Source: an uncultured Actinomycetes bacterium (GTDB lineage: Bacteria > Actinomycetota > Acidimicrobiia > IMCC26256 > JAGPDB01). Taken from it: DNA of 40,352 nt. The stretch is taken from the NCBI GenBank assembly GCA_937872965.1, contig CALMUU010000130.1, positions 1 to 40,352 on the forward strand, in the 5' to 3' direction. The notes beneath the pieces were generated by a model. It had not been told where the DNA came from and did no database searches. It saw nothing but the letters and a program-made list of their open reading frames with translations. Every line of letters begins with the position of its first letter. The first letter of the stretch is position 1. Positions 1-40,352 of the stretch are shown here, in pieces. Made by a program: the position numbers and the translations under genes.

Positions 1-2
1 TG

Positions 3-380
3 GCTCAGGTTGCTGCCATGATTGACGACATTCTCGGCCCGTATGCAGATCAGGTCACGATTTCTTATTCTCAAGATGAAGAAAGTTCCGTGTCTCCCAC
101 TCATACGCCCTTGTGGGATGCACTCCAGCGAGTGTCTTCAGGTATTTTTCCCGGCGCACAACTATTGCCAACCATTTCAACGTTTGGAACTGATTCGCGC
201 TTTTGGCGATGGAATGGCGCAGTTGCCTATGGTGCAGCATTATTTGCACCAGATGACACAACCTATGCTGGGCACTTAGCGATGTTCCACGGAAGAAACG
301 AAAAGGTGAGTGTGAAATCTTTACAACACACTACAGATCTTTATGAAGGCGTTATTCGCTCCCTCGGCGATTTTTACTAA
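3..380 (+). CDS. M20-family metallopeptidase, C-terminal end (5' truncated)
   Basis: The reading frame is open from the first bases of the window, so this is the 3' end of a larger gene. The remaining ~125 residues resemble the C-terminus of M20/M28-type dipeptidases and deacylases: a GTDSRFWR segment, then an AYG and phenylalanine-rich strand, then FHGRNEKV, where the His of HGxNE is a known metal ligand in the family. The expected role is Zn-dependent hydrolysis of a peptide or N-acyl amino acid in the cytoplasm; the substrate cannot be told from this fragment. A dispersed repeat begins a few bases after the stop codon. The family is fairly certain, the exact enzyme is not. Confidence 0.75.
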   Translation, partial: AQVAAMIDDILGPYADQVTISYSQDEESSVSPTHTPLWDALQRVSSGIFPGAQLLPTISTFGTDSRFWRWNGAVAYGAALFAPDDTTYAGHLAMFHGRNEKVSVKSLQHTTDLYEGVIRSLGDFY

Positions 381-385
381 TTAAG

Positions 386-544
386 GTCATTCCGAGGCGT
401 TACCTCTCGTCATCCAGAGGGCTTTAGCCCGAATGATCTCCGCGCAGCCCTGTCATTCAGAGTGTAACGAAGAATCTCAACTTCAATGACCACTTCCATA
501 TTGAGATCCTTCGCTTAGTCGCTACGCTCCTGGCTCAGGATGAC
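386..544. repeat. Dispersed GTCAT-type intergenic repeat, copy A
   Basis: Composite repeat starting GTCATTCCGAG and ending CTCAGGATGAC. It contains GTCATCC/GTCATTC half-units, an AGGGCTTTAGCCC mini-hairpin, the phrase ATCTCCGCGCAG shared with copies D and E, and TTCAATGACCACTTC shared with copy G. It lies between an M20 peptidase gene and the convergent PAC2 gene, and I see no coding capacity in it. Confidence 0.8.
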
Positions 545-574
545 TTTTTGGAAGGCGAAGCCTTCCAAAAAGTC
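542..574. repeat. Perfect 15-bp hairpin at the end of repeat A, reaching into the PAC2 stop codon
   Basis: GACTTTTTGGAAGGC and its exact inverse flank a 3-nt GAA loop. The outer arm at 572-574 overlaps the PAC2 stop codon (573-575, minus strand), and the inner arm begins with the GAC that ends repeat A. It may help end transcription of the PAC2 gene, but there is no ordinary U-tract after the stem. The same design recurs at 7376 and 7524. Confidence 0.75.
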
Positions 575-1571
575 ACTTCTCTGGCGGCTGATCTCGGAGG
601 AATTTTTCCACTTCAGCAGCTAGCGCTTCCGCGCTCGGGAATTCTTCATCAGCAAGTTCGTATGTTTCAGCAAAATCTCCTGAGTCGTATCGCATTTCAA
701 GTTCCGCAACATATTCGACCGCCTGGTCGTCATCCGCAACTGCATCATTGACGTGATTCACCCAGTCGGCTGCTTGGCTAGCCAAGTCGCTGGTGTCAAA
801 GTCGACTCCCACTAACGCGCTAAATGTATTGAGTAATTCATTCATGGCTGCGGGTTGAGGACGTTGAGCAACATAGTGGGGAATCGTTGCCCACAAGGAT
901 GTAGAAGATAAATGATTCTGGGTTAAGTACTCGTGGAGGACTCCGATGATTCCTGTCGGGCCTTCATAGTTTGAGGGCAAAACTTCTAGCGCGTCTAAAC
1001 GCTCACGTTCTGATCCAATTCCGGTCAAACGAGTAGGTCGCGTGTGGGGAACCTCAGCCATCATGGAACCAAATGTAAAAATCTCTTCACATTTGAGCTC
1101 TGAGATGACCTGAAGAATGTCTACGCAGAAGGCCTTCCATCGATAGTTGGGCTCATGACTGAGCATCACGACAATGTCGCGATCACTGTCGTCGAGAGAG
1201 ATTCCGTAAATGCGATTTCGTGGCCACGATACTTGGCGAATTCCGCCTTCGCCCACAGAAATATTGGGTCGGACTGCTTGGTAATCGAAATAAGTATCGC
1301 CTTCTATTTCAGCGACAAGTTGGCTAGAAAATTTATCGACAATCCATGCAACAGAGTCGCTCGCCGCTTCTCCTGCATCGTTCCAGCCTTCAAAAGCTGC
1401 AACAAAAATGGGATTGCGCAGTTGAGGTCGGTGATACCAAATGATGGATTCTGAGTCTTCGATGCAGAAAATGCTAGATAATCCAACGTTAAATACTCGT
1501 ATTGACCGCAAAAAGGTAATTGATTTTAGGGCTGTTCCTTGCTCGAAGTGCAAGGTGCGGTCCTCCCCCAA
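573..1571 (-). CDS. PAC2-family protein
   Basis: This belongs to the PAC2 family, named after proteasome-assembly chaperone 2 and common in actinobacteria; the biochemical role in bacteria is unsettled. The family hallmark is AAFEGWNDAGEAASDSV after the first ~55 residues. It is followed by the alternating strand/helix core (IVVMLSHEPNYRW, EIFTFGSMMAEVPHTRP, GPTGIIGVLHEYL) and an acidic C-terminal tail of about 80 residues. The longest frame starts at a TTG (1571), and its first ~45 residues look non-conserved. The true start is probably nearer residue 40, but no clear ATG or GTG exists there, so the 5' end is uncertain. The gene is convergent with the M20 gene. Its stop lies inside a perfect hairpin. 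Confidence 0.8.
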   Translation of the reverse strand: MGEDRTLHFEQGTALKSITFLRSIRVFNVGLSSIFCIEDSESIIWYHRPQLRNPIFVAAFEGWNDAGEAASDSVAWIVDKFSSQLVAEIEGDTYFDYQAVRPNISVGEGGIRQVSWPRNRIYGISLDDSDRDIVVMLSHEPNYRWKAFCVDILQVISELKCEEIFTFGSMMAEVPHTRPTRLTGIGSERERLDALEVLPSNYEGPTGIIGVLHEYLTQNHLSSTSLWATIPHYVAQRPQPAAMNELLNTFSALVGVDFDTSDLASQAADWVNHVNDAVADDDQAVEYVAELEMRYDSGDFAETYELADEEFPSAEALAAEVEKFLRDQPPEK

Positions 1572-1624
1572 ATTACTAAAGTTGCAGCTGTTCGTTCAGT
1601 TGTATCGCGTCTTGTGGTTTACAT

Positions 1625-1679
1625 AAAAAAAGAGGGCCGTGGGCGAAAACCATAGAGATGGTTTCCGCCCACGGCCCTC
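1625..1679 (-). terminator. Strong rho-independent terminator downstream of whiB
   Basis: On the minus strand a ~22-bp nearly perfect stem (arms 1632-1653 and 1658-1679, 4-nt loop) is followed directly by a run of T (A-run at 1625-1631 on the plus strand). It sits 12 bases after the WhiB stop and separates whiB from PAC2. Confidence 0.9.
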
Positions 1680-1691
1680 CGAGAAAACTAG

Positions 1692-2030
1692 TTACGCAGG
1701 AGCGCTTTCACCACGAGGTGCAACTGGTGCTCCGTCGCCCTTCGGGTAACGAGCTACGCGACCGACAGGCATCTCAACACGGTATCCAGCAGCTGCACGG
1801 TCTTCTTCAGATTCGCCGCCCCAGAAACCATATTCGCGATGATTGCGTGCCCAATCGCGGCAGTCTTCCATCACGGGACACACTGCACAGATGGTGCGTG
1901 CCTTTGCTTCACGGCGTGCGCGAGCTTCCGGTCGTTCTCCCGGTGGTGGGAAAAAGAGTGATGTTTGGCCGCAACATGCTGCCTTATTGGTCCACGTCAG
2001 TGGTCCTGTGAATACGAGTGTAGATTCCAT
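1692..2030 (-). CDS. WhiB-family iron-sulfur transcriptional regulator
   Basis: Small (112 aa) WhiB-like regulator, a family restricted to actinobacteria and their phages. The four iron-sulfur cysteines are Cys19 or Cys20, Cys48, Cys51 and Cys57 (CxxC then x5 C). They are followed by the GFWGG turn at 68-72 and a basic/acidic ESEEDRAAAGYR segment. These proteins bind a 4Fe-4S cluster and usually act by contacting the primary sigma factor. The start is supported by a GGGAGG about ten bases upstream of the ATG. A TATACT box at 2057-2062 (minus strand) is a plausible -10. The subclass (WhiB1, 2 and so on) cannot be assigned from the sequence alone. Confidence 0.92.
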   Translation of the reverse strand: MESTLVFTGPLTWTNKAACCGQTSLFFPPPGERPEARARREAKARTICAVCPVMEDCRDWARNHREYGFWGGESEEDRAAAGYRVEMPVGRVARYPKGDGAPVAPRGESAPA

Positions 2031-2056
2031 TTTTTATTGCCTCCCGAGAGCCGTTT

Positions 2057-2062
2057 AGTATA
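2057..2062 (-). promoter_or_regulatory. Candidate -10 element of whiB
   Basis: TATACT on the minus strand about 27 bases upstream of the whiB ATG, with a GGGAGG ribosome-binding site between. No convincing -35 is visible. Confidence 0.4.
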
Positions 2063-2093
2063 GAACGTTTCGAAGATTTAAGCCAGAAAGGTT

Positions 2094-2131
2094 ATGTCAG
2101 AAGGCCAATGGGGGAATTGGCCTCCCGACAT
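2094..2131. other. Intergenic hairpin between divergent whiB and lysR
   Basis: An 8-bp perfect inner stem (AGGCCAAT/ATTGGCCT, loop GGGGGA), a symmetric 3x3 internal loop, and a 5-bp outer stem ATGTC/GACAT. There is no T-run on either side, so it is not an obvious terminator. It could be an RNA structure or a regulator-binding palindrome. Confidence 0.5.
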
Positions 2132-2183
2132 GGATGGGGGAACAGAGTTATTCTGACACACATAGATCCATCCGTCAAACGTA

Positions 2184-2189
2184 TATAAT
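2184..2189 (+). promoter_or_regulatory. Candidate TATAAT -10 upstream of lysR
   Basis: A perfect TATAAT in a very AT-rich stretch about 90 bases before the LysR ATG. It would leave a long leader, and no clear -35 is seen at the proper distance. Confidence 0.35.
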
Positions 2190-2275
2190 AGATAGGATAA
2201 ATCTCTATTTGTGATACTATATCTCGGAGAAATGTGTACATATATGTCGCTTTATGAAGTGAAAGTTGAATCAAC

Positions 2276-3148
2276 ATGGACCTAAGACAACTTGATGTGC
2301 TTGCAGCCATCCATCAGTCAGGCAGCTTTACCGCCGCTGCAGATTCTTTGGGAACTGTTCAAAGTAATGTATCGGCTCAGATTCAGGCGTTAGAGAAAGA
2401 ACTACACACAACACTTATTGTTCGCTCCCGACAAGGTGCTCGATTGACAGAACAAGGTCAAGTCGTTGTTGACCGTGCGAAACGTATTACGGCAGAGATT
2501 GATTCAATGCTTGTTGACCTATCGATGTTGCAAGGTCTCAAGCGCGGGCATGCTTCGATCGGTGTCATTGGAACAGCGAGTCGATGGATTGTTCCTTCGC
2601 TTGTTCAAGAAATGCGAGATTCTGCACCTGGCGTTACATTGCACATTACCGAAGCTCCATCCGAACGATTGTTGGCTGATGTTATTACACACGATCTTTC
2701 AGTTGCAGTTATCACTGAGCCTGTTGCTGATCCCCGTGTAGAAGTAACAACTTTATGTGATGAAGAAATAGTTGGTATTGCTCCCAAAGAATTTGGATTG
2801 GATTCTTCACCAAAAACCTTTGCTGAACTGTCTCAGTACCCTCACGTACTCACACCTAAAACAAATCCCCTCCGTACATGGATCGATAAGGCTGCGCGTA
2901 AAGAAGAAGTAACGCTCGATGTGCCAGTGAACTGTGAAGGTATTCGTTTGCTGCCCCGCTTAGTGCGTTCTGGGGTCGGTTGTTCGATATTGCCTTTAAC
3001 CGCGCTTCCTAATGAGCAAAGCGTTTTTACTGTTTACAAAATTGAAAACCTGCCACCGCGTCACTTGGCGTTGATCTCAGCCAAGGATGCTGTTTTGTCA
3101 ATGGCGGAGCGTGTGGTCAGTGATGTGATTATCCGGCTCACCCAGTAA
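2276..3148 (+). CDS. LysR-family transcriptional regulator
   Basis: A 290-aa protein of standard LTTR length. An N-terminal winged helix-turn-helix (residues 1-60: MDLRQLDVLAAIHQSGSF, AAADSLGTVQSNVSAQIQAL) is followed by a linker helix and a periplasmic-binding-like effector domain from about residue 90 (RGHASIGVIGTASRWIVPSL onward). It presumably binds DNA as a tetramer and responds to a small metabolite that cannot be inferred. LTTRs often control a divergent neighbour, which here would be whiB, although the pairing is not conclusive. The last 88 bases of the gene overlap the 3' end of the PAP2 gene on the other strand. Confidence 0.9.
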   Translation: MDLRQLDVLAAIHQSGSFTAAADSLGTVQSNVSAQIQALEKELHTTLIVRSRQGARLTEQGQVVVDRAKRITAEIDSMLVDLSMLQGLKRGHASIGVIGTASRWIVPSLVQEMRDSAPGVTLHITEAPSERLLADVITHDLSVAVITEPVADPRVEVTTLCDEEIVGIAPKEFGLDSSPKTFAELSQYPHVLTPKTNPLRTWIDKAARKEEVTLDVPVNCEGIRLLPRLVRSGVGCSILPLTALPNEQSVFTVYKIENLPPRHLALISAKDAVLSMAERVVSDVIIRLTQ

Positions 3149-3864
3149 GCCGCTCCAAATACTGCAAGCCCGCCGACTGCGTCGAGGATGTAATGGTTTG
3201 AAGTCACGATTACAACAAACAGGGTGCATATCGGGTAGCAACAGAGAAGAATTTTAAGCCACCTCTTTTTTATATAAGGGAAAAGCGAAAAGACGCACCA
3301 CGTAGACCAAACGATATGCACAGAAGGCATGGCTGCAAACTGATTCGAGATTGCTGCGAATTCTTCCGTATTAAATGACCAAAATGTGGGATATTTTGCG
3401 AGGGTATCGACATAGCCATAGTCTGAAGGCATCAAACGGGGTGGCATGAGGGGAAATGTGATGAAGCCCACGAGGGAAATGAGCGTTCCGGACACAATGG
3501 TTGTGCGCACATGTGAATAGCGTTTCGGATCTTTGGCGAAGACGTAGAACAAAGCAAAAAGCGTGACGATGAAGTGAAACGAGCCATAGAAATAATTACT
3601 CGCAATAATGATCCAATCAAAAGGGAGAAAATATGCGTGAATGGATCGTTCGATATACATGGAAAAGAAATGTTCCACACGAATAATGTGTTTTGCATTA
3701 GTGAACGCCTGCGACTTCGACGCATCTGTATTGTTTCGACCTAATGTATATATCGCATAAAGTGAACCAATGATGACAACTTCAACAAGAATTCGCCGAG
3801 GTTGTTCAGCGTTCTTTGCCTTATGAAAAATATTCATTTTTGTTGACTGAGGGATGTCGGGCAT
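3061..3864 (-). CDS. PAP2-superfamily membrane phosphatase / phosphotransferase
   Basis: Polytopic membrane protein of about 267 aa with the acid phosphatase/phosphotransferase signature of the Aur1/IPC-synthase-like branch: PPRLMPSDYG, then AAMPSVHIVWSTW (catalytic His in PSxH), then TSNHYILDAVGG (SxxHxxxD). Five or six hydrophobic segments surround these motifs. The family removes or transfers phosphate on lipid substrates at the membrane; the substrate is unknown. Two in-frame ATGs (3864 and 3837) are possible starts and neither has a clear ribosome site. The upstream gene ends only a few bases before, so the two are probably co-transcribed. The 3' end overlaps lysR antiparallel over 3061-3148. 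Confidence 0.85.
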   Translation of the reverse strand: MPDIPQSTKMNIFHKAKNAEQPRRILVEVVIIGSLYAIYTLGRNNTDASKSQAFTNAKHIIRVEHFFSMYIERSIHAYFLPFDWIIIASNYFYGSFHFIVTLFALFYVFAKDPKRYSHVRTTIVSGTLISLVGFITFPLMPPRLMPSDYGYVDTLAKYPTFWSFNTEEFAAISNQFAAMPSVHIVWSTWCVFSLFPYIKKRWLKILLCCYPICTLFVVIVTSNHYILDAVGGLAVFGAAYWVSRIITSLTTRSAIDKTASLAEINAK

Positions 3865-3873
3865 CAAATCCAA

Positions 3874-4470
3874 TTAACTTTCACGGATAGTGCAGACTTT
3901 AAATTTGCCATTCTCTTTGTCTAAGTTCACAATTGTCTTGTAAGTGGTTCCATTTTCCCGCTTGACTGTTCCTGTTACCTCAGCCTCTCCATTTGTTGTT
4001 GTAACATCTTTAAAATCAAAACTTACAATTCCTCGTTTGGTTTCTTCCTTGCTTTGGAATACAAAGTTGAATGATCCATCCTGCTTGAGGAATCGCTTAC
4101 ATGTAAGGGAATCCAAGTCTTTGCCATCCTGTGCTGCATGATAGAACTTATTTGTTGCATCAACTGCTGGTTTAGTTTCACTTACCACCCATAAGGTACA
4201 TCCACCTATACCGAGACCACAAAGGAAAAGAGGAACAACAATTGAGAGAGTGATCCAGAGCCAAAGCTTACTTTTCTTTTTTGGTTGTTCATTCGGTGTT
4301 CCAAGTGGTGGAGTGGGTACTTGAGTAGCGGAAGCCTCTGCGGGAAGGAATTCTTGTGGAGCATCAGATGTTGAAGCCGGTGGTTGAGTTGCTGGAGTAG
4401 ACTCACCTTCGGGAGCTGCCCATCCGGACTCCTCGTTGAGTGGATCGCCGTTGTTGATTTCGTCTGACAT
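3874..4470 (-). CDS. Membrane protein with extracytoplasmic DUF4878-like domain
   Basis: About 198 aa. The N-terminus is Pro/Ser/Thr-rich and acidic. One membrane segment (KLWLWITLSIVVPLFLCGLGIGG) follows a KKKSK charge cluster. The outside domain of about 100 residues resembles the DUF4878/NTF2-like fold: ATNKFYHAAQDGKDL, a CKRFL helix, then GTVKRENGTTYKTIVNLDKENGKFKVC with two Cys that may form a disulfide. The start at 4470 is fixed by AAGGAG six bases upstream, although the frame stays open further. Function unknown; it may sense or bind something at the envelope. It precedes the PAP2 gene with almost no gap, suggesting a two-gene operon. Confidence 0.75.
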   Translation of the reverse strand: MSDEINNGDPLNEESGWAAPEGESTPATQPPASTSDAPQEFLPAEASATQVPTPPLGTPNEQPKKKSKLWLWITLSIVVPLFLCGLGIGGCTLWVVSETKPAVDATNKFYHAAQDGKDLDSLTCKRFLKQDGSFNFVFQSKEETKRGIVSFDFKDVTTTNGEAEVTGTVKRENGTTYKTIVNLDKENGKFKVCTIRES

Positions 4471-4595
4471 TTCTATCTCCTTCGAACTTCCAGATAATTT
4501 AACATGCGCGATGTCAATCATGCGCCCGGTGCGCCTTGAATAACTTCAAGCAAAGTCGTCTATACACGTAGAATGGGTATCCACATGAGGACAAT

Positions 4596-5999
4596 ATGAA
4601 TATCGATCCCCAACTAATAAGTGAATCCTTGGATTATGCATCGAAAAAAGGTGCTTCATTTGCCGAAGCTTTTTGTGAACAGACCAGTACTGCTGCCACA
4701 TCGCTTGACGAAAAACGTATTGATTCGAGAACTACAGGCCTGAGCAAAGGCGTAGGTATTCGTGTTGTCAACAATTCTCGTGTGGGGTATGCCTATACGA
4801 GCACATTTACAACTGAGGGTCTGAGGGTCGCCGTGGATGCCGCATGTGCATCAGCGGGTGTCGGAGATGCCATATCTGCATCGGGCAAAGGTGTGGATGC
4901 ATCACTATTCGTGGACGTCAATAATCGGCAAGGATTTGATGCTCAAGAGTTTCGCGATCCCGCAACAATAACGGCAGAACGACTGCGAGAGATTGATGAT
5001 GTTGCACGTAGTTATCATGCCTCCATTGCTCAAGCATCAGCAACAATTGCTCAAAGTCAACGTGAAGTTCTCATTATGAATACTGCCGGAGTCAATGTTT
5101 CTGATTCGCAAACGCGTACTCGTTGCGTTGTTCAAACAATTGCAAAAAATTCTGATGGAATCCAAAGTGCACACGAAGCGCCAGGAAGAAGTATGGGGGC
5201 ACAGTATTTCGACATCTTTTCGGTCGATAACATCGCGCGTATCGCAGCCCAGCGTGCTGTGACTCTTCTTGATGCGCGACCAGCACCTAGTGGAAACCTC
5301 ACGGTGATTCTGAAAAAGGGTGCTGGTGGAGTTCTTTTCCATGAGGCTTGTGGCCATGGTCTCGAAGCTGACCACATTGACAAATCTCAGAGTGTTTTTG
5401 CTGGCAAGGTAGGGAAAAAAGTTGCTTCCCCTTTAGTGACGCTCGTCGACGACGGAACGATGGGTGATGAATGGGGGACATATCGATTTGATGACGAGGG
5501 AAATCCTGCACAAAAAAATACATTGATCAAAGATGGTGTTTTGAACGACTATATGTGGGATATTTTGCGTTCCACCAAGCTGGGCCATGGCGTTTCGGGC
5601 AACGGCCGTCGTGAGACATATGAATATCTTCCTATGGTTCGCATGACCAATACGTATCTTGAACCTGGATCAATGAGTGTTGACGACATCATTTCCTCTA
5701 CCGATTATGGAATATATTGTGTGGCTCTTGGCGGTGGGCAAGTAGATACGGTGACGGGTGAATATGTATTTGGAATTACCGAAGCGTACATGGTAGAAAA
5801 CGGAGTCATTACCTATCCCATTCGGGGTGCAACTCTCATTGGAAATGGTTTACAAACCATGCTTGATATCGACATGGTTGCAAACGATTTTGATACATGG
5901 ACAGGGACGTGTGGCAAGAATGGCCAGGGAGTCCCTGTGTCTTCGGGTCAACCGACATTGCGTGTTGCGAAGATGACTGTGGGAGGAACATCCACATGA
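4596..5999 (+). CDS. tldD: TldD-type metalloprotease subunit
   Basis: A 467-aa protein of the PmbA/TldD family. The zinc motif HExxxH is present (His249, Glu250, His254 in LFHEACGHGLEADH), as is the C-terminal GTCGKNGQG with the third ligand Cys at ~439. In the known system TldD and TldE form a heterodimer that threads unfolded peptides to the TldD active site, maturing peptides such as microcins or degrading antitoxins. The stop overlaps the TldE start by four bases (ATGA), typical of translational coupling. No precursor peptide gene is visible nearby, so a housekeeping role is likely. Length and motifs are complete. Confidence 0.95.
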   Translation: MNIDPQLISESLDYASKKGASFAEAFCEQTSTAATSLDEKRIDSRTTGLSKGVGIRVVNNSRVGYAYTSTFTTEGLRVAVDAACASAGVGDAISASGKGVDASLFVDVNNRQGFDAQEFRDPATITAERLREIDDVARSYHASIAQASATIAQSQREVLIMNTAGVNVSDSQTRTRCVVQTIAKNSDGIQSAHEAPGRSMGAQYFDIFSVDNIARIAAQRAVTLLDARPAPSGNLTVILKKGAGGVLFHEACGHGLEADHIDKSQSVFAGKVGKKVASPLVTLVDDGTMGDEWGTYRFDDEGNPAQKNTLIKDGVLNDYMWDILRSTKLGHGVSGNGRRETYEYLPMVRMTNTYLEPGSMSVDDIISSTDYGIYCVALGGGQVDTVTGEYVFGITEAYMVENGVITYPIRGATLIGNGLQTMLDIDMVANDFDTWTGTCGKNGQGVPVSSGQPTLRVAKMTVGGTST

Positions 6000-7378
6000 G
6001 TTCAACAGCGCTGAAAAATATGCGTGACACGACAATGTTGCAAGAAGTAGCGCAACGTATTGCCGCACAAGCACAAGGAAACGAAGAAATTGAAGTTTAC
6101 GTTTCTCAAGGCGGTGATGTGGAAGTCACTGTTTACAGAGGCGAAGTAGAAAACATGACGACCGCCAATTCCACTGCTGTGGGAATTCGTGTTATTAACG
6201 ATCATCGTGAAGGAAGTGCTTGGGCAGAATCGCTGGATGAAGGTATTCTTCAGCAGACACTTAGCTTTGCGCGTGAGAACGCTTCGATTGCTGAACCTGA
6301 TGAGTTTGCGACGCTCGTCAAACCATCAGATATTGATGATGTCGAACCTGTTGTTCGCGACGGATGGGATGATTCGATCTTTGCTCTCTCGCTGGAAGAC
6401 AAGATTGCGCTTGCTCTAGAACTTGATCACAAAGCAAGCTCCTTTGACGAACGCATTAAAGATGTTCCCTCTGCCGATTATGAAGACGGATGGGGACACA
6501 GCGTCGTTGCAAACTCCCATGGAATTATGGTGACAAATTCATCGACTTCTGCAAGTTTGTCGGCATCTGTCATGCTGGGAGACGATGAACAGCTTGAATC
6601 AAGTGGATTTTCTTTTGGACGAGGAACAACAAATCTCAATATCGATGAAGTTATCTCAATGGCATTCTCCAGGGGACTTCGTTTGCTGGGAGGGACACAA
6701 CCCATTAGTGAAGCATTGCCTGTTATTTTAGATCCTCTTGTTGCTACACAATTTTTTGGAATTATTGCAGGCATGATGTCGGGAGGCGCCGTTGCAAAAG
6801 GTCGAGCCCTTCTTGCTGATCGTTTGGGCGACACAATTGGCCACTCGAACTTAACACTTATTGACGACCCTACACATGAAAAGGCCTTTTCGTCAGCAAC
6901 ATACGATGCAGAAGGAATGCCCACACGGAGAAATATCTTTATTGAGAATGGTGTGCTGCAACAGTTCGCTCACACCATGTATTCATCTCGGCGCTTAAAG
7001 ATGAAGCCCAATGCTTGTGCACGTCGGGGCGGTGTTGCGTCACGACCTGGAGCGGGTATGCGTGCTCTCTACGCACAAACCACCGGTGAAAGTGTTGAAG
7101 AAATCTTTGAGCGTGTAGGCGAAGCCGTGTATGTACAACATTTTCTTGGTGTTCACTCAGGGGTGAACGCGCTCTCGGGAGATTTTTCAGTGGGCGCGCA
7201 AGGCGTGTGGATCCGGGATGGTCATATGGCCGAAGCATTTAAGGAAGCAACGATTGCATCTGACCTGTTGACAATGTTGTCCCGTACAAGTGCTGTGGCA
7301 AACGATACATGGTGGTTGCCTGGTTCTGTTGTGGGCAACACAGTGTTAATTGACGAGATGGTGATGACCGGGAAGTGA
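5996..7378 (+). CDS. tldE: TldE/PmbA-type metalloprotease partner subunit
   Basis: A 460-aa PmbA/TldE homologue. It shares the TldD fold (GGDVEVTVYRGEVENM, then TAVGIRVINDHREGSAW) but lacks the HExxxH motif: the corresponding region reads VATQFFGIIAGMMSGGAVAKG, as expected for the non-catalytic subunit. The conserved end GVWIRDGHMAEAFKEATIAS and TWWLPGSVVGN is present. The ATG overlaps the TldD stop. A longer in-frame extension back to 5897 is discarded because it lies inside tldD and is not conserved. The stop TGA is itself the base of a 14-bp hairpin that begins a repeat cluster. Confidence 0.93.
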   Translation: MSSTALKNMRDTTMLQEVAQRIAAQAQGNEEIEVYVSQGGDVEVTVYRGEVENMTTANSTAVGIRVINDHREGSAWAESLDEGILQQTLSFARENASIAEPDEFATLVKPSDIDDVEPVVRDGWDDSIFALSLEDKIALALELDHKASSFDERIKDVPSADYEDGWGHSVVANSHGIMVTNSSTSASLSASVMLGDDEQLESSGFSFGRGTTNLNIDEVISMAFSRGLRLLGGTQPISEALPVILDPLVATQFFGIIAGMMSGGAVAKGRALLADRLGDTIGHSNLTLIDDPTHEKAFSSATYDAEGMPTRRNIFIENGVLQQFAHTMYSSRRLKMKPNACARRGGVASRPGAGMRALYAQTTGESVEEIFERVGEAVYVQHFLGVHSGVNALSGDFSVGAQGVWIRDGHMAEAFKEATIASDLLTMLSRTSAVANDTWWLPGSVVGNTVLIDEMVMTGK

Positions 7379-7406
7379 TTTTCCAGGGTGGAACCCTGGA
7401 AAATCA
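7376..7406. repeat. 14-bp hairpin starting at the tldE stop codon
   Basis: TGATTTTCCAGGGT and its exact inverse around a GGA loop. The first three bases are the tldE stop codon. The adjoining downstream repeat begins inside the second arm (ATCATCCTGAG). Same architecture as the hairpin at 542-574. Confidence 0.75.
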
Positions 7407-7526
7407 TCCTGAGCGAGCCAGGAGCGAAGCGACTAAGCGAGTCGAAGGATCTCGCCAAAGACACTCCGAACGTAAGCTCATCCTTCGCTCCGCGAAGATC
7501 CTTAGGGCTAAAGCCCTCAGGATGAC
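7404..7526. repeat. Dispersed GTCAT-type intergenic repeat, copy B
   Basis: In reverse orientation it reads GTCATCCTGAGGGC ... GGATCTTCGCGGAGC ... GGCTCGCTCAGGATG, matching copy A (both contain CGCTTAGTCGC and CTCCTGGCTC). A nested hairpin, ATCCTTAGGGCT / AGCCCTCAGGAT, lies at its right end. It fills the space between convergent tldE and uppP. Confidence 0.8.
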
Positions 7527-7552
7527 ATTTAAGGGTTTCACCCTAAAATGTC
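7524..7552. repeat. 13-bp hairpin ending in the uppP stop codon
   Basis: GACATTTAAGGGT pairs with ACCCTAAAATGTC (one mismatch) around a TTC loop. The last two bases lie in the uppP stop codon (7551-7553, minus strand). Together with the hairpin at 7376 it caps repeat B at both ends. Confidence 0.7.
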
Positions 7553-8369
7553 AGTTAACAAACAGCCACAAAAAGATTCCAAGACCCGCAGCAACACGGT
7601 AGATCACAAATCCGGTGAACGATCGTGTGCGAACAATTTTGAGTAATCCGTAAACGGCAATCCATCCTGTAACTGCAGAAACAATGACACCGACGATCAT
7701 GGGAATAACTAATGATGAAGGAATTCCCTCGCCAGCAATCGTTTTTGTTCCAGTGAAAAGGGCTGCGCCAGCAACAATGGGAATGAGCATCAAAAAACTT
7801 AATCGTGCAGATGATTCGCGGGAAAAACCGCGGAGACGAAGTGCCGTCATTGTGATTCCGCTTCGGCTCACCCCCGGTTGCAAAGCAAGGGCCTGACTCG
7901 CTCCCGCGACGACAGCATCTTTTATACTAAAGCTCGTGTCGTTGCGATCTCCTTGAATGCGATCGCAGACAAACAATAGCAATCCAAAAATAATAAGCAT
8001 GCTCGCAATGAGTGCAGGCTTACCCAAATGTTCGGAAATAGTTTCTTCCAATAATGCACCTAACAAAGCGCCGGGAATGGATGTGACGACAAGTAACAAT
8101 CCAAGCTTGGCGTAGTCATCCATTTTCCGCGTGCGCAATCCGTTCCAGAGAGATAAAACAATACGACGAACGTCTTTATTGAGATAAGCAACTGCTCCAA
8201 TAAGAGTTCCGGCATGAAGTGCGACATCGAATGTTTTTTCTACACTGGGCGATAATTCTTCCCAGCCCAACAGCTGTGGAACTACTGCTAAGTGTCCGCT
8301 GGATGAAATCGGAAGAAATTCTGTGAGACCTTGAATGAGCCCAAGGATGATTGCATGGATAATGGGCAT
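7551..8369 (-). CDS. uppP: Undecaprenyl-diphosphatase (BacA family)
   Basis: A 272-aa polytopic membrane enzyme that dephosphorylates undecaprenyl pyrophosphate, recycling the lipid carrier for peptidoglycan and other wall polymers. The two family signatures are intact: GLTEFLPISSSGHL near residues 14-27 (glutamate-rich catalytic motif) and PGVSRSGITMTALRLRG in the second half, with about eight hydrophobic helices. Length matches the family (~270). The gene follows the CpaB-like SAF protein on the same strand with a gap of nine bases, so the two are likely co-transcribed. Confidence 0.96.
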   Translation of the reverse strand: MPIIHAIILGLIQGLTEFLPISSSGHLAVVPQLLGWEELSPSVEKTFDVALHAGTLIGAVAYLNKDVRRIVLSLWNGLRTRKMDDYAKLGLLLVVTSIPGALLGALLEETISEHLGKPALIASMLIIFGLLLFVCDRIQGDRNDTSFSIKDAVVAGASQALALQPGVSRSGITMTALRLRGFSRESSARLSFLMLIPIVAGAALFTGTKTIAGEGIPSSLVIPMIVGVIVSAVTGWIAVYGLLKIVRTRSFTGFVIYRVAAGLGIFLWLFVN

Positions 8370-8378
8370 CGCAATACA

Positions 8379-8993
8379 CTAATGATTATTACGTCGAAGA
8401 GCGAAGCGCACGTCTCCTTGACTGAGTGCTTGTGTGATATCCGCGGCTTCGTCCTGGGTAACTTCTACAAAATACCCATGGTTGTTTTCTTGGTATTGTG
8501 AAGAATCGGGCGGGGACAGATCAAAAAGAATTGTTGCATCGTAAGCAATGTATCGTGCACCAAAGTCATCAGACGAGACACTGACAAGGTCTGTCGTTGT
8601 CGAAATGCTTTCATCGAGAATGTCAGAAGTAGGAATGAACAGAATGCGATTGTCTTCATCGATAAGTGATTCAGCTGTTTTACTCAACATGTTTTTTGTC
8701 AGAATCGTTCCTTCTGCAATATCAGAACGCGTAAAAAGTTTCGTTGGCTGTGAGGTTGTTGCACCAGTGGGCGCATCTCCGGAAAACATGGCATGCGCTT
8801 TAAAGTCTGATGACGTGAGAACAGAACCTTTTGCAAGATTGTGTGTGACTATAAAATATGTATGCCGTGTGCCGTGATTATGGGCGAGGGATCGCAAAGT
8901 CAAGAGTGCATCGAGAACGATGTAAGTTGCAATGATGCTCACAACGACAAGAAGAACTGTAGCGAGTCGTGAGCGCGGTGACCTTTTGAGCAC
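8379..8993 (-). CDS. Membrane-anchored SAF-domain protein (CpaB-like)
   Basis: About 204 aa with one N-terminal membrane segment (residues ~10-32, RLATVLLVVVSIIATYIVLDALLTL) and an external SAF domain: YFIVTHNLAKGSVLTSSDFK at ~46-65, then TRSDIAEGTILTKNML. This layout resembles CpaB/RcpC of Flp pili and FlgA-like chaperones, but no pilus genes are near. Similar SAF proteins next to FmdB and MscL genes are a recurring actinobacterial arrangement, so a wall or periplasmic role is as likely as pilus assembly. The start is GTG (8993); the upstream region is AT-rich. Confidence 0.7.
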   Translation of the reverse strand: MLKRSPRSRLATVLLVVVSIIATYIVLDALLTLRSLAHNHGTRHTYFIVTHNLAKGSVLTSSDFKAHAMFSGDAPTGATTSQPTKLFTRSDIAEGTILTKNMLSKTAESLIDEDNRILFIPTSDILDESISTTTDLVSVSSDDFGARYIAYDATILFDLSPPDSSQYQENNHGYFVEVTQDEAADITQALSQGDVRFALRRNNH

Positions 8994-9044
8994 CTGCGCA
9001 TACTATCCATATATACAATATATTACAAGATTGAGCTAGATCAA

Positions 9045-9398
9045 CTACTTTTCTTTCTTGGTTGGAGAAGGGGTAGATGACGATGATTTCGAGTCGGTCT
9101 TAGGCGAAGGCGAACCTTCTGAAGGGGCTTTTTTCGTTTCGGTCGGCGATGCCGAGGATGAATCACCTGTATTGCTTCCTGTATCAGCTTTCTTCGAATT
9201 TTTTGTTTGAGATGCAGCTGTGCTTCGTGTGTCCGTTTTATAAAACCCCGAACCCTTCAATACAATGCCGGCACTCGAGAAAACTTTGACAACATCGCCG
9301 CCACATTCATCGTGCGTTGTCAAGGCCGGGTCAATCATGCGTTGTTCCACATCAAAATGTTTTCCGCATTTTTGACACTGGTATTCATACATTGGCAT
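9045..9398 (-). CDS. FmdB-family zinc-ribbon protein
   Basis: About 117 aa. The N-terminal ~55 residues form the FmdB/CxxC zinc ribbon: MPMYEYQCQKCGKHFDV, then HDECGG and IVLKGSGFYKTD. Zinc ligands would be Cys8, Cys11 and Cys32 with His29; the usual second CxxC has become HxxC. The C-terminal half is a low-complexity Ser/Thr/Lys/Pro tail, as is common in actinobacterial members. The start at 9398 fits the family N-terminus (MPxYEY); the frame continues upstream through repeat C but that part is not conserved. Role unknown, probably a small regulatory or chaperone-like protein. Confidence 0.85.
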   Translation of the reverse strand: MPMYEYQCQKCGKHFDVEQRMIDPALTTHDECGGDVVKVFSSAGIVLKGSGFYKTDTRSTAASQTKNSKKADTGSNTGDSSSASPTETKKAPSEGSPSPKTDSKSSSSTPSPTKKEK

Positions 9399-9426
9399 AG
9401 CTACACAATTTAGCGTGAAATGTCCC

Positions 9427-9469
9427 GTCATCCTTGAGTCAGCCCCTGTTATGCAGAACTCAGAATGAC
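9427..9469. repeat. Short dispersed repeat, copy C
   Basis: GTCATCCTTGAG ... CTCAGAATGAC, a short imperfect palindrome of the same family, placed between divergent fmdB and plsY. Confidence 0.55.
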
Positions 9470-9514
9470 TTGGGGCACTCATATTGACGTCGAGGAAAGT
9501 ACAATCTAAAGGTG

Positions 9515-10147
9515 ATGTGGGCCTATCTCGTTGTGATACCTGCATACTTGGTGGGCAATCTGCCCTTCGCGGTTCTCGTTGCACGAATGGCTGGACACGA
9601 CGTGTATGCCAAAGGGTCAGGCAATCCAGGGGCGAGCAATATTGCGCGAATCGCAGGATGGCGTTGGGGCCTCTTAGCAATGGCTCTTGACATTCTCAAA
9701 GGCTTTGTGCCGACGCTTGCTGTCCTTGTCTTTATGGATGAGTATCTTTCAGACCAACAAACAAGAGTGCTTGCTTACCTCGTCGCATTTTTTTGTATGT
9801 TGGGCCATGTTGTTCCCATAGGCCGCAAAGGCGGCAAAGGAATTGCAACCGGTGGAGGTGCAGTCATCGCTTTATTCCCTCCCGCAGGCATCGCGGCAAT
9901 CCTGACCTGGGCAGTCGTGATGAAAATTACGAAACTTCCGGTAATTTCCTCCCTCGTAGCGGCGGCGGTTTTGCCAATATGGATCACGATCGACCATTAT
10001 TATTTATGGGAATGCGTTCTTGTGACATTGCTTTTTTGCTTTGTTGTCCTTAGACACATCCCCAATATTCGTCGATTCATACGTCGCGAAGAAAATACGG
10101 TGACCAAACATGGTCGGGACAAATATCGAGAAACAGAGAATTCATGA
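9515..10147 (+). CDS. plsY: Glycerol-3-phosphate acyltransferase PlsY
   Basis: A 210-aa integral membrane enzyme that transfers acyl groups from acyl-phosphate to glycerol-3-phosphate, the first step of phospholipid synthesis. Family motifs are clear: GSGNPGASNIAR (~35-46), GHVVPIGRKGGKGIATGGG (~97-115) and LRHIPNIRRFIRREE near the C-terminus, separated by hydrophobic helices. The start is taken at ATG 9515; a GTG at 9512 directly before it is possible. The end overlaps the galU start by four bases (ATGA). Confidence 0.93.
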   Translation: MWAYLVVIPAYLVGNLPFAVLVARMAGHDVYAKGSGNPGASNIARIAGWRWGLLAMALDILKGFVPTLAVLVFMDEYLSDQQTRVLAYLVAFFCMLGHVVPIGRKGGKGIATGGGAVIALFPPAGIAAILTWAVVMKITKLPVISSLVAAAVLPIWITIDHYYLWECVLVTLLFCFVVLRHIPNIRRFIRREENTVTKHGRDKYRETENS

Positions 10148-11031
10148 CACAGACTTCTTCCGTGAATACAGCTGTGATTCCTGCTGCTGGTTTGGGAACG
10201 CGCTTTTTGCCCCTCACAAAGAGTCAGCCCAAAGAAATGCTTCCGCTCGTGGACAAGCCTGCGATTCAATATGTTGTGGAAGAAGCAGTACTGGCAGGCA
10301 TTTCAGATATTTTGATTATTACGGGTCCGGGGAAACGCGCGATCGAAGATCACTTTTCTCACAATGCTGAACTCGATGACGCTCTAAGAGCTAAGGGGAA
10401 GTTTGCTGAACTCGAAATACTTGAAGAGATAGAGTCGCTCGCGAATATCCATTTCGTTCGTCAAGCACACGCCCATGGCCTCGGTCACGCAGTAGCAACT
10501 GCTCACGAACATGTGGGAGATCAACCATTTGCGGTGATGCTCGGTGACGACATCATGGTCGACGATTCTCGATTGCTCTCTGCGATGATAGACGATTTTG
10601 AATCTACGCATTCCAGCGTGATGGGCATCATGGAAGTGACACCCGAAGAGATTTCTTCCTACGGATGTGCTTCTTTCGAGCCTGATCCAGGCGATCCGTC
10701 ACGAATCAAAATTACGGGAGTCGTTGAAAAGCCTTCGCCTGAGCTTGCTCCCAGCAACTTTGCCATTATTGGGCGCTATATCTTTGATCCACATATTTTT
10801 GACTGTATTGACAGGATCACCACTGGCCTTGGTGGAGAAATTCAACTCACAGATGCCATTTCTCTTCTGCTTGAAGAGCAAGATGTATATGGACGAATTT
10901 TGTCTGGTGGACGTTACGATGTGGGGCAAAAGACAGACTGGCTGCTCGCAAATGTGGCGCTAGCCTTACAACGTGACGACCTCGAAACTGATGTCCGCAA
11001 AGGATTAGGGGACATTCTCGATGCACAATAA
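10144..11031 (+). CDS. galU: UTP-glucose-1-phosphate uridylyltransferase
   Basis: A 295-aa nucleotidyltransferase making UDP-glucose for glycolipids, wall polymers and trehalose. The N-terminal signature AAGLGTRFLPLTKSQPKEML is followed by DKPAIQYVVEEAV, the HGLGHAV motif, MLGDDI (metal-binding Asp) and VEKPSPELAPSNFAIIGRY; GGRYDVGQKTDW is near the end. Length matches the family. It is coupled to plsY through the ATGA overlap and precedes moaC, in line with the galU/molybdenum cofactor/SepX neighbourhood of other actinobacteria. Confidence 0.95.
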   Translation: MTQTSSVNTAVIPAAGLGTRFLPLTKSQPKEMLPLVDKPAIQYVVEEAVLAGISDILIITGPGKRAIEDHFSHNAELDDALRAKGKFAELEILEEIESLANIHFVRQAHAHGLGHAVATAHEHVGDQPFAVMLGDDIMVDDSRLLSAMIDDFESTHSSVMGIMEVTPEEISSYGCASFEPDPGDPSRIKITGVVEKPSPELAPSNFAIIGRYIFDPHIFDCIDRITTGLGGEIQLTDAISLLLEEQDVYGRILSGGRYDVGQKTDWLLANVALALQRDDLETDVRKGLGDILDAQ

Positions 11032-11032
11032 C

Positions 11033-11044
11033 CTCTCGCGAGAG
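11033..11044. repeat. Perfect 12-bp palindrome between galU and moaC
   Basis: CTCTCGCGAGAG starts one base after the galU stop codon and ends 14 bases before the moaC ATG. It may be an operator or a chance palindrome; no partner copy was seen. Confidence 0.4.
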
Positions 11045-11058
11045 TAAGATTATCTTCT

Positions 11059-11562
11059 ATGCCATCGGAATACACTTTTCTTGATCCCCTCGGTCGTGCA
11101 CGCATGACGGAATCCTCCGCTAAAGAGCCGGTTCATCGTCGAGCCGTTGCACGTTGCAAAGTTCGAATGTTGCCCGACACAGCAGACAAAGTTGCAACTG
11201 GTTCTATTGCCAAGGGTGATGTGTTGGCAGTTGCTCGAGTTGCGGGTATCCAGGCTGCAAAACAAACGTCAAACTTGTTGCCTTTGTGTCATCCGCTGTT
11301 GGTGCAAAGTGTGTTCGTTAACTTTCGTTTGGAAGAAAACTTTGTGGAAGTCGAAAGCCAAGTTGATACGGTAGATCGAACGGGTGTGGAAATGGAAGCT
11401 CTCACTGCCTGTACCGTTGCAGCATTGACTGTATATGACATGTGTAAAAGCATTGACCGAACCATGGAAATTACCGATGTGGCGTTGTGGGAAAAAAGTG
11501 GTGGAAGCCAAGGCCCCTGGAGGCGTGCTGCGATTCTTGATGATGACGATCTTGGGTTCTAA
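11059..11562 (+). CDS. moaC: Cyclic pyranopterin monophosphate synthase MoaC
   Basis: A 167-aa molybdenum-cofactor enzyme acting with MoaA to turn GTP into cyclic pyranopterin monophosphate. Visible motifs are RRAVARCKVRM, GDVLAVARVAGIQAAKQTSNLLPLCHPLLV, DRTGVEMEALTACTVAALTVYDMCK and the final EKSGGSQGPWRR. No other moa or moe gene lies in the window, so the rest of the pathway must be elsewhere. The N-terminus is slightly extended compared with the usual ~160 aa. Confidence 0.95.
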   Translation: MPSEYTFLDPLGRARMTESSAKEPVHRRAVARCKVRMLPDTADKVATGSIAKGDVLAVARVAGIQAAKQTSNLLPLCHPLLVQSVFVNFRLEENFVEVESQVDTVDRTGVEMEALTACTVAALTVYDMCKSIDRTMEITDVALWEKSGGSQGPWRRAAILDDDDLGF

Positions 11563-11648
11563 CTCTGACGCTCTCTTACAAGCTATTATCGAAACATAAA
11601 CTCCATATGAGAGCCATGAAATTGCATTGAATGTCCATTTGCGAGTTG

Positions 11649-11664
11649 ACTGATATGAATCAGT
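11649..11664. repeat. Inverted repeat upstream of the SepX-like gene
   Basis: ACTGAT-atga-ATCAGT, a perfect 6-bp dyad overlapping a TTGACT (11646-11651) that could be a -35. It may be an operator in the 168-base gap after moaC. Confidence 0.3.
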
Positions 11665-11730
11665 ATGAAATGCACACCTTTCGCCTCAATCAGAGGTAGC
11701 GTATATAGTCACGACCTGGAGTTTTAAGGA

Positions 11731-12162
11731 GTGACTATTCCCGTTCTCATCATCCTCGGGGCCCTTTGGGCGGCGGTTCTTGTTCCGCCTCTCTTGCGTG
11801 CTCGTTCTGACCGTCACTCAGGCGCTGTCGGCGACTACACAAATACTTTGGGTGTGTTAAGAAATTCGAACCGAGCTGTTACTGCGCGAATGCGCCCTGC
11901 TGCTGGTTTGGTTGATGGTGCAATGCATTCACAAACAATGTCGCGTACCTCTGCAATCAAGAAACGTCGCCGGGATGTATTTACTGCGATGCTCGTCAGC
12001 GCAGGCATGACATTTCTTCTCGCTGCATTTTTAGGTAATACTGTTCTCTGGGTTATTCACATTATTTGTGATCTCGTTTTGGGTGCATATATTTATTTGT
12101 TGATCCAAATTAAAGAGCAACAAGAGATGCGTCGTAAGCAATCAATGCAAAACGATGACTGA
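11731..12162 (+). CDS. SepX-like actinobacterial membrane protein
   Basis: A 143-aa protein starting at GTG after TTAAGGA. An N-terminal membrane helix (IPVLIILGALWAAVLVPPLL) is followed by LRARSDRHSGAVGDYTNTLGVLR, a basic stretch (IKKRRRD), and two further helices (~88-125). The N-terminal GALWAAVLVPPLLR pattern and the galU-side location recall SepX, an actinobacteria-signature protein that supports FtsZ in Streptomyces. This assignment rests on pattern and context, not on a search. The 3' end overlaps the translin-like gene by eight bases. Confidence 0.6.
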   Translation: MTIPVLIILGALWAAVLVPPLLRARSDRHSGAVGDYTNTLGVLRNSNRAVTARMRPAAGLVDGAMHSQTMSRTSAIKKRRRDVFTAMLVSAGMTFLLAAFLGNTVLWVIHIICDLVLGAYIYLLIQIKEQQEMRRKQSMQNDD

Positions 12163-12754
12163 TTTTTCATTCGACATCACAGACGTAGTAGCGAGCCTCG
12201 AGTCGCAACACAGCGCACGCGAAGCCATGTTGGTGGCATCGCGCAAAGTCATTCAACTCTCTTCTTCCTCGATTCGTTCTACTCATCGGGGTGAATATGA
12301 AAAAGCAACGGAAATGAATGATCAAGCCCGTCAACTCTTGGAGCAATGCCAACCTCAGATGGATCAATTTCCGGGAATTGCAGCAAATTCAATGTTTTAT
12401 GATGCTCAAAAGGAATACACAGAAAGCTGTGTGACGGTAGCAATTATTACAGGGTCTTCCGTTCCTTCTCGAGCTTCATTACATGTTGAACCCGCTGCCT
12501 ATATCAACGGCATTGTGGAAGCCGCCAGTGAATTGCGTCGTTCCATTCTTGATTGCTTGCGCGCTAATGAGCTTGAAAGGGCCAGCCGTCTTCTCGATGT
12601 TATGGATGATGTTTACACAGTTGCTATTTCAATCGATTTTCCTGATGCTTTAACTCATGGGTTGCGTCGAACAACCGATGCATTTCGTGCTGTATTGGAA
12701 CGCACGCGTGGCGATGTAACGACTGCTGCCGTTTTTTTATCCGCTCGATCGTAA
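12155..12754 (+). CDS. Translin-family-like protein
   Basis: A 199-aa, almost entirely helical protein. It contains features typical of the translin/TRAX family: REAMLVASRKVIQLSSSSIRSTHRGE near the N-terminus, YDAQKEYTESCVTVAIITG in the middle, and VEPAAYINGIVEAASELRRSILDCL then FPDALTHGLRRTTDAFRAVLE and RTRGDVT toward the end. Translins are ring-forming RNA- or DNA-binding proteins; TRAX-like members can cut RNA. Homologues exist in archaea and some bacteria, with unclear function. It overlaps the preceding gene by eight bases, so they are translated together. tRNA-Ala follows 46 bases later. Confidence 0.72.
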   Translation: MTDFSFDITDVVASLESQHSAREAMLVASRKVIQLSSSSIRSTHRGEYEKATEMNDQARQLLEQCQPQMDQFPGIAANSMFYDAQKEYTESCVTVAIITGSSVPSRASLHVEPAAYINGIVEAASELRRSILDCLRANELERASRLLDVMDDVYTVAISIDFPDALTHGLRRTTDAFRAVLERTRGDVTTAAVFLSARS

Positions 12755-12800
12755 AATCACGCGTATGCTAAACCCCCTGCTTGGTACCATAGATATTCAT

Positions 12801-12874
12801 GGGGATGTAGCTCAGCCTGGTAGAGCACTACGTTCGCAACGTAGGGGCCGTGGGTTCAAATCCCATCATCTCCA
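12801..12874 (+). tRNA. tRNA-Ala (anticodon CGC)
   Basis: A complete cloverleaf can be drawn: acceptor GGGGATG/CATCTCC with the alanine-identity G3-U70 wobble, D-arm with CTCAG, anticodon stem CTACG/CGTAG with loop TTCGCAA (anticodon CGC), and T-arm GTGGG-TTCAAAT-CCCAT. CCA is not encoded. The next gene's ATG begins three bases after the discriminator base. Confidence 0.96.
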
Positions 12875-12877
12875 CTT

Positions 12878-15148
12878 ATGAATAATTCGCACGACTTAAC
12901 TCAACAACTGATGTTCGCTGGCGCTCCCGTGCGCGTAACGTCGACAATATCTGAATGCACACCTGATGAAGTTGATGCGATCATTTCTCTGCTTGATACG
13001 CATCGCGGTGTGATATTGACATCGCGCTACGAATATCCGGGTCGGTATACGCGTTGGGATATTGGGTTAGTAGATCCACCTTTGGTTGTTGAAGCAGTGG
13101 GTGATACTGTGACTGTCAGCGCGCTCAATGATCGTGGCCAGGTTCTCTTGCCTATATTCCGAACTATTCTCGAGACTTGCTCCTTTTTAAGTTTTTCCTC
13201 ATCGAGTGATGTGTTCTTTTCTTGTGTCGTGCAACATGGGTCAGAGACATTCATGGAGGAAGACCGTTCTCGTTTGCCCCATGTGATGAATGTTGTGCGA
13301 GCTCTGCGCGATGCATGTGCCTTCGATGATTCACGCGCAGGTTTTTACGGAATTTTTGGTTATGACCTTGGTATAGATTTTATGGGAGTTACGCGTATTC
13401 ATGAACGCGCCGATGATCGCGATCTTGTTCTCTATTTCGCCGATGAACTATTCATTACTGACCATTCCAATAAATCTTCGTACCGTATTTCGTATGACTT
13501 TGATATTTTGGATGGTGAAAAAATTGTTGATTCAACCTCGGGGAAAGAACGCGGAGGTGCGGGAGGTATTTACGAGCCTGCTGATGTGCAAGCGACTCGT
13601 GATATGCAGCAGGGCGAATACGCCGAGATCGTAACGCAAGCGAAAGATTACTTTGCGCGTGGCGATCTTTTCGAAGTTGTCCCATCCCAAGTTTTTCGAG
13701 AACCTTGTGCAGCTACACCGTCGATTGTATTCCAACAACTTCTCGAACTTAACCCTGCCCCCTATGGAGCATTAATCAATTTAGGTAATAATGAATGGAC
13801 CGTTTCGGCATCTCCCGAGATGTATGTGCGGGTGGATGGTCGACGTGTCGAGAGCTGTCCGATTGCAGGAACAATTGCTCGAGGATCCGGACTCATTACA
13901 GATGCCCAACAGATCGAAGCTCTGTTGGGTTCTAAAAAAGAAGAGTCAGAGCTGACGATGTGCACCGACGTGGATCGAAATGATAAATCGCGCGTATGTG
14001 TTCCTGAAACAATCAATGTTATTGGCCGTCGTCAAATTGAAATGTACTCACGTTTAATTCACACCGTTGATCACGTAGAAGGATATTTAGAAGAAGGGTA
14101 TGATTCCATCGATGCATTTCTCACGCACATGTGGGCTGTGACTGTGACAGGGGCTCCCAAGATGTGGGCAATGAATTTCATTGAAGAGTTTGAGAAATCT
14201 CCGCGCCGTTTCTATGGTGGTTCCATGGGTCATGTTGGGGTCGATGGTTCAATGAACACAGGGCTTATGTTGCGCAGTATCCACTTTCATTCTGGAGCTG
14301 CACACATTCGCGTGGGGGCAACGTTACTCGCCGATTCTGACCCGCAAGCGGAAGAAGCAGAAACAGAGCTCAAAGCGAGTGCGATGCTTGATGTCATTCG
14401 TTACTGCCACGCTGTCGCTCTGGGGCAGAATCCATCGGATGAAAAAATGCATCCAGTTTCGAATGAAGTGGTGATCACCGACAAGAATGAGGACGTGACT
14501 GAAGTTTCTATTCCCCAAGTGCGCGATGAAAAGGGAAAGCAATCTCGTGTTTTATTAATAGATTGTGAAGATTCATTCGTTCATACGCTTGCGGGTTATT
14601 TTCGAATGTGTGGGGCAGCTGTTCATACGCGCCGGGTCGGGTTCACCCCGGAAGAATTTACTGCCGATATTGCAGAACTTCAGCCCCACCTTATCTGCTT
14701 ATCTCCTGGCCCTGGATCACCAACGGATTTCGGGTTGTCGTGGATTATTGATCAATCACGCAAAGCGGGTCTTCCGATTTTTGGAGTGTGCTTGGGTCTT
14801 CAAGCTCTCGTTGAGTATTTTGGCGGAAAGCTCGCGCAGTTAGATACGCCTATGCACGGCAAGGTTTCTCAAATAGATCTGGAAGCCAACCCTGGAAAGC
14901 TGTTTGTAGGTGTGACTTCGTCTTTTGAGGCTGGTCGTTATCATTCGCTTATTGCAGATGAATCAACTTTTCCGATCACTGAGCTTCGTGTCACAGCACG
15001 CACCCATGATGATGGCGTGATCATGGCCATTGAACATGTCAGCGAACCCATCGCAGCGGTACAATTCCACCCCGAATCGATCATGACTTTGGAAAATGGT
15101 ACAGGTCACGCTATAGTCCATAACGCGCTTGAACAGCTTGCGCTATAA
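12878..15148 (+). CDS. trpEG: Anthranilate synthase, fused TrpE-TrpG
   Basis: A 756-aa single-chain anthranilate synthase converting chorismate and glutamine to anthranilate, the first step of tryptophan synthesis. The N-terminal TrpE part (about 1-520) has RYEYPGRYTRWDIGLVDPP, CPIAGTIARG, MCTDVDRNDKSRVC and YGGSMGHVG. The C-terminal glutamine amidotransferase (about 560-756) has LSPGPGSP, nucleophile Cys638 in FGVCLGLQ, and His731/Glu733 in QFHPES. This is the fused type best known from rhizobia; PhzE-type phenazine enzymes are also fused, but the N-terminal YPGRYTRWD block favours TrpE. The ATG is three bases behind tRNA-Ala, and no ribosome site other than tRNA sequence precedes it. A second in-frame ATG lies at 12911. 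Confidence 0.93.
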   Translation: MNNSHDLTQQLMFAGAPVRVTSTISECTPDEVDAIISLLDTHRGVILTSRYEYPGRYTRWDIGLVDPPLVVEAVGDTVTVSALNDRGQVLLPIFRTILETCSFLSFSSSSDVFFSCVVQHGSETFMEEDRSRLPHVMNVVRALRDACAFDDSRAGFYGIFGYDLGIDFMGVTRIHERADDRDLVLYFADELFITDHSNKSSYRISYDFDILDGEKIVDSTSGKERGGAGGIYEPADVQATRDMQQGEYAEIVTQAKDYFARGDLFEVVPSQVFREPCAATPSIVFQQLLELNPAPYGALINLGNNEWTVSASPEMYVRVDGRRVESCPIAGTIARGSGLITDAQQIEALLGSKKEESELTMCTDVDRNDKSRVCVPETINVIGRRQIEMYSRLIHTVDHVEGYLEEGYDSIDAFLTHMWAVTVTGAPKMWAMNFIEEFEKSPRRFYGGSMGHVGVDGSMNTGLMLRSIHFHSGAAHIRVGATLLADSDPQAEEAETELKASAMLDVIRYCHAVALGQNPSDEKMHPVSNEVVITDKNEDVTEVSIPQVRDEKGKQSRVLLIDCEDSFVHTLAGYFRMCGAAVHTRRVGFTPEEFTADIAELQPHLICLSPGPGSPTDFGLSWIIDQSRKAGLPIFGVCLGLQALVEYFGGKLAQLDTPMHGKVSQIDLEANPGKLFVGVTSSFEAGRYHSLIADESTFPITELRVTARTHDDGVIMAIEHVSEPIAAVQFHPESIMTLENGTGHAIVHNALEQLAL

Positions 15149-15157
15149 ATAAACTGC

Positions 15158-15181
15158 GGGAACTTCAATTTTCGAATTCCC
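15158..15181 (+). terminator. Weak hairpin after trpEG
   Basis: GGGAACTTC and GAATTCCC can pair (one bulge) around a short AT loop, starting nine bases after the trpEG stop. An AT-rich tract follows but there is no long T-run. It may be a terminator or part of the mscL leader. Confidence 0.35.
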
Positions 15182-15200
15182 ATTAATTAAAGGGGGAAAT

Positions 15201-15569
15201 ATGAAAAATACATTGAAGGAATTTAAAGATTTCATTGCCGGCGGGAATCTGATCGATATCGCCGTCGCATTTATCATGGCTCTTTACTTCAAAGACGTTG
15301 TTGATTCGTTTATAAATGGAATCGTATTGCGCTTTATTGCGGCCATTGTAGGTAAACCTAGTTTTAACGATATCGTTATCAATCTTTGGAGTGATAAAAC
15401 GCTTCTTGTCGGAAGTTTTATTACAACGATTGTGAATTTTGTCATCGTGGGAGCCGTAATGTTCATCATCGTGAAGGCATACAACAAGCTTAGTAAACCT
15501 GCAGACGGTGGCGACGCTGTGACCGAGATTGGCCTCCTCACAGAAATCCGAGATTCCCTCCAAAAGTAA
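15201..15569 (+). CDS. mscL: Large-conductance mechanosensitive channel MscL
   Basis: A 122-aa channel protein that opens under membrane tension to release solutes on osmotic downshock. The N-terminal amphipathic helix and first membrane helix are seen in LKEFKDFIAGGNLIDIAVAF (residues ~5-24). The second helix (~70-95, VGSFITTIVNFVIVGAVMFIIVKAY) and the C-terminal bundle LLTEIRDSLQK follow. The ATG has AAAGGGGG seven bases upstream. The gene ends a few bases before the palindrome that flanks the transposase gene. Confidence 0.93.
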   Translation: MKNTLKEFKDFIAGGNLIDIAVAFIMALYFKDVVDSFINGIVLRFIAAIVGKPSFNDIVINLWSDKTLLVGSFITTIVNFVIVGAVMFIIVKAYNKLSKPADGGDAVTEIGLLTEIRDSLQK

Positions 15570-15577
15570 TCTCTTTG

Positions 15578-15628
15578 CAGGGTCCAACCTTGCAACAGGG
15601 TCCAACCGCGCAACAAGGTTGGACCCTG
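15578..15628. repeat. REP-like palindrome on the 3' side of the RAYT gene
   Basis: Contains two direct copies of CAGGGTCCAACC (15578 and 15596) and one inverted copy CAAGGTTGGACCCTG (15614-15628), so either direct copy can pair with the inverted one. The leading TTTGCAGGGTCCAACCT is repeated in the same orientation at the other end of the transposase gene. Confidence 0.85.
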
Positions 15629-15641
15629 TCTGTGGAAAAGT

Positions 15642-16289
15642 TTATGTCTCATAACAGAGAATGCGTCTTGCGTATTCTCTTGTCTTCATATCTTGAGACA
15701 GATCTTCAAGGTTCGACAAGTAACTAGCTGAATTACCGCAAGCTCCAAGAATGCATTCTGGTTTGATCCAATCTGCATTATGGGTTCCTAAATAATATGG
15801 AAGACTGGAATAACTCCATTCTTTATAATTGTTTGGATTGAGATGGATGTAACAGGAAATATACCGAAAATATTCGTCATTGTTAATTAATGATGCTCGA
15901 AAATTATCTTGAAATAGGTGACCTACTCGGCCGTGTTTTTTATTAAAATACAAGGAATAACTAGTTGATAATGACCGAAAGAGTCTGGTTATTCCTGTAG
16001 AAGTTTTTTGATGAAGAAGTAAATGAAAGTGATTCGGCATTAAACAATATGCATTGAGATTTATAATGTCATGATAATTAGATAAAACTCTGCCGTATAT
16101 ATCTTTTTCGGGTTCATGTGATAAAAGCCTTTTAAGAAGATTGAGAAAGACTCGGTAGTCTTCATCGTCTCTAAAAATGGGCTCTTTATTTACTCCACGG
16201 TTATATGCATGGTAGTAACTATCTTCTGCGTATATTTTTCGAACGTTTCTTCCTGGCATGGTTGGTAGATTACTTCGAGGGTACGACAT
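15642..16289 (-). CDS. REP-associated tyrosine transposase (TnpA_REP / Y1 transposase)
   Basis: About 215 aa, single-domain Y1 (HUH) transposase of the IS200/IS605-related RAYT group. Seen are YYHAYNRGVNKEPIF (the N-terminal HxxNRG-like block), the HUH pair in CLMPNHFHLLLH, GHLFQDNFRAS, and the tyrosine helix EYFRYISCYIHLNP followed by YSSLPYYLG. These residues appear intact, so the protein could be active. RAYTs nick and rejoin single-stranded DNA at REP palindromes and are usually single-copy and domesticated. It is bounded by matching palindromes. Starts at 16289 or 16259 are both possible; a longer frame runs into the palindrome and is unlikely. Confidence 0.9.
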   Translation of the reverse strand: MSYPRSNLPTMPGRNVRKIYAEDSYYHAYNRGVNKEPIFRDDEDYRVFLNLLKRLLSHEPEKDIYGRVLSNYHDIINLNAYCLMPNHFHLLLHQKTSTGITRLFRSLSTSYSLYFNKKHGRVGHLFQDNFRASLINNDEYFRYISCYIHLNPNNYKEWSYSSLPYYLGTHNADWIKPECILGACGNSASYLSNLEDLSQDMKTREYARRILCYET

Positions 16290-16290
16290 T

Positions 16291-16333
16291 CTTTGCAGGG
16301 TCCAACCTCGCAACAAGGTTGGACCCTGCAAAG
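16291..16333. repeat. REP-like palindrome on the 5' side of the RAYT gene
   Basis: A perfect 18-bp inverted repeat (CTTTGCAGGGTCCAACCT / AGGTTGGACCCTGCAAAG) around the 7-nt loop CGCAACA. It shares 17 leading bases and the GCAACA loop with the palindrome at 15578. Confidence 0.9.
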
Positions 16334-16375
16334 ACGCATTGGCGTAAAGAGGACGTTGCGTATTAACCTTAGGAA

Positions 16376-17260
16376 ATGGTTGCAGTAGCGATAGCGAATC
16401 AAAAAGGTGGGGTCGGTAAAACGACAGTCACGCTTGGACTTGCTGAAGTGGCGATGAGTCATGGGTTACGTGTTCTTGTCGTTGACTGTGATCCCCAGGC
16501 GAATGCGTCAGCTGGATTAGGCCTTTCCACTGATACGAAAAATACTCTCGCAGATGTTCTTGATCGAGAAATCGAGCTTTCATCGATAAATGCGGCTGAA
16601 TATATTACAAGAAGTTCCTGGAGTGTTTCTGCTCAACCAATGGCCAACAAACACGCAACTCCAGGTTCTATTGATGTCATCAGCGCTCATCCGCACCTTA
16701 CTAATGTTGAAACGCATTTAGCTTCTGACCCTATTGGTGCGTGCGATCGCCTCGATCGTTCTCTGGCTGGCATTGCAGATACCTATGACCTCATTCTTTT
16801 CGACTGCCCTCCCTCTGTTGGATTACTCACTATCAATGCTCTTTTTGCTGCTGATCGCGTGATTGTTGTTTCTGCTCCAAGTGCGTGGTCTTCTGACGGA
16901 GTGCAAGCCTTCATGCAGAATGTCGATCGGATTGCAGCACGTCGAAGTGGACAACCGCACGTTGCCGGAATCATTGTCAATAATGTGGGACGAACGCGTG
17001 ATGGTCGATTTTGGGAATCCGAAATTATCGAACGCTACAAAGACAATGTTGTAAGTATTGCCTCGCGAGCTGCAATTGCTGAAGCATCTGCGATGTCGAC
17101 ACCGTTGAGTGATTTGGGTGCCCGTCCAGGAGCTGCGGAAGCATTTCAAAATTTTGATGAAGTCTTTCTTCATCTCATTGGATTAGAAGTCGGCGAGTTA
17201 TCAAATTCTCGTGATCACTCACATAATATGACTGCACAATCCATTGCAGCTGCGGTGTAA
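16376..17260 (+). CDS. ParA/MinD-type ATPase (orphan)
   Basis: A 294-aa ATPase of the ParA family. The deviant Walker A is KGGVGKTT at residues 10-17, Walker A' is VVDCDPQANAS and Walker B is LILFDCPPSVG. Such proteins form ATP-dependent gradients on DNA or membrane to position chromosomes, plasmids or protein complexes. No ParB gene or parS-like repeat is visible beside it. Instead it is followed after 12 bases by a small membrane protein, so it may position something else, such as an envelope complex. The chromosomal parAB genes are expected near the origin, not here. Confidence 0.88.
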   Translation: MVAVAIANQKGGVGKTTVTLGLAEVAMSHGLRVLVVDCDPQANASAGLGLSTDTKNTLADVLDREIELSSINAAEYITRSSWSVSAQPMANKHATPGSIDVISAHPHLTNVETHLASDPIGACDRLDRSLAGIADTYDLILFDCPPSVGLLTINALFAADRVIVVSAPSAWSSDGVQAFMQNVDRIAARRSGQPHVAGIIVNNVGRTRDGRFWESEIIERYKDNVVSIASRAAIAEASAMSTPLSDLGARPGAAEAFQNFDEVFLHLIGLEVGELSNSRDHSHNMTAQSIAAAV

Positions 17261-17272
17261 AGGGAGGGTGTC

Positions 17273-17548
17273 ATGACTTATGATCCTAAAAAGAAACGTC
17301 CCAGTCGAGACTCTGTGGATGCCATTGTCGATGAAATCCTCGATGAAGAGGCTTCCTCCGATTTGAGAGCTGAAAAAACCAAAATATCTTCGGCTCCCGA
17401 TCAAAAAGAATCGACTTTGGATAATGTTTTACCCCTTTACGCCGAAGAAAAAGACGCACCTCTGATTATGCAGCCTCAGGTCTGGGTTGCAACAGGAATT
17501 GCAGCGGTTCTTCTTCTGATGATTGCTCGCCGTCGAAAAAAACGCTAA
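17273..17548 (+). CDS. Small single-pass membrane protein, likely ParA partner
   Basis: A 91-aa protein with a strong ribosome site (GGGAGGG) upstream of its ATG. The N-terminus is basic (KKKRPSRDSVDAIVDEIL), the middle is acidic and probably unstructured, and one C-terminal membrane helix (VWVATGIAAVLLLMIA) ends in RRRKKR, giving a tail-anchor-like layout with the N-terminus in the cytoplasm. Several ParA-like ATPases are stimulated by a short basic N-terminal peptide of their partner; the KKKRPSR stretch would fit this, but that is inference. I do not recognise the family. Confidence 0.75.
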   Translation: MTYDPKKKRPSRDSVDAIVDEILDEEASSDLRAEKTKISSAPDQKESTLDNVLPLYAEEKDAPLIMQPQVWVATGIAAVLLLMIARRRKKR

Positions 17549-17605
17549 CCATAGTTCGCGGTAATCTTCCAAAACTGAAATAATTAAGGCAGTATCCACC
17601 CGTTA

Positions 17606-17911
17606 ATGTCCATTTATTGGCACACTAGTAGGAAACCGGCAATACGGGGGTGGAATGTGACGGGCTTAGAGTGTGTGGCTGTGATCGATGTTGATGGCAT
17701 TGAAGCCCGTGTTGTAGGTCATTACAGCGACGATACGCCATCGGGCATGTTCGATTGTTTCGATATTTATGTGCGCAATGAAAGATCAAATATTTTTGAA
17801 TTAATTGACTTGGGTCAACCCTTTGAACAATGTCCTGTTGATGAGGAAGTCGGCACGATTATTCACGAGTTATTTAATCCGAATGCAGTGCGAATTGTCG
17901 CAAACGCCTAA
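17606..17911 (+). CDS. Conserved-looking hypothetical protein
   Basis: Up to 101 aa, rich in beta-type residues (CVAVIDVDGIEARVVGHYSD, then FDCFDIYVRNERSNIFELIDLG). The acidic C-terminal part contains EQCPVDEEVGTIIHELF. No membrane segment or known motif is seen. The ATG at 17606 has no ribosome site; a GTG at 17657 follows a GGGGGTGGA stretch and gives an 84-aa protein beginning TGLECVAVID, which may be the real start. It lies between the ParA pair and the lipoproteins on the same strand. Function unknown. Confidence 0.6.
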   Translation: MSIYWHTSRKPAIRGWNVTGLECVAVIDVDGIEARVVGHYSDDTPSGMFDCFDIYVRNERSNIFELIDLGQPFEQCPVDEEVGTIIHELFNPNAVRIVANA

Positions 17912-17968
17912 ATTATTTATGTACACCATTCATTCTCTCAATACTCATTTTCACTAAGGAGCCCAGTC

Positions 17969-18307
17969 ATGAAAAAAATTATTGCAAGTATCTGCATTGG
18001 CATGATTGTTTTTACTGGTTGTGGTTCATCGAAGCCTTCAAAATCGGAAGTGAAGAAGGCGTTTACAGATAGCTTTTCACAAGATGAAACAAAAAAGCTT
18101 TCTGCAAAAGAAACGAAACAATTAGAAGAGTATGTGAGTTGTTTTGTGGACGATATCTATGGAGAGCTTTCGACAAAGACATTGGAAGCAATTACGAGCG
18201 ATGATAAAAAAGTCCGAGACGAATATGAAGCAAGCGACAAAGAAAATAAGGCATTCGATAAGTCTTTGGAAAAATGTCAAAGCAAGTTGCCTGAAGGTGG
18301 CTTCTAA
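17969..18307 (+). CDS. Small lipoprotein, paralogue 1
   Basis: A 112-aa predicted lipoprotein: signal peptide of ~17 residues with lipobox FTGC, then SSKPSKSEVKKAF. The mature part is highly charged and helical, with two cysteines (YVSCFVDDIY and EKCQSKL) that are also present in the next gene and may form a disulfide. AAGGAG precedes the ATG. Function unknown. The pair appears to be a tandem duplication followed by considerable divergence. Confidence 0.8.
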   Translation: MKKIIASICIGMIVFTGCGSSKPSKSEVKKAFTDSFSQDETKKLSAKETKQLEEYVSCFVDDIYGELSTKTLEAITSDDKKVRDEYEASDKENKAFDKSLEKCQSKLPEGGF

Positions 18308-18329
18308 AAGGTGATAAGGGGTTCCTAAA

Positions 18330-18677
18330 ATGAAAATAATATTTCTAAGTCTGTGTATTGGAATATTTCTTCTCACAGGTTGTGGTGAAACGAAGCCATC
18401 GAAAGCGGCCGTTAAGGAATCGACGAATCGTATTATCGTAAAGACTCTTGGCGTTACACCAACAGCAGAACAGAAGAAAGTAATTACCGAATACGTTGAT
18501 TGTTATGTAGATGATACATACGATGACATGTCGGCCAAGACGTTAAAGAAAATTGTTGACGCAAAAACAACCAACGAGTTGAGTGCAGTAGAAGGAACCC
18601 AAAATGAAAAAGATGCACTTGAATCGGCAACGTCGAAGTGTCAAAGTACGTTGAGCAAACTTACCACCGACTACTAA
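18330..18677 (+). CDS. Small lipoprotein, paralogue 2
   Basis: A 115-aa lipoprotein with lipobox LTGC, then GETKPSKAAVKES. It matches paralogue 1 in signal peptide, in the E-Y-V-x-C-[FY]-V-D-D block, in the S-x-K-T-L helix, and in the final K-C-Q-S-x-L, so both come from one ancestor. It starts 22 bases after paralogue 1 and is followed by a terminator, so the two form one transcript. Function unknown. Confidence 0.8.
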   Translation: MKIIFLSLCIGIFLLTGCGETKPSKAAVKESTNRIIVKTLGVTPTAEQKKVITEYVDCYVDDTYDDMSAKTLKKIVDAKTTNELSAVEGTQNEKDALESATSKCQSTLSKLTTDY

Positions 18678-18698
18678 AGATTAAAAAGTAAGGAATTG

Positions 18699-18723
18699 AA
18701 AGAGCCCTTAGGGGCTCTTTTTT
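18699..18723 (+). terminator. Rho-independent terminator after the lipoprotein pair
   Basis: AAAGAGCCC / GGGCTCTTT stem with a 4-nt loop, followed by T residues. Because of the A-run on the other side it may also serve the convergent serC transcript. Confidence 0.85.
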
Positions 18724-18736
18724 ATTCATAATATTG

Positions 18737-19855
18737 TTATGCGAGTGCAGTGATGACAAAATCTAAACTCTTGATGAGTTGTGAAATGTCGTCCGGGTCA
18801 ACAGATGGAAAAGTAGCAACGCGAATTTGGTTGCGCCCAAGTTTGCGATAGGGATCGCAATCGACAATTCCATTAGCACGCAATGTTGCAACAACATCTT
18901 CTGCGTCAATAGATTCTGCAATGTCAATGGTGGCTGTGACGAGCGATCGTTCTTCGGTATTAGTTACAAAGGGTGAAGTGAGTTCATGGTTTTCTGCCCA
19001 GGTGTAGAGCTGGGAGGACGAATCGGAGCAACGCTTGTGAGCAAAGTCCATTCCTCCATTTTCGAGGAGCCAATCTAGCTGTGAGTCAACAAGGAATAAT
19101 GTTGTGAGTGCTGGAGTGTTGAGTGTTTGATTCAAGCGAGAATTTTCTATCGTCGTTTTGAGATCAAGAATTGCGGGAGCATAACGATCAACAGATTCAA
19201 TGCGCGCAATCATCGCAGGTGAGCACAACGCAAAAACGATACCTCCGTCAGCACCAAAACATTTCTGTGGAGAAAAGTAGTACATGTCATACAGCAAAGG
19301 ATCAACGGCACACGATCCTGCACCCGAAGTGGCATCAATCATTACAACACTTTGCTCATCACCCACACGATAGGGAGAAACCATGACGCCTGTAGAAGTT
19401 TCATTATGCGTTAAGCAGTAGGTGTCTACACTCGAATCTGTCTTTAGATATGCTGCGATTCCTGGTTGAGCTTCGACAATCAACGGCTCATCGAGATGGG
19501 GTGCTTTCTTTGAAATAGCAGCAAAGCGAGAGGAGAATTCTCCATATACAGCATGAGCGCTCTTGTTTTTGATCACGCTAAAGCTCGCAGCATCCCACAT
19601 GAGAGATGCCCCACCATTAGTTAACAGAACTTCGTAATCGCTCGGCAAAGCAAAAAGTGTTGCCATTTTTTCTTGAATACCCGCCACGATTTTTTTAATA
19701 GGTTTTTGTCGGTGACTTGTTCCTAAGAGATGTGAATTTTTATTGAGATACTCAAGTTGCTCCGGTCGAACTTTAGAAGGACCTGAACCAAATCGTCCAT
19801 CTACGGGAAGTAGCTCGTTGGGAATAGTAATAGGTGTGTTTTGTGTTTCTGACAT
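18737..19855 (-). CDS. serC: Phosphoserine aminotransferase
   Basis: A 372-aa class-V PLP enzyme converting 3-phosphohydroxypyruvate to phosphoserine in serine synthesis. The N-terminal DGRFGSGPSKVRPEQL and GTSHRQKPIKKIV are typical of the actinobacterial SerC branch. TNGGASLMWDAA forms the phosphate-binding turn, DATSGAGS carries the PLP Asp, and Lys198 in YFSPQKCFGADGG is the PLP lysine. The C-terminus has GRNQIRVATFPS. The gene is monocistronic as far as can be seen, convergent with the lipoproteins. Confidence 0.93.
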   Translation of the reverse strand: MSETQNTPITIPNELLPVDGRFGSGPSKVRPEQLEYLNKNSHLLGTSHRQKPIKKIVAGIQEKMATLFALPSDYEVLLTNGGASLMWDAASFSVIKNKSAHAVYGEFSSRFAAISKKAPHLDEPLIVEAQPGIAAYLKTDSSVDTYCLTHNETSTGVMVSPYRVGDEQSVVMIDATSGAGSCAVDPLLYDMYYFSPQKCFGADGGIVFALCSPAMIARIESVDRYAPAILDLKTTIENSRLNQTLNTPALTTLFLVDSQLDWLLENGGMDFAHKRCSDSSSQLYTWAENHELTSPFVTNTEERSLVTATIDIAESIDAEDVVATLRANGIVDCDPYRKLGRNQIRVATFPSVDPDDISQLIKSLDFVITALA

Positions 19856-19891
19856 GTCACAAGGCTAGCGGCCGACAGGCGGCGAGTTGCA

Positions 19892-20932
19892 TTAGAACGA
19901 ATAGAGAGTGCGAAGTTTTTTGAGAACAAGTTCTGAGATCACGTTGCCACCTGCTCGAGTGAAATGGATTCCATCGGGAGCACGCAAAAGAGTAGGGGTG
20001 CCATTGATAGTGATGGCATCTGAATAACTGCCGTCGGGGTTGGTGAAGGACCGGGCAGTTTGCACATAGGTTGCTGTCGCCGGATGAGTATTGACAGCAG
20101 TTCGGGTGATCTCATTGATAACTCTATATCGATCGTTACGCACAGGATCTCGTACGGGTGGAATTTCAATCCATACCGTGTGGACTTTTTGGCTGGCGAG
20201 GAAATCAAGTGTTGACGATACTCGTCGTAAATATTCTGTTCGCCAGGCAGGAGATCCGAATGGTCCAATTGCGCCACCATCCCCGAAGAGAGATTGGTCA
20301 TCGTTTGCTCCAAAGGTAGCGATGACCAGCTTGGGTCGATTTTGTGTAACGAATTCATTGATGTGGGTAAACCAGTTAAAGACATCTGGGCGAGCTAAAC
20401 CTGTCGCAACTTGACCCTGTGTTCCTTGAATGTCGAAGGCCGAGGTCGAGAAAGACGCGAGCATAGATTCTGCAGGGGTAACCGAAAGTGAATCCCCAAT
20501 GATCCATACCGTTAACTTACTGGTAGGGGTAAGTGAAGGAAGGGTTGTTGAGGGTGGCGTGATGAAGGGAGATTTCGTTCCCGTGAAGGTGAAAGTATCG
20601 ACCTTGTCATCGCGCGGGAGGTCCATAGTTGTCCGGGCATGCTGACGAAGTGATGTGAGCCCGATTGTTCGTGACGCGAGATCGAAAGGACGCAGGACAG
20701 CCATGGCGGTTGTACGAGCAAATGAAGGATCCATAGTTGAAGCTCGGGTGTAGAGCGAGGAAGCGTTGAGCAAGGCACCAATCATCAAGGTGAGCATAAC
20801 GAAGAGAATTGCTTGACCTGCTGACATTACGTGATGGGGGTGATCGGCCTGTGCCACAAGTACGCGTTTGGTAGATCCTTTTTTCACATTATGTGAAGGG
20901 GTGTGGTTGATGTTTTCAAAAGGGACAGTCAT
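19892..20932 (-). CDS. Membrane-anchored SGNH hydrolase
   Basis: About 346 aa with one N-terminal membrane helix (~37-57) and a Pro/Ser/Thr linker, then an extracellular SGNH/GDSL domain. Catalytic Ser148 lies in WIIGDSLSV, the oxyanion Gly/Asn blocks are TFGANDDQSLFGD, and the Asp320/His323 pair lies in APDGIHFT. The SGNH fold here is expected to move or remove O-acyl groups on a surface polymer. Its start lies nine bases behind the stop of the MBOAT gene, so both are one operon. This mirrors AlgI/AlgX, PatA/PatB and DUF459-type pairs. Confidence 0.85.
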   Translation of the reverse strand: MTVPFENINHTPSHNVKKGSTKRVLVAQADHPHHVMSAGQAILFVMLTLMIGALLNASSLYTRASTMDPSFARTTAMAVLRPFDLASRTIGLTSLRQHARTTMDLPRDDKVDTFTFTGTKSPFITPPSTTLPSLTPTSKLTVWIIGDSLSVTPAESMLASFSTSAFDIQGTQGQVATGLARPDVFNWFTHINEFVTQNRPKLVIATFGANDDQSLFGDGGAIGPFGSPAWRTEYLRRVSSTLDFLASQKVHTVWIEIPPVRDPVRNDRYRVINEITRTAVNTHPATATYVQTARSFTNPDGSYSDAITINGTPTLLRAPDGIHFTRAGGNVISELVLKKLRTLYSF

Positions 20933-20941
20933 GACATTTCC

Positions 20942-22408
20942 TTAAAAGAATCCATAAACAAAAGCCGACACTGTTCCTGAAAGAGCACTAAGAATCATGA
21001 GCCCGACTCCGAAGATTAGCGCTTGAGCAAAAATTGGTTTCGTGCTGATGGTAGTACTGATGCGCCCCGTGACAGAGGCGGGAATGCTTTGAATCATGAT
21101 CCCACACAAAATAAGAATAACGACAGATGCTGTGATGAAAGTTGGCGGTGTAGAGAAACCTGAAAATATTCTCTCTAGCATTATTCGAACATTGGACATC
21201 GATTCGGATGCGAAAATAATCCAGCCGAATGTGACAACATGAAACGTCAAAATTCGACGTACCCATGCAGGGACATCAATGTTGTGTCGCTCATTGAAAT
21301 TGCGCAACCCTCTTTCGACTAGCAGCATCATCCCCATATAAAAACCCCACACAACAAAAGTTGTGTTAGCTCCATGCCACAAACCGCCAATTGTCATTGT
21401 GGCGATCAGATTAAATGCGACGAACCGAGCTCCGAAAACACTTTTCTTGTTCCCGCCTAGTGGAATGTACACGTAGTCGCGGAGCCAACGAGATAATGTC
21501 ATATGCCATCTCTGCCAAAAATCACGCAATGATGTTGCTGTATAAGGTCGATTGAAGTTTTCTGGAAAGCGGAATCCCAAAAGGAGCGCAACACCTATTG
21601 CGATATCTGTATACCCCGAAAAATCGCAGTATAGCTGGGCTGCGTAGCCGTAAACAGCCATGATGGCATCGAGTGATCCCAGCTTTTGTGGGGCTCCAAA
21701 CGCAGGGCGCACCAGTTGCGTATAAAGCAAGTCAGCCACGATCATTTTCTTAAACAGTCCCCGTGCAATCAAAGTAGCTGCACGTGTTCCTTCGACTGCT
21801 CTCGCATTATGAGGGTTGCGCATTTGTGGAATGAATTCGCTTGCACGAACGATTGGACCCGCAACAAGATGAGGAAAAAATGAAAGGTAGACGGCAAAGT
21901 CGAGAAAAGAAACTTTTTCAATCGTGCCTCGGTAGCAATCGACAAGATAGCTAATGGCTTGAAAAGTGAAAAAAGAAATTGCAATTGGAATGATGAGTGA
22001 ACTTAAGCGAGGCAGCGCAATGGAATCGCTCAGGACTTCGTGAGCTTGTTCGATAATAAAATTACGATACTTAAAGTATCCAAGAATTCCTACGTTCACA
22101 GCTATCGCACATGCCAGAACGATTTGACGTGCACGTCCGGGTGCCTGCTTCATCATGAGATGCGTAAAGAAGTAATTGATAACGATCGAGCTTGCGAGAA
22201 CTACGCAGGGGAGAGGGAGTGAAATGGGTCCAAAGTGAAGTAGTGGTTGGTGATATCCAAGAAAGATATAACTTGCAATCAAGATCATGAGCTTCCATGG
22301 CAAACGATGAAGCCAATTTGTTTTATGGACGCCCATGGGTAGAAGAATCCACGACAGTGGAAATACGACAATGAAAAAGAGGATAAAGGGTGTTGTGGGA
22401 AACAGCAC
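20942..22408 (-). CDS. MBOAT-family O-acyltransferase (AlgI-like)
   Basis: A 488-aa membrane-bound O-acyltransferase with 10 or more hydrophobic helices. The diagnostic block is present: RDFWQRWHMTLSRWLRDYVY, then PLGGNKKS, then the catalytic His in GGLWHGANTTFVVWG. In characterised systems such proteins pass acyl groups across the membrane to an SGNH partner that acylates alginate, peptidoglycan or another polymer. The partner gene follows directly; the polymer is unknown here because no polysaccharide synthesis genes are adjacent. Confidence 0.92.
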   Translation of the reverse strand: MLFPTTPFILFFIVVFPLSWILLPMGVHKTNWLHRLPWKLMILIASYIFLGYHQPLLHFGPISLPLPCVVLASSIVINYFFTHLMMKQAPGRARQIVLACAIAVNVGILGYFKYRNFIIEQAHEVLSDSIALPRLSSLIIPIAISFFTFQAISYLVDCYRGTIEKVSFLDFAVYLSFFPHLVAGPIVRASEFIPQMRNPHNARAVEGTRAATLIARGLFKKMIVADLLYTQLVRPAFGAPQKLGSLDAIMAVYGYAAQLYCDFSGYTDIAIGVALLLGFRFPENFNRPYTATSLRDFWQRWHMTLSRWLRDYVYIPLGGNKKSVFGARFVAFNLIATMTIGGLWHGANTTFVVWGFYMGMMLLVERGLRNFNERHNIDVPAWVRRILTFHVVTFGWIIFASESMSNVRIMLERIFSGFSTPPTFITASVVILILCGIMIQSIPASVTGRISTTISTKPIFAQALIFGVGLMILSALSGTVSAFVYGFF

Positions 22409-22494
22409 ATACTAATGATCTCACAAAATGATGCTTCACATCACTTTCACGTGTCACACACAAGAGCAGCAAATGTGGCTATTCTTTCTTTCTT

Positions 22495-24015
22495 ATGTCT
22501 AATAACGGATCACACCAAGATTTTGAACACTTTGATGATTGGGAGTCGTTCACCTTGGATGATGACATTTATGCCGGGACCGAGACCGATCTTCTTGAAG
22601 AGTGGGAAGATGATGGTGCAATTGCTCAGGTGCGTGAAGAATTTCCCATAAAGGTGGGGCGAATTCAGGACATCAATAGTTCTTCAGAAGCTATTGACAA
22701 TGTTGAACTTGACGATGAGTCTGCTGAGGTGTTTTCCTTGTTGGAGAGGGCGCAAGCCAAACATCAAAGTGGGTTACAGGAATTGTCGGGGCCGTCCATG
22801 GATGAATTGCATAAGATCGAAGAAGTGGGCATCGACGACTATATCGATATTGTCTTGGCAGAAGATTCTGAAGATGAAGTTAGTTCTGAGCAACAAACAA
22901 GTTCTCCTTCTTATTCTGGAGACGAGGGTAGTGATGGGTATGCCTTACGCACTCCTTCCCATGCTGAACGCAACGTACAGGAGCACGCAAGGCATACCCA
23001 AACACATACCACCGGCGCAAAGTTGAATTCTGACCTGAATGATTTCTTTGACACACCATCCCAACCTTTGAATGATTTTTTTGAAGATACTGACAACTTT
23101 GATTTTGTTGATCTTGTTAAAGAAGAAAAAGTCGATGTTCAACTTCTTGATCTTACTGAGGGGGAAGAAGGGGCGGCCGGGATTGATGAAGAAGTAAGTG
23201 GTGCCCATCGAAATGACGACGCAGTAATGTCTATTGGCGAGGATGAGGTCGAGTTGGTAGTGCAGCCTTTATTTGAAGGTCTTGCGTGTGCACTCCCTAC
23301 TTTGTTCGACGAAGAAGGAGATGTCGAATATAAAACAACTGCGCGTCTTGCGAAGCGCTTGTCGGAATCAAAAGTCAATGCAATATTTCTTGCCACCCGC
23401 GAAGGCGAGGGCGGTACACTTTCTCGCAAAGAGCGTAAGAATCTCGTACGTGATGTCGTTAAATCGACAGATGGAATAGTGATTGTTGATGTGACAGCTG
23501 CCAGCATCCGTCAAAGTGTTCAATATGCAGATGATTGCGCAGATGCAGGGGCCAAAGCCTTTGTTATGGCACTCGATTCATCTGTACGTGACCCCTACGC
23601 ACTGTGCGAAGCCCTCCATTCTCGTCATCGAGAGGCTGCGCTTTTTGTGCGACTCGAGGGCGAGTCTGTTGCCGTACCCATTGCGCCTGAATTTCTTTAT
23701 GATTTACCGATCAGCGGAGTTGTTGATGCAACCGGAGATGCAGCGTTCTTTCTTCACCTCATGTCTGTATATAGTGGACCGGTCTACGTGGGTTCAACAG
23801 CACTCATTGCATTGGGCAATATCATGGGAGCAGCAGGAGTCGTTCTTGCAAGTGTAACGATTAACGCCGAGTTAGTATCTCAAGCGTTTGCAGGGGATGC
23901 CCGTGCTCAAGCTGAGCTTGCGATGTGGGAACGAGAATGTGGTGGCGCGAATGCACGATCCATCAAAATTGCATTAGAAAGCGAATTTCTTATTTCATCA
24001 ACAATGCGTGACTAA
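22495..24015 (+). CDS. DapA-fold protein with long acidic N-terminus, catalytic residues lost
   Basis: A 506-aa protein in two parts. Residues 1-255 are very acidic and low in hydrophobics, probably disordered, with a doubled LNDFF motif (~181-195). Residues ~258-500 resemble the dihydrodipicolinate synthase/aldolase TIM barrel: GLACALPTLFDEEGDVEYK, NAIFLATREGEGGTLSRKERKNLV, then VDVTAASIRQSVQYADDCADAGAKAFVM. The Schiff-base Lys of the family (GxKD) is replaced by Val410 in GVVDATGD, the TTGE loop reads TREGEG, and the YNxP Tyr is absent. It is thus most likely not an active aldolase. It sits upstream of DUF192, rsmI and metG. Role unknown. Confidence 0.75.
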   Translation: MSNNGSHQDFEHFDDWESFTLDDDIYAGTETDLLEEWEDDGAIAQVREEFPIKVGRIQDINSSSEAIDNVELDDESAEVFSLLERAQAKHQSGLQELSGPSMDELHKIEEVGIDDYIDIVLAEDSEDEVSSEQQTSSPSYSGDEGSDGYALRTPSHAERNVQEHARHTQTHTTGAKLNSDLNDFFDTPSQPLNDFFEDTDNFDFVDLVKEEKVDVQLLDLTEGEEGAAGIDEEVSGAHRNDDAVMSIGEDEVELVVQPLFEGLACALPTLFDEEGDVEYKTTARLAKRLSESKVNAIFLATREGEGGTLSRKERKNLVRDVVKSTDGIVIVDVTAASIRQSVQYADDCADAGAKAFVMALDSSVRDPYALCEALHSRHREAALFVRLEGESVAVPIAPEFLYDLPISGVVDATGDAAFFLHLMSVYSGPVYVGSTALIALGNIMGAAGVVLASVTINAELVSQAFAGDARAQAELAMWERECGGANARSIKIALESEFLISSTMRD

Positions 24016-24022
24016 TAACCAT

Positions 24023-24129
24023 GTCATCCTGTGCACACAACAGTCATTCTGAGTGAAACGAAGAATCTCCGCGCAGCGGATGTATGGGAATTGCGGGGGG
24101 AGATTCCTCGGCTAAAGCTTCGGAATGAC
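24023..24129. repeat. Dispersed GTCAT-type intergenic repeat, copy D
   Basis: GTCATCCTG at 24023, then the main unit from 24043: GTCATTCTGAGTGAAACG AAGAATCTCCGCGCAGCGG ... GAGATTCCTCGGCTAAAGC TTCGGAATGAC. The last half matches copy G, and the first matches copies E and F. Confidence 0.85.
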
Positions 24130-24328
24130 TCAAGAAAAAGAGAATACGAAATTATCGGCGTCCGCAAAGCGGTTTCTTGCCGTGGTTTGCTTTTTTGCGC
24201 TTAGCGTTGAGCTTGCGCTTGTTCGTTTTCCTACTCATAAGGTCGCCCAGCTTAGCGTAAGACCAGGTAGCGCTGTCCAAGCGAAGGAATCGGACCCTTG
24301 TCCAGAGTACATAAATATGACAGAGTGA
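24125..24328 (+). CDS. Possible small membrane-anchored protein
   Basis: A 67-aa frame with a basic N-terminus (SASAKRF), a hydrophobic stretch LAVVCFFALSVELALV and a short polar tail. The ATG is the ATGAC that closes repeat D, so the start codon would come from repeat DNA. No ribosome site is evident. It ends four bases before the DUF192 gene on the same strand, which supports it modestly. It could be an unused frame. Confidence 0.4.
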   Translation: MTQEKENTKLSASAKRFLAVVCFFALSVELALVRFPTHKVAQLSVRPGSAVQAKESDPCPEYINMTE

Positions 24329-24332
24329 TGGG

Positions 24333-24626
24333 ATGAAATCTTCAGGAGACGTACACGTCGGCATGACCTATATTCGAAGCGGCCCTATTGCGCAAGGGTA
24401 TCGTCAGCGCCGCAAAGGCCTTGCACGTATTAATCTTACCGACGCGCCTGCAGAACTCAGTTTTGAACGCTGTCGCTCCATTCACACATTTGGAATGAGG
24501 TTCGATCTGAGTGTGCTCTTCCTTGATCGAAACAATCGCGTGATTGCATCTCGTATTACGAAACCTCGTCGACTGGTTATTGCCCCTCGCGGCACATATA
24601 CGATTGTCGAACGTCCACTTCGATAA
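24333..24626 (+). CDS. DUF192-family protein
   Basis: A 97-aa protein matching the DUF192 core: a duplicated-strand fold with FERCRSIHTFGMRFDLSVLFLDRNNRVIAS and PRRLVIAPRGTYTIVERP. The HTFGMRF block corresponds to the conserved (W/H)T-x-GM-x-F patch of the family. It lacks a signal peptide and is shorter than many members. The function of DUF192 is unknown. It precedes rsmI by 14 bases, in the same transcription unit. Confidence 0.75.
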   Translation: MKSSGDVHVGMTYIRSGPIAQGYRQRRKGLARINLTDAPAELSFERCRSIHTFGMRFDLSVLFLDRNNRVIASRITKPRRLVIAPRGTYTIVERPLR

Positions 24627-24640
24627 GCTCGCACACAACT

Positions 24641-25492
24641 ATGGAACCTCTGACTCCCGGCCTCTATCTTGTCGCAACTCCTTTGGGAAATCTTGGAGAT
24701 ATGTCAGCGCGCGCCCATGATGTTTTGAGTCGCGTCGATGTGATCGCATGCGAAGATACGCGCGAAATGAAAAAGTTACTTTCGCTTATTGGCGTTGATC
24801 GGGGAGAACGAAATATTGTCTCCCTTCATGAACACAATGAGCGCGAGCGAAGCGGTGACATAATACAAACAATTCTTGGAGGTGCCTCCGTTGCCTATGC
24901 CAGCGATGCAGGTATGCCAGCGATTAGTGATCCCGGCGCATACCTTGTTGATGCCGCACACGAAGCATCTGTTATGGTGACGGCGGTTCCGGGTGCAACG
25001 GCAGTCGCAAGTGCAGTTGCTTTATCGGGTTTTACTTCTCAACAGTTTTCTTTCTTGGGATTTTTCCCTCGGGAGTCAAAAGAAAAGAAAGCATTGGTTG
25101 AGATAATTTCCACATCGCGTGCCACTGTCGTTTTTTATGAGTCTCCCAAACGACTGAGTGCGACTTTGCGGTATCTTGCTGATGAGTTACATACGCACCA
25201 GCGGGTTGTCGTTTGTCGTGAACTCACAAAAAAATTTGAAGAAGTCATACGAGGCTCATTGGCAGATATCGCGAATCATTTCTCGGGAGAGGTTAAGGGT
25301 GAATGTGTCGTAGTAATTGAAGCCAATGGTGATGAACCAGAAAGCCCAGATGAAACAGCGATTCGTGTGGCTCTGAGTACTTTGCGCCAAGGAGGGGTTT
25401 CAAGCCGAGATGCTGTGAATGCGTTGACTGGCCTTACGGAAATTCCGAAAAATCGTTTGAAGGAAATTTACGCCTCAATTCTTGATGACTAG
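24641..25492 (+). CDS. rsmI: 16S rRNA 2'-O-ribose methyltransferase RsmI
   Basis: A 283-aa SAM-dependent tetrapyrrole-methylase-fold enzyme that methylates C1402 of 16S rRNA. Conserved blocks: PGLYLVATPLGNLGDMSARA at the start, VIACEDTRE, SDAGMPAISDPGAYLV, TAVPGATAVASAVALSGF, FLGFFPRESKEK, and VVCRELTKKFEE. The length is typical. With metG and tatD downstream this is the standard actinobacterial order. Confidence 0.95.
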   Translation: MEPLTPGLYLVATPLGNLGDMSARAHDVLSRVDVIACEDTREMKKLLSLIGVDRGERNIVSLHEHNERERSGDIIQTILGGASVAYASDAGMPAISDPGAYLVDAAHEASVMVTAVPGATAVASAVALSGFTSQQFSFLGFFPRESKEKKALVEIISTSRATVVFYESPKRLSATLRYLADELHTHQRVVVCRELTKKFEEVIRGSLADIANHFSGEVKGECVVVIEANGDEPESPDETAIRVALSTLRQGGVSSRDAVNALTGLTEIPKNRLKEIYASILDD

Positions 25493-25530
25493 GCGACTCT
25501 TGCGCTCTCATGACGCTATTCTTATAAGCC

Positions 25531-27045
25531 ATGGCTAAGCCTTTTTACATCACAACGCCTATTTATTACGTCAATGATGCACCTCATATGGGCAGTGCCT
25601 ACACGACGATTTCTGCCGATGTTGCCGCCCGTTGGCATCGATTAATCGGTGATGATGTCATGTTTCTTACAGGCACCGATGAGCACGGGCTCAAACTCCA
25701 ACGTGCCGCGGAAGAAAAAGGGATGACCCCCCAAGAGCTTGCCGATTTTTATTCAGAGCGTTTTAAAGATCTTTGGCAAGAATTAAACATCAGTAATGAC
25801 GATTTTATTCGCACGACAGAAAAGCGCCATCGCAAAGCAGTGCGCACTTTATTGCAAAAGGTTTATGACGCTGGTTATATCGAACTGGGGACATATGAAG
25901 GACTGTACTGTGTTGCGTGCGAAGCGTATTACACGGAAGATGATCTTGTAGAGGGCAACTGTCCATTCCACGGGAAGCCCGTCGAACATGTTCGAGAGGA
26001 CAATTACTTTTTTAAGCTCAGCGCTTTTGAAGACAGGTTGAAAGAACATTACGCTCAGCACCCAGAAGCAATTCAACCTCAGTCTCGACGTAATGAAGTA
26101 TTAAGTTTTATTGATCAAGGTTTGCGAGATTTTTCAATTTCGCGTACATCAATTAACTGGGGAATTCCTCTTCCATGGGAAGAACAGCATGTGACGTATG
26201 TATGGTTCGATGCCTTAACCAATTACATCACTGCTATTGGATACCCCGACGATGAAGATAGATTCCAACAATATTGGCCCGGAATCCATTTTGTCGGTAA
26301 AGATATTGTTCGATTCCATGCAGTGTACTGGCCGGCAATGTTAATGGCCGCAGGAATTGACCCTCCCAAAACAGTTTTTGCTCACGGGTTTTTAACTGTC
26401 GGTGGCGAAAAAATGAGTAAAAGTAAAGCGAACCAGATTGTTCCCGGTGACCTTATTCCCACTTTTGGTGTGGACGGGTACCGCTATCACTTTGTTGCCG
26501 ACCAGCGTTTTGGTGGAGACGGCGATTTCAGTTACGAACAAATGGCTGCGCGCTATAACTCTGACCTAGCAAATAATTTTGGAAACCTTGCGAGTCGAGT
26601 TTTGAACATGGCCATAAAATACTGTGAGGGAGTGTCACCCGAGAGCCGACAAAATGGCCCTCTTCGTGATTTGATCAGCGAAACGTTCGATAAGACCAAT
26701 GCTTTGTTTGAGGATTTCAATTTCTCCGAGGCAACGGGACAAATTTGGAACCTTATTGGTTCAACGAATGCATACATTGAAACAATGGAACCCTTTAAGC
26801 TCGCCAAAACTGACATTGAAGCAGCAGCAGCCGTCTTAGGGGATTGTCTCGAAGCACTCCGTGCAGTTTGTCTTATGGCTTATCCGATTATGCCAGATAC
26901 AACGACCGAGTTGTGGAACAGGTTGGGATTGGCAGAGACTCCCATTGAATCAATGCGTTTGCCTGATGACATCAAATGGGGATCATATCCTGCGGGAAAG
27001 AAATTAGAAAAAGGCGAATCTCTTTTCCCCCGTCTTGAAGAATAA
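25531..27045 (+). CDS. metG: Methionyl-tRNA synthetase
   Basis: A 504-aa class-I synthetase. The HIGH-type motif is PHMGSAY (~18-24) and KMSKS is at 294-298. A single zinc knuckle has Cys127/Cys130 and Cys144/His147 (CVACEAYY ... GNCPFH). The anticodon-binding helices follow, and there is no C-terminal OB-fold extension, as in other short actinobacterial MetRS. The ATG lies 38 bases after rsmI. Confidence 0.97.
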   Translation: MAKPFYITTPIYYVNDAPHMGSAYTTISADVAARWHRLIGDDVMFLTGTDEHGLKLQRAAEEKGMTPQELADFYSERFKDLWQELNISNDDFIRTTEKRHRKAVRTLLQKVYDAGYIELGTYEGLYCVACEAYYTEDDLVEGNCPFHGKPVEHVREDNYFFKLSAFEDRLKEHYAQHPEAIQPQSRRNEVLSFIDQGLRDFSISRTSINWGIPLPWEEQHVTYVWFDALTNYITAIGYPDDEDRFQQYWPGIHFVGKDIVRFHAVYWPAMLMAAGIDPPKTVFAHGFLTVGGEKMSKSKANQIVPGDLIPTFGVDGYRYHFVADQRFGGDGDFSYEQMAARYNSDLANNFGNLASRVLNMAIKYCEGVSPESRQNGPLRDLISETFDKTNALFEDFNFSEATGQIWNLIGSTNAYIETMEPFKLAKTDIEAAAAVLGDCLEALRAVCLMAYPIMPDTTTELWNRLGLAETPIESMRLPDDIKWGSYPAGKKLEKGESLFPRLEE

Positions 27046-27059
27046 GACCTGGCCTTATA

Positions 27060-27857
27060 ATGCTTTTTGATACGCACTGTCATTTCGATTCTGTCGAAGA
27101 TGCACGCGATCAACTTCCTCGAGCATATGAAGCTGGGTTACGCGGAATCAATGTCATTGGATGTGATGTAGAGACTACAACCCGATCGATTGATGTTGTA
27201 CGAATGATTGAGACCGAACGAGATGCTCTGGGCTTGCACGATTTGGATGCGCGAGCAACGATGGGTCTTCATCCTCACGAAGCCGGCCATATCGATGAAC
27301 AGTGCGAGCAACTTGAAAAACTTCTCGCAGCTAACGACGACATCATCTCAGGAATCGGTGAAACGGGATACGATTTTTATTACAACCATTCCAGTAAGAA
27401 TGACCAGACGCGATCTTTCGTGTGGCAGATCGATTTGGCGAAAAGTCATGATCGAACATTGGTGATTCATACGCGCGATGCTTGGGACGAAACGTTTTCG
27501 TTACTGGAAGATCAAGGCTGGCCCGACAAAGTAGTGTTGCATTGCTTTACGGGCGGGCCCGTGCAAGCTACTCGTGCAATAGATCATGGAGCGTATATTT
27601 CTATTTCAGGGATAGCCACATTTAAAAATGCACAAGATATTCGTGATGCCATTGAAATCACCCCTTTGGAACGGTTGCTCTGCGAGACCGATGCCCCGTG
27701 GCTTGCGCCCGTTCCCCATCGAGGGAAGCTTAATGAGCCCGCCTATGTGTCCCATGTTGTGGATCAGATTGTTGATATACGAGAAAAGAAATGTGGAGAT
27801 TCGCCCGAAGCCGTTACTGATGCTCTCTTTACTAATGCGCAAAAACTCTTCCGCTAA
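27060..27857 (+). CDS. tatD: TatD-family deoxyribonuclease
   Basis: A 265-aa metal-dependent hydrolase of the TatD/YcfH family. Metal ligands can be seen in DTHCHFD (residues 4-10), MGLHPHEAG, the glutamate in GIGETGYDF, the His in VIHTRDAWDE and LHCFTGG, and the Asp in CETDAPWLAPVPHRGK. It may act in DNA repair or degradation and as a 3'-5' exonuclease. It starts 14 bases after metG, so it is co-transcribed. Confidence 0.95.
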   Translation: MLFDTHCHFDSVEDARDQLPRAYEAGLRGINVIGCDVETTTRSIDVVRMIETERDALGLHDLDARATMGLHPHEAGHIDEQCEQLEKLLAANDDIISGIGETGYDFYYNHSSKNDQTRSFVWQIDLAKSHDRTLVIHTRDAWDETFSLLEDQGWPDKVVLHCFTGGPVQATRAIDHGAYISISGIATFKNAQDIRDAIEITPLERLLCETDAPWLAPVPHRGKLNEPAYVSHVVDQIVDIREKKCGDSPEAVTDALFTNAQKLFR

Positions 27858-27880
27858 CGGATTGTGCAGGGTCCTTCTAC

Positions 27881-27966
27881 GTCATCCAGAGTGAAACGAA
27901 GGATCTCCGCGCAGCGGTGTACGAGATTTTCTGCGGCGGCGAGATTCCTCGCAGGCTCGGAATGAC
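27881..27966. repeat. Dispersed GTCAT-type intergenic repeat, copy E
   Basis: GTCATCCAGAGTGAAACG AAGGATCTCCGCGCAGCGG ... GAGATTCCTCGCAGGC TCGGAATGAC. Just upstream (27866-27875) is TGCAGGGTCC, the first bases of the palindrome flanking the RAYT gene. It lies between tatD and the G5 protein. Confidence 0.85.
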
Positions 27967-28055
27967 TGTTTGGCAGCCTGTTATGTGGGATAAATCGGAC
28001 ATATCTGCCTTGAAAGTGGATTCGAGTGCACACTCTGGCTAGCGTGGATGGCTTC

Positions 28056-29288
28056 ATGCGTTCATCCCCGGCCCGCAATGTGGCCCCAGAACCTCAGTCC
28101 TGGATTCCCATCGACTTACTTGCCGAGCTCCCTGAGCTCGAAGAACTTCTCGACCCTGGAAACCTTGTTGACTCGGGTCAAACACGAGCTGTTCGTATGG
28201 GCAGTGATGGCCAAGGATACGCGTTTGTCGATTCTGAAATCAAAGGTGTACTCGAACATGAGAAGAATGCAAACCGTGAATTGAGCCATCGCCGTTGGAG
28301 AAGCCGCCACCGAACACTGAAGCTTCAGCGTCGTGCCAAAATCCAACGTGTGGGCTTTATTTCCATAGGGGTAATTGCAATCATTGCGGCTGCTCTTTCT
28401 CTACTCTTTATTCTGAAGCCTTCTTCAGCCGTTGCTTTATCGCAAGGCACTTCACCCATGATTCCCACAGTTGTGCCAGTAGTAATCGAGGGAAAGGCAA
28501 CCACTGTTTTGTCTGTTGCATCATCTCTAGAGGACTTCAAAGAAGAGCAGGATCTTACAAAATTAGTTGCTTTACAAAAAGAATTTGACCGTAGCGATTA
28601 CGTCGCAAAAAATGCTACCGCTTCAATGGAATTTCGTTACACCAAAAAAATTACCCTTACTGCAGATGCGTCGGTTCAAGAAATTACAACAACGGATCTG
28701 ACCGTGGCAGAAGTTCTCGAAAACAATGGTGTTGTTATTGACGGCGATGATGTGGTTACTCCCGCTCGTGAAGCACCAGTACAAGGTATTTCAGCGATAG
28801 CAATCACTCGTGTTTCCACAACGACGCGCACACAAGAACGTGACGTACCTTATGCTGTAGAGAAACAAAACGATGCATCGCTTCGTAAAGGAACAACATC
28901 CATTAAGCGTGCAGGGGTTACGGGTAAAGAAACTGTAACGTATTCTCAAACGATTAAAGACGGAACAGTTGCTTCTGAGATTGAATCATCTCGGGTTATT
29001 ACTCGAGCTCCTGTTTCTCAGATCCTTCTTGTTGGAACGAAGACTCCCGAAAATGAGTCAGGTAAAGCATCATTCTATGCGTTTCACGCTGGAACCTGTG
29101 CACATAAGACATTGCCAATGGGGACCATGGTTACAGTGAGAAATACCGCTACCGGTGCGAGTGCAGTCTGTCGTGTTGCCGACCGAGGCCCGTTCGTACC
29201 AGGTCGAGTGATCGATCTTTCCAAAGATGTCTTTTCGAAAATCGCACCTCTTTCACAAGGAGTAGTCGCTGTTACTCTCTCGTGGTGA
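28056..29288 (+). CDS. G5/DUF348 wall protein with C-terminal RlpA-like double-psi barrel
   Basis: About 410 aa, located where actinobacteria usually have rpfB. After a cytoplasmic N-terminus of ~80 residues and a membrane helix (VGFISIGVIAIIAAALSLLFIL) come DUF348-type ubiquitin-like repeats (e.g. ITLTADASVQEITTTDLTVAE), then a G5 domain (RDVPYAVEKQNDASLRKGTT ... GKETVTY). The end is a double-psi beta-barrel: GKASFYAFHAGTCAHKTLPM, TVRNTATG, CRVADRGPFVPGRVIDLSKD. The Rpf lysozyme-like domain is absent, so a role as an RlpA-like glycan hydrolase or wall-binding protein is more likely. A GTG at 28026 in the same frame is an alternative start. Confidence 0.88.
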   Translation: MRSSPARNVAPEPQSWIPIDLLAELPELEELLDPGNLVDSGQTRAVRMGSDGQGYAFVDSEIKGVLEHEKNANRELSHRRWRSRHRTLKLQRRAKIQRVGFISIGVIAIIAAALSLLFILKPSSAVALSQGTSPMIPTVVPVVIEGKATTVLSVASSLEDFKEEQDLTKLVALQKEFDRSDYVAKNATASMEFRYTKKITLTADASVQEITTTDLTVAEVLENNGVVIDGDDVVTPAREAPVQGISAIAITRVSTTTRTQERDVPYAVEKQNDASLRKGTTSIKRAGVTGKETVTYSQTIKDGTVASEIESSRVITRAPVSQILLVGTKTPENESGKASFYAFHAGTCAHKTLPMGTMVTVRNTATGASAVCRVADRGPFVPGRVIDLSKDVFSKIAPLSQGVVAVTLSW

Positions 29289-29292
29289 GATA

Positions 29293-30168
29293 ATGACAGA
29301 CGTGAATGAAACACATAGTGGCGTAACTTTGAGCGTCCTCAAAGAGCTCCAGCAACAATATCGTGTGACAGCCTCGAAAGCACTGGGCCAAAATTTTCTT
29401 ATTGATCCTAATATTTCACGAAAAATTGCAGATGTCATCGAACCTGGATGCAAAGTGCTTGAAATCGGCCCTGGCATCGGTTCCTTAACTGTTCCCCTTG
29501 CACGCGTCTCTTCTTTTGTGCACGCTATTGAACTAGACGAACATATTTTGGTTCCACTTGCAGATGTCTTATCTCAATTTGATGTAACAAATAAAGTTGC
29601 TGTGATCCATAACGATGTCATGAACGTTGATCTTGAAAAGATGTGTAGCGAATCACAAATCGATACAGTTATTGGAAATCTTCCCTACAATATCTCAGCT
29701 CCTTTACTCGCCAATATTGCACGCAATGCTCCTAGTGCTTCTCTGGTTGTTGCCATGGTCCAAAAAGAAGTGGGAGAGCGACTGAGTGCACCCTTAGGAA
29801 CGCGTGAGGTTTCTTCTATTACGTACAAGGTCCAGTTTTTCATGGATGTGAGTATTGCTTTTTCGGTGCCTCGCCAATCTTTCATCCCCCAGCCTCGTGT
29901 GGATTCCGTTGTGATCATTTTGAAGCGCCGCGACTCCCCAGCAGTTGATGTCGCATTCGAAGATGTCGATAATTTTTTTGCAATGATCGACGTGGCCTTT
30001 GGTCAGCGTCGCAAAATGCTTCGCAAATCATTGAGCACACATTTTAGAGAAAGATTGTCGGAGATTTTTCTTATTGCTCAGGTGGATCCGACTTTACGAC
30101 CAGAGCAATGCACGCTTGAGAATTTTGCAGCACTGTTTCGTGCTCATCAAGAGATGCTTCCAGCATGA
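29293..30168 (+). CDS. rsmA: 16S rRNA dimethyladenosine transferase RsmA/KsgA
   Basis: A 291-aa methyltransferase that dimethylates two adjacent adenosines near the 3' end of 16S rRNA. Motifs: KALGQNFLIDPNIS, LEIGPGIGSLTVPL (SAM-binding), the catalytic NLPYNISAPLL, FIPQPRVDSVVI, and FGQRRKMLRKSL. Starts four bases after the preceding stop. The 3' end overlaps ispE by four bases (ATGA). Confidence 0.97.
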   Translation: MTDVNETHSGVTLSVLKELQQQYRVTASKALGQNFLIDPNISRKIADVIEPGCKVLEIGPGIGSLTVPLARVSSFVHAIELDEHILVPLADVLSQFDVTNKVAVIHNDVMNVDLEKMCSESQIDTVIGNLPYNISAPLLANIARNAPSASLVVAMVQKEVGERLSAPLGTREVSSITYKVQFFMDVSIAFSVPRQSFIPQPRVDSVVIILKRRDSPAVDVAFEDVDNFFAMIDVAFGQRRKMLRKSLSTHFRERLSEIFLIAQVDPTLRPEQCTLENFAALFRAHQEMLPA

Positions 30169-31055
30169 AAGCATCTATCCAGGCACCAGCGAAACTTACG
30201 TTGACGTTGCGAATTCTTGATTCGACAGACGATGGTTATCACAACCTTGATGCACTGACCGTTTTTCTTCCTGATCTTTCAGATGTTATTGAAATATTTG
30301 ATAGGTCAACGCATGACTCATTCTTGACAATTTCTCATACCGATGGTTCCGTATCGGATCTTCCACGAGACAATTCAAATCTCGTGGTGAGAGCTTGGGA
30401 AAAATACTGTGAGCATGTGAATGTAGATGAGTATGATTTAACCAATATTGGTTTTCATCTTGTGAAATTAATTCCCCACGCTGGTGGTCTTGGTGGAGGA
30501 TCTGCCGATGCGGCGGCAACATTACGTCTGCTCAACCGACTGTGTGATGATGAATTGTCTACAACTGATCTTCTTTCCTTGGCAACCGAACTGGGCAGCG
30601 ATGTCGCTGCTTGCATCTATTCTCACGCTGTACGGATGCAGGGTCGGGGAGATCGCGTCGATCCTTTAGGCGAGCCCGATTTCCATATGAGCGCCTGTCT
30701 GGTGACTCCACAGGTTCACTGTCCTACGCCTGATGTTTATCGACGTTACGACGAAATTGGGCGTCCTGTCGATGAAGGGGTTGCGGCTCCCGATACGATG
30801 AAAGCACACACTCAAACATTACATAACGATCTTGCTTTGGCCGCGTATGACCTTTTCCCCGAGTTGGTTGCTTTCAAAAAGCAACTGGAAGATATTACTG
30901 GGGTTCCTTTTATGCTCGCAGGCTCAGGTTCAACCTTTTTTACTTTGGGTGATCAAGAAACAACCGATTCAATCCATCGTTTATTGTTAAGCGAACTCAC
31001 GGATGAAGAAGGTATGAGTAATCTTCGCCTCTGTGCGGTCAGTAGTTTGCGATGA
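30165..31055 (+). CDS. ispE: 4-diphosphocytidyl-2-C-methyl-D-erythritol kinase
   Basis: A 296-aa GHMP kinase of the MEP isoprenoid pathway, phosphorylating CDP-methylerythritol. Visible motifs are APAKLTLTLRILDSTDDGYH near the start, the ATP loop PHAGGLGGGSADAAATLR (~105-122), the Asp-containing GSDVAACIY, and the GHMP C-terminal PFMLAGSGSTFFTL. It is translationally coupled to rsmA and gives the conserved rsmA-ispE pair. It provides the precursors for the undecaprenyl carrier that UppP recycles. Confidence 0.95.
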   Translation: MKASIQAPAKLTLTLRILDSTDDGYHNLDALTVFLPDLSDVIEIFDRSTHDSFLTISHTDGSVSDLPRDNSNLVVRAWEKYCEHVNVDEYDLTNIGFHLVKLIPHAGGLGGGSADAAATLRLLNRLCDDELSTTDLLSLATELGSDVAACIYSHAVRMQGRGDRVDPLGEPDFHMSACLVTPQVHCPTPDVYRRYDEIGRPVDEGVAAPDTMKAHTQTLHNDLALAAYDLFPELVAFKKQLEDITGVPFMLAGSGSTFFTLGDQETTDSIHRLLLSELTDEEGMSNLRLCAVSSLR

Positions 31056-31065
31056 TATCGGCCGT

Positions 31066-31133
31066 GTCATTCTAAGTGAAACGAAGAATCGGAGATCCTT
31101 TACTGCGTTCATGAGTATTACTCCCAGGATGAC
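31066..31133. repeat. Dispersed GTCAT-type intergenic repeat, copy F
   Basis: GTCATTCTAAGTGAAACG AAGAATC ... GGAGATCC ... CCAGGATGAC between the convergent ispE and bS22-like genes. Its first 25 bases match copy D almost exactly. Confidence 0.75.
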
Positions 31134-31165
31134 AGTACAGAACGCGAAAAGCAACAGGTAAAGAG

Positions 31166-31267
31166 CTACTTACCCTGCTGGCGACGTTGCCAACGAGTCT
31201 TTTTGAGAAGCTTCTTGTGCTTCTTCTTGCGCATGCGCTTGCGGCGTTTTTTGATAAGTGAACCCAT
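31166..31267 (-). CDS. bS22/AURKAIP1-COX24-like ribosomal small basic protein
   Basis: A 33-aa, extremely basic protein too short for ordinary gene calling: MGSLIKKRRKRMRKKKHKK, then LLKKTRWQRRQQGK. It matches the actinobacterial AURKAIP1/COX24-domain family, which is the small 30S-associated protein bS22 in mycobacteria. The start ATG at 31267 gives the family's MGSxIKKRRKRM N-terminus exactly. No clear ribosome site is seen. It is convergent with ispE across repeat F. Confidence 0.88.
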   Translation of the reverse strand: MGSLIKKRRKRMRKKKHKKLLKKTRWQRRQQGK

Positions 31268-31398
31268 ATGAAGGGTTTAAAACTAGTGGTCCGAGTGCTC
31301 TGAACGCCAACCCAAGCTCAAATTGAAATCACTATGGCAAAGCAATCGTATATCCGTGCATAGCCGCAGTCCTCAATCCGCTAAAATCTCACAGTCTT

Positions 31399-31473
31399 TC
31401 GGGGATGGTGTAATTGGCAACACACCAGTTTTTGGTACTGGCATTCAAGGTTCGAGTCCTTGTCCCCGAGCCA
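31399..31473 (+). tRNA. tRNA-Gln (anticodon TTG)
   Basis: Acceptor TCGGGGA/TCCCCGA, anticodon stem CCAGT/ACTGG with loop TTTTGGT (anticodon TTG), T-arm CAAGG-TTCGAGT-CCTTG, discriminator G and an encoded CCA at 31471-31473. A TAAAAT box lies just upstream (31382-31387). It is convergent with the ExoD gene, whose stop lies eight bases downstream of CCA. Confidence 0.95.
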
Positions 31474-31481
31474 CGCGGTCT

Positions 31482-32096
31482 TTAGAAAAGGCCCGATATA
31501 AATTTTACAACAACGGTTCCAAAACCAATCGAGAGCACAGCCCCTAAAGCTCCGATTGCGGCTCCCGCCATCACGATGACAACATCACCGAAAAGAACCC
31601 CTAGAGATATGCCCAGGACGCCTAGCGCAGGGAGGGTATCAAGACCGGAAAATGGTGGAGCGAAAAAAGCAACCAAGGATAGAGCAAAAACTATTATTCC
31701 AAAGCATGTTCGCGAAATTCGACTTTCAATAAATTTTGACATGCGTGGTCTAGATCTTTTCTCTACCTTCTTAATTTTTTTTATGAGGTAAGGGAGGGTT
31801 TTGGTTTGCATTTTCGAGCCAAGTTTTTTACTTCGCCATCTTTTGGGTAACCAAATAGTCCTTCTTTGAGCGATAAGCTGTAGCGCTAGGAACATCGCAA
31901 AAGCTTCGAAAATGTTCGTAAGCCCACCTGTTGGCAGGGGCAGCGCGGAGGCTGACAGAAGTAGGAAAAACATCATAGCAAAACTTTTTTCTCCGAAAAC
32001 TTCTTCTAGTCCAGCAATTGTTTTCTTCTGGTCGCTGTCCAACCATTCTTGAAGTTCATCGCTAAAGTCTTTTATAGGTTTTTCTTTGTCATCCAT
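31482..32096 (-). CDS. ExoD-family membrane protein
   Basis: A 204-aa protein resembling ExoD of rhizobia (linked to exopolysaccharide synthesis and alkaline tolerance, mechanism unknown). It has an N-terminal helical region, a first pair of hydrophobic segments around AMMFFLLLSASALPLPTGGL, a highly basic amphipathic loop (PKRWRSKKLGSKMQTKTL ... IKKIKKVEKRSRPR), and a C-terminal pair of long hydrophobic segments with PPFSGLDTLPALGVLGISLG. The basic loop followed by LPALG is characteristic. It stands alone between tRNA-Gln and the polymerase gene. Confidence 0.8.
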   Translation of the reverse strand: MDDKEKPIKDFSDELQEWLDSDQKKTIAGLEEVFGEKSFAMMFFLLLSASALPLPTGGLTNIFEAFAMFLALQLIAQRRTIWLPKRWRSKKLGSKMQTKTLPYLIKKIKKVEKRSRPRMSKFIESRISRTCFGIIVFALSLVAFFAPPFSGLDTLPALGVLGISLGVLFGDVVIVMAGAAIGALGAVLSIGFGTVVVKFISGLF

Positions 32097-32222
32097 TATT
32101 TGTAACCATCTTTATGGGGGCATGGGAGCATTACTCTAATCTAGTATCGAATATCTATGAATTTAGGGTGAAAGTCAAGGAAGAGCGAGCCACTGCAAGC
32201 ACAAGTTTGTTTAAAAATGTAG

Positions 32223-33527
32223 TTATGCTCTTTTGCAGAGTAACTCAAAATATTTGGTGCTTCCAAAAGGGATTTTCTGTTTGACGATTCCGTGTGCTCC
32301 GAGAGCCGTTGCCATCATGATGGTGGGGATGCCAAATGCCTCATTGATCTCATCCATTGTTTCTGTGATGTGTTCTTCTTTATTAAGGTCCCGAAAGAGT
32401 TCTAATTGAGTGGACTCTCCATCTAATGGAGACAGGTGATAGCAGGTAATACTCATCATTTGAATCATTCGGTCACGAGGGCGCTGATCAAAGAGCAGCA
32501 TGGCATTTTCATAAACGCTACGATCGCTAAAAAACGGTTTGGGAAACAAGTGACGCTTGTACCATCCGCCACCTCCATGAAAGCTTAAGTACACATATAC
32601 TCCTCGTGCACGCATTTCGTTATGGCGAAGTTTGCGAGCAGCGGTGTAGCACAGATACGACAGTCTTTTTTTCAGATCTCGTTCATCAATCGTTTTCACG
32701 TCGAGAACAAATTGTTTGCCGACTATTCCGAGGTTGGTTTCGACGTCATCGACTTCGTACCCGCGGAGGCGTTGATGCCAGTGCACGCCAATAATGCTTT
32801 CAAAAACATTGCGACGCAGGGTTATCAACGGAGCATTAAGGAAATCGATCGGAGTCATGATGCCACGTTTGTTCAAACGCGCTTCAAAACGATGAGCAAT
32901 TCCGGGAAGGTCGGTGAGTTCAAGGGTCGCATATTTTTCGTGAAGGTTTTTGTGGTCAAGGACGGTCAGGCCATCGGGCTTGTCAAAACCTGCAGCAAGT
33001 TTTGCAAGAAATCGATTAGTCGAAATTCCAATGTTGCATTTCATCCAACATCCGAGGTCTTGTCTCAGACGAGCTTTGATTTCATGACCAATTTCTTCGA
33101 GGGGTCGGGTGTTGACGGATTCGCGTGTCCCATGAAAATCGATCACTCCTTCATCGATGCTTTTCATTACGACGTGTGGTGAATAACTCTTCATGATGGC
33201 CATGAGCTTTTCATAGGCGTGATGATATTTCGGCGGATCGGTTTCGAGAACAATGAGATCGGGGATAAGGGCCTTGACCTCGTCGTAGCGCATGCCCACT
33301 TTGGCTCCCTGTACCTTGGCTTCGTAGCTCAGTGCGATCATGCAGCAGTGAGGAGTGATTCGATTGGTGACGCCCAGAGACTTGCCGCGCAGGTGGGGGT
33401 GTGCTTGTTGCTCTATGGTCGCAAAACAGCTGTTGAGGTCGACGTGCATGATCTGAGACTCTTCAGTATTAAGAGCGAGAGGGACCGCAGAATCTAAGAG
33501 TTGCCCGTTCTTTTGCATAGCAAACAT
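32223..33527 (-). CDS. Y-family DNA polymerase (DinB/Pol IV-like)
   Basis: About 434 aa. Catalytic carboxylates are seen in MHVDLNSCFATIEQQ (first Asp) and KSIDEGVIDF (Asp-Glu pair). The palm/fingers block CCMIALSYEAKVQGAKVGMR, the helix-hairpin-helix TLELTDLPGIAHRFEARL and the little-finger domain follow. Such polymerases carry out error-prone bypass of damaged DNA. The C-terminus lacks an obvious ImuB-type extension, though FGIPTIMMATALG is unusual. A LexA-type box overlaps the promoter and first codons, so the gene is probably SOS-induced. ATGs at 33527, 33518 and 33449 are possible starts; the longer frame to 33545 would start within the promoter. Confidence 0.88.
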   Translation of the reverse strand: MFAMQKNGQLLDSAVPLALNTEESQIMHVDLNSCFATIEQQAHPHLRGKSLGVTNRITPHCCMIALSYEAKVQGAKVGMRYDEVKALIPDLIVLETDPPKYHHAYEKLMAIMKSYSPHVVMKSIDEGVIDFHGTRESVNTRPLEEIGHEIKARLRQDLGCWMKCNIGISTNRFLAKLAAGFDKPDGLTVLDHKNLHEKYATLELTDLPGIAHRFEARLNKRGIMTPIDFLNAPLITLRRNVFESIIGVHWHQRLRGYEVDDVETNLGIVGKQFVLDVKTIDERDLKKRLSYLCYTAARKLRHNEMRARGVYVYLSFHGGGGWYKRHLFPKPFFSDRSVYENAMLLFDQRPRDRMIQMMSITCYHLSPLDGESTQLELFRDLNKEEHITETMDEINEAFGIPTIMMATALGAHGIVKQKIPFGSTKYFELLCKRA

Positions 33528-33534
33528 ATGTTCG
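33521..33534 (-). promoter_or_regulatory. LexA-type SOS box of the Y-family polymerase
   Basis: CGAACATATGTTTG (minus strand) fits the Gram-positive/actinobacterial SOS operator CGAAC-N4-GTTYG. It lies directly downstream of a TACTAT -10 (33536-33541) spaced 17 bases from TTGTGT (33559-33564), so bound LexA would cover the transcription start. Confidence 0.8.
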
Positions 33535-33535
33535 T

Positions 33536-33564
33536 ATAGTATCAACTACTTACGACAAACACAA
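33536..33564 (-). promoter_or_regulatory. Candidate promoter of the Y-family polymerase
   Basis: TTGTGT and TACTAT with 17-base spacing on the minus strand. The start codon 9 to 18 bases after the -10 implies a leaderless or nearly leaderless message. Confidence 0.5.
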
Positions 33565-33584
33565 AATAGGTTTGAGTTGAATGC

Positions 33585-33854
33585 TTATTCCACAATCATG
33601 GTAGACACCAGCGTCCATGTAAGGCTCTCGGCATCGAACTCTATTCTGTAATCAGCTAATCCATCGGTCATATCGAAAACGTGAATCATCCGGTTACCTT
33701 GACTCGTGGGGTGGCGAAAACCGAACTCGGTGAATTCAATCGTGCGACCTTTGTGTTTAATTTTACGTGGCACGCAGATTTGTTGCATGTCACCGCTATC
33801 GGCAAACACACACATGACTTCAATGCGTTCACCTACGGATTCAATATCAGGCAT
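33585..33854 (-). CDS. Small hypothetical protein upstream of the polymerase
   Basis: An 89-aa protein, mostly beta-type residues: SVGERIEVMCVFADSGDMQQ, then VPRKIKHKGRTIEFTEFGF and DYRIEFDAESLTWTL. Size, the PxxIKxxGR block and the position next to a Y-family polymerase recall the small DUF6504-like proteins often encoded near translesion polymerases, but the similarity is only suggestive. The start at 33854 is favoured because a TTGCAG/TATACT promoter lies so that transcription would begin at the ATG. The longer frame (to 33929) runs into repeat G. Confidence 0.6.
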   Translation of the reverse strand: MPDIESVGERIEVMCVFADSGDMQQICVPRKIKHKGRTIEFTEFGFRHPTSQGNRMIHVFDMTDGLADYRIEFDAESLTWTLVSTMIVE

Positions 33855-33860
33855 GAGCTG

Positions 33861-33890
33861 AGTATAAGTCTGGGGTACGACACTCTGCAA
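33861..33890 (-). promoter_or_regulatory. Candidate promoter of a leaderless small gene
   Basis: Minus strand TTGCAG (33885-33890) and TATACT (33861-33866) with an 18-base spacer. The A of the ATG at 33854 is about seven bases behind the -10. Confidence 0.5.
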
Positions 33891-33891
33891 T

Positions 33892-33966
33892 GTCATCCAG
33901 AGGCTACAGCCGAAGGATCTCAATTTCAATGACCACTTCTGCGCGGAGATTCCTCGGCTGAAGCCT
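33892..33966. repeat. Dispersed GTCAT-type intergenic repeat, copy G
   Basis: GTCATCCAGAGGCTACAGCC GAAGGATCTCAATTTCAATG ACCACTTCTGCGCGGAGATT CCTCGGCTGAAGCCTCGGAA TGAC. The TTCAATGACCACTTC core equals that in copy A, and the right half equals copy D. Confidence 0.85.
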
Positions 33967-34071
33967 CGGAATGACGTTTCTGAACGTTTGCTGAAAGAAA
34001 TTTCTTGATTCTTTCAGTCAAGAATCAGGTCCACTTTTTATTCTTACATTGTTCCCGTTGAAAGGAGAACC

Positions 34072-34830
34072 ATGAAAAACAGAAAGATAACCACAACAAT
34101 TGCCGCATCAGCTCTTGCCTTGACCTCCGTCATCGGATTAGGTGCAGCTGCTTTTGCTGCTGATTCAGATGGATCGACAACAAAATCCAAAGCCCCTACC
34201 GCTGCAAAGATTGCTCAGCACCAAGCGCAGCGCCAAGAGAAGCTGGAAGAAAAACTCACCACAGCTGTCAAAGATGGAAAAATTACGGAAGCGCAGAAAA
34301 CTGCGATTCTTAATTTCTTTGAAGAGAACAAGCCCAGTCATGATGCCGACGCAACCAAGGAAGAGCGCAAAGCTGCACGAGAAGCGTTTAAGGAAAAGGT
34401 CGAAGCGTTTGCCGAGGCAAACAACATTGACACTGACGTTCTCAAGCCTCAAGGCGGGCCTGGTGGCCCCGGCGGGCGCGGCGGCAAAGAAGGACGTACA
34501 CCTCCTACGAAGGAAGAGCGCACTGCAAAACTGACCGAAAGATTAGATGCAGCAGTCACGGCCGGAACAATTACAGAAGCACAAAAAGATAGTGTGCTGG
34601 ATTTTGTTTCCAGTCAAGCTGAACCTAACAAGGATGCAACTGAGGAAGAGCGAAAGTCTGAACACGAAGCTCGCAAAGCTGCCTTCGAATCCTTTGCAGA
34701 AGATAACGGTATTCCTACCGATCTCTTAAAGCCACCTGCCGGCAAGGGTGGTCCCGGTGGACAAGGTGGTCCTCAGGGTCGAGGTGGCCCACAAGGTCAG
34801 GGAACACAAAGCAGCTCAACTGCAAAATAA
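34072..34830 (+). CDS. Secreted two-repeat helical protein with Gly/Pro/Gln linkers
   Basis: A 252-aa protein with a signal peptide (residues 1-29, cleavage near AAAFAA). It has two tandem ~75-residue units, each with an E/K-rich helix, an A-V-x-x-G-x-I-T-E-A-Q-K block (KITEAQKTAILNFF; TITEAQKDSVLDFV), an acidic EERK stretch, an AFESFAEDNGI-type helix and DLLKP. Each unit ends in a Gly/Pro-rich stretch (GGPGGPGGRGG; GGPGGQGGPQGRGG). The ITEAQ helix recalls YckD/DUF2680-like secreted proteins. The ribosome site AAAGGAG precedes the ATG. Probably exported, of unknown function. Confidence 0.82.
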   Translation: MKNRKITTTIAASALALTSVIGLGAAAFAADSDGSTTKSKAPTAAKIAQHQAQRQEKLEEKLTTAVKDGKITEAQKTAILNFFEENKPSHDADATKEERKAAREAFKEKVEAFAEANNIDTDVLKPQGGPGGPGGRGGKEGRTPPTKEERTAKLTERLDAAVTAGTITEAQKDSVLDFVSSQAEPNKDATEEERKSEHEARKAAFESFAEDNGIPTDLLKPPAGKGGPGGQGGPQGRGGPQGQGTQSSSTAK

Positions 34831-34841
34831 TATCCCCCCAC

Positions 34842-34880
34842 AAAAATGGTTGGTACGCGCAATGCATACCGACCATTTTT
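34842..34880 (+). terminator. Rho-independent terminator after the secreted repeat protein
   Basis: AAAAATGGTTGGTA pairs with TACCGACCATTTTT (one wobble) and ends in a T-run; it begins 11 bases after the stop codon. Confidence 0.85.
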
Positions 34881-34920
34881 TATTGCACGGTTATTCCGAG
34901 AGAGCCGATTGAAAGGAGTA

Positions 34921-34969
34921 GTCATTCCGAGCCTGCGAGGAATCCAGATCCTTCGCAAGCTCAGGATGA
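34921..34969. repeat. Dispersed GTCAT-type intergenic repeat, copy H
   Basis: GTCATTCCGAGCCTGCGAGG AATCCAGATCCTTCGCAAGC TCAGGATGA, the shortest and clearest copy: two half-unit hairpins (CATTCCGAG...) in inverted arrangement. Confidence 0.8.
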
Positions 34970-34976
34970 ACGGGAC

Positions 34977-35396
34977 TTAAATTCCGTTGTCGTTGAGGTT
35001 TGAGCTATCCAAAGTATTCGATGAAATGTCACTCGACAAATCTTTATCAAAGGATGTAAGTGCGTCATCAATTTCATCTGCCACTGCATTAGCTTCAGAG
35101 TTGTTTGTACCAGGTGTTGTAGTGGCTGTTGTGGTGTTCGGGCGAGTGTTGATGGCAACATTGCGTTGTGAACCAGCAGAATTGTCGGATGATTGCGAGC
35201 CAAGTGAGAGCCCAAAAGCAACGACAAGAACCGACGCGGCGATGCCCAAAAGTATATAGAGCTTTTTCTTTTTACCAAACTCTCCATGAGAGACGTTCGA
35301 TCCGTGCTCGATCTTGTCCATGACGCGATCTGTAAAGTCTGATGTTGGTTCGTGTTCCATTCTTGCTTCTCCTATCATGTCCTCAAAATTGCCCAT
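34977..35396 (-). CDS. Putative membrane anti-sigma factor
   Basis: A 139-aa single-pass membrane protein. The cytoplasmic N-terminus of about 45 residues (FEDMIGEARMEHEPTSDFTD RVMDKIE) resembles the sigma-binding part of small anti-sigma factors. There is no HxxxCxxC zinc motif. One helix follows (LYILLGIAASVLVVAFGLSL), then a low-complexity Ser/Thr/Asn exterior. The start overlaps the end of the sigma gene by 14 bases, the usual arrangement for a sigma/anti-sigma pair. The role is inferred from this context. Confidence 0.7.
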   Translation of the reverse strand: MGNFEDMIGEARMEHEPTSDFTDRVMDKIEHGSNVSHGEFGKKKKLYILLGIAASVLVVAFGLSLGSQSSDNSAGSQRNVAINTRPNTTTATTTPGTNNSEANAVADEIDDALTSFDKDLSSDISSNTLDSSNLNDNGI

Positions 35397-35922
35397 AAAG
35401 CTGCTCCTCTAATTGTTGCTTGCCGCGAGATAGCCAAGTGCGTGCGGTGCCGATAGGGCATCCCACAATGGTGGCGATCTCTTCATAACTTTTGTTTTCC
35501 CAATAGAAAAGGTTGATGACTTGTTGATAATCAGGCTTTAGTGTGGCGATTGCGTCGCGAACATTTTGTGCCCGTGCGCTTTGTGTGAATGCTTCGTCGG
35601 GAGAGAGCTCGCTCGCTCGTCCGTCTGGGACAACACGCAGGATTCGTGAATTTTTCTTAAAGTGGTCTTTTGCAATGTTTGATGCGATTGCGTAAAGCCA
35701 CGTAGAAAACGAATATGCAGAATTATACGTAGAAAGCTTTCGGAACGCTTGTACAAATGCATCTTGAGCTAGGTCCTCTGCGATGGTTGAATCTCGAGTC
35801 ATGTTATAGAGATAGTTGATAAGACCGCGGTGATAGCGTTCCACAACGACACGGTACTGAGCCTTATCTCCGCTCAGTACCGCATTGATTGCCGTCACGT
35901 CGTCTGTTGTTTCCCCATTCAT
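35383..35922 (-). CDS. ECF-type RNA polymerase sigma factor
   Basis: A 179-aa sigma-70 family protein with only regions 2 and 4. Region 2 is seen in LAQDAFVQAFRKLSTY and FSTWLYAIASNIAKDHFKK, and region 4 in LKPDYQQVINLFYWENKSYEEI, then ATIVGCPIGTARTWLSRGKQ (helix-turn-helix). Such sigma factors respond to envelope stress and are held by a membrane anti-sigma factor, which follows here. It lies 17 bases after the secreted helical protein, so all three form one operon. The signal is unknown. Confidence 0.92.
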   Translation of the reverse strand: MNGETTDDVTAINAVLSGDKAQYRVVVERYHRGLINYLYNMTRDSTIAEDLAQDAFVQAFRKLSTYNSAYSFSTWLYAIASNIAKDHFKKNSRILRVVPDGRASELSPDEAFTQSARAQNVRDAIATLKPDYQQVINLFYWENKSYEEIATIVGCPIGTARTWLSRGKQQLEEQLYGQF

Positions 35923-35939
35923 TGCTCTGCACCTTATTT

Positions 35940-36515
35940 TCAGAGAGCTCGAAGTTGATCGCGAATACTTTTAAGTTCGGGAACAATTGTGTTGACCCAA
36001 TACTGGCGTCGAGATAATTTCACTTCTTTAATCTCTTCCACTTTTGTCTTGCACTCTTGGAAGGCCGCGCGACCCCCTTCACGATCACCCTCACAGACAA
36101 GTGAAACTGCTGAATCAATGAGTGCTGCGATTTCTGTTCGTTTGTCTTTTATCTCGTCGGTGAATTCTTCCCAGATCTCGTGGTATGTTTCAAGATCGCT
36201 TGTATCAACTCCGTTTGCTTTTGCTTTCTCAACGAGCGCAGCGAGCTTGGCATCCTGCTTTTCGTAGAGTGATTCTGTTGATGCAGCACGTTCTTGAATC
36301 GTTGCCTTTTGAGTGGCGACGCGTGTCGTGATGCGTTCGCAAGCCTCAGCTTGGCGCTGTTCTGTCGCTGCTTGGCGTTGTTCGATGCGCGTTTGTCGCG
36401 AAGTCGAAGTCGGGGTTGTTGTGGTCGTTGATGATGTCTCGGCAAAGGCCGGGGCAGCACTGGTGACAAGAAGTGCGGCGCATAGGGATGCGCAACTAAG
36501 TAGTTTGAACTTCAT
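35940..36515 (-). CDS. Secreted helical protein upstream of the ECF sigma factor
   Basis: A 191-aa protein with signal peptide (residues 1-25, cleavage near AFAE), then a Thr/Ser stretch and long charged helices (RIEQRQAATEQRQAEACERI, EKQDAKLAALVEKAKANGVD), probably a coiled coil. Three cysteines are present in the mature part. It starts with ATG after GGAGG and is the first gene of the sigma/anti-sigma operon, so it may be the sensed or regulated envelope component. I do not recognise the family. Confidence 0.75.
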   Translation of the reverse strand: MKFKLLSCASLCAALLVTSAAPAFAETSSTTTTTPTSTSRQTRIEQRQAATEQRQAEACERITTRVATQKATIQERAASTESLYEKQDAKLAALVEKAKANGVDTSDLETYHEIWEEFTDEIKDKRTEIAALIDSAVSLVCEGDREGGRAAFQECKTKVEEIKEVKLSRRQYWVNTIVPELKSIRDQLRAL

Positions 36516-36561
36516 GGGTCCTCCATTCGTTGTGGCATAGGTTATAGGGAGGTAAGAGCCA

Positions 36562-36617
36562 AAAAGTTTCACTTTTCCAGAAAAATGAACTGGACTGGTG
36601 AAATAAAGTGCACTTTA
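36562..36617. promoter_or_regulatory. Two palindromes upstream of the sigma operon
   Basis: AAAAGT-ttc-ACTTTT (36562-36576) and the perfect 14-base palindrome TAAAGTGCACTTTA (36604-36617) share the AAAGT/ACTTT core. They lie in the 132-base gap before the secreted helical protein, so they could be operators for the sigma operon. Confidence 0.4.
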
Positions 36618-36647
36618 TCCTCTTTGGAAGGACGGACCTCCCGGAAA

Positions 36648-38750
36648 TTAGAGCGCACTGTAAATGGCGCGCACACGAGAACTGGGCGTCGTGAGGTTTT
36701 GTGAAAAGAGGAGGATGCTGCTGGCGCTGTCGTAGGCAAGACCCCAAGGAGATGCCAGGAGTGCTCCAAGTGAGGGACCGTTGTCTCCGGTGTTCCCCGA
36801 TACTCCTGTACCTGCAAAGTTCGCAACCGCTGTTCCGGTTTGTTTGACAATACAACGACGACCCAGCTGTGTCACATAGATGCTTCCCGTTGATGTCGCA
36901 ATGACGTCAGATGGATTCGAAAGGTTAATTGCTGTTGCCAGACCTGAGAATGCGCAGGTGTTATTCGGTGCTACATTGGTTCCTCCGCCCATCACTTGCG
37001 AAATTTGGCCGGTAGCAACTGCGAGTTTTCGGATACAACTACGACCTGTGTCGGCAATGAGGAGATCTCCTGCTGCATCAAAAGAGATTCCGCGAGGGCC
37101 AGACATCGAGACACCTGTTCCTGCACCTGCGAATGTGCAAGCAGTCGTCGCACCCGTGCCTGCAATCAGTGAAATGACTCCAGACGAGAGAAGAACCCTT
37201 CGTATTCTGTTATTGGAAGAATCGGCGATGTAGAGATGGGTGCCATTCACGGCCAAGCCTAAAGGTGCACTGACCCGTGCTGCCGAGGCAAGGCCACCAT
37301 CACCATTTGAGCCAGCAGTGCCGTTGCCCACATACCGGGCTATCTGTCCTGTCGCTACTGTGATTTTGCGAATACAATTGCCTGTAGATTCTGCAATGTA
37401 GATGTCACCTGCAGAATCAACGGTGACATCGCTTGGCCCGCTCAGAATTGCCGCAGTTGCAGCACCGGCAAAGGTGCACCCGGCGGTGGCTCCTCCTCCT
37501 GCGATGGTGGTAATAATTCCCGTGCTTTTGGTGACCTTGCGGATTCTGTTATTTGTAAAATCGGCGATGTAAAGATTTCCACTACTGTCTGTTGAAATGC
37601 CTCGGGGCAGGTTCAGTGTGGCTGACGTTGCCGCACCGGTATCTCCTGTTGCCCCAACCGTTCCAGTACCGGCGTAGGCGTCAATCGAAAATTGGCAGCG
37701 ATCACTGCGGATTTCTGAAGTATTCGAACTTGTCCAACTGGTACCTGTGCGCGTAGAACGAATTGCATAGAACCATTCATTAGCGACAGGGGAGGGCGCG
37801 TCTGTTCCTATGGTTGCGGGATTCGCAAAGTTTGTTTGCGTGCCGTACGGTCCACCTGTGACAGTTCCGCGTTGGAGTTGGGTATTGTTTTGTGAACCTG
37901 AACCAGCTAGCGACCAATTAAATGAAAGCGTGGAGAGCGATGTGGTCCACGAGCAACCGATGTAGCTTACGTTTTGAACATTTGATGCTGCAACGACGGG
38001 GTTACTTGTCGATGTTGTTGAGGAAGCCGTAAAGGCAGCATAAGCCCCCGAATAAAGAACGAGCACTGCCACCGCCAAGAAAAAAGCACTAGCTACAGTC
38101 GCTCGTGACGAGAGTGATTTTGTAAGTATACTTTGTCGCTTTTTAAAAACAACTTGTTTTAGACGAGAGGCTTTAGCTTTATTTTGACCCCTCGCAACCA
38201 GGATGCCCGCGAAGATCATGACGGCAAGTTCGATGACGATCGTGATTTCACGACGTGACCCGACAGAAAAAAAAGTAAAGAGGCTTCCCGCTTTAGGAAT
38301 TGATTCAACAACGATCCATGCCCTGTTTCCCGTTATGAAAAAATTCCATTTGTCGGGAGAGGAATTTGCATCCCCCTTTGTCTTAAAGAGAGGCTTTTTG
38401 CCATCACTTATTTCTATAATTCGGTGAGCAATAATTTGTTTTCCAGAGGTTGGTTCTTGAAAGATCATGACATCGCCGACCTTAAGATCAGCGACATTTT
38501 TTTCAGTTGCAATCGCCAATGAATTTTTTGGCATTTCAGGAGCCATTGATCCACTCAAGATAGAAACGGCTCGATATTTTCCTGTGATGAGACTCAGAGC
38601 AATGACCAGGAAGAGAAGAACGACCGCTATGAAAATACCATTGCCAAGAAATTTAAGAATGCGGACGAAAGGAGGTGAGGGAGTTTCAGATGTGTCCGTA
38701 TCCTTGGACGTTGATTGGGTTTTATGAACGTTATTTTTTCTGCTAACCAT
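36648..38750 (-). CDS. SipW-type signal peptidase I fused to an NHL beta-propeller
   Basis: A 700-aa fusion. The first ~190 residues are an S26B signal peptidase (archaeal/ER/SipW type): membrane helix ~38-56, catalytic Ser68 in SILSGSMAPEM, VGDVMIFQ, His109 in IIAHRIIEI (His in place of the bacterial Lys), GDANSSPDKW, and a second helix ~169-187. After a basic stretch comes a third hydrophobic segment (218-234) followed by SGAYAAFTASSTTSTSNPVV, which closely resembles a SipW-dependent signal region. Then come a ~100-residue domain of fibronectin III type and about six NHL repeats (e.g. GISTDSSGNLYIADFTNNRI) making a propeller to the end. It is downstream of the TasA-like gene. Confidence 0.88.
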   Translation of the reverse strand: MVSRKNNVHKTQSTSKDTDTSETPSPPFVRILKFLGNGIFIAVVLLFLVIALSLITGKYRAVSILSGSMAPEMPKNSLAIATEKNVADLKVGDVMIFQEPTSGKQIIAHRIIEISDGKKPLFKTKGDANSSPDKWNFFITGNRAWIVVESIPKAGSLFTFFSVGSRREITIVIELAVMIFAGILVARGQNKAKASRLKQVVFKKRQSILTKSLSSRATVASAFFLAVAVLVLYSGAYAAFTASSTTSTSNPVVAASNVQNVSYIGCSWTTSLSTLSFNWSLAGSGSQNNTQLQRGTVTGGPYGTQTNFANPATIGTDAPSPVANEWFYAIRSTRTGTSWTSSNTSEIRSDRCQFSIDAYAGTGTVGATGDTGAATSATLNLPRGISTDSSGNLYIADFTNNRIRKVTKSTGIITTIAGGGATAGCTFAGAATAAILSGPSDVTVDSAGDIYIAESTGNCIRKITVATGQIARYVGNGTAGSNGDGGLASAARVSAPLGLAVNGTHLYIADSSNNRIRRVLLSSGVISLIAGTGATTACTFAGAGTGVSMSGPRGISFDAAGDLLIADTGRSCIRKLAVATGQISQVMGGGTNVAPNNTCAFSGLATAINLSNPSDVIATSTGSIYVTQLGRRCIVKQTGTAVANFAGTGVSGNTGDNGPSLGALLASPWGLAYDSASSILLFSQNLTTPSSRVRAIYSAL

Positions 38751-38772
38751 GATGAATCTCTTCTTTATACAA

Positions 38773-38802
38773 CTCTACCGGCAGAATGATCTGCCGGTAG
38801 AG
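38773..38802 (-). terminator. Perfect 12-bp hairpin between the TasA-like gene and the signal peptidase fusion
   Basis: CTCTACCGGCAG / CTGCCGGTAGAG around a 6-nt loop. It begins about 25 bases after the TasA-like stop and is followed by a weak AT tract, then the next ribosome site. It could act as a partial terminator or mRNA stabiliser, giving more structural protein than peptidase. Confidence 0.65.
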
Positions 38803-38826
38803 ATGCTTTATTGGAGTCCGGTAGTG

Positions 38827-39495
38827 TTACTGGTTAGTTCCTGCGCGTTGTTGTGATGCGAGTTCGTACTCAATTTGTGATGTGAGGTTTTGGAAGGTGT
38901 TTCCAGCGCCCACTGGGAAAGACAACGTAACTCTGAGGAAGTTGTCTGTTCCTGAGGTTCCCACAATGTTGTTAAGGGTCACAGCGGATTGGATGACAGG
39001 GACTGATGTCAATACTGACGAGGTTGTGCCTCCACATGTGTATGTGTATGCGGGTGCGACGCCGGCTTCTGTCCAAGCAACGGAGCATTTGTCGATTGCC
39101 ATTTGTAGACCGTTGGTTGTGTCGGTGTTCAAAAGTGATGATTGACATGTTCCCAAGCAACCCGTTGCACGACTAGTGAGACGGATAGGTGTTGTTGCGT
39201 TCAAACATGAGGAACCTGAGTTCTTTGCGTTGACTGTTCGTTGCATTGTGTCGCCGGGAACAATGTTTGACGCACCTAAGGTGAGTCGGTTGTTCGCCGC
39301 GTTTGTTCCAATTCCTGCAAGAGTCATTGTACAAGTGGTCGTTATAGGGTTAGAGGCAGATGTGTCGGCCGTCCCAGTAAACGTTGAAAATGCACCAAAG
39401 CTCATAAGGCTTGAGCTCACTGCAATGAGACATATTGCGAATGTCATTTTTGCAAGGAGCGAGGTCTTTTTGATCGCTCGTATTGATTTTCTCAT
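38827..39495 (-). CDS. TasA/CalY-like secreted protein with SipW-type signal
   Basis: A 222-aa exported protein. The N-terminus is a basic region, a hydrophobic stretch (MTFAICLIAVSSSLMSFGAF) and then STFTGTADTSASNPIT, the layout of SipW-dependent signal peptides of TasA, camelysin and related proteins. The mature part is Thr/Ser/Gly-rich, beta-type, with several Cys pairs (e.g. CLGTC, CSVAW ... YTC). TasA forms biofilm fibres in Bacillus; here the role is inferred from signal and context. The ATG is preceded by GAAAGAGG. It shares the promoter region with the divergent lipoprotein and precedes the peptidase fusion. Confidence 0.75.
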   Translation of the reverse strand: MRKSIRAIKKTSLLAKMTFAICLIAVSSSLMSFGAFSTFTGTADTSASNPITTTCTMTLAGIGTNAANNRLTLGASNIVPGDTMQRTVNAKNSGSSCLNATTPIRLTSRATGCLGTCQSSLLNTDTTNGLQMAIDKCSVAWTEAGVAPAYTYTCGGTTSSVLTSVPVIQSAVTLNNIVGTSGTDNFLRVTLSFPVGAGNTFQNLTSQIEYELASQQRAGTNQ

Positions 39496-39746
39496 TTGGG
39501 TCCTCTTTCAATGGGACAGGTTTTTGTTCTAGAAATATTTCGGTTGTTGGAATCGATTCTGAATACTGAATTTGAGAAATTTGTAAAAACGGGTCATTTG
39601 GTCGAGGCTAATAACTCAATACGTGGTTGGTGGAGTATGCGAGACCGCAAAGCGTGATCACACAGCTTTCGTGATTCCTGATACTACCATAATGGCATAA
39701 AAGCATATTTTTCAGTAATATGGTTCATGTCAGAAAAGGATTTTCC
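39496..39746. other. Divergent intergenic region, no recognised element
   Basis: A 251-base AT-rich gap between the TasA-like gene (minus) and a lipoprotein gene (plus). It includes the perfect 8-base palindrome GTGATCAC and a repeated CGTGAT, but no promoter, riboswitch or repeat that I could support. It presumably holds both promoters. Confidence 0.4.
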
Positions 39747-40352
39747 ATGAACATCAGATTGCCCAGATTACCGAGACCGCTTTACCTCGCGATTGTGCCC
39801 TTCGCTTTACTTGTGGCGAGTTGTTCCCACGATACGATCAACCAGTCATCGATAGATGAAAACTCGGTTGTCCCTGATTCAACATCGACAACAGAAGCTG
39901 CGCCATTAGATGGATCGCTTGAACCAACAATCTGGGAAATGGAGTGTAGCGATTTTACCAGCGTTACGATTAATGGTGGCGTGGCAGTAAATAACGCTCC
40001 ACCACGATCGCGTTGGCGTTACTCACCTGCAAACAATCCCTATTTCGAAGCAGTGGGCATTTTGGTTCCCAAGCCCGAACAACTTCTCAGCGATGTGTTG
40101 CCTCCGACCCTTACAGTGCCGACCGGTGCTTATGGATATGTGGTCGAGCACAATGAAGTAATTGGTGAAAGAGGACAATCAACAGGTGTATCGCAAACTG
40201 ACTTTTATGTTATGCCCATTTTAACACCCAATGATCGTATAATTTTCAGAGAGATGGCGACAGATCCCACTGTATATCCCGAAAGAGTTCCTGGGGTGGT
40301 TGAAGCAATTGAAGGAATCAAGACAGAGGGAAATTTTGTGACAGTTCTCGAT
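39747..40352 (+). CDS. Putative lipoprotein, 3' truncated by window end
   Basis: An open frame of 202 codons running off the window. The N-terminus has a basic region, a hydrophobic core and lipobox LVASC (signal of ~24 residues), so it is probably lipidated and outside the membrane. A Ser/Thr/Asp-rich linker follows, then a beta-type domain (e.g. TIWEMECSDFTSVTINGGVA, DFYVMPILTPNDRIIF). AAAAGGA precedes the ATG. It is divergent from the TasA-like gene. No family is recognised. Confidence 0.75.
   Translation, partial: MNIRLPRLPRPLYLAIVPFALLVASCSHDTINQSSIDENSVVPDSTSTTEAAPLDGSLEPTIWEMECSDFTSVTINGGVAVNNAPPRSRWRYSPANNPYFEAVGILVPKPEQLLSDVLPPTLTVPTGAYGYVVEHNEVIGERGQSTGVSQTDFYVMPILTPNDRIIFREMATDPTVYPERVPGVVEAIEGIKTEGNFVTVLD

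Follow-up and report, generated by a model that had tools for sequence, protein, structure and literature searches.

The protein encoded at 36648–38750 (minus strand) is probably a SipW-type signal peptidase that is made as one chain with its own substrate, which its S26B activity would cut (probability about 0.7, judged from sequence and predicted structure). The window, which is the whole stretch of DNA that we analysed, is a contig of 40,352 nucleotides from an uncultured Actinomycetes bacterium. Signal peptidases are generally taken to act in trans, on other proteins. On the other hand, polyprotein proteases cut themselves out, and purified LepB self-cleaves. In those cases, as in this fusion, the protease and the cleavage site are in one chain, but the predicted site in the fusion is a cellular secretion signal and its cargo is interchangeable. 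The gene is one intact open reading frame of 700 amino acids, and from N to C terminus the protein consists of an S26B peptidase, a third hydrophobic segment, a beta-type linker, and a six-bladed NHL propeller. The features are:

36648..38750, minus strand: fusion of an S26B peptidase, a putative internal SipW-type signal peptide, and an NHL propeller, 700 amino acids (sequence, Pfam, TIGR02228, AlphaFold)
38193..38666, minus strand: S26B/SipW-type peptidase module, residues 29–186 (TIGR02228, alignment of 30 fusions, confident fold)
38103..38192, minus strand: basic, presumably cytoplasmic loop, residues 187–216, the equivalent of an n-region (charge count)
38046..38102, minus strand: third hydrophobic segment, residues 217–235, the putative h-region of the internal signal peptide (hydrophobicity, AlphaFold)
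38031..38045, minus strand: predicted cleavage site A236-Y237-A238↓A239-F240 (profile, alignments, motif; site chemistry from PMC10269814)
37989..38036, minus strand: predicted new N-terminus AFTASSTTSTSNPVVA, residues 239–254, which resembles that of the TasA-like neighbour
37695..37988, minus strand: beta-type linker domain, residues 255–352, with conserved C266, W268, W279, W339, and C352 (low model confidence)
36651..37691, minus strand: six-bladed NHL propeller, residues 354–700 (Pfam NHL, AlphaFold, Foldseek)
38827..39495, minus strand: TasA/camelysin-type protein, probably a substrate in trans and a subunit of fibres (Pfam, family profile, fold)
38773..38802, minus strand: intergenic 13-bp stem-loop, flanked by the TasA-like gene and the fusion gene (fold z of −5.9)

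A sequence-only reading of the window had described the enzyme half as an S26B/SipW-like peptidase with Ser68 and His109, and the family models agree. Residues 40–135 match TIGR02228 (sigpep_I_arch) with 74.7 bits (cut-off 51.85), and the catalytic dyad is Ser-His rather than Ser-Lys, with Ser68 in SGSMAP and His109 in AHR. The module also contains TM1 (about 37–57), Asp133, and TM2 (about 168–186). Across 30 aligned fusions, the serine is present in 29, and the histidine and Asp133 are present in all 30. The score against NF046067, the equivalog model for Bacillus SipW, is 54.1 bits, which is below the cut-off of 190: the enzyme is of the same class as SipW and is not SipW proper. As part of our main explanation, the enzyme half is probably an active SipW-type S26B Ser-His peptidase that cleaves SipW-type signals.

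Behind the second of its three hydrophobic segments (about 37–57, 167–187, and 215–240), the fusion has the parts expected of a signal peptide. The loop between TM2 and TM3 contains 10 lysines or arginines and no aspartate or glutamate. The third segment is followed by FTASSTTSTSNPV at residues 240–252, as the sequence-only reading had noticed, and it ends in G-A-Y-A↓A-F-T, where the adjoining TasA-like protein has G-A-F-S↓T-F-T. Thus, the predicted site has tyrosine at P2 and phenylalanine at P2′. Its SipW-type features are small residues at P3 and P1, the aromatic P2′, a start that is rich in threonine and serine, and an asparagine near +9. TasA has tryptophan at P2 and phenylalanine at P2′, and LepB handles such sites poorly (PMC10269814). 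The pattern G[AT][FYW][AS]xF[TSN], which was defined post hoc from the fusion and TasA-like sites, has two occurrences in the window, one in the fusion and one in the TasA-like protein, and none in 162,619 residues of unrelated loci. The TIGR04088 model for SipW-dependent signal peptides (threshold 19 bits) does not match the window's segment and gives only 9.1 bits for another fusion (L061), but it is a short model that fails to detect even the signal at the N-terminus of the TasA-like neighbour.

We also scored these segments with a profile that was trained only on 36 N-terminal signal peptides, all from genes beside unfused S26B genes. As controls, none of 141 TM1 ends (maximum 2.4 bits) and none of 77 TM2 ends (maximum 2.1 bits) reached 8 bits, and all 12 third segments of the DUF5305-type fusions described below scored −3.1 bits or less. 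Among the 38 remaining third segments, 30 (including the window's) scored above every one of the 218 control TM ends, and 23 reached at least 8 bits. The window's site scored 5.9, above the maximum of 2.4 for the controls; this is a modest score, as shuffles of the window's own segment reach 5.9 in 16% of cases. A comparison of the internal segment with SipW signal peptides had been proposed earlier, and on this independent profile it comes out in favour of the resemblance. In the 30 sites that could be aligned, P1 is always alanine, glycine, or serine (30/30), P3 is always small (30/30), and P2′ is always phenylalanine, tyrosine, or leucine (30/30).

The strongest evidence that such internal segments are signal peptides comes from passengers that occur both free and fused. 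The fused passenger of L061 (genome G016) and a free secreted protein of L066 (genome G031, from the same genus) share 63% identity across 286 aligned columns (E = 1e-119); for the fused passenger of L136 and a free protein of L132, identity is 49% across 443 columns (E = 8e-144). On the free protein, both alignments start at residue 2 or 4 (2 in the first pair), so that they span its signal peptide. In G031 the gene order is S26B, TasA-like, free passenger; in G016 it is S26B, TasA-like, and then a second S26B fused to the passenger. As the internal segments align with true N-terminal signal peptides, a SipW-type substrate has gained or lost the enzyme module at its N-terminal end. A genus in which one passenger exists both fused and free also offers paired natural experiments. 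We found no free version of the window's NHL passenger among the regions surveyed, so for this passenger the argument is that its relatives conserve the site. Overall, homologues, profile, and free/fused pairs support the proposal, first made from the sequence of the window, of a SipW-type signal between enzyme and passenger, and they point to a SipW-type signal-peptide ancestry for the third segment.

To place the fusion among its relatives, we surveyed S26B genes in the order, class, and phylum (Actinomycetota); 60 regions gave 141 S26B-type proteins by HMM search. About 50 of the 141 have C-terminal extensions of at least 190 amino acids, and about 30 are fusions with a SipW-type internal site and various passengers, found across Actinomycetota. 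The passengers include NHL (the window, L211, L174, and the frame-broken L212), LamG (L075, L082, L221, and L189), RCC1 (L080 and L186), WD40/PQQ with fn3 (L231), a glycine-rich domain (L229), CBM96 (L123), and another propeller (L106). So, the S26B-NHL fusion that the sequence-only reading reported is real and has its own signal, but it is not specific to NHL: it is one instance of a recurrent architecture. A tree of 125 S26B domains implies at least 13 changes between fused and unfused, and well-supported branches force at least 4 of them. The fused state was gained or lost repeatedly, and the tree is compatible with either direction. The site motif might persist as a legacy of fusion rather than through use, but this recurrence argues against it.

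The four S26B-NHL proteins (the window's, L211, L212, and L174) all retain A236, F240, and T241. Homologues without the motif, which would have counted against an internal signal, were looked for; the motif is kept in 4/4 S26B-NHL proteins and in about 26 fusions with other passengers. L211 is a full-length relative, with a single alignment over residues 45–685 of the window's protein (32%, E = 9e-88), and it has TasA-like genes on either side. In L212 (genome G010, 5899–8365), a frame change separates the S26B domain from the NHL passenger, and the frame shifts again close to where the propeller ends. These frame changes at two places are in a long-contig assembly and could be either assembly errors or a real split, and we count L212 as weak support only.

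The six NHL repeats that had been read from the sequence are evident as a match to PF01436 (E = 9e-28) and as six blades in the AlphaFold model (strand sets at 382–418, 439–474, 496–532, 552–588, 613–646, and 668–698, plus a strand at 354–360). The pLDDT of the propeller is mostly above 90, and its Foldseek matches are the NHL propellers of a teneurin-like protein and of NHLRC2. In contrast to the propeller, the linker did not keep the Fn3-like label that it had been given: residues 255–352 have no Pfam match in the window, the best fn3 match is in the homologue L211 (E = 0.19), and residues 203–350 have low pLDDT and no confident placement in a model for which only three rows aligned over that stretch. 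The linker is nevertheless conserved, with two cysteines (C266 and C352).

We propose that the fusion works as follows. TM1 and TM2 would put the catalytic domain outside the membrane, and the loop (187–216) and the third segment (217–235) would then serve as n- and h-regions that thread the propeller out. The expected topology, which we infer from the family and from the charge of the loop, is in-out, out-in, in-out. The site A236-Y237-A238↓A239-F240 would lie at the outer face of the membrane, on the same side as the active site, and would be cut by S26B activity, supplied either by the molecule itself or by another copy. After the cut, the peptidase would stay in the membrane with three segments and could act in trans on the TasA-like subunit, and the propeller would be free, with the new N-terminus AFTASSTTSTSNP. 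If so, this recurrent chain of an enzyme plus its own substrate offers a natural system for cis processing.

A related possibility is that another molecule always does the cutting (a second copy of the fusion or a free S26B) and that the fusion serves stoichiometry or co-targeting. A free S26B does adjoin the fusion in two genomes (G016 and G026). In the window's own genome, however, the fusion is the only S26B gene, and a single LepB, which has a Ser-Lys dyad, is the only further signal peptidase found. So, exclusive action in trans would require another copy of the fusion. Also, as LepB is poor on TasA-like sites, the best-suited enzyme is the one in the same chain. Exclusive trans cleavage is a sub-case of our main explanation, so their probabilities overlap, and cis and trans look the same in sequence; we consider it a credible minority option.

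The gene upstream of the fusion (38827–39495, minus strand) had been described as TasA-like with a similar site, and several comparisons agree. Its product matches the Pfam M73/camelysin family PF12389 with 23.7 bits (cut-off 22.5, E = 5e-5), as do 12 of 13 relatives. The profile of its family finds the TasA fibre structure 8aur (E = 1.5e-4), which is also the top Foldseek match of its predicted fold and the only one below 1e-3 (E = 6e-5, for a model of moderate confidence). Its site is A35-F36-S37↓T38-F39-T40, of which F39 and T40 hardly vary across the family. This protein is probably a trans substrate of the fusion's peptidase and a fibre subunit. The TasA-like family is present in 7 of the 61 genomes searched, with an S26B gene beside it in 6 of the 7. 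In the other genome (G042), the TasA-like gene (L256, 2839–3471) has a SipW-type signal and no S26B was found in that genome, so such substrates may sometimes be handled otherwise.

The TasA-like neighbour suggests a role in fibre assembly, which the sequence-only reading had not considered. In Bacillus, SipW frees TapA, whose N-terminus then supplies the donor strand with which TasA fibres begin (PMC9674648, PMC10151520). The genes tapA and sipW overlap, which the authors of that work took as a hint of association (PMC9674648, PMC10151520). The window resembles the tapA-sipW-tasA operon of Bacillus subtilis in that a Ser-His S26B gene lies beside a TasA-type gene in a small operon and the sites are aromatic at P2 and P2′. 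In Bacillus, though, each of the three (the peptidase, TapA, and TasA) is a chain of its own (PMC9674648, PMC10151520), whereas here the peptidase and one substrate are one chain.

As the N-terminus that would be released resembles the start of the TasA-like protein, the passenger may act like TapA, the low-copy partner of TasA that SipW frees with an N-terminal donor strand. The passenger would then be present at low copy number, would start or cap TasA-like fibres, to which it would lend a donor strand, and would bring a binding domain with it. This would be a functional analogy: we detected no sequence relation to TapA, and the passenger here is an NHL propeller fused to a peptidase. We regard the starter role as tentative and, on balance, somewhat unlikely. 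It would give a handle on how TasA-type fibres may start in Actinomycetota, and in the open literature that we searched we found no description of fibre-starting machinery of this kind in that phylum. A still broader proposal seems doubtful when taken whole, namely that a widespread class of Actinomycetota signal peptidases processes itself, each S26B enzyme cutting a LepB-resistant passenger in cis, and that the passenger starts or caps TasA-like fibres with a swappable binding head (NHL, LamG, RCC1, CBM96, and others). If it were true, fibre initiation would be tied to the presence of the peptidase.

Alternatively, the passenger could be released for a purpose of its own, for example as a secreted binding protein, and have nothing to do with TasA-like fibres. 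The shared N-terminus would then reflect recognition by the peptidase, and the fusion would stop a LepB-resistant signal from outrunning its peptidase and jamming Sec. The passengers are indeed very diverse, and the TasA signal blocks Sec in a host that lacks SipW (PMC10269814); a fusion would offer a way round such jamming of the channel by LepB-resistant signals. However, the fusions are closely linked to, and co-occur with, TasA-like genes, and the pairwise resemblance of the N-termini extends beyond the cleavage site. In particular, the mature N-termini of fused passengers score higher against their own TasA-like neighbours than against those of other loci (27.4 vs. 17.1, permutation P = 1e-4, n = 15, window not included). 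This resemblance may stem from a starter role or from what the peptidase recognises, or it may arise because whole loci share ancestry or composition. An independent purpose for the passenger is thus a reasonable alternative, at somewhat less than even odds.

The stem-loop between the two genes (38773–38802) is a perfect 13-bp hairpin (z = −5.9) that lacks a clear T-run. It is a possible attenuator or processing site and could set the ratio of the two products, with high TasA-like protein and low peptidase. Directly downstream of the fusion, 35940–36572 encodes an exported, charged, probably coiled-coil protein of 210 amino acids, with no family match above cut-off. Farther downstream and on the same strand (34977–35922) are a gene for an ECF-type sigma factor and then a small anti-sigma-like protein with a single TM segment. 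A library of defence systems gave no match in the window. At the protein level, the contig's neighbouring genes are 60–78% identical to those of two species of the genus, which places the contig in that genus. Two other species of the genus (G001 and G002) both lack the pair of fusion and TasA-like genes, so the system is accessory and dispensable.

A quite different explanation is that the third segment is a plain anchor and that the uncleaved fusion displays its propeller, for example to bind a ligand or to hold the enzyme at the wall. The topology fits this equally well, and third segments without a SipW-type site do exist in S26B proteins (the 12 DUF5305-type fusions). But the same group shows that third segments of this family can do without such a site, and 30 segments keep a chemistry at P1, P3, and P2′ that goes beyond the needs of an anchor. 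Such segments also descend from, or gave rise to, the signal peptides of free secreted proteins. We therefore consider a plain anchor improbable. Finally, it is very improbable that assembly or gene calling merged two genes through a missing stop codon or a wrong frame, and we rejected artefact and contamination despite the fragmented assembly (264 contigs, 5.3% contamination) and the frame-broken homologue in G010, because there are about 30 intact fusions in different genomes, L211 and L174 are two more full-length S26B-NHL relatives, and the contig's neighbouring genes match the genus.

The sequence-only reading knew of no described system of this kind, and we too found no description of S26B-substrate fusions in the open literature searched, so the novelty is provisional.

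The survey also turned up other S26B architectures. Twelve S26B fusions have TM3 and a DUF5305-like domain (L102, L194, L197, L199, L200, L203, L205, L206, L219, L225, L226, and L227; Pfam matches were checked in L197 and L200). Like the window's protein, they combine an S26B enzyme, a third hydrophobic segment, and an extracellular domain, but they have no SipW-type site at the end of TM3 and form nearly one separate clade. In four proteins of 650–800 amino acids (L072, L092, L182, and L191), the S26B domain is at the C-terminal end and there are further membrane segments. In two others (L179, 6612–9605, and L198, 5821–8916), S26B is followed by many membrane segments and about 800 residues.
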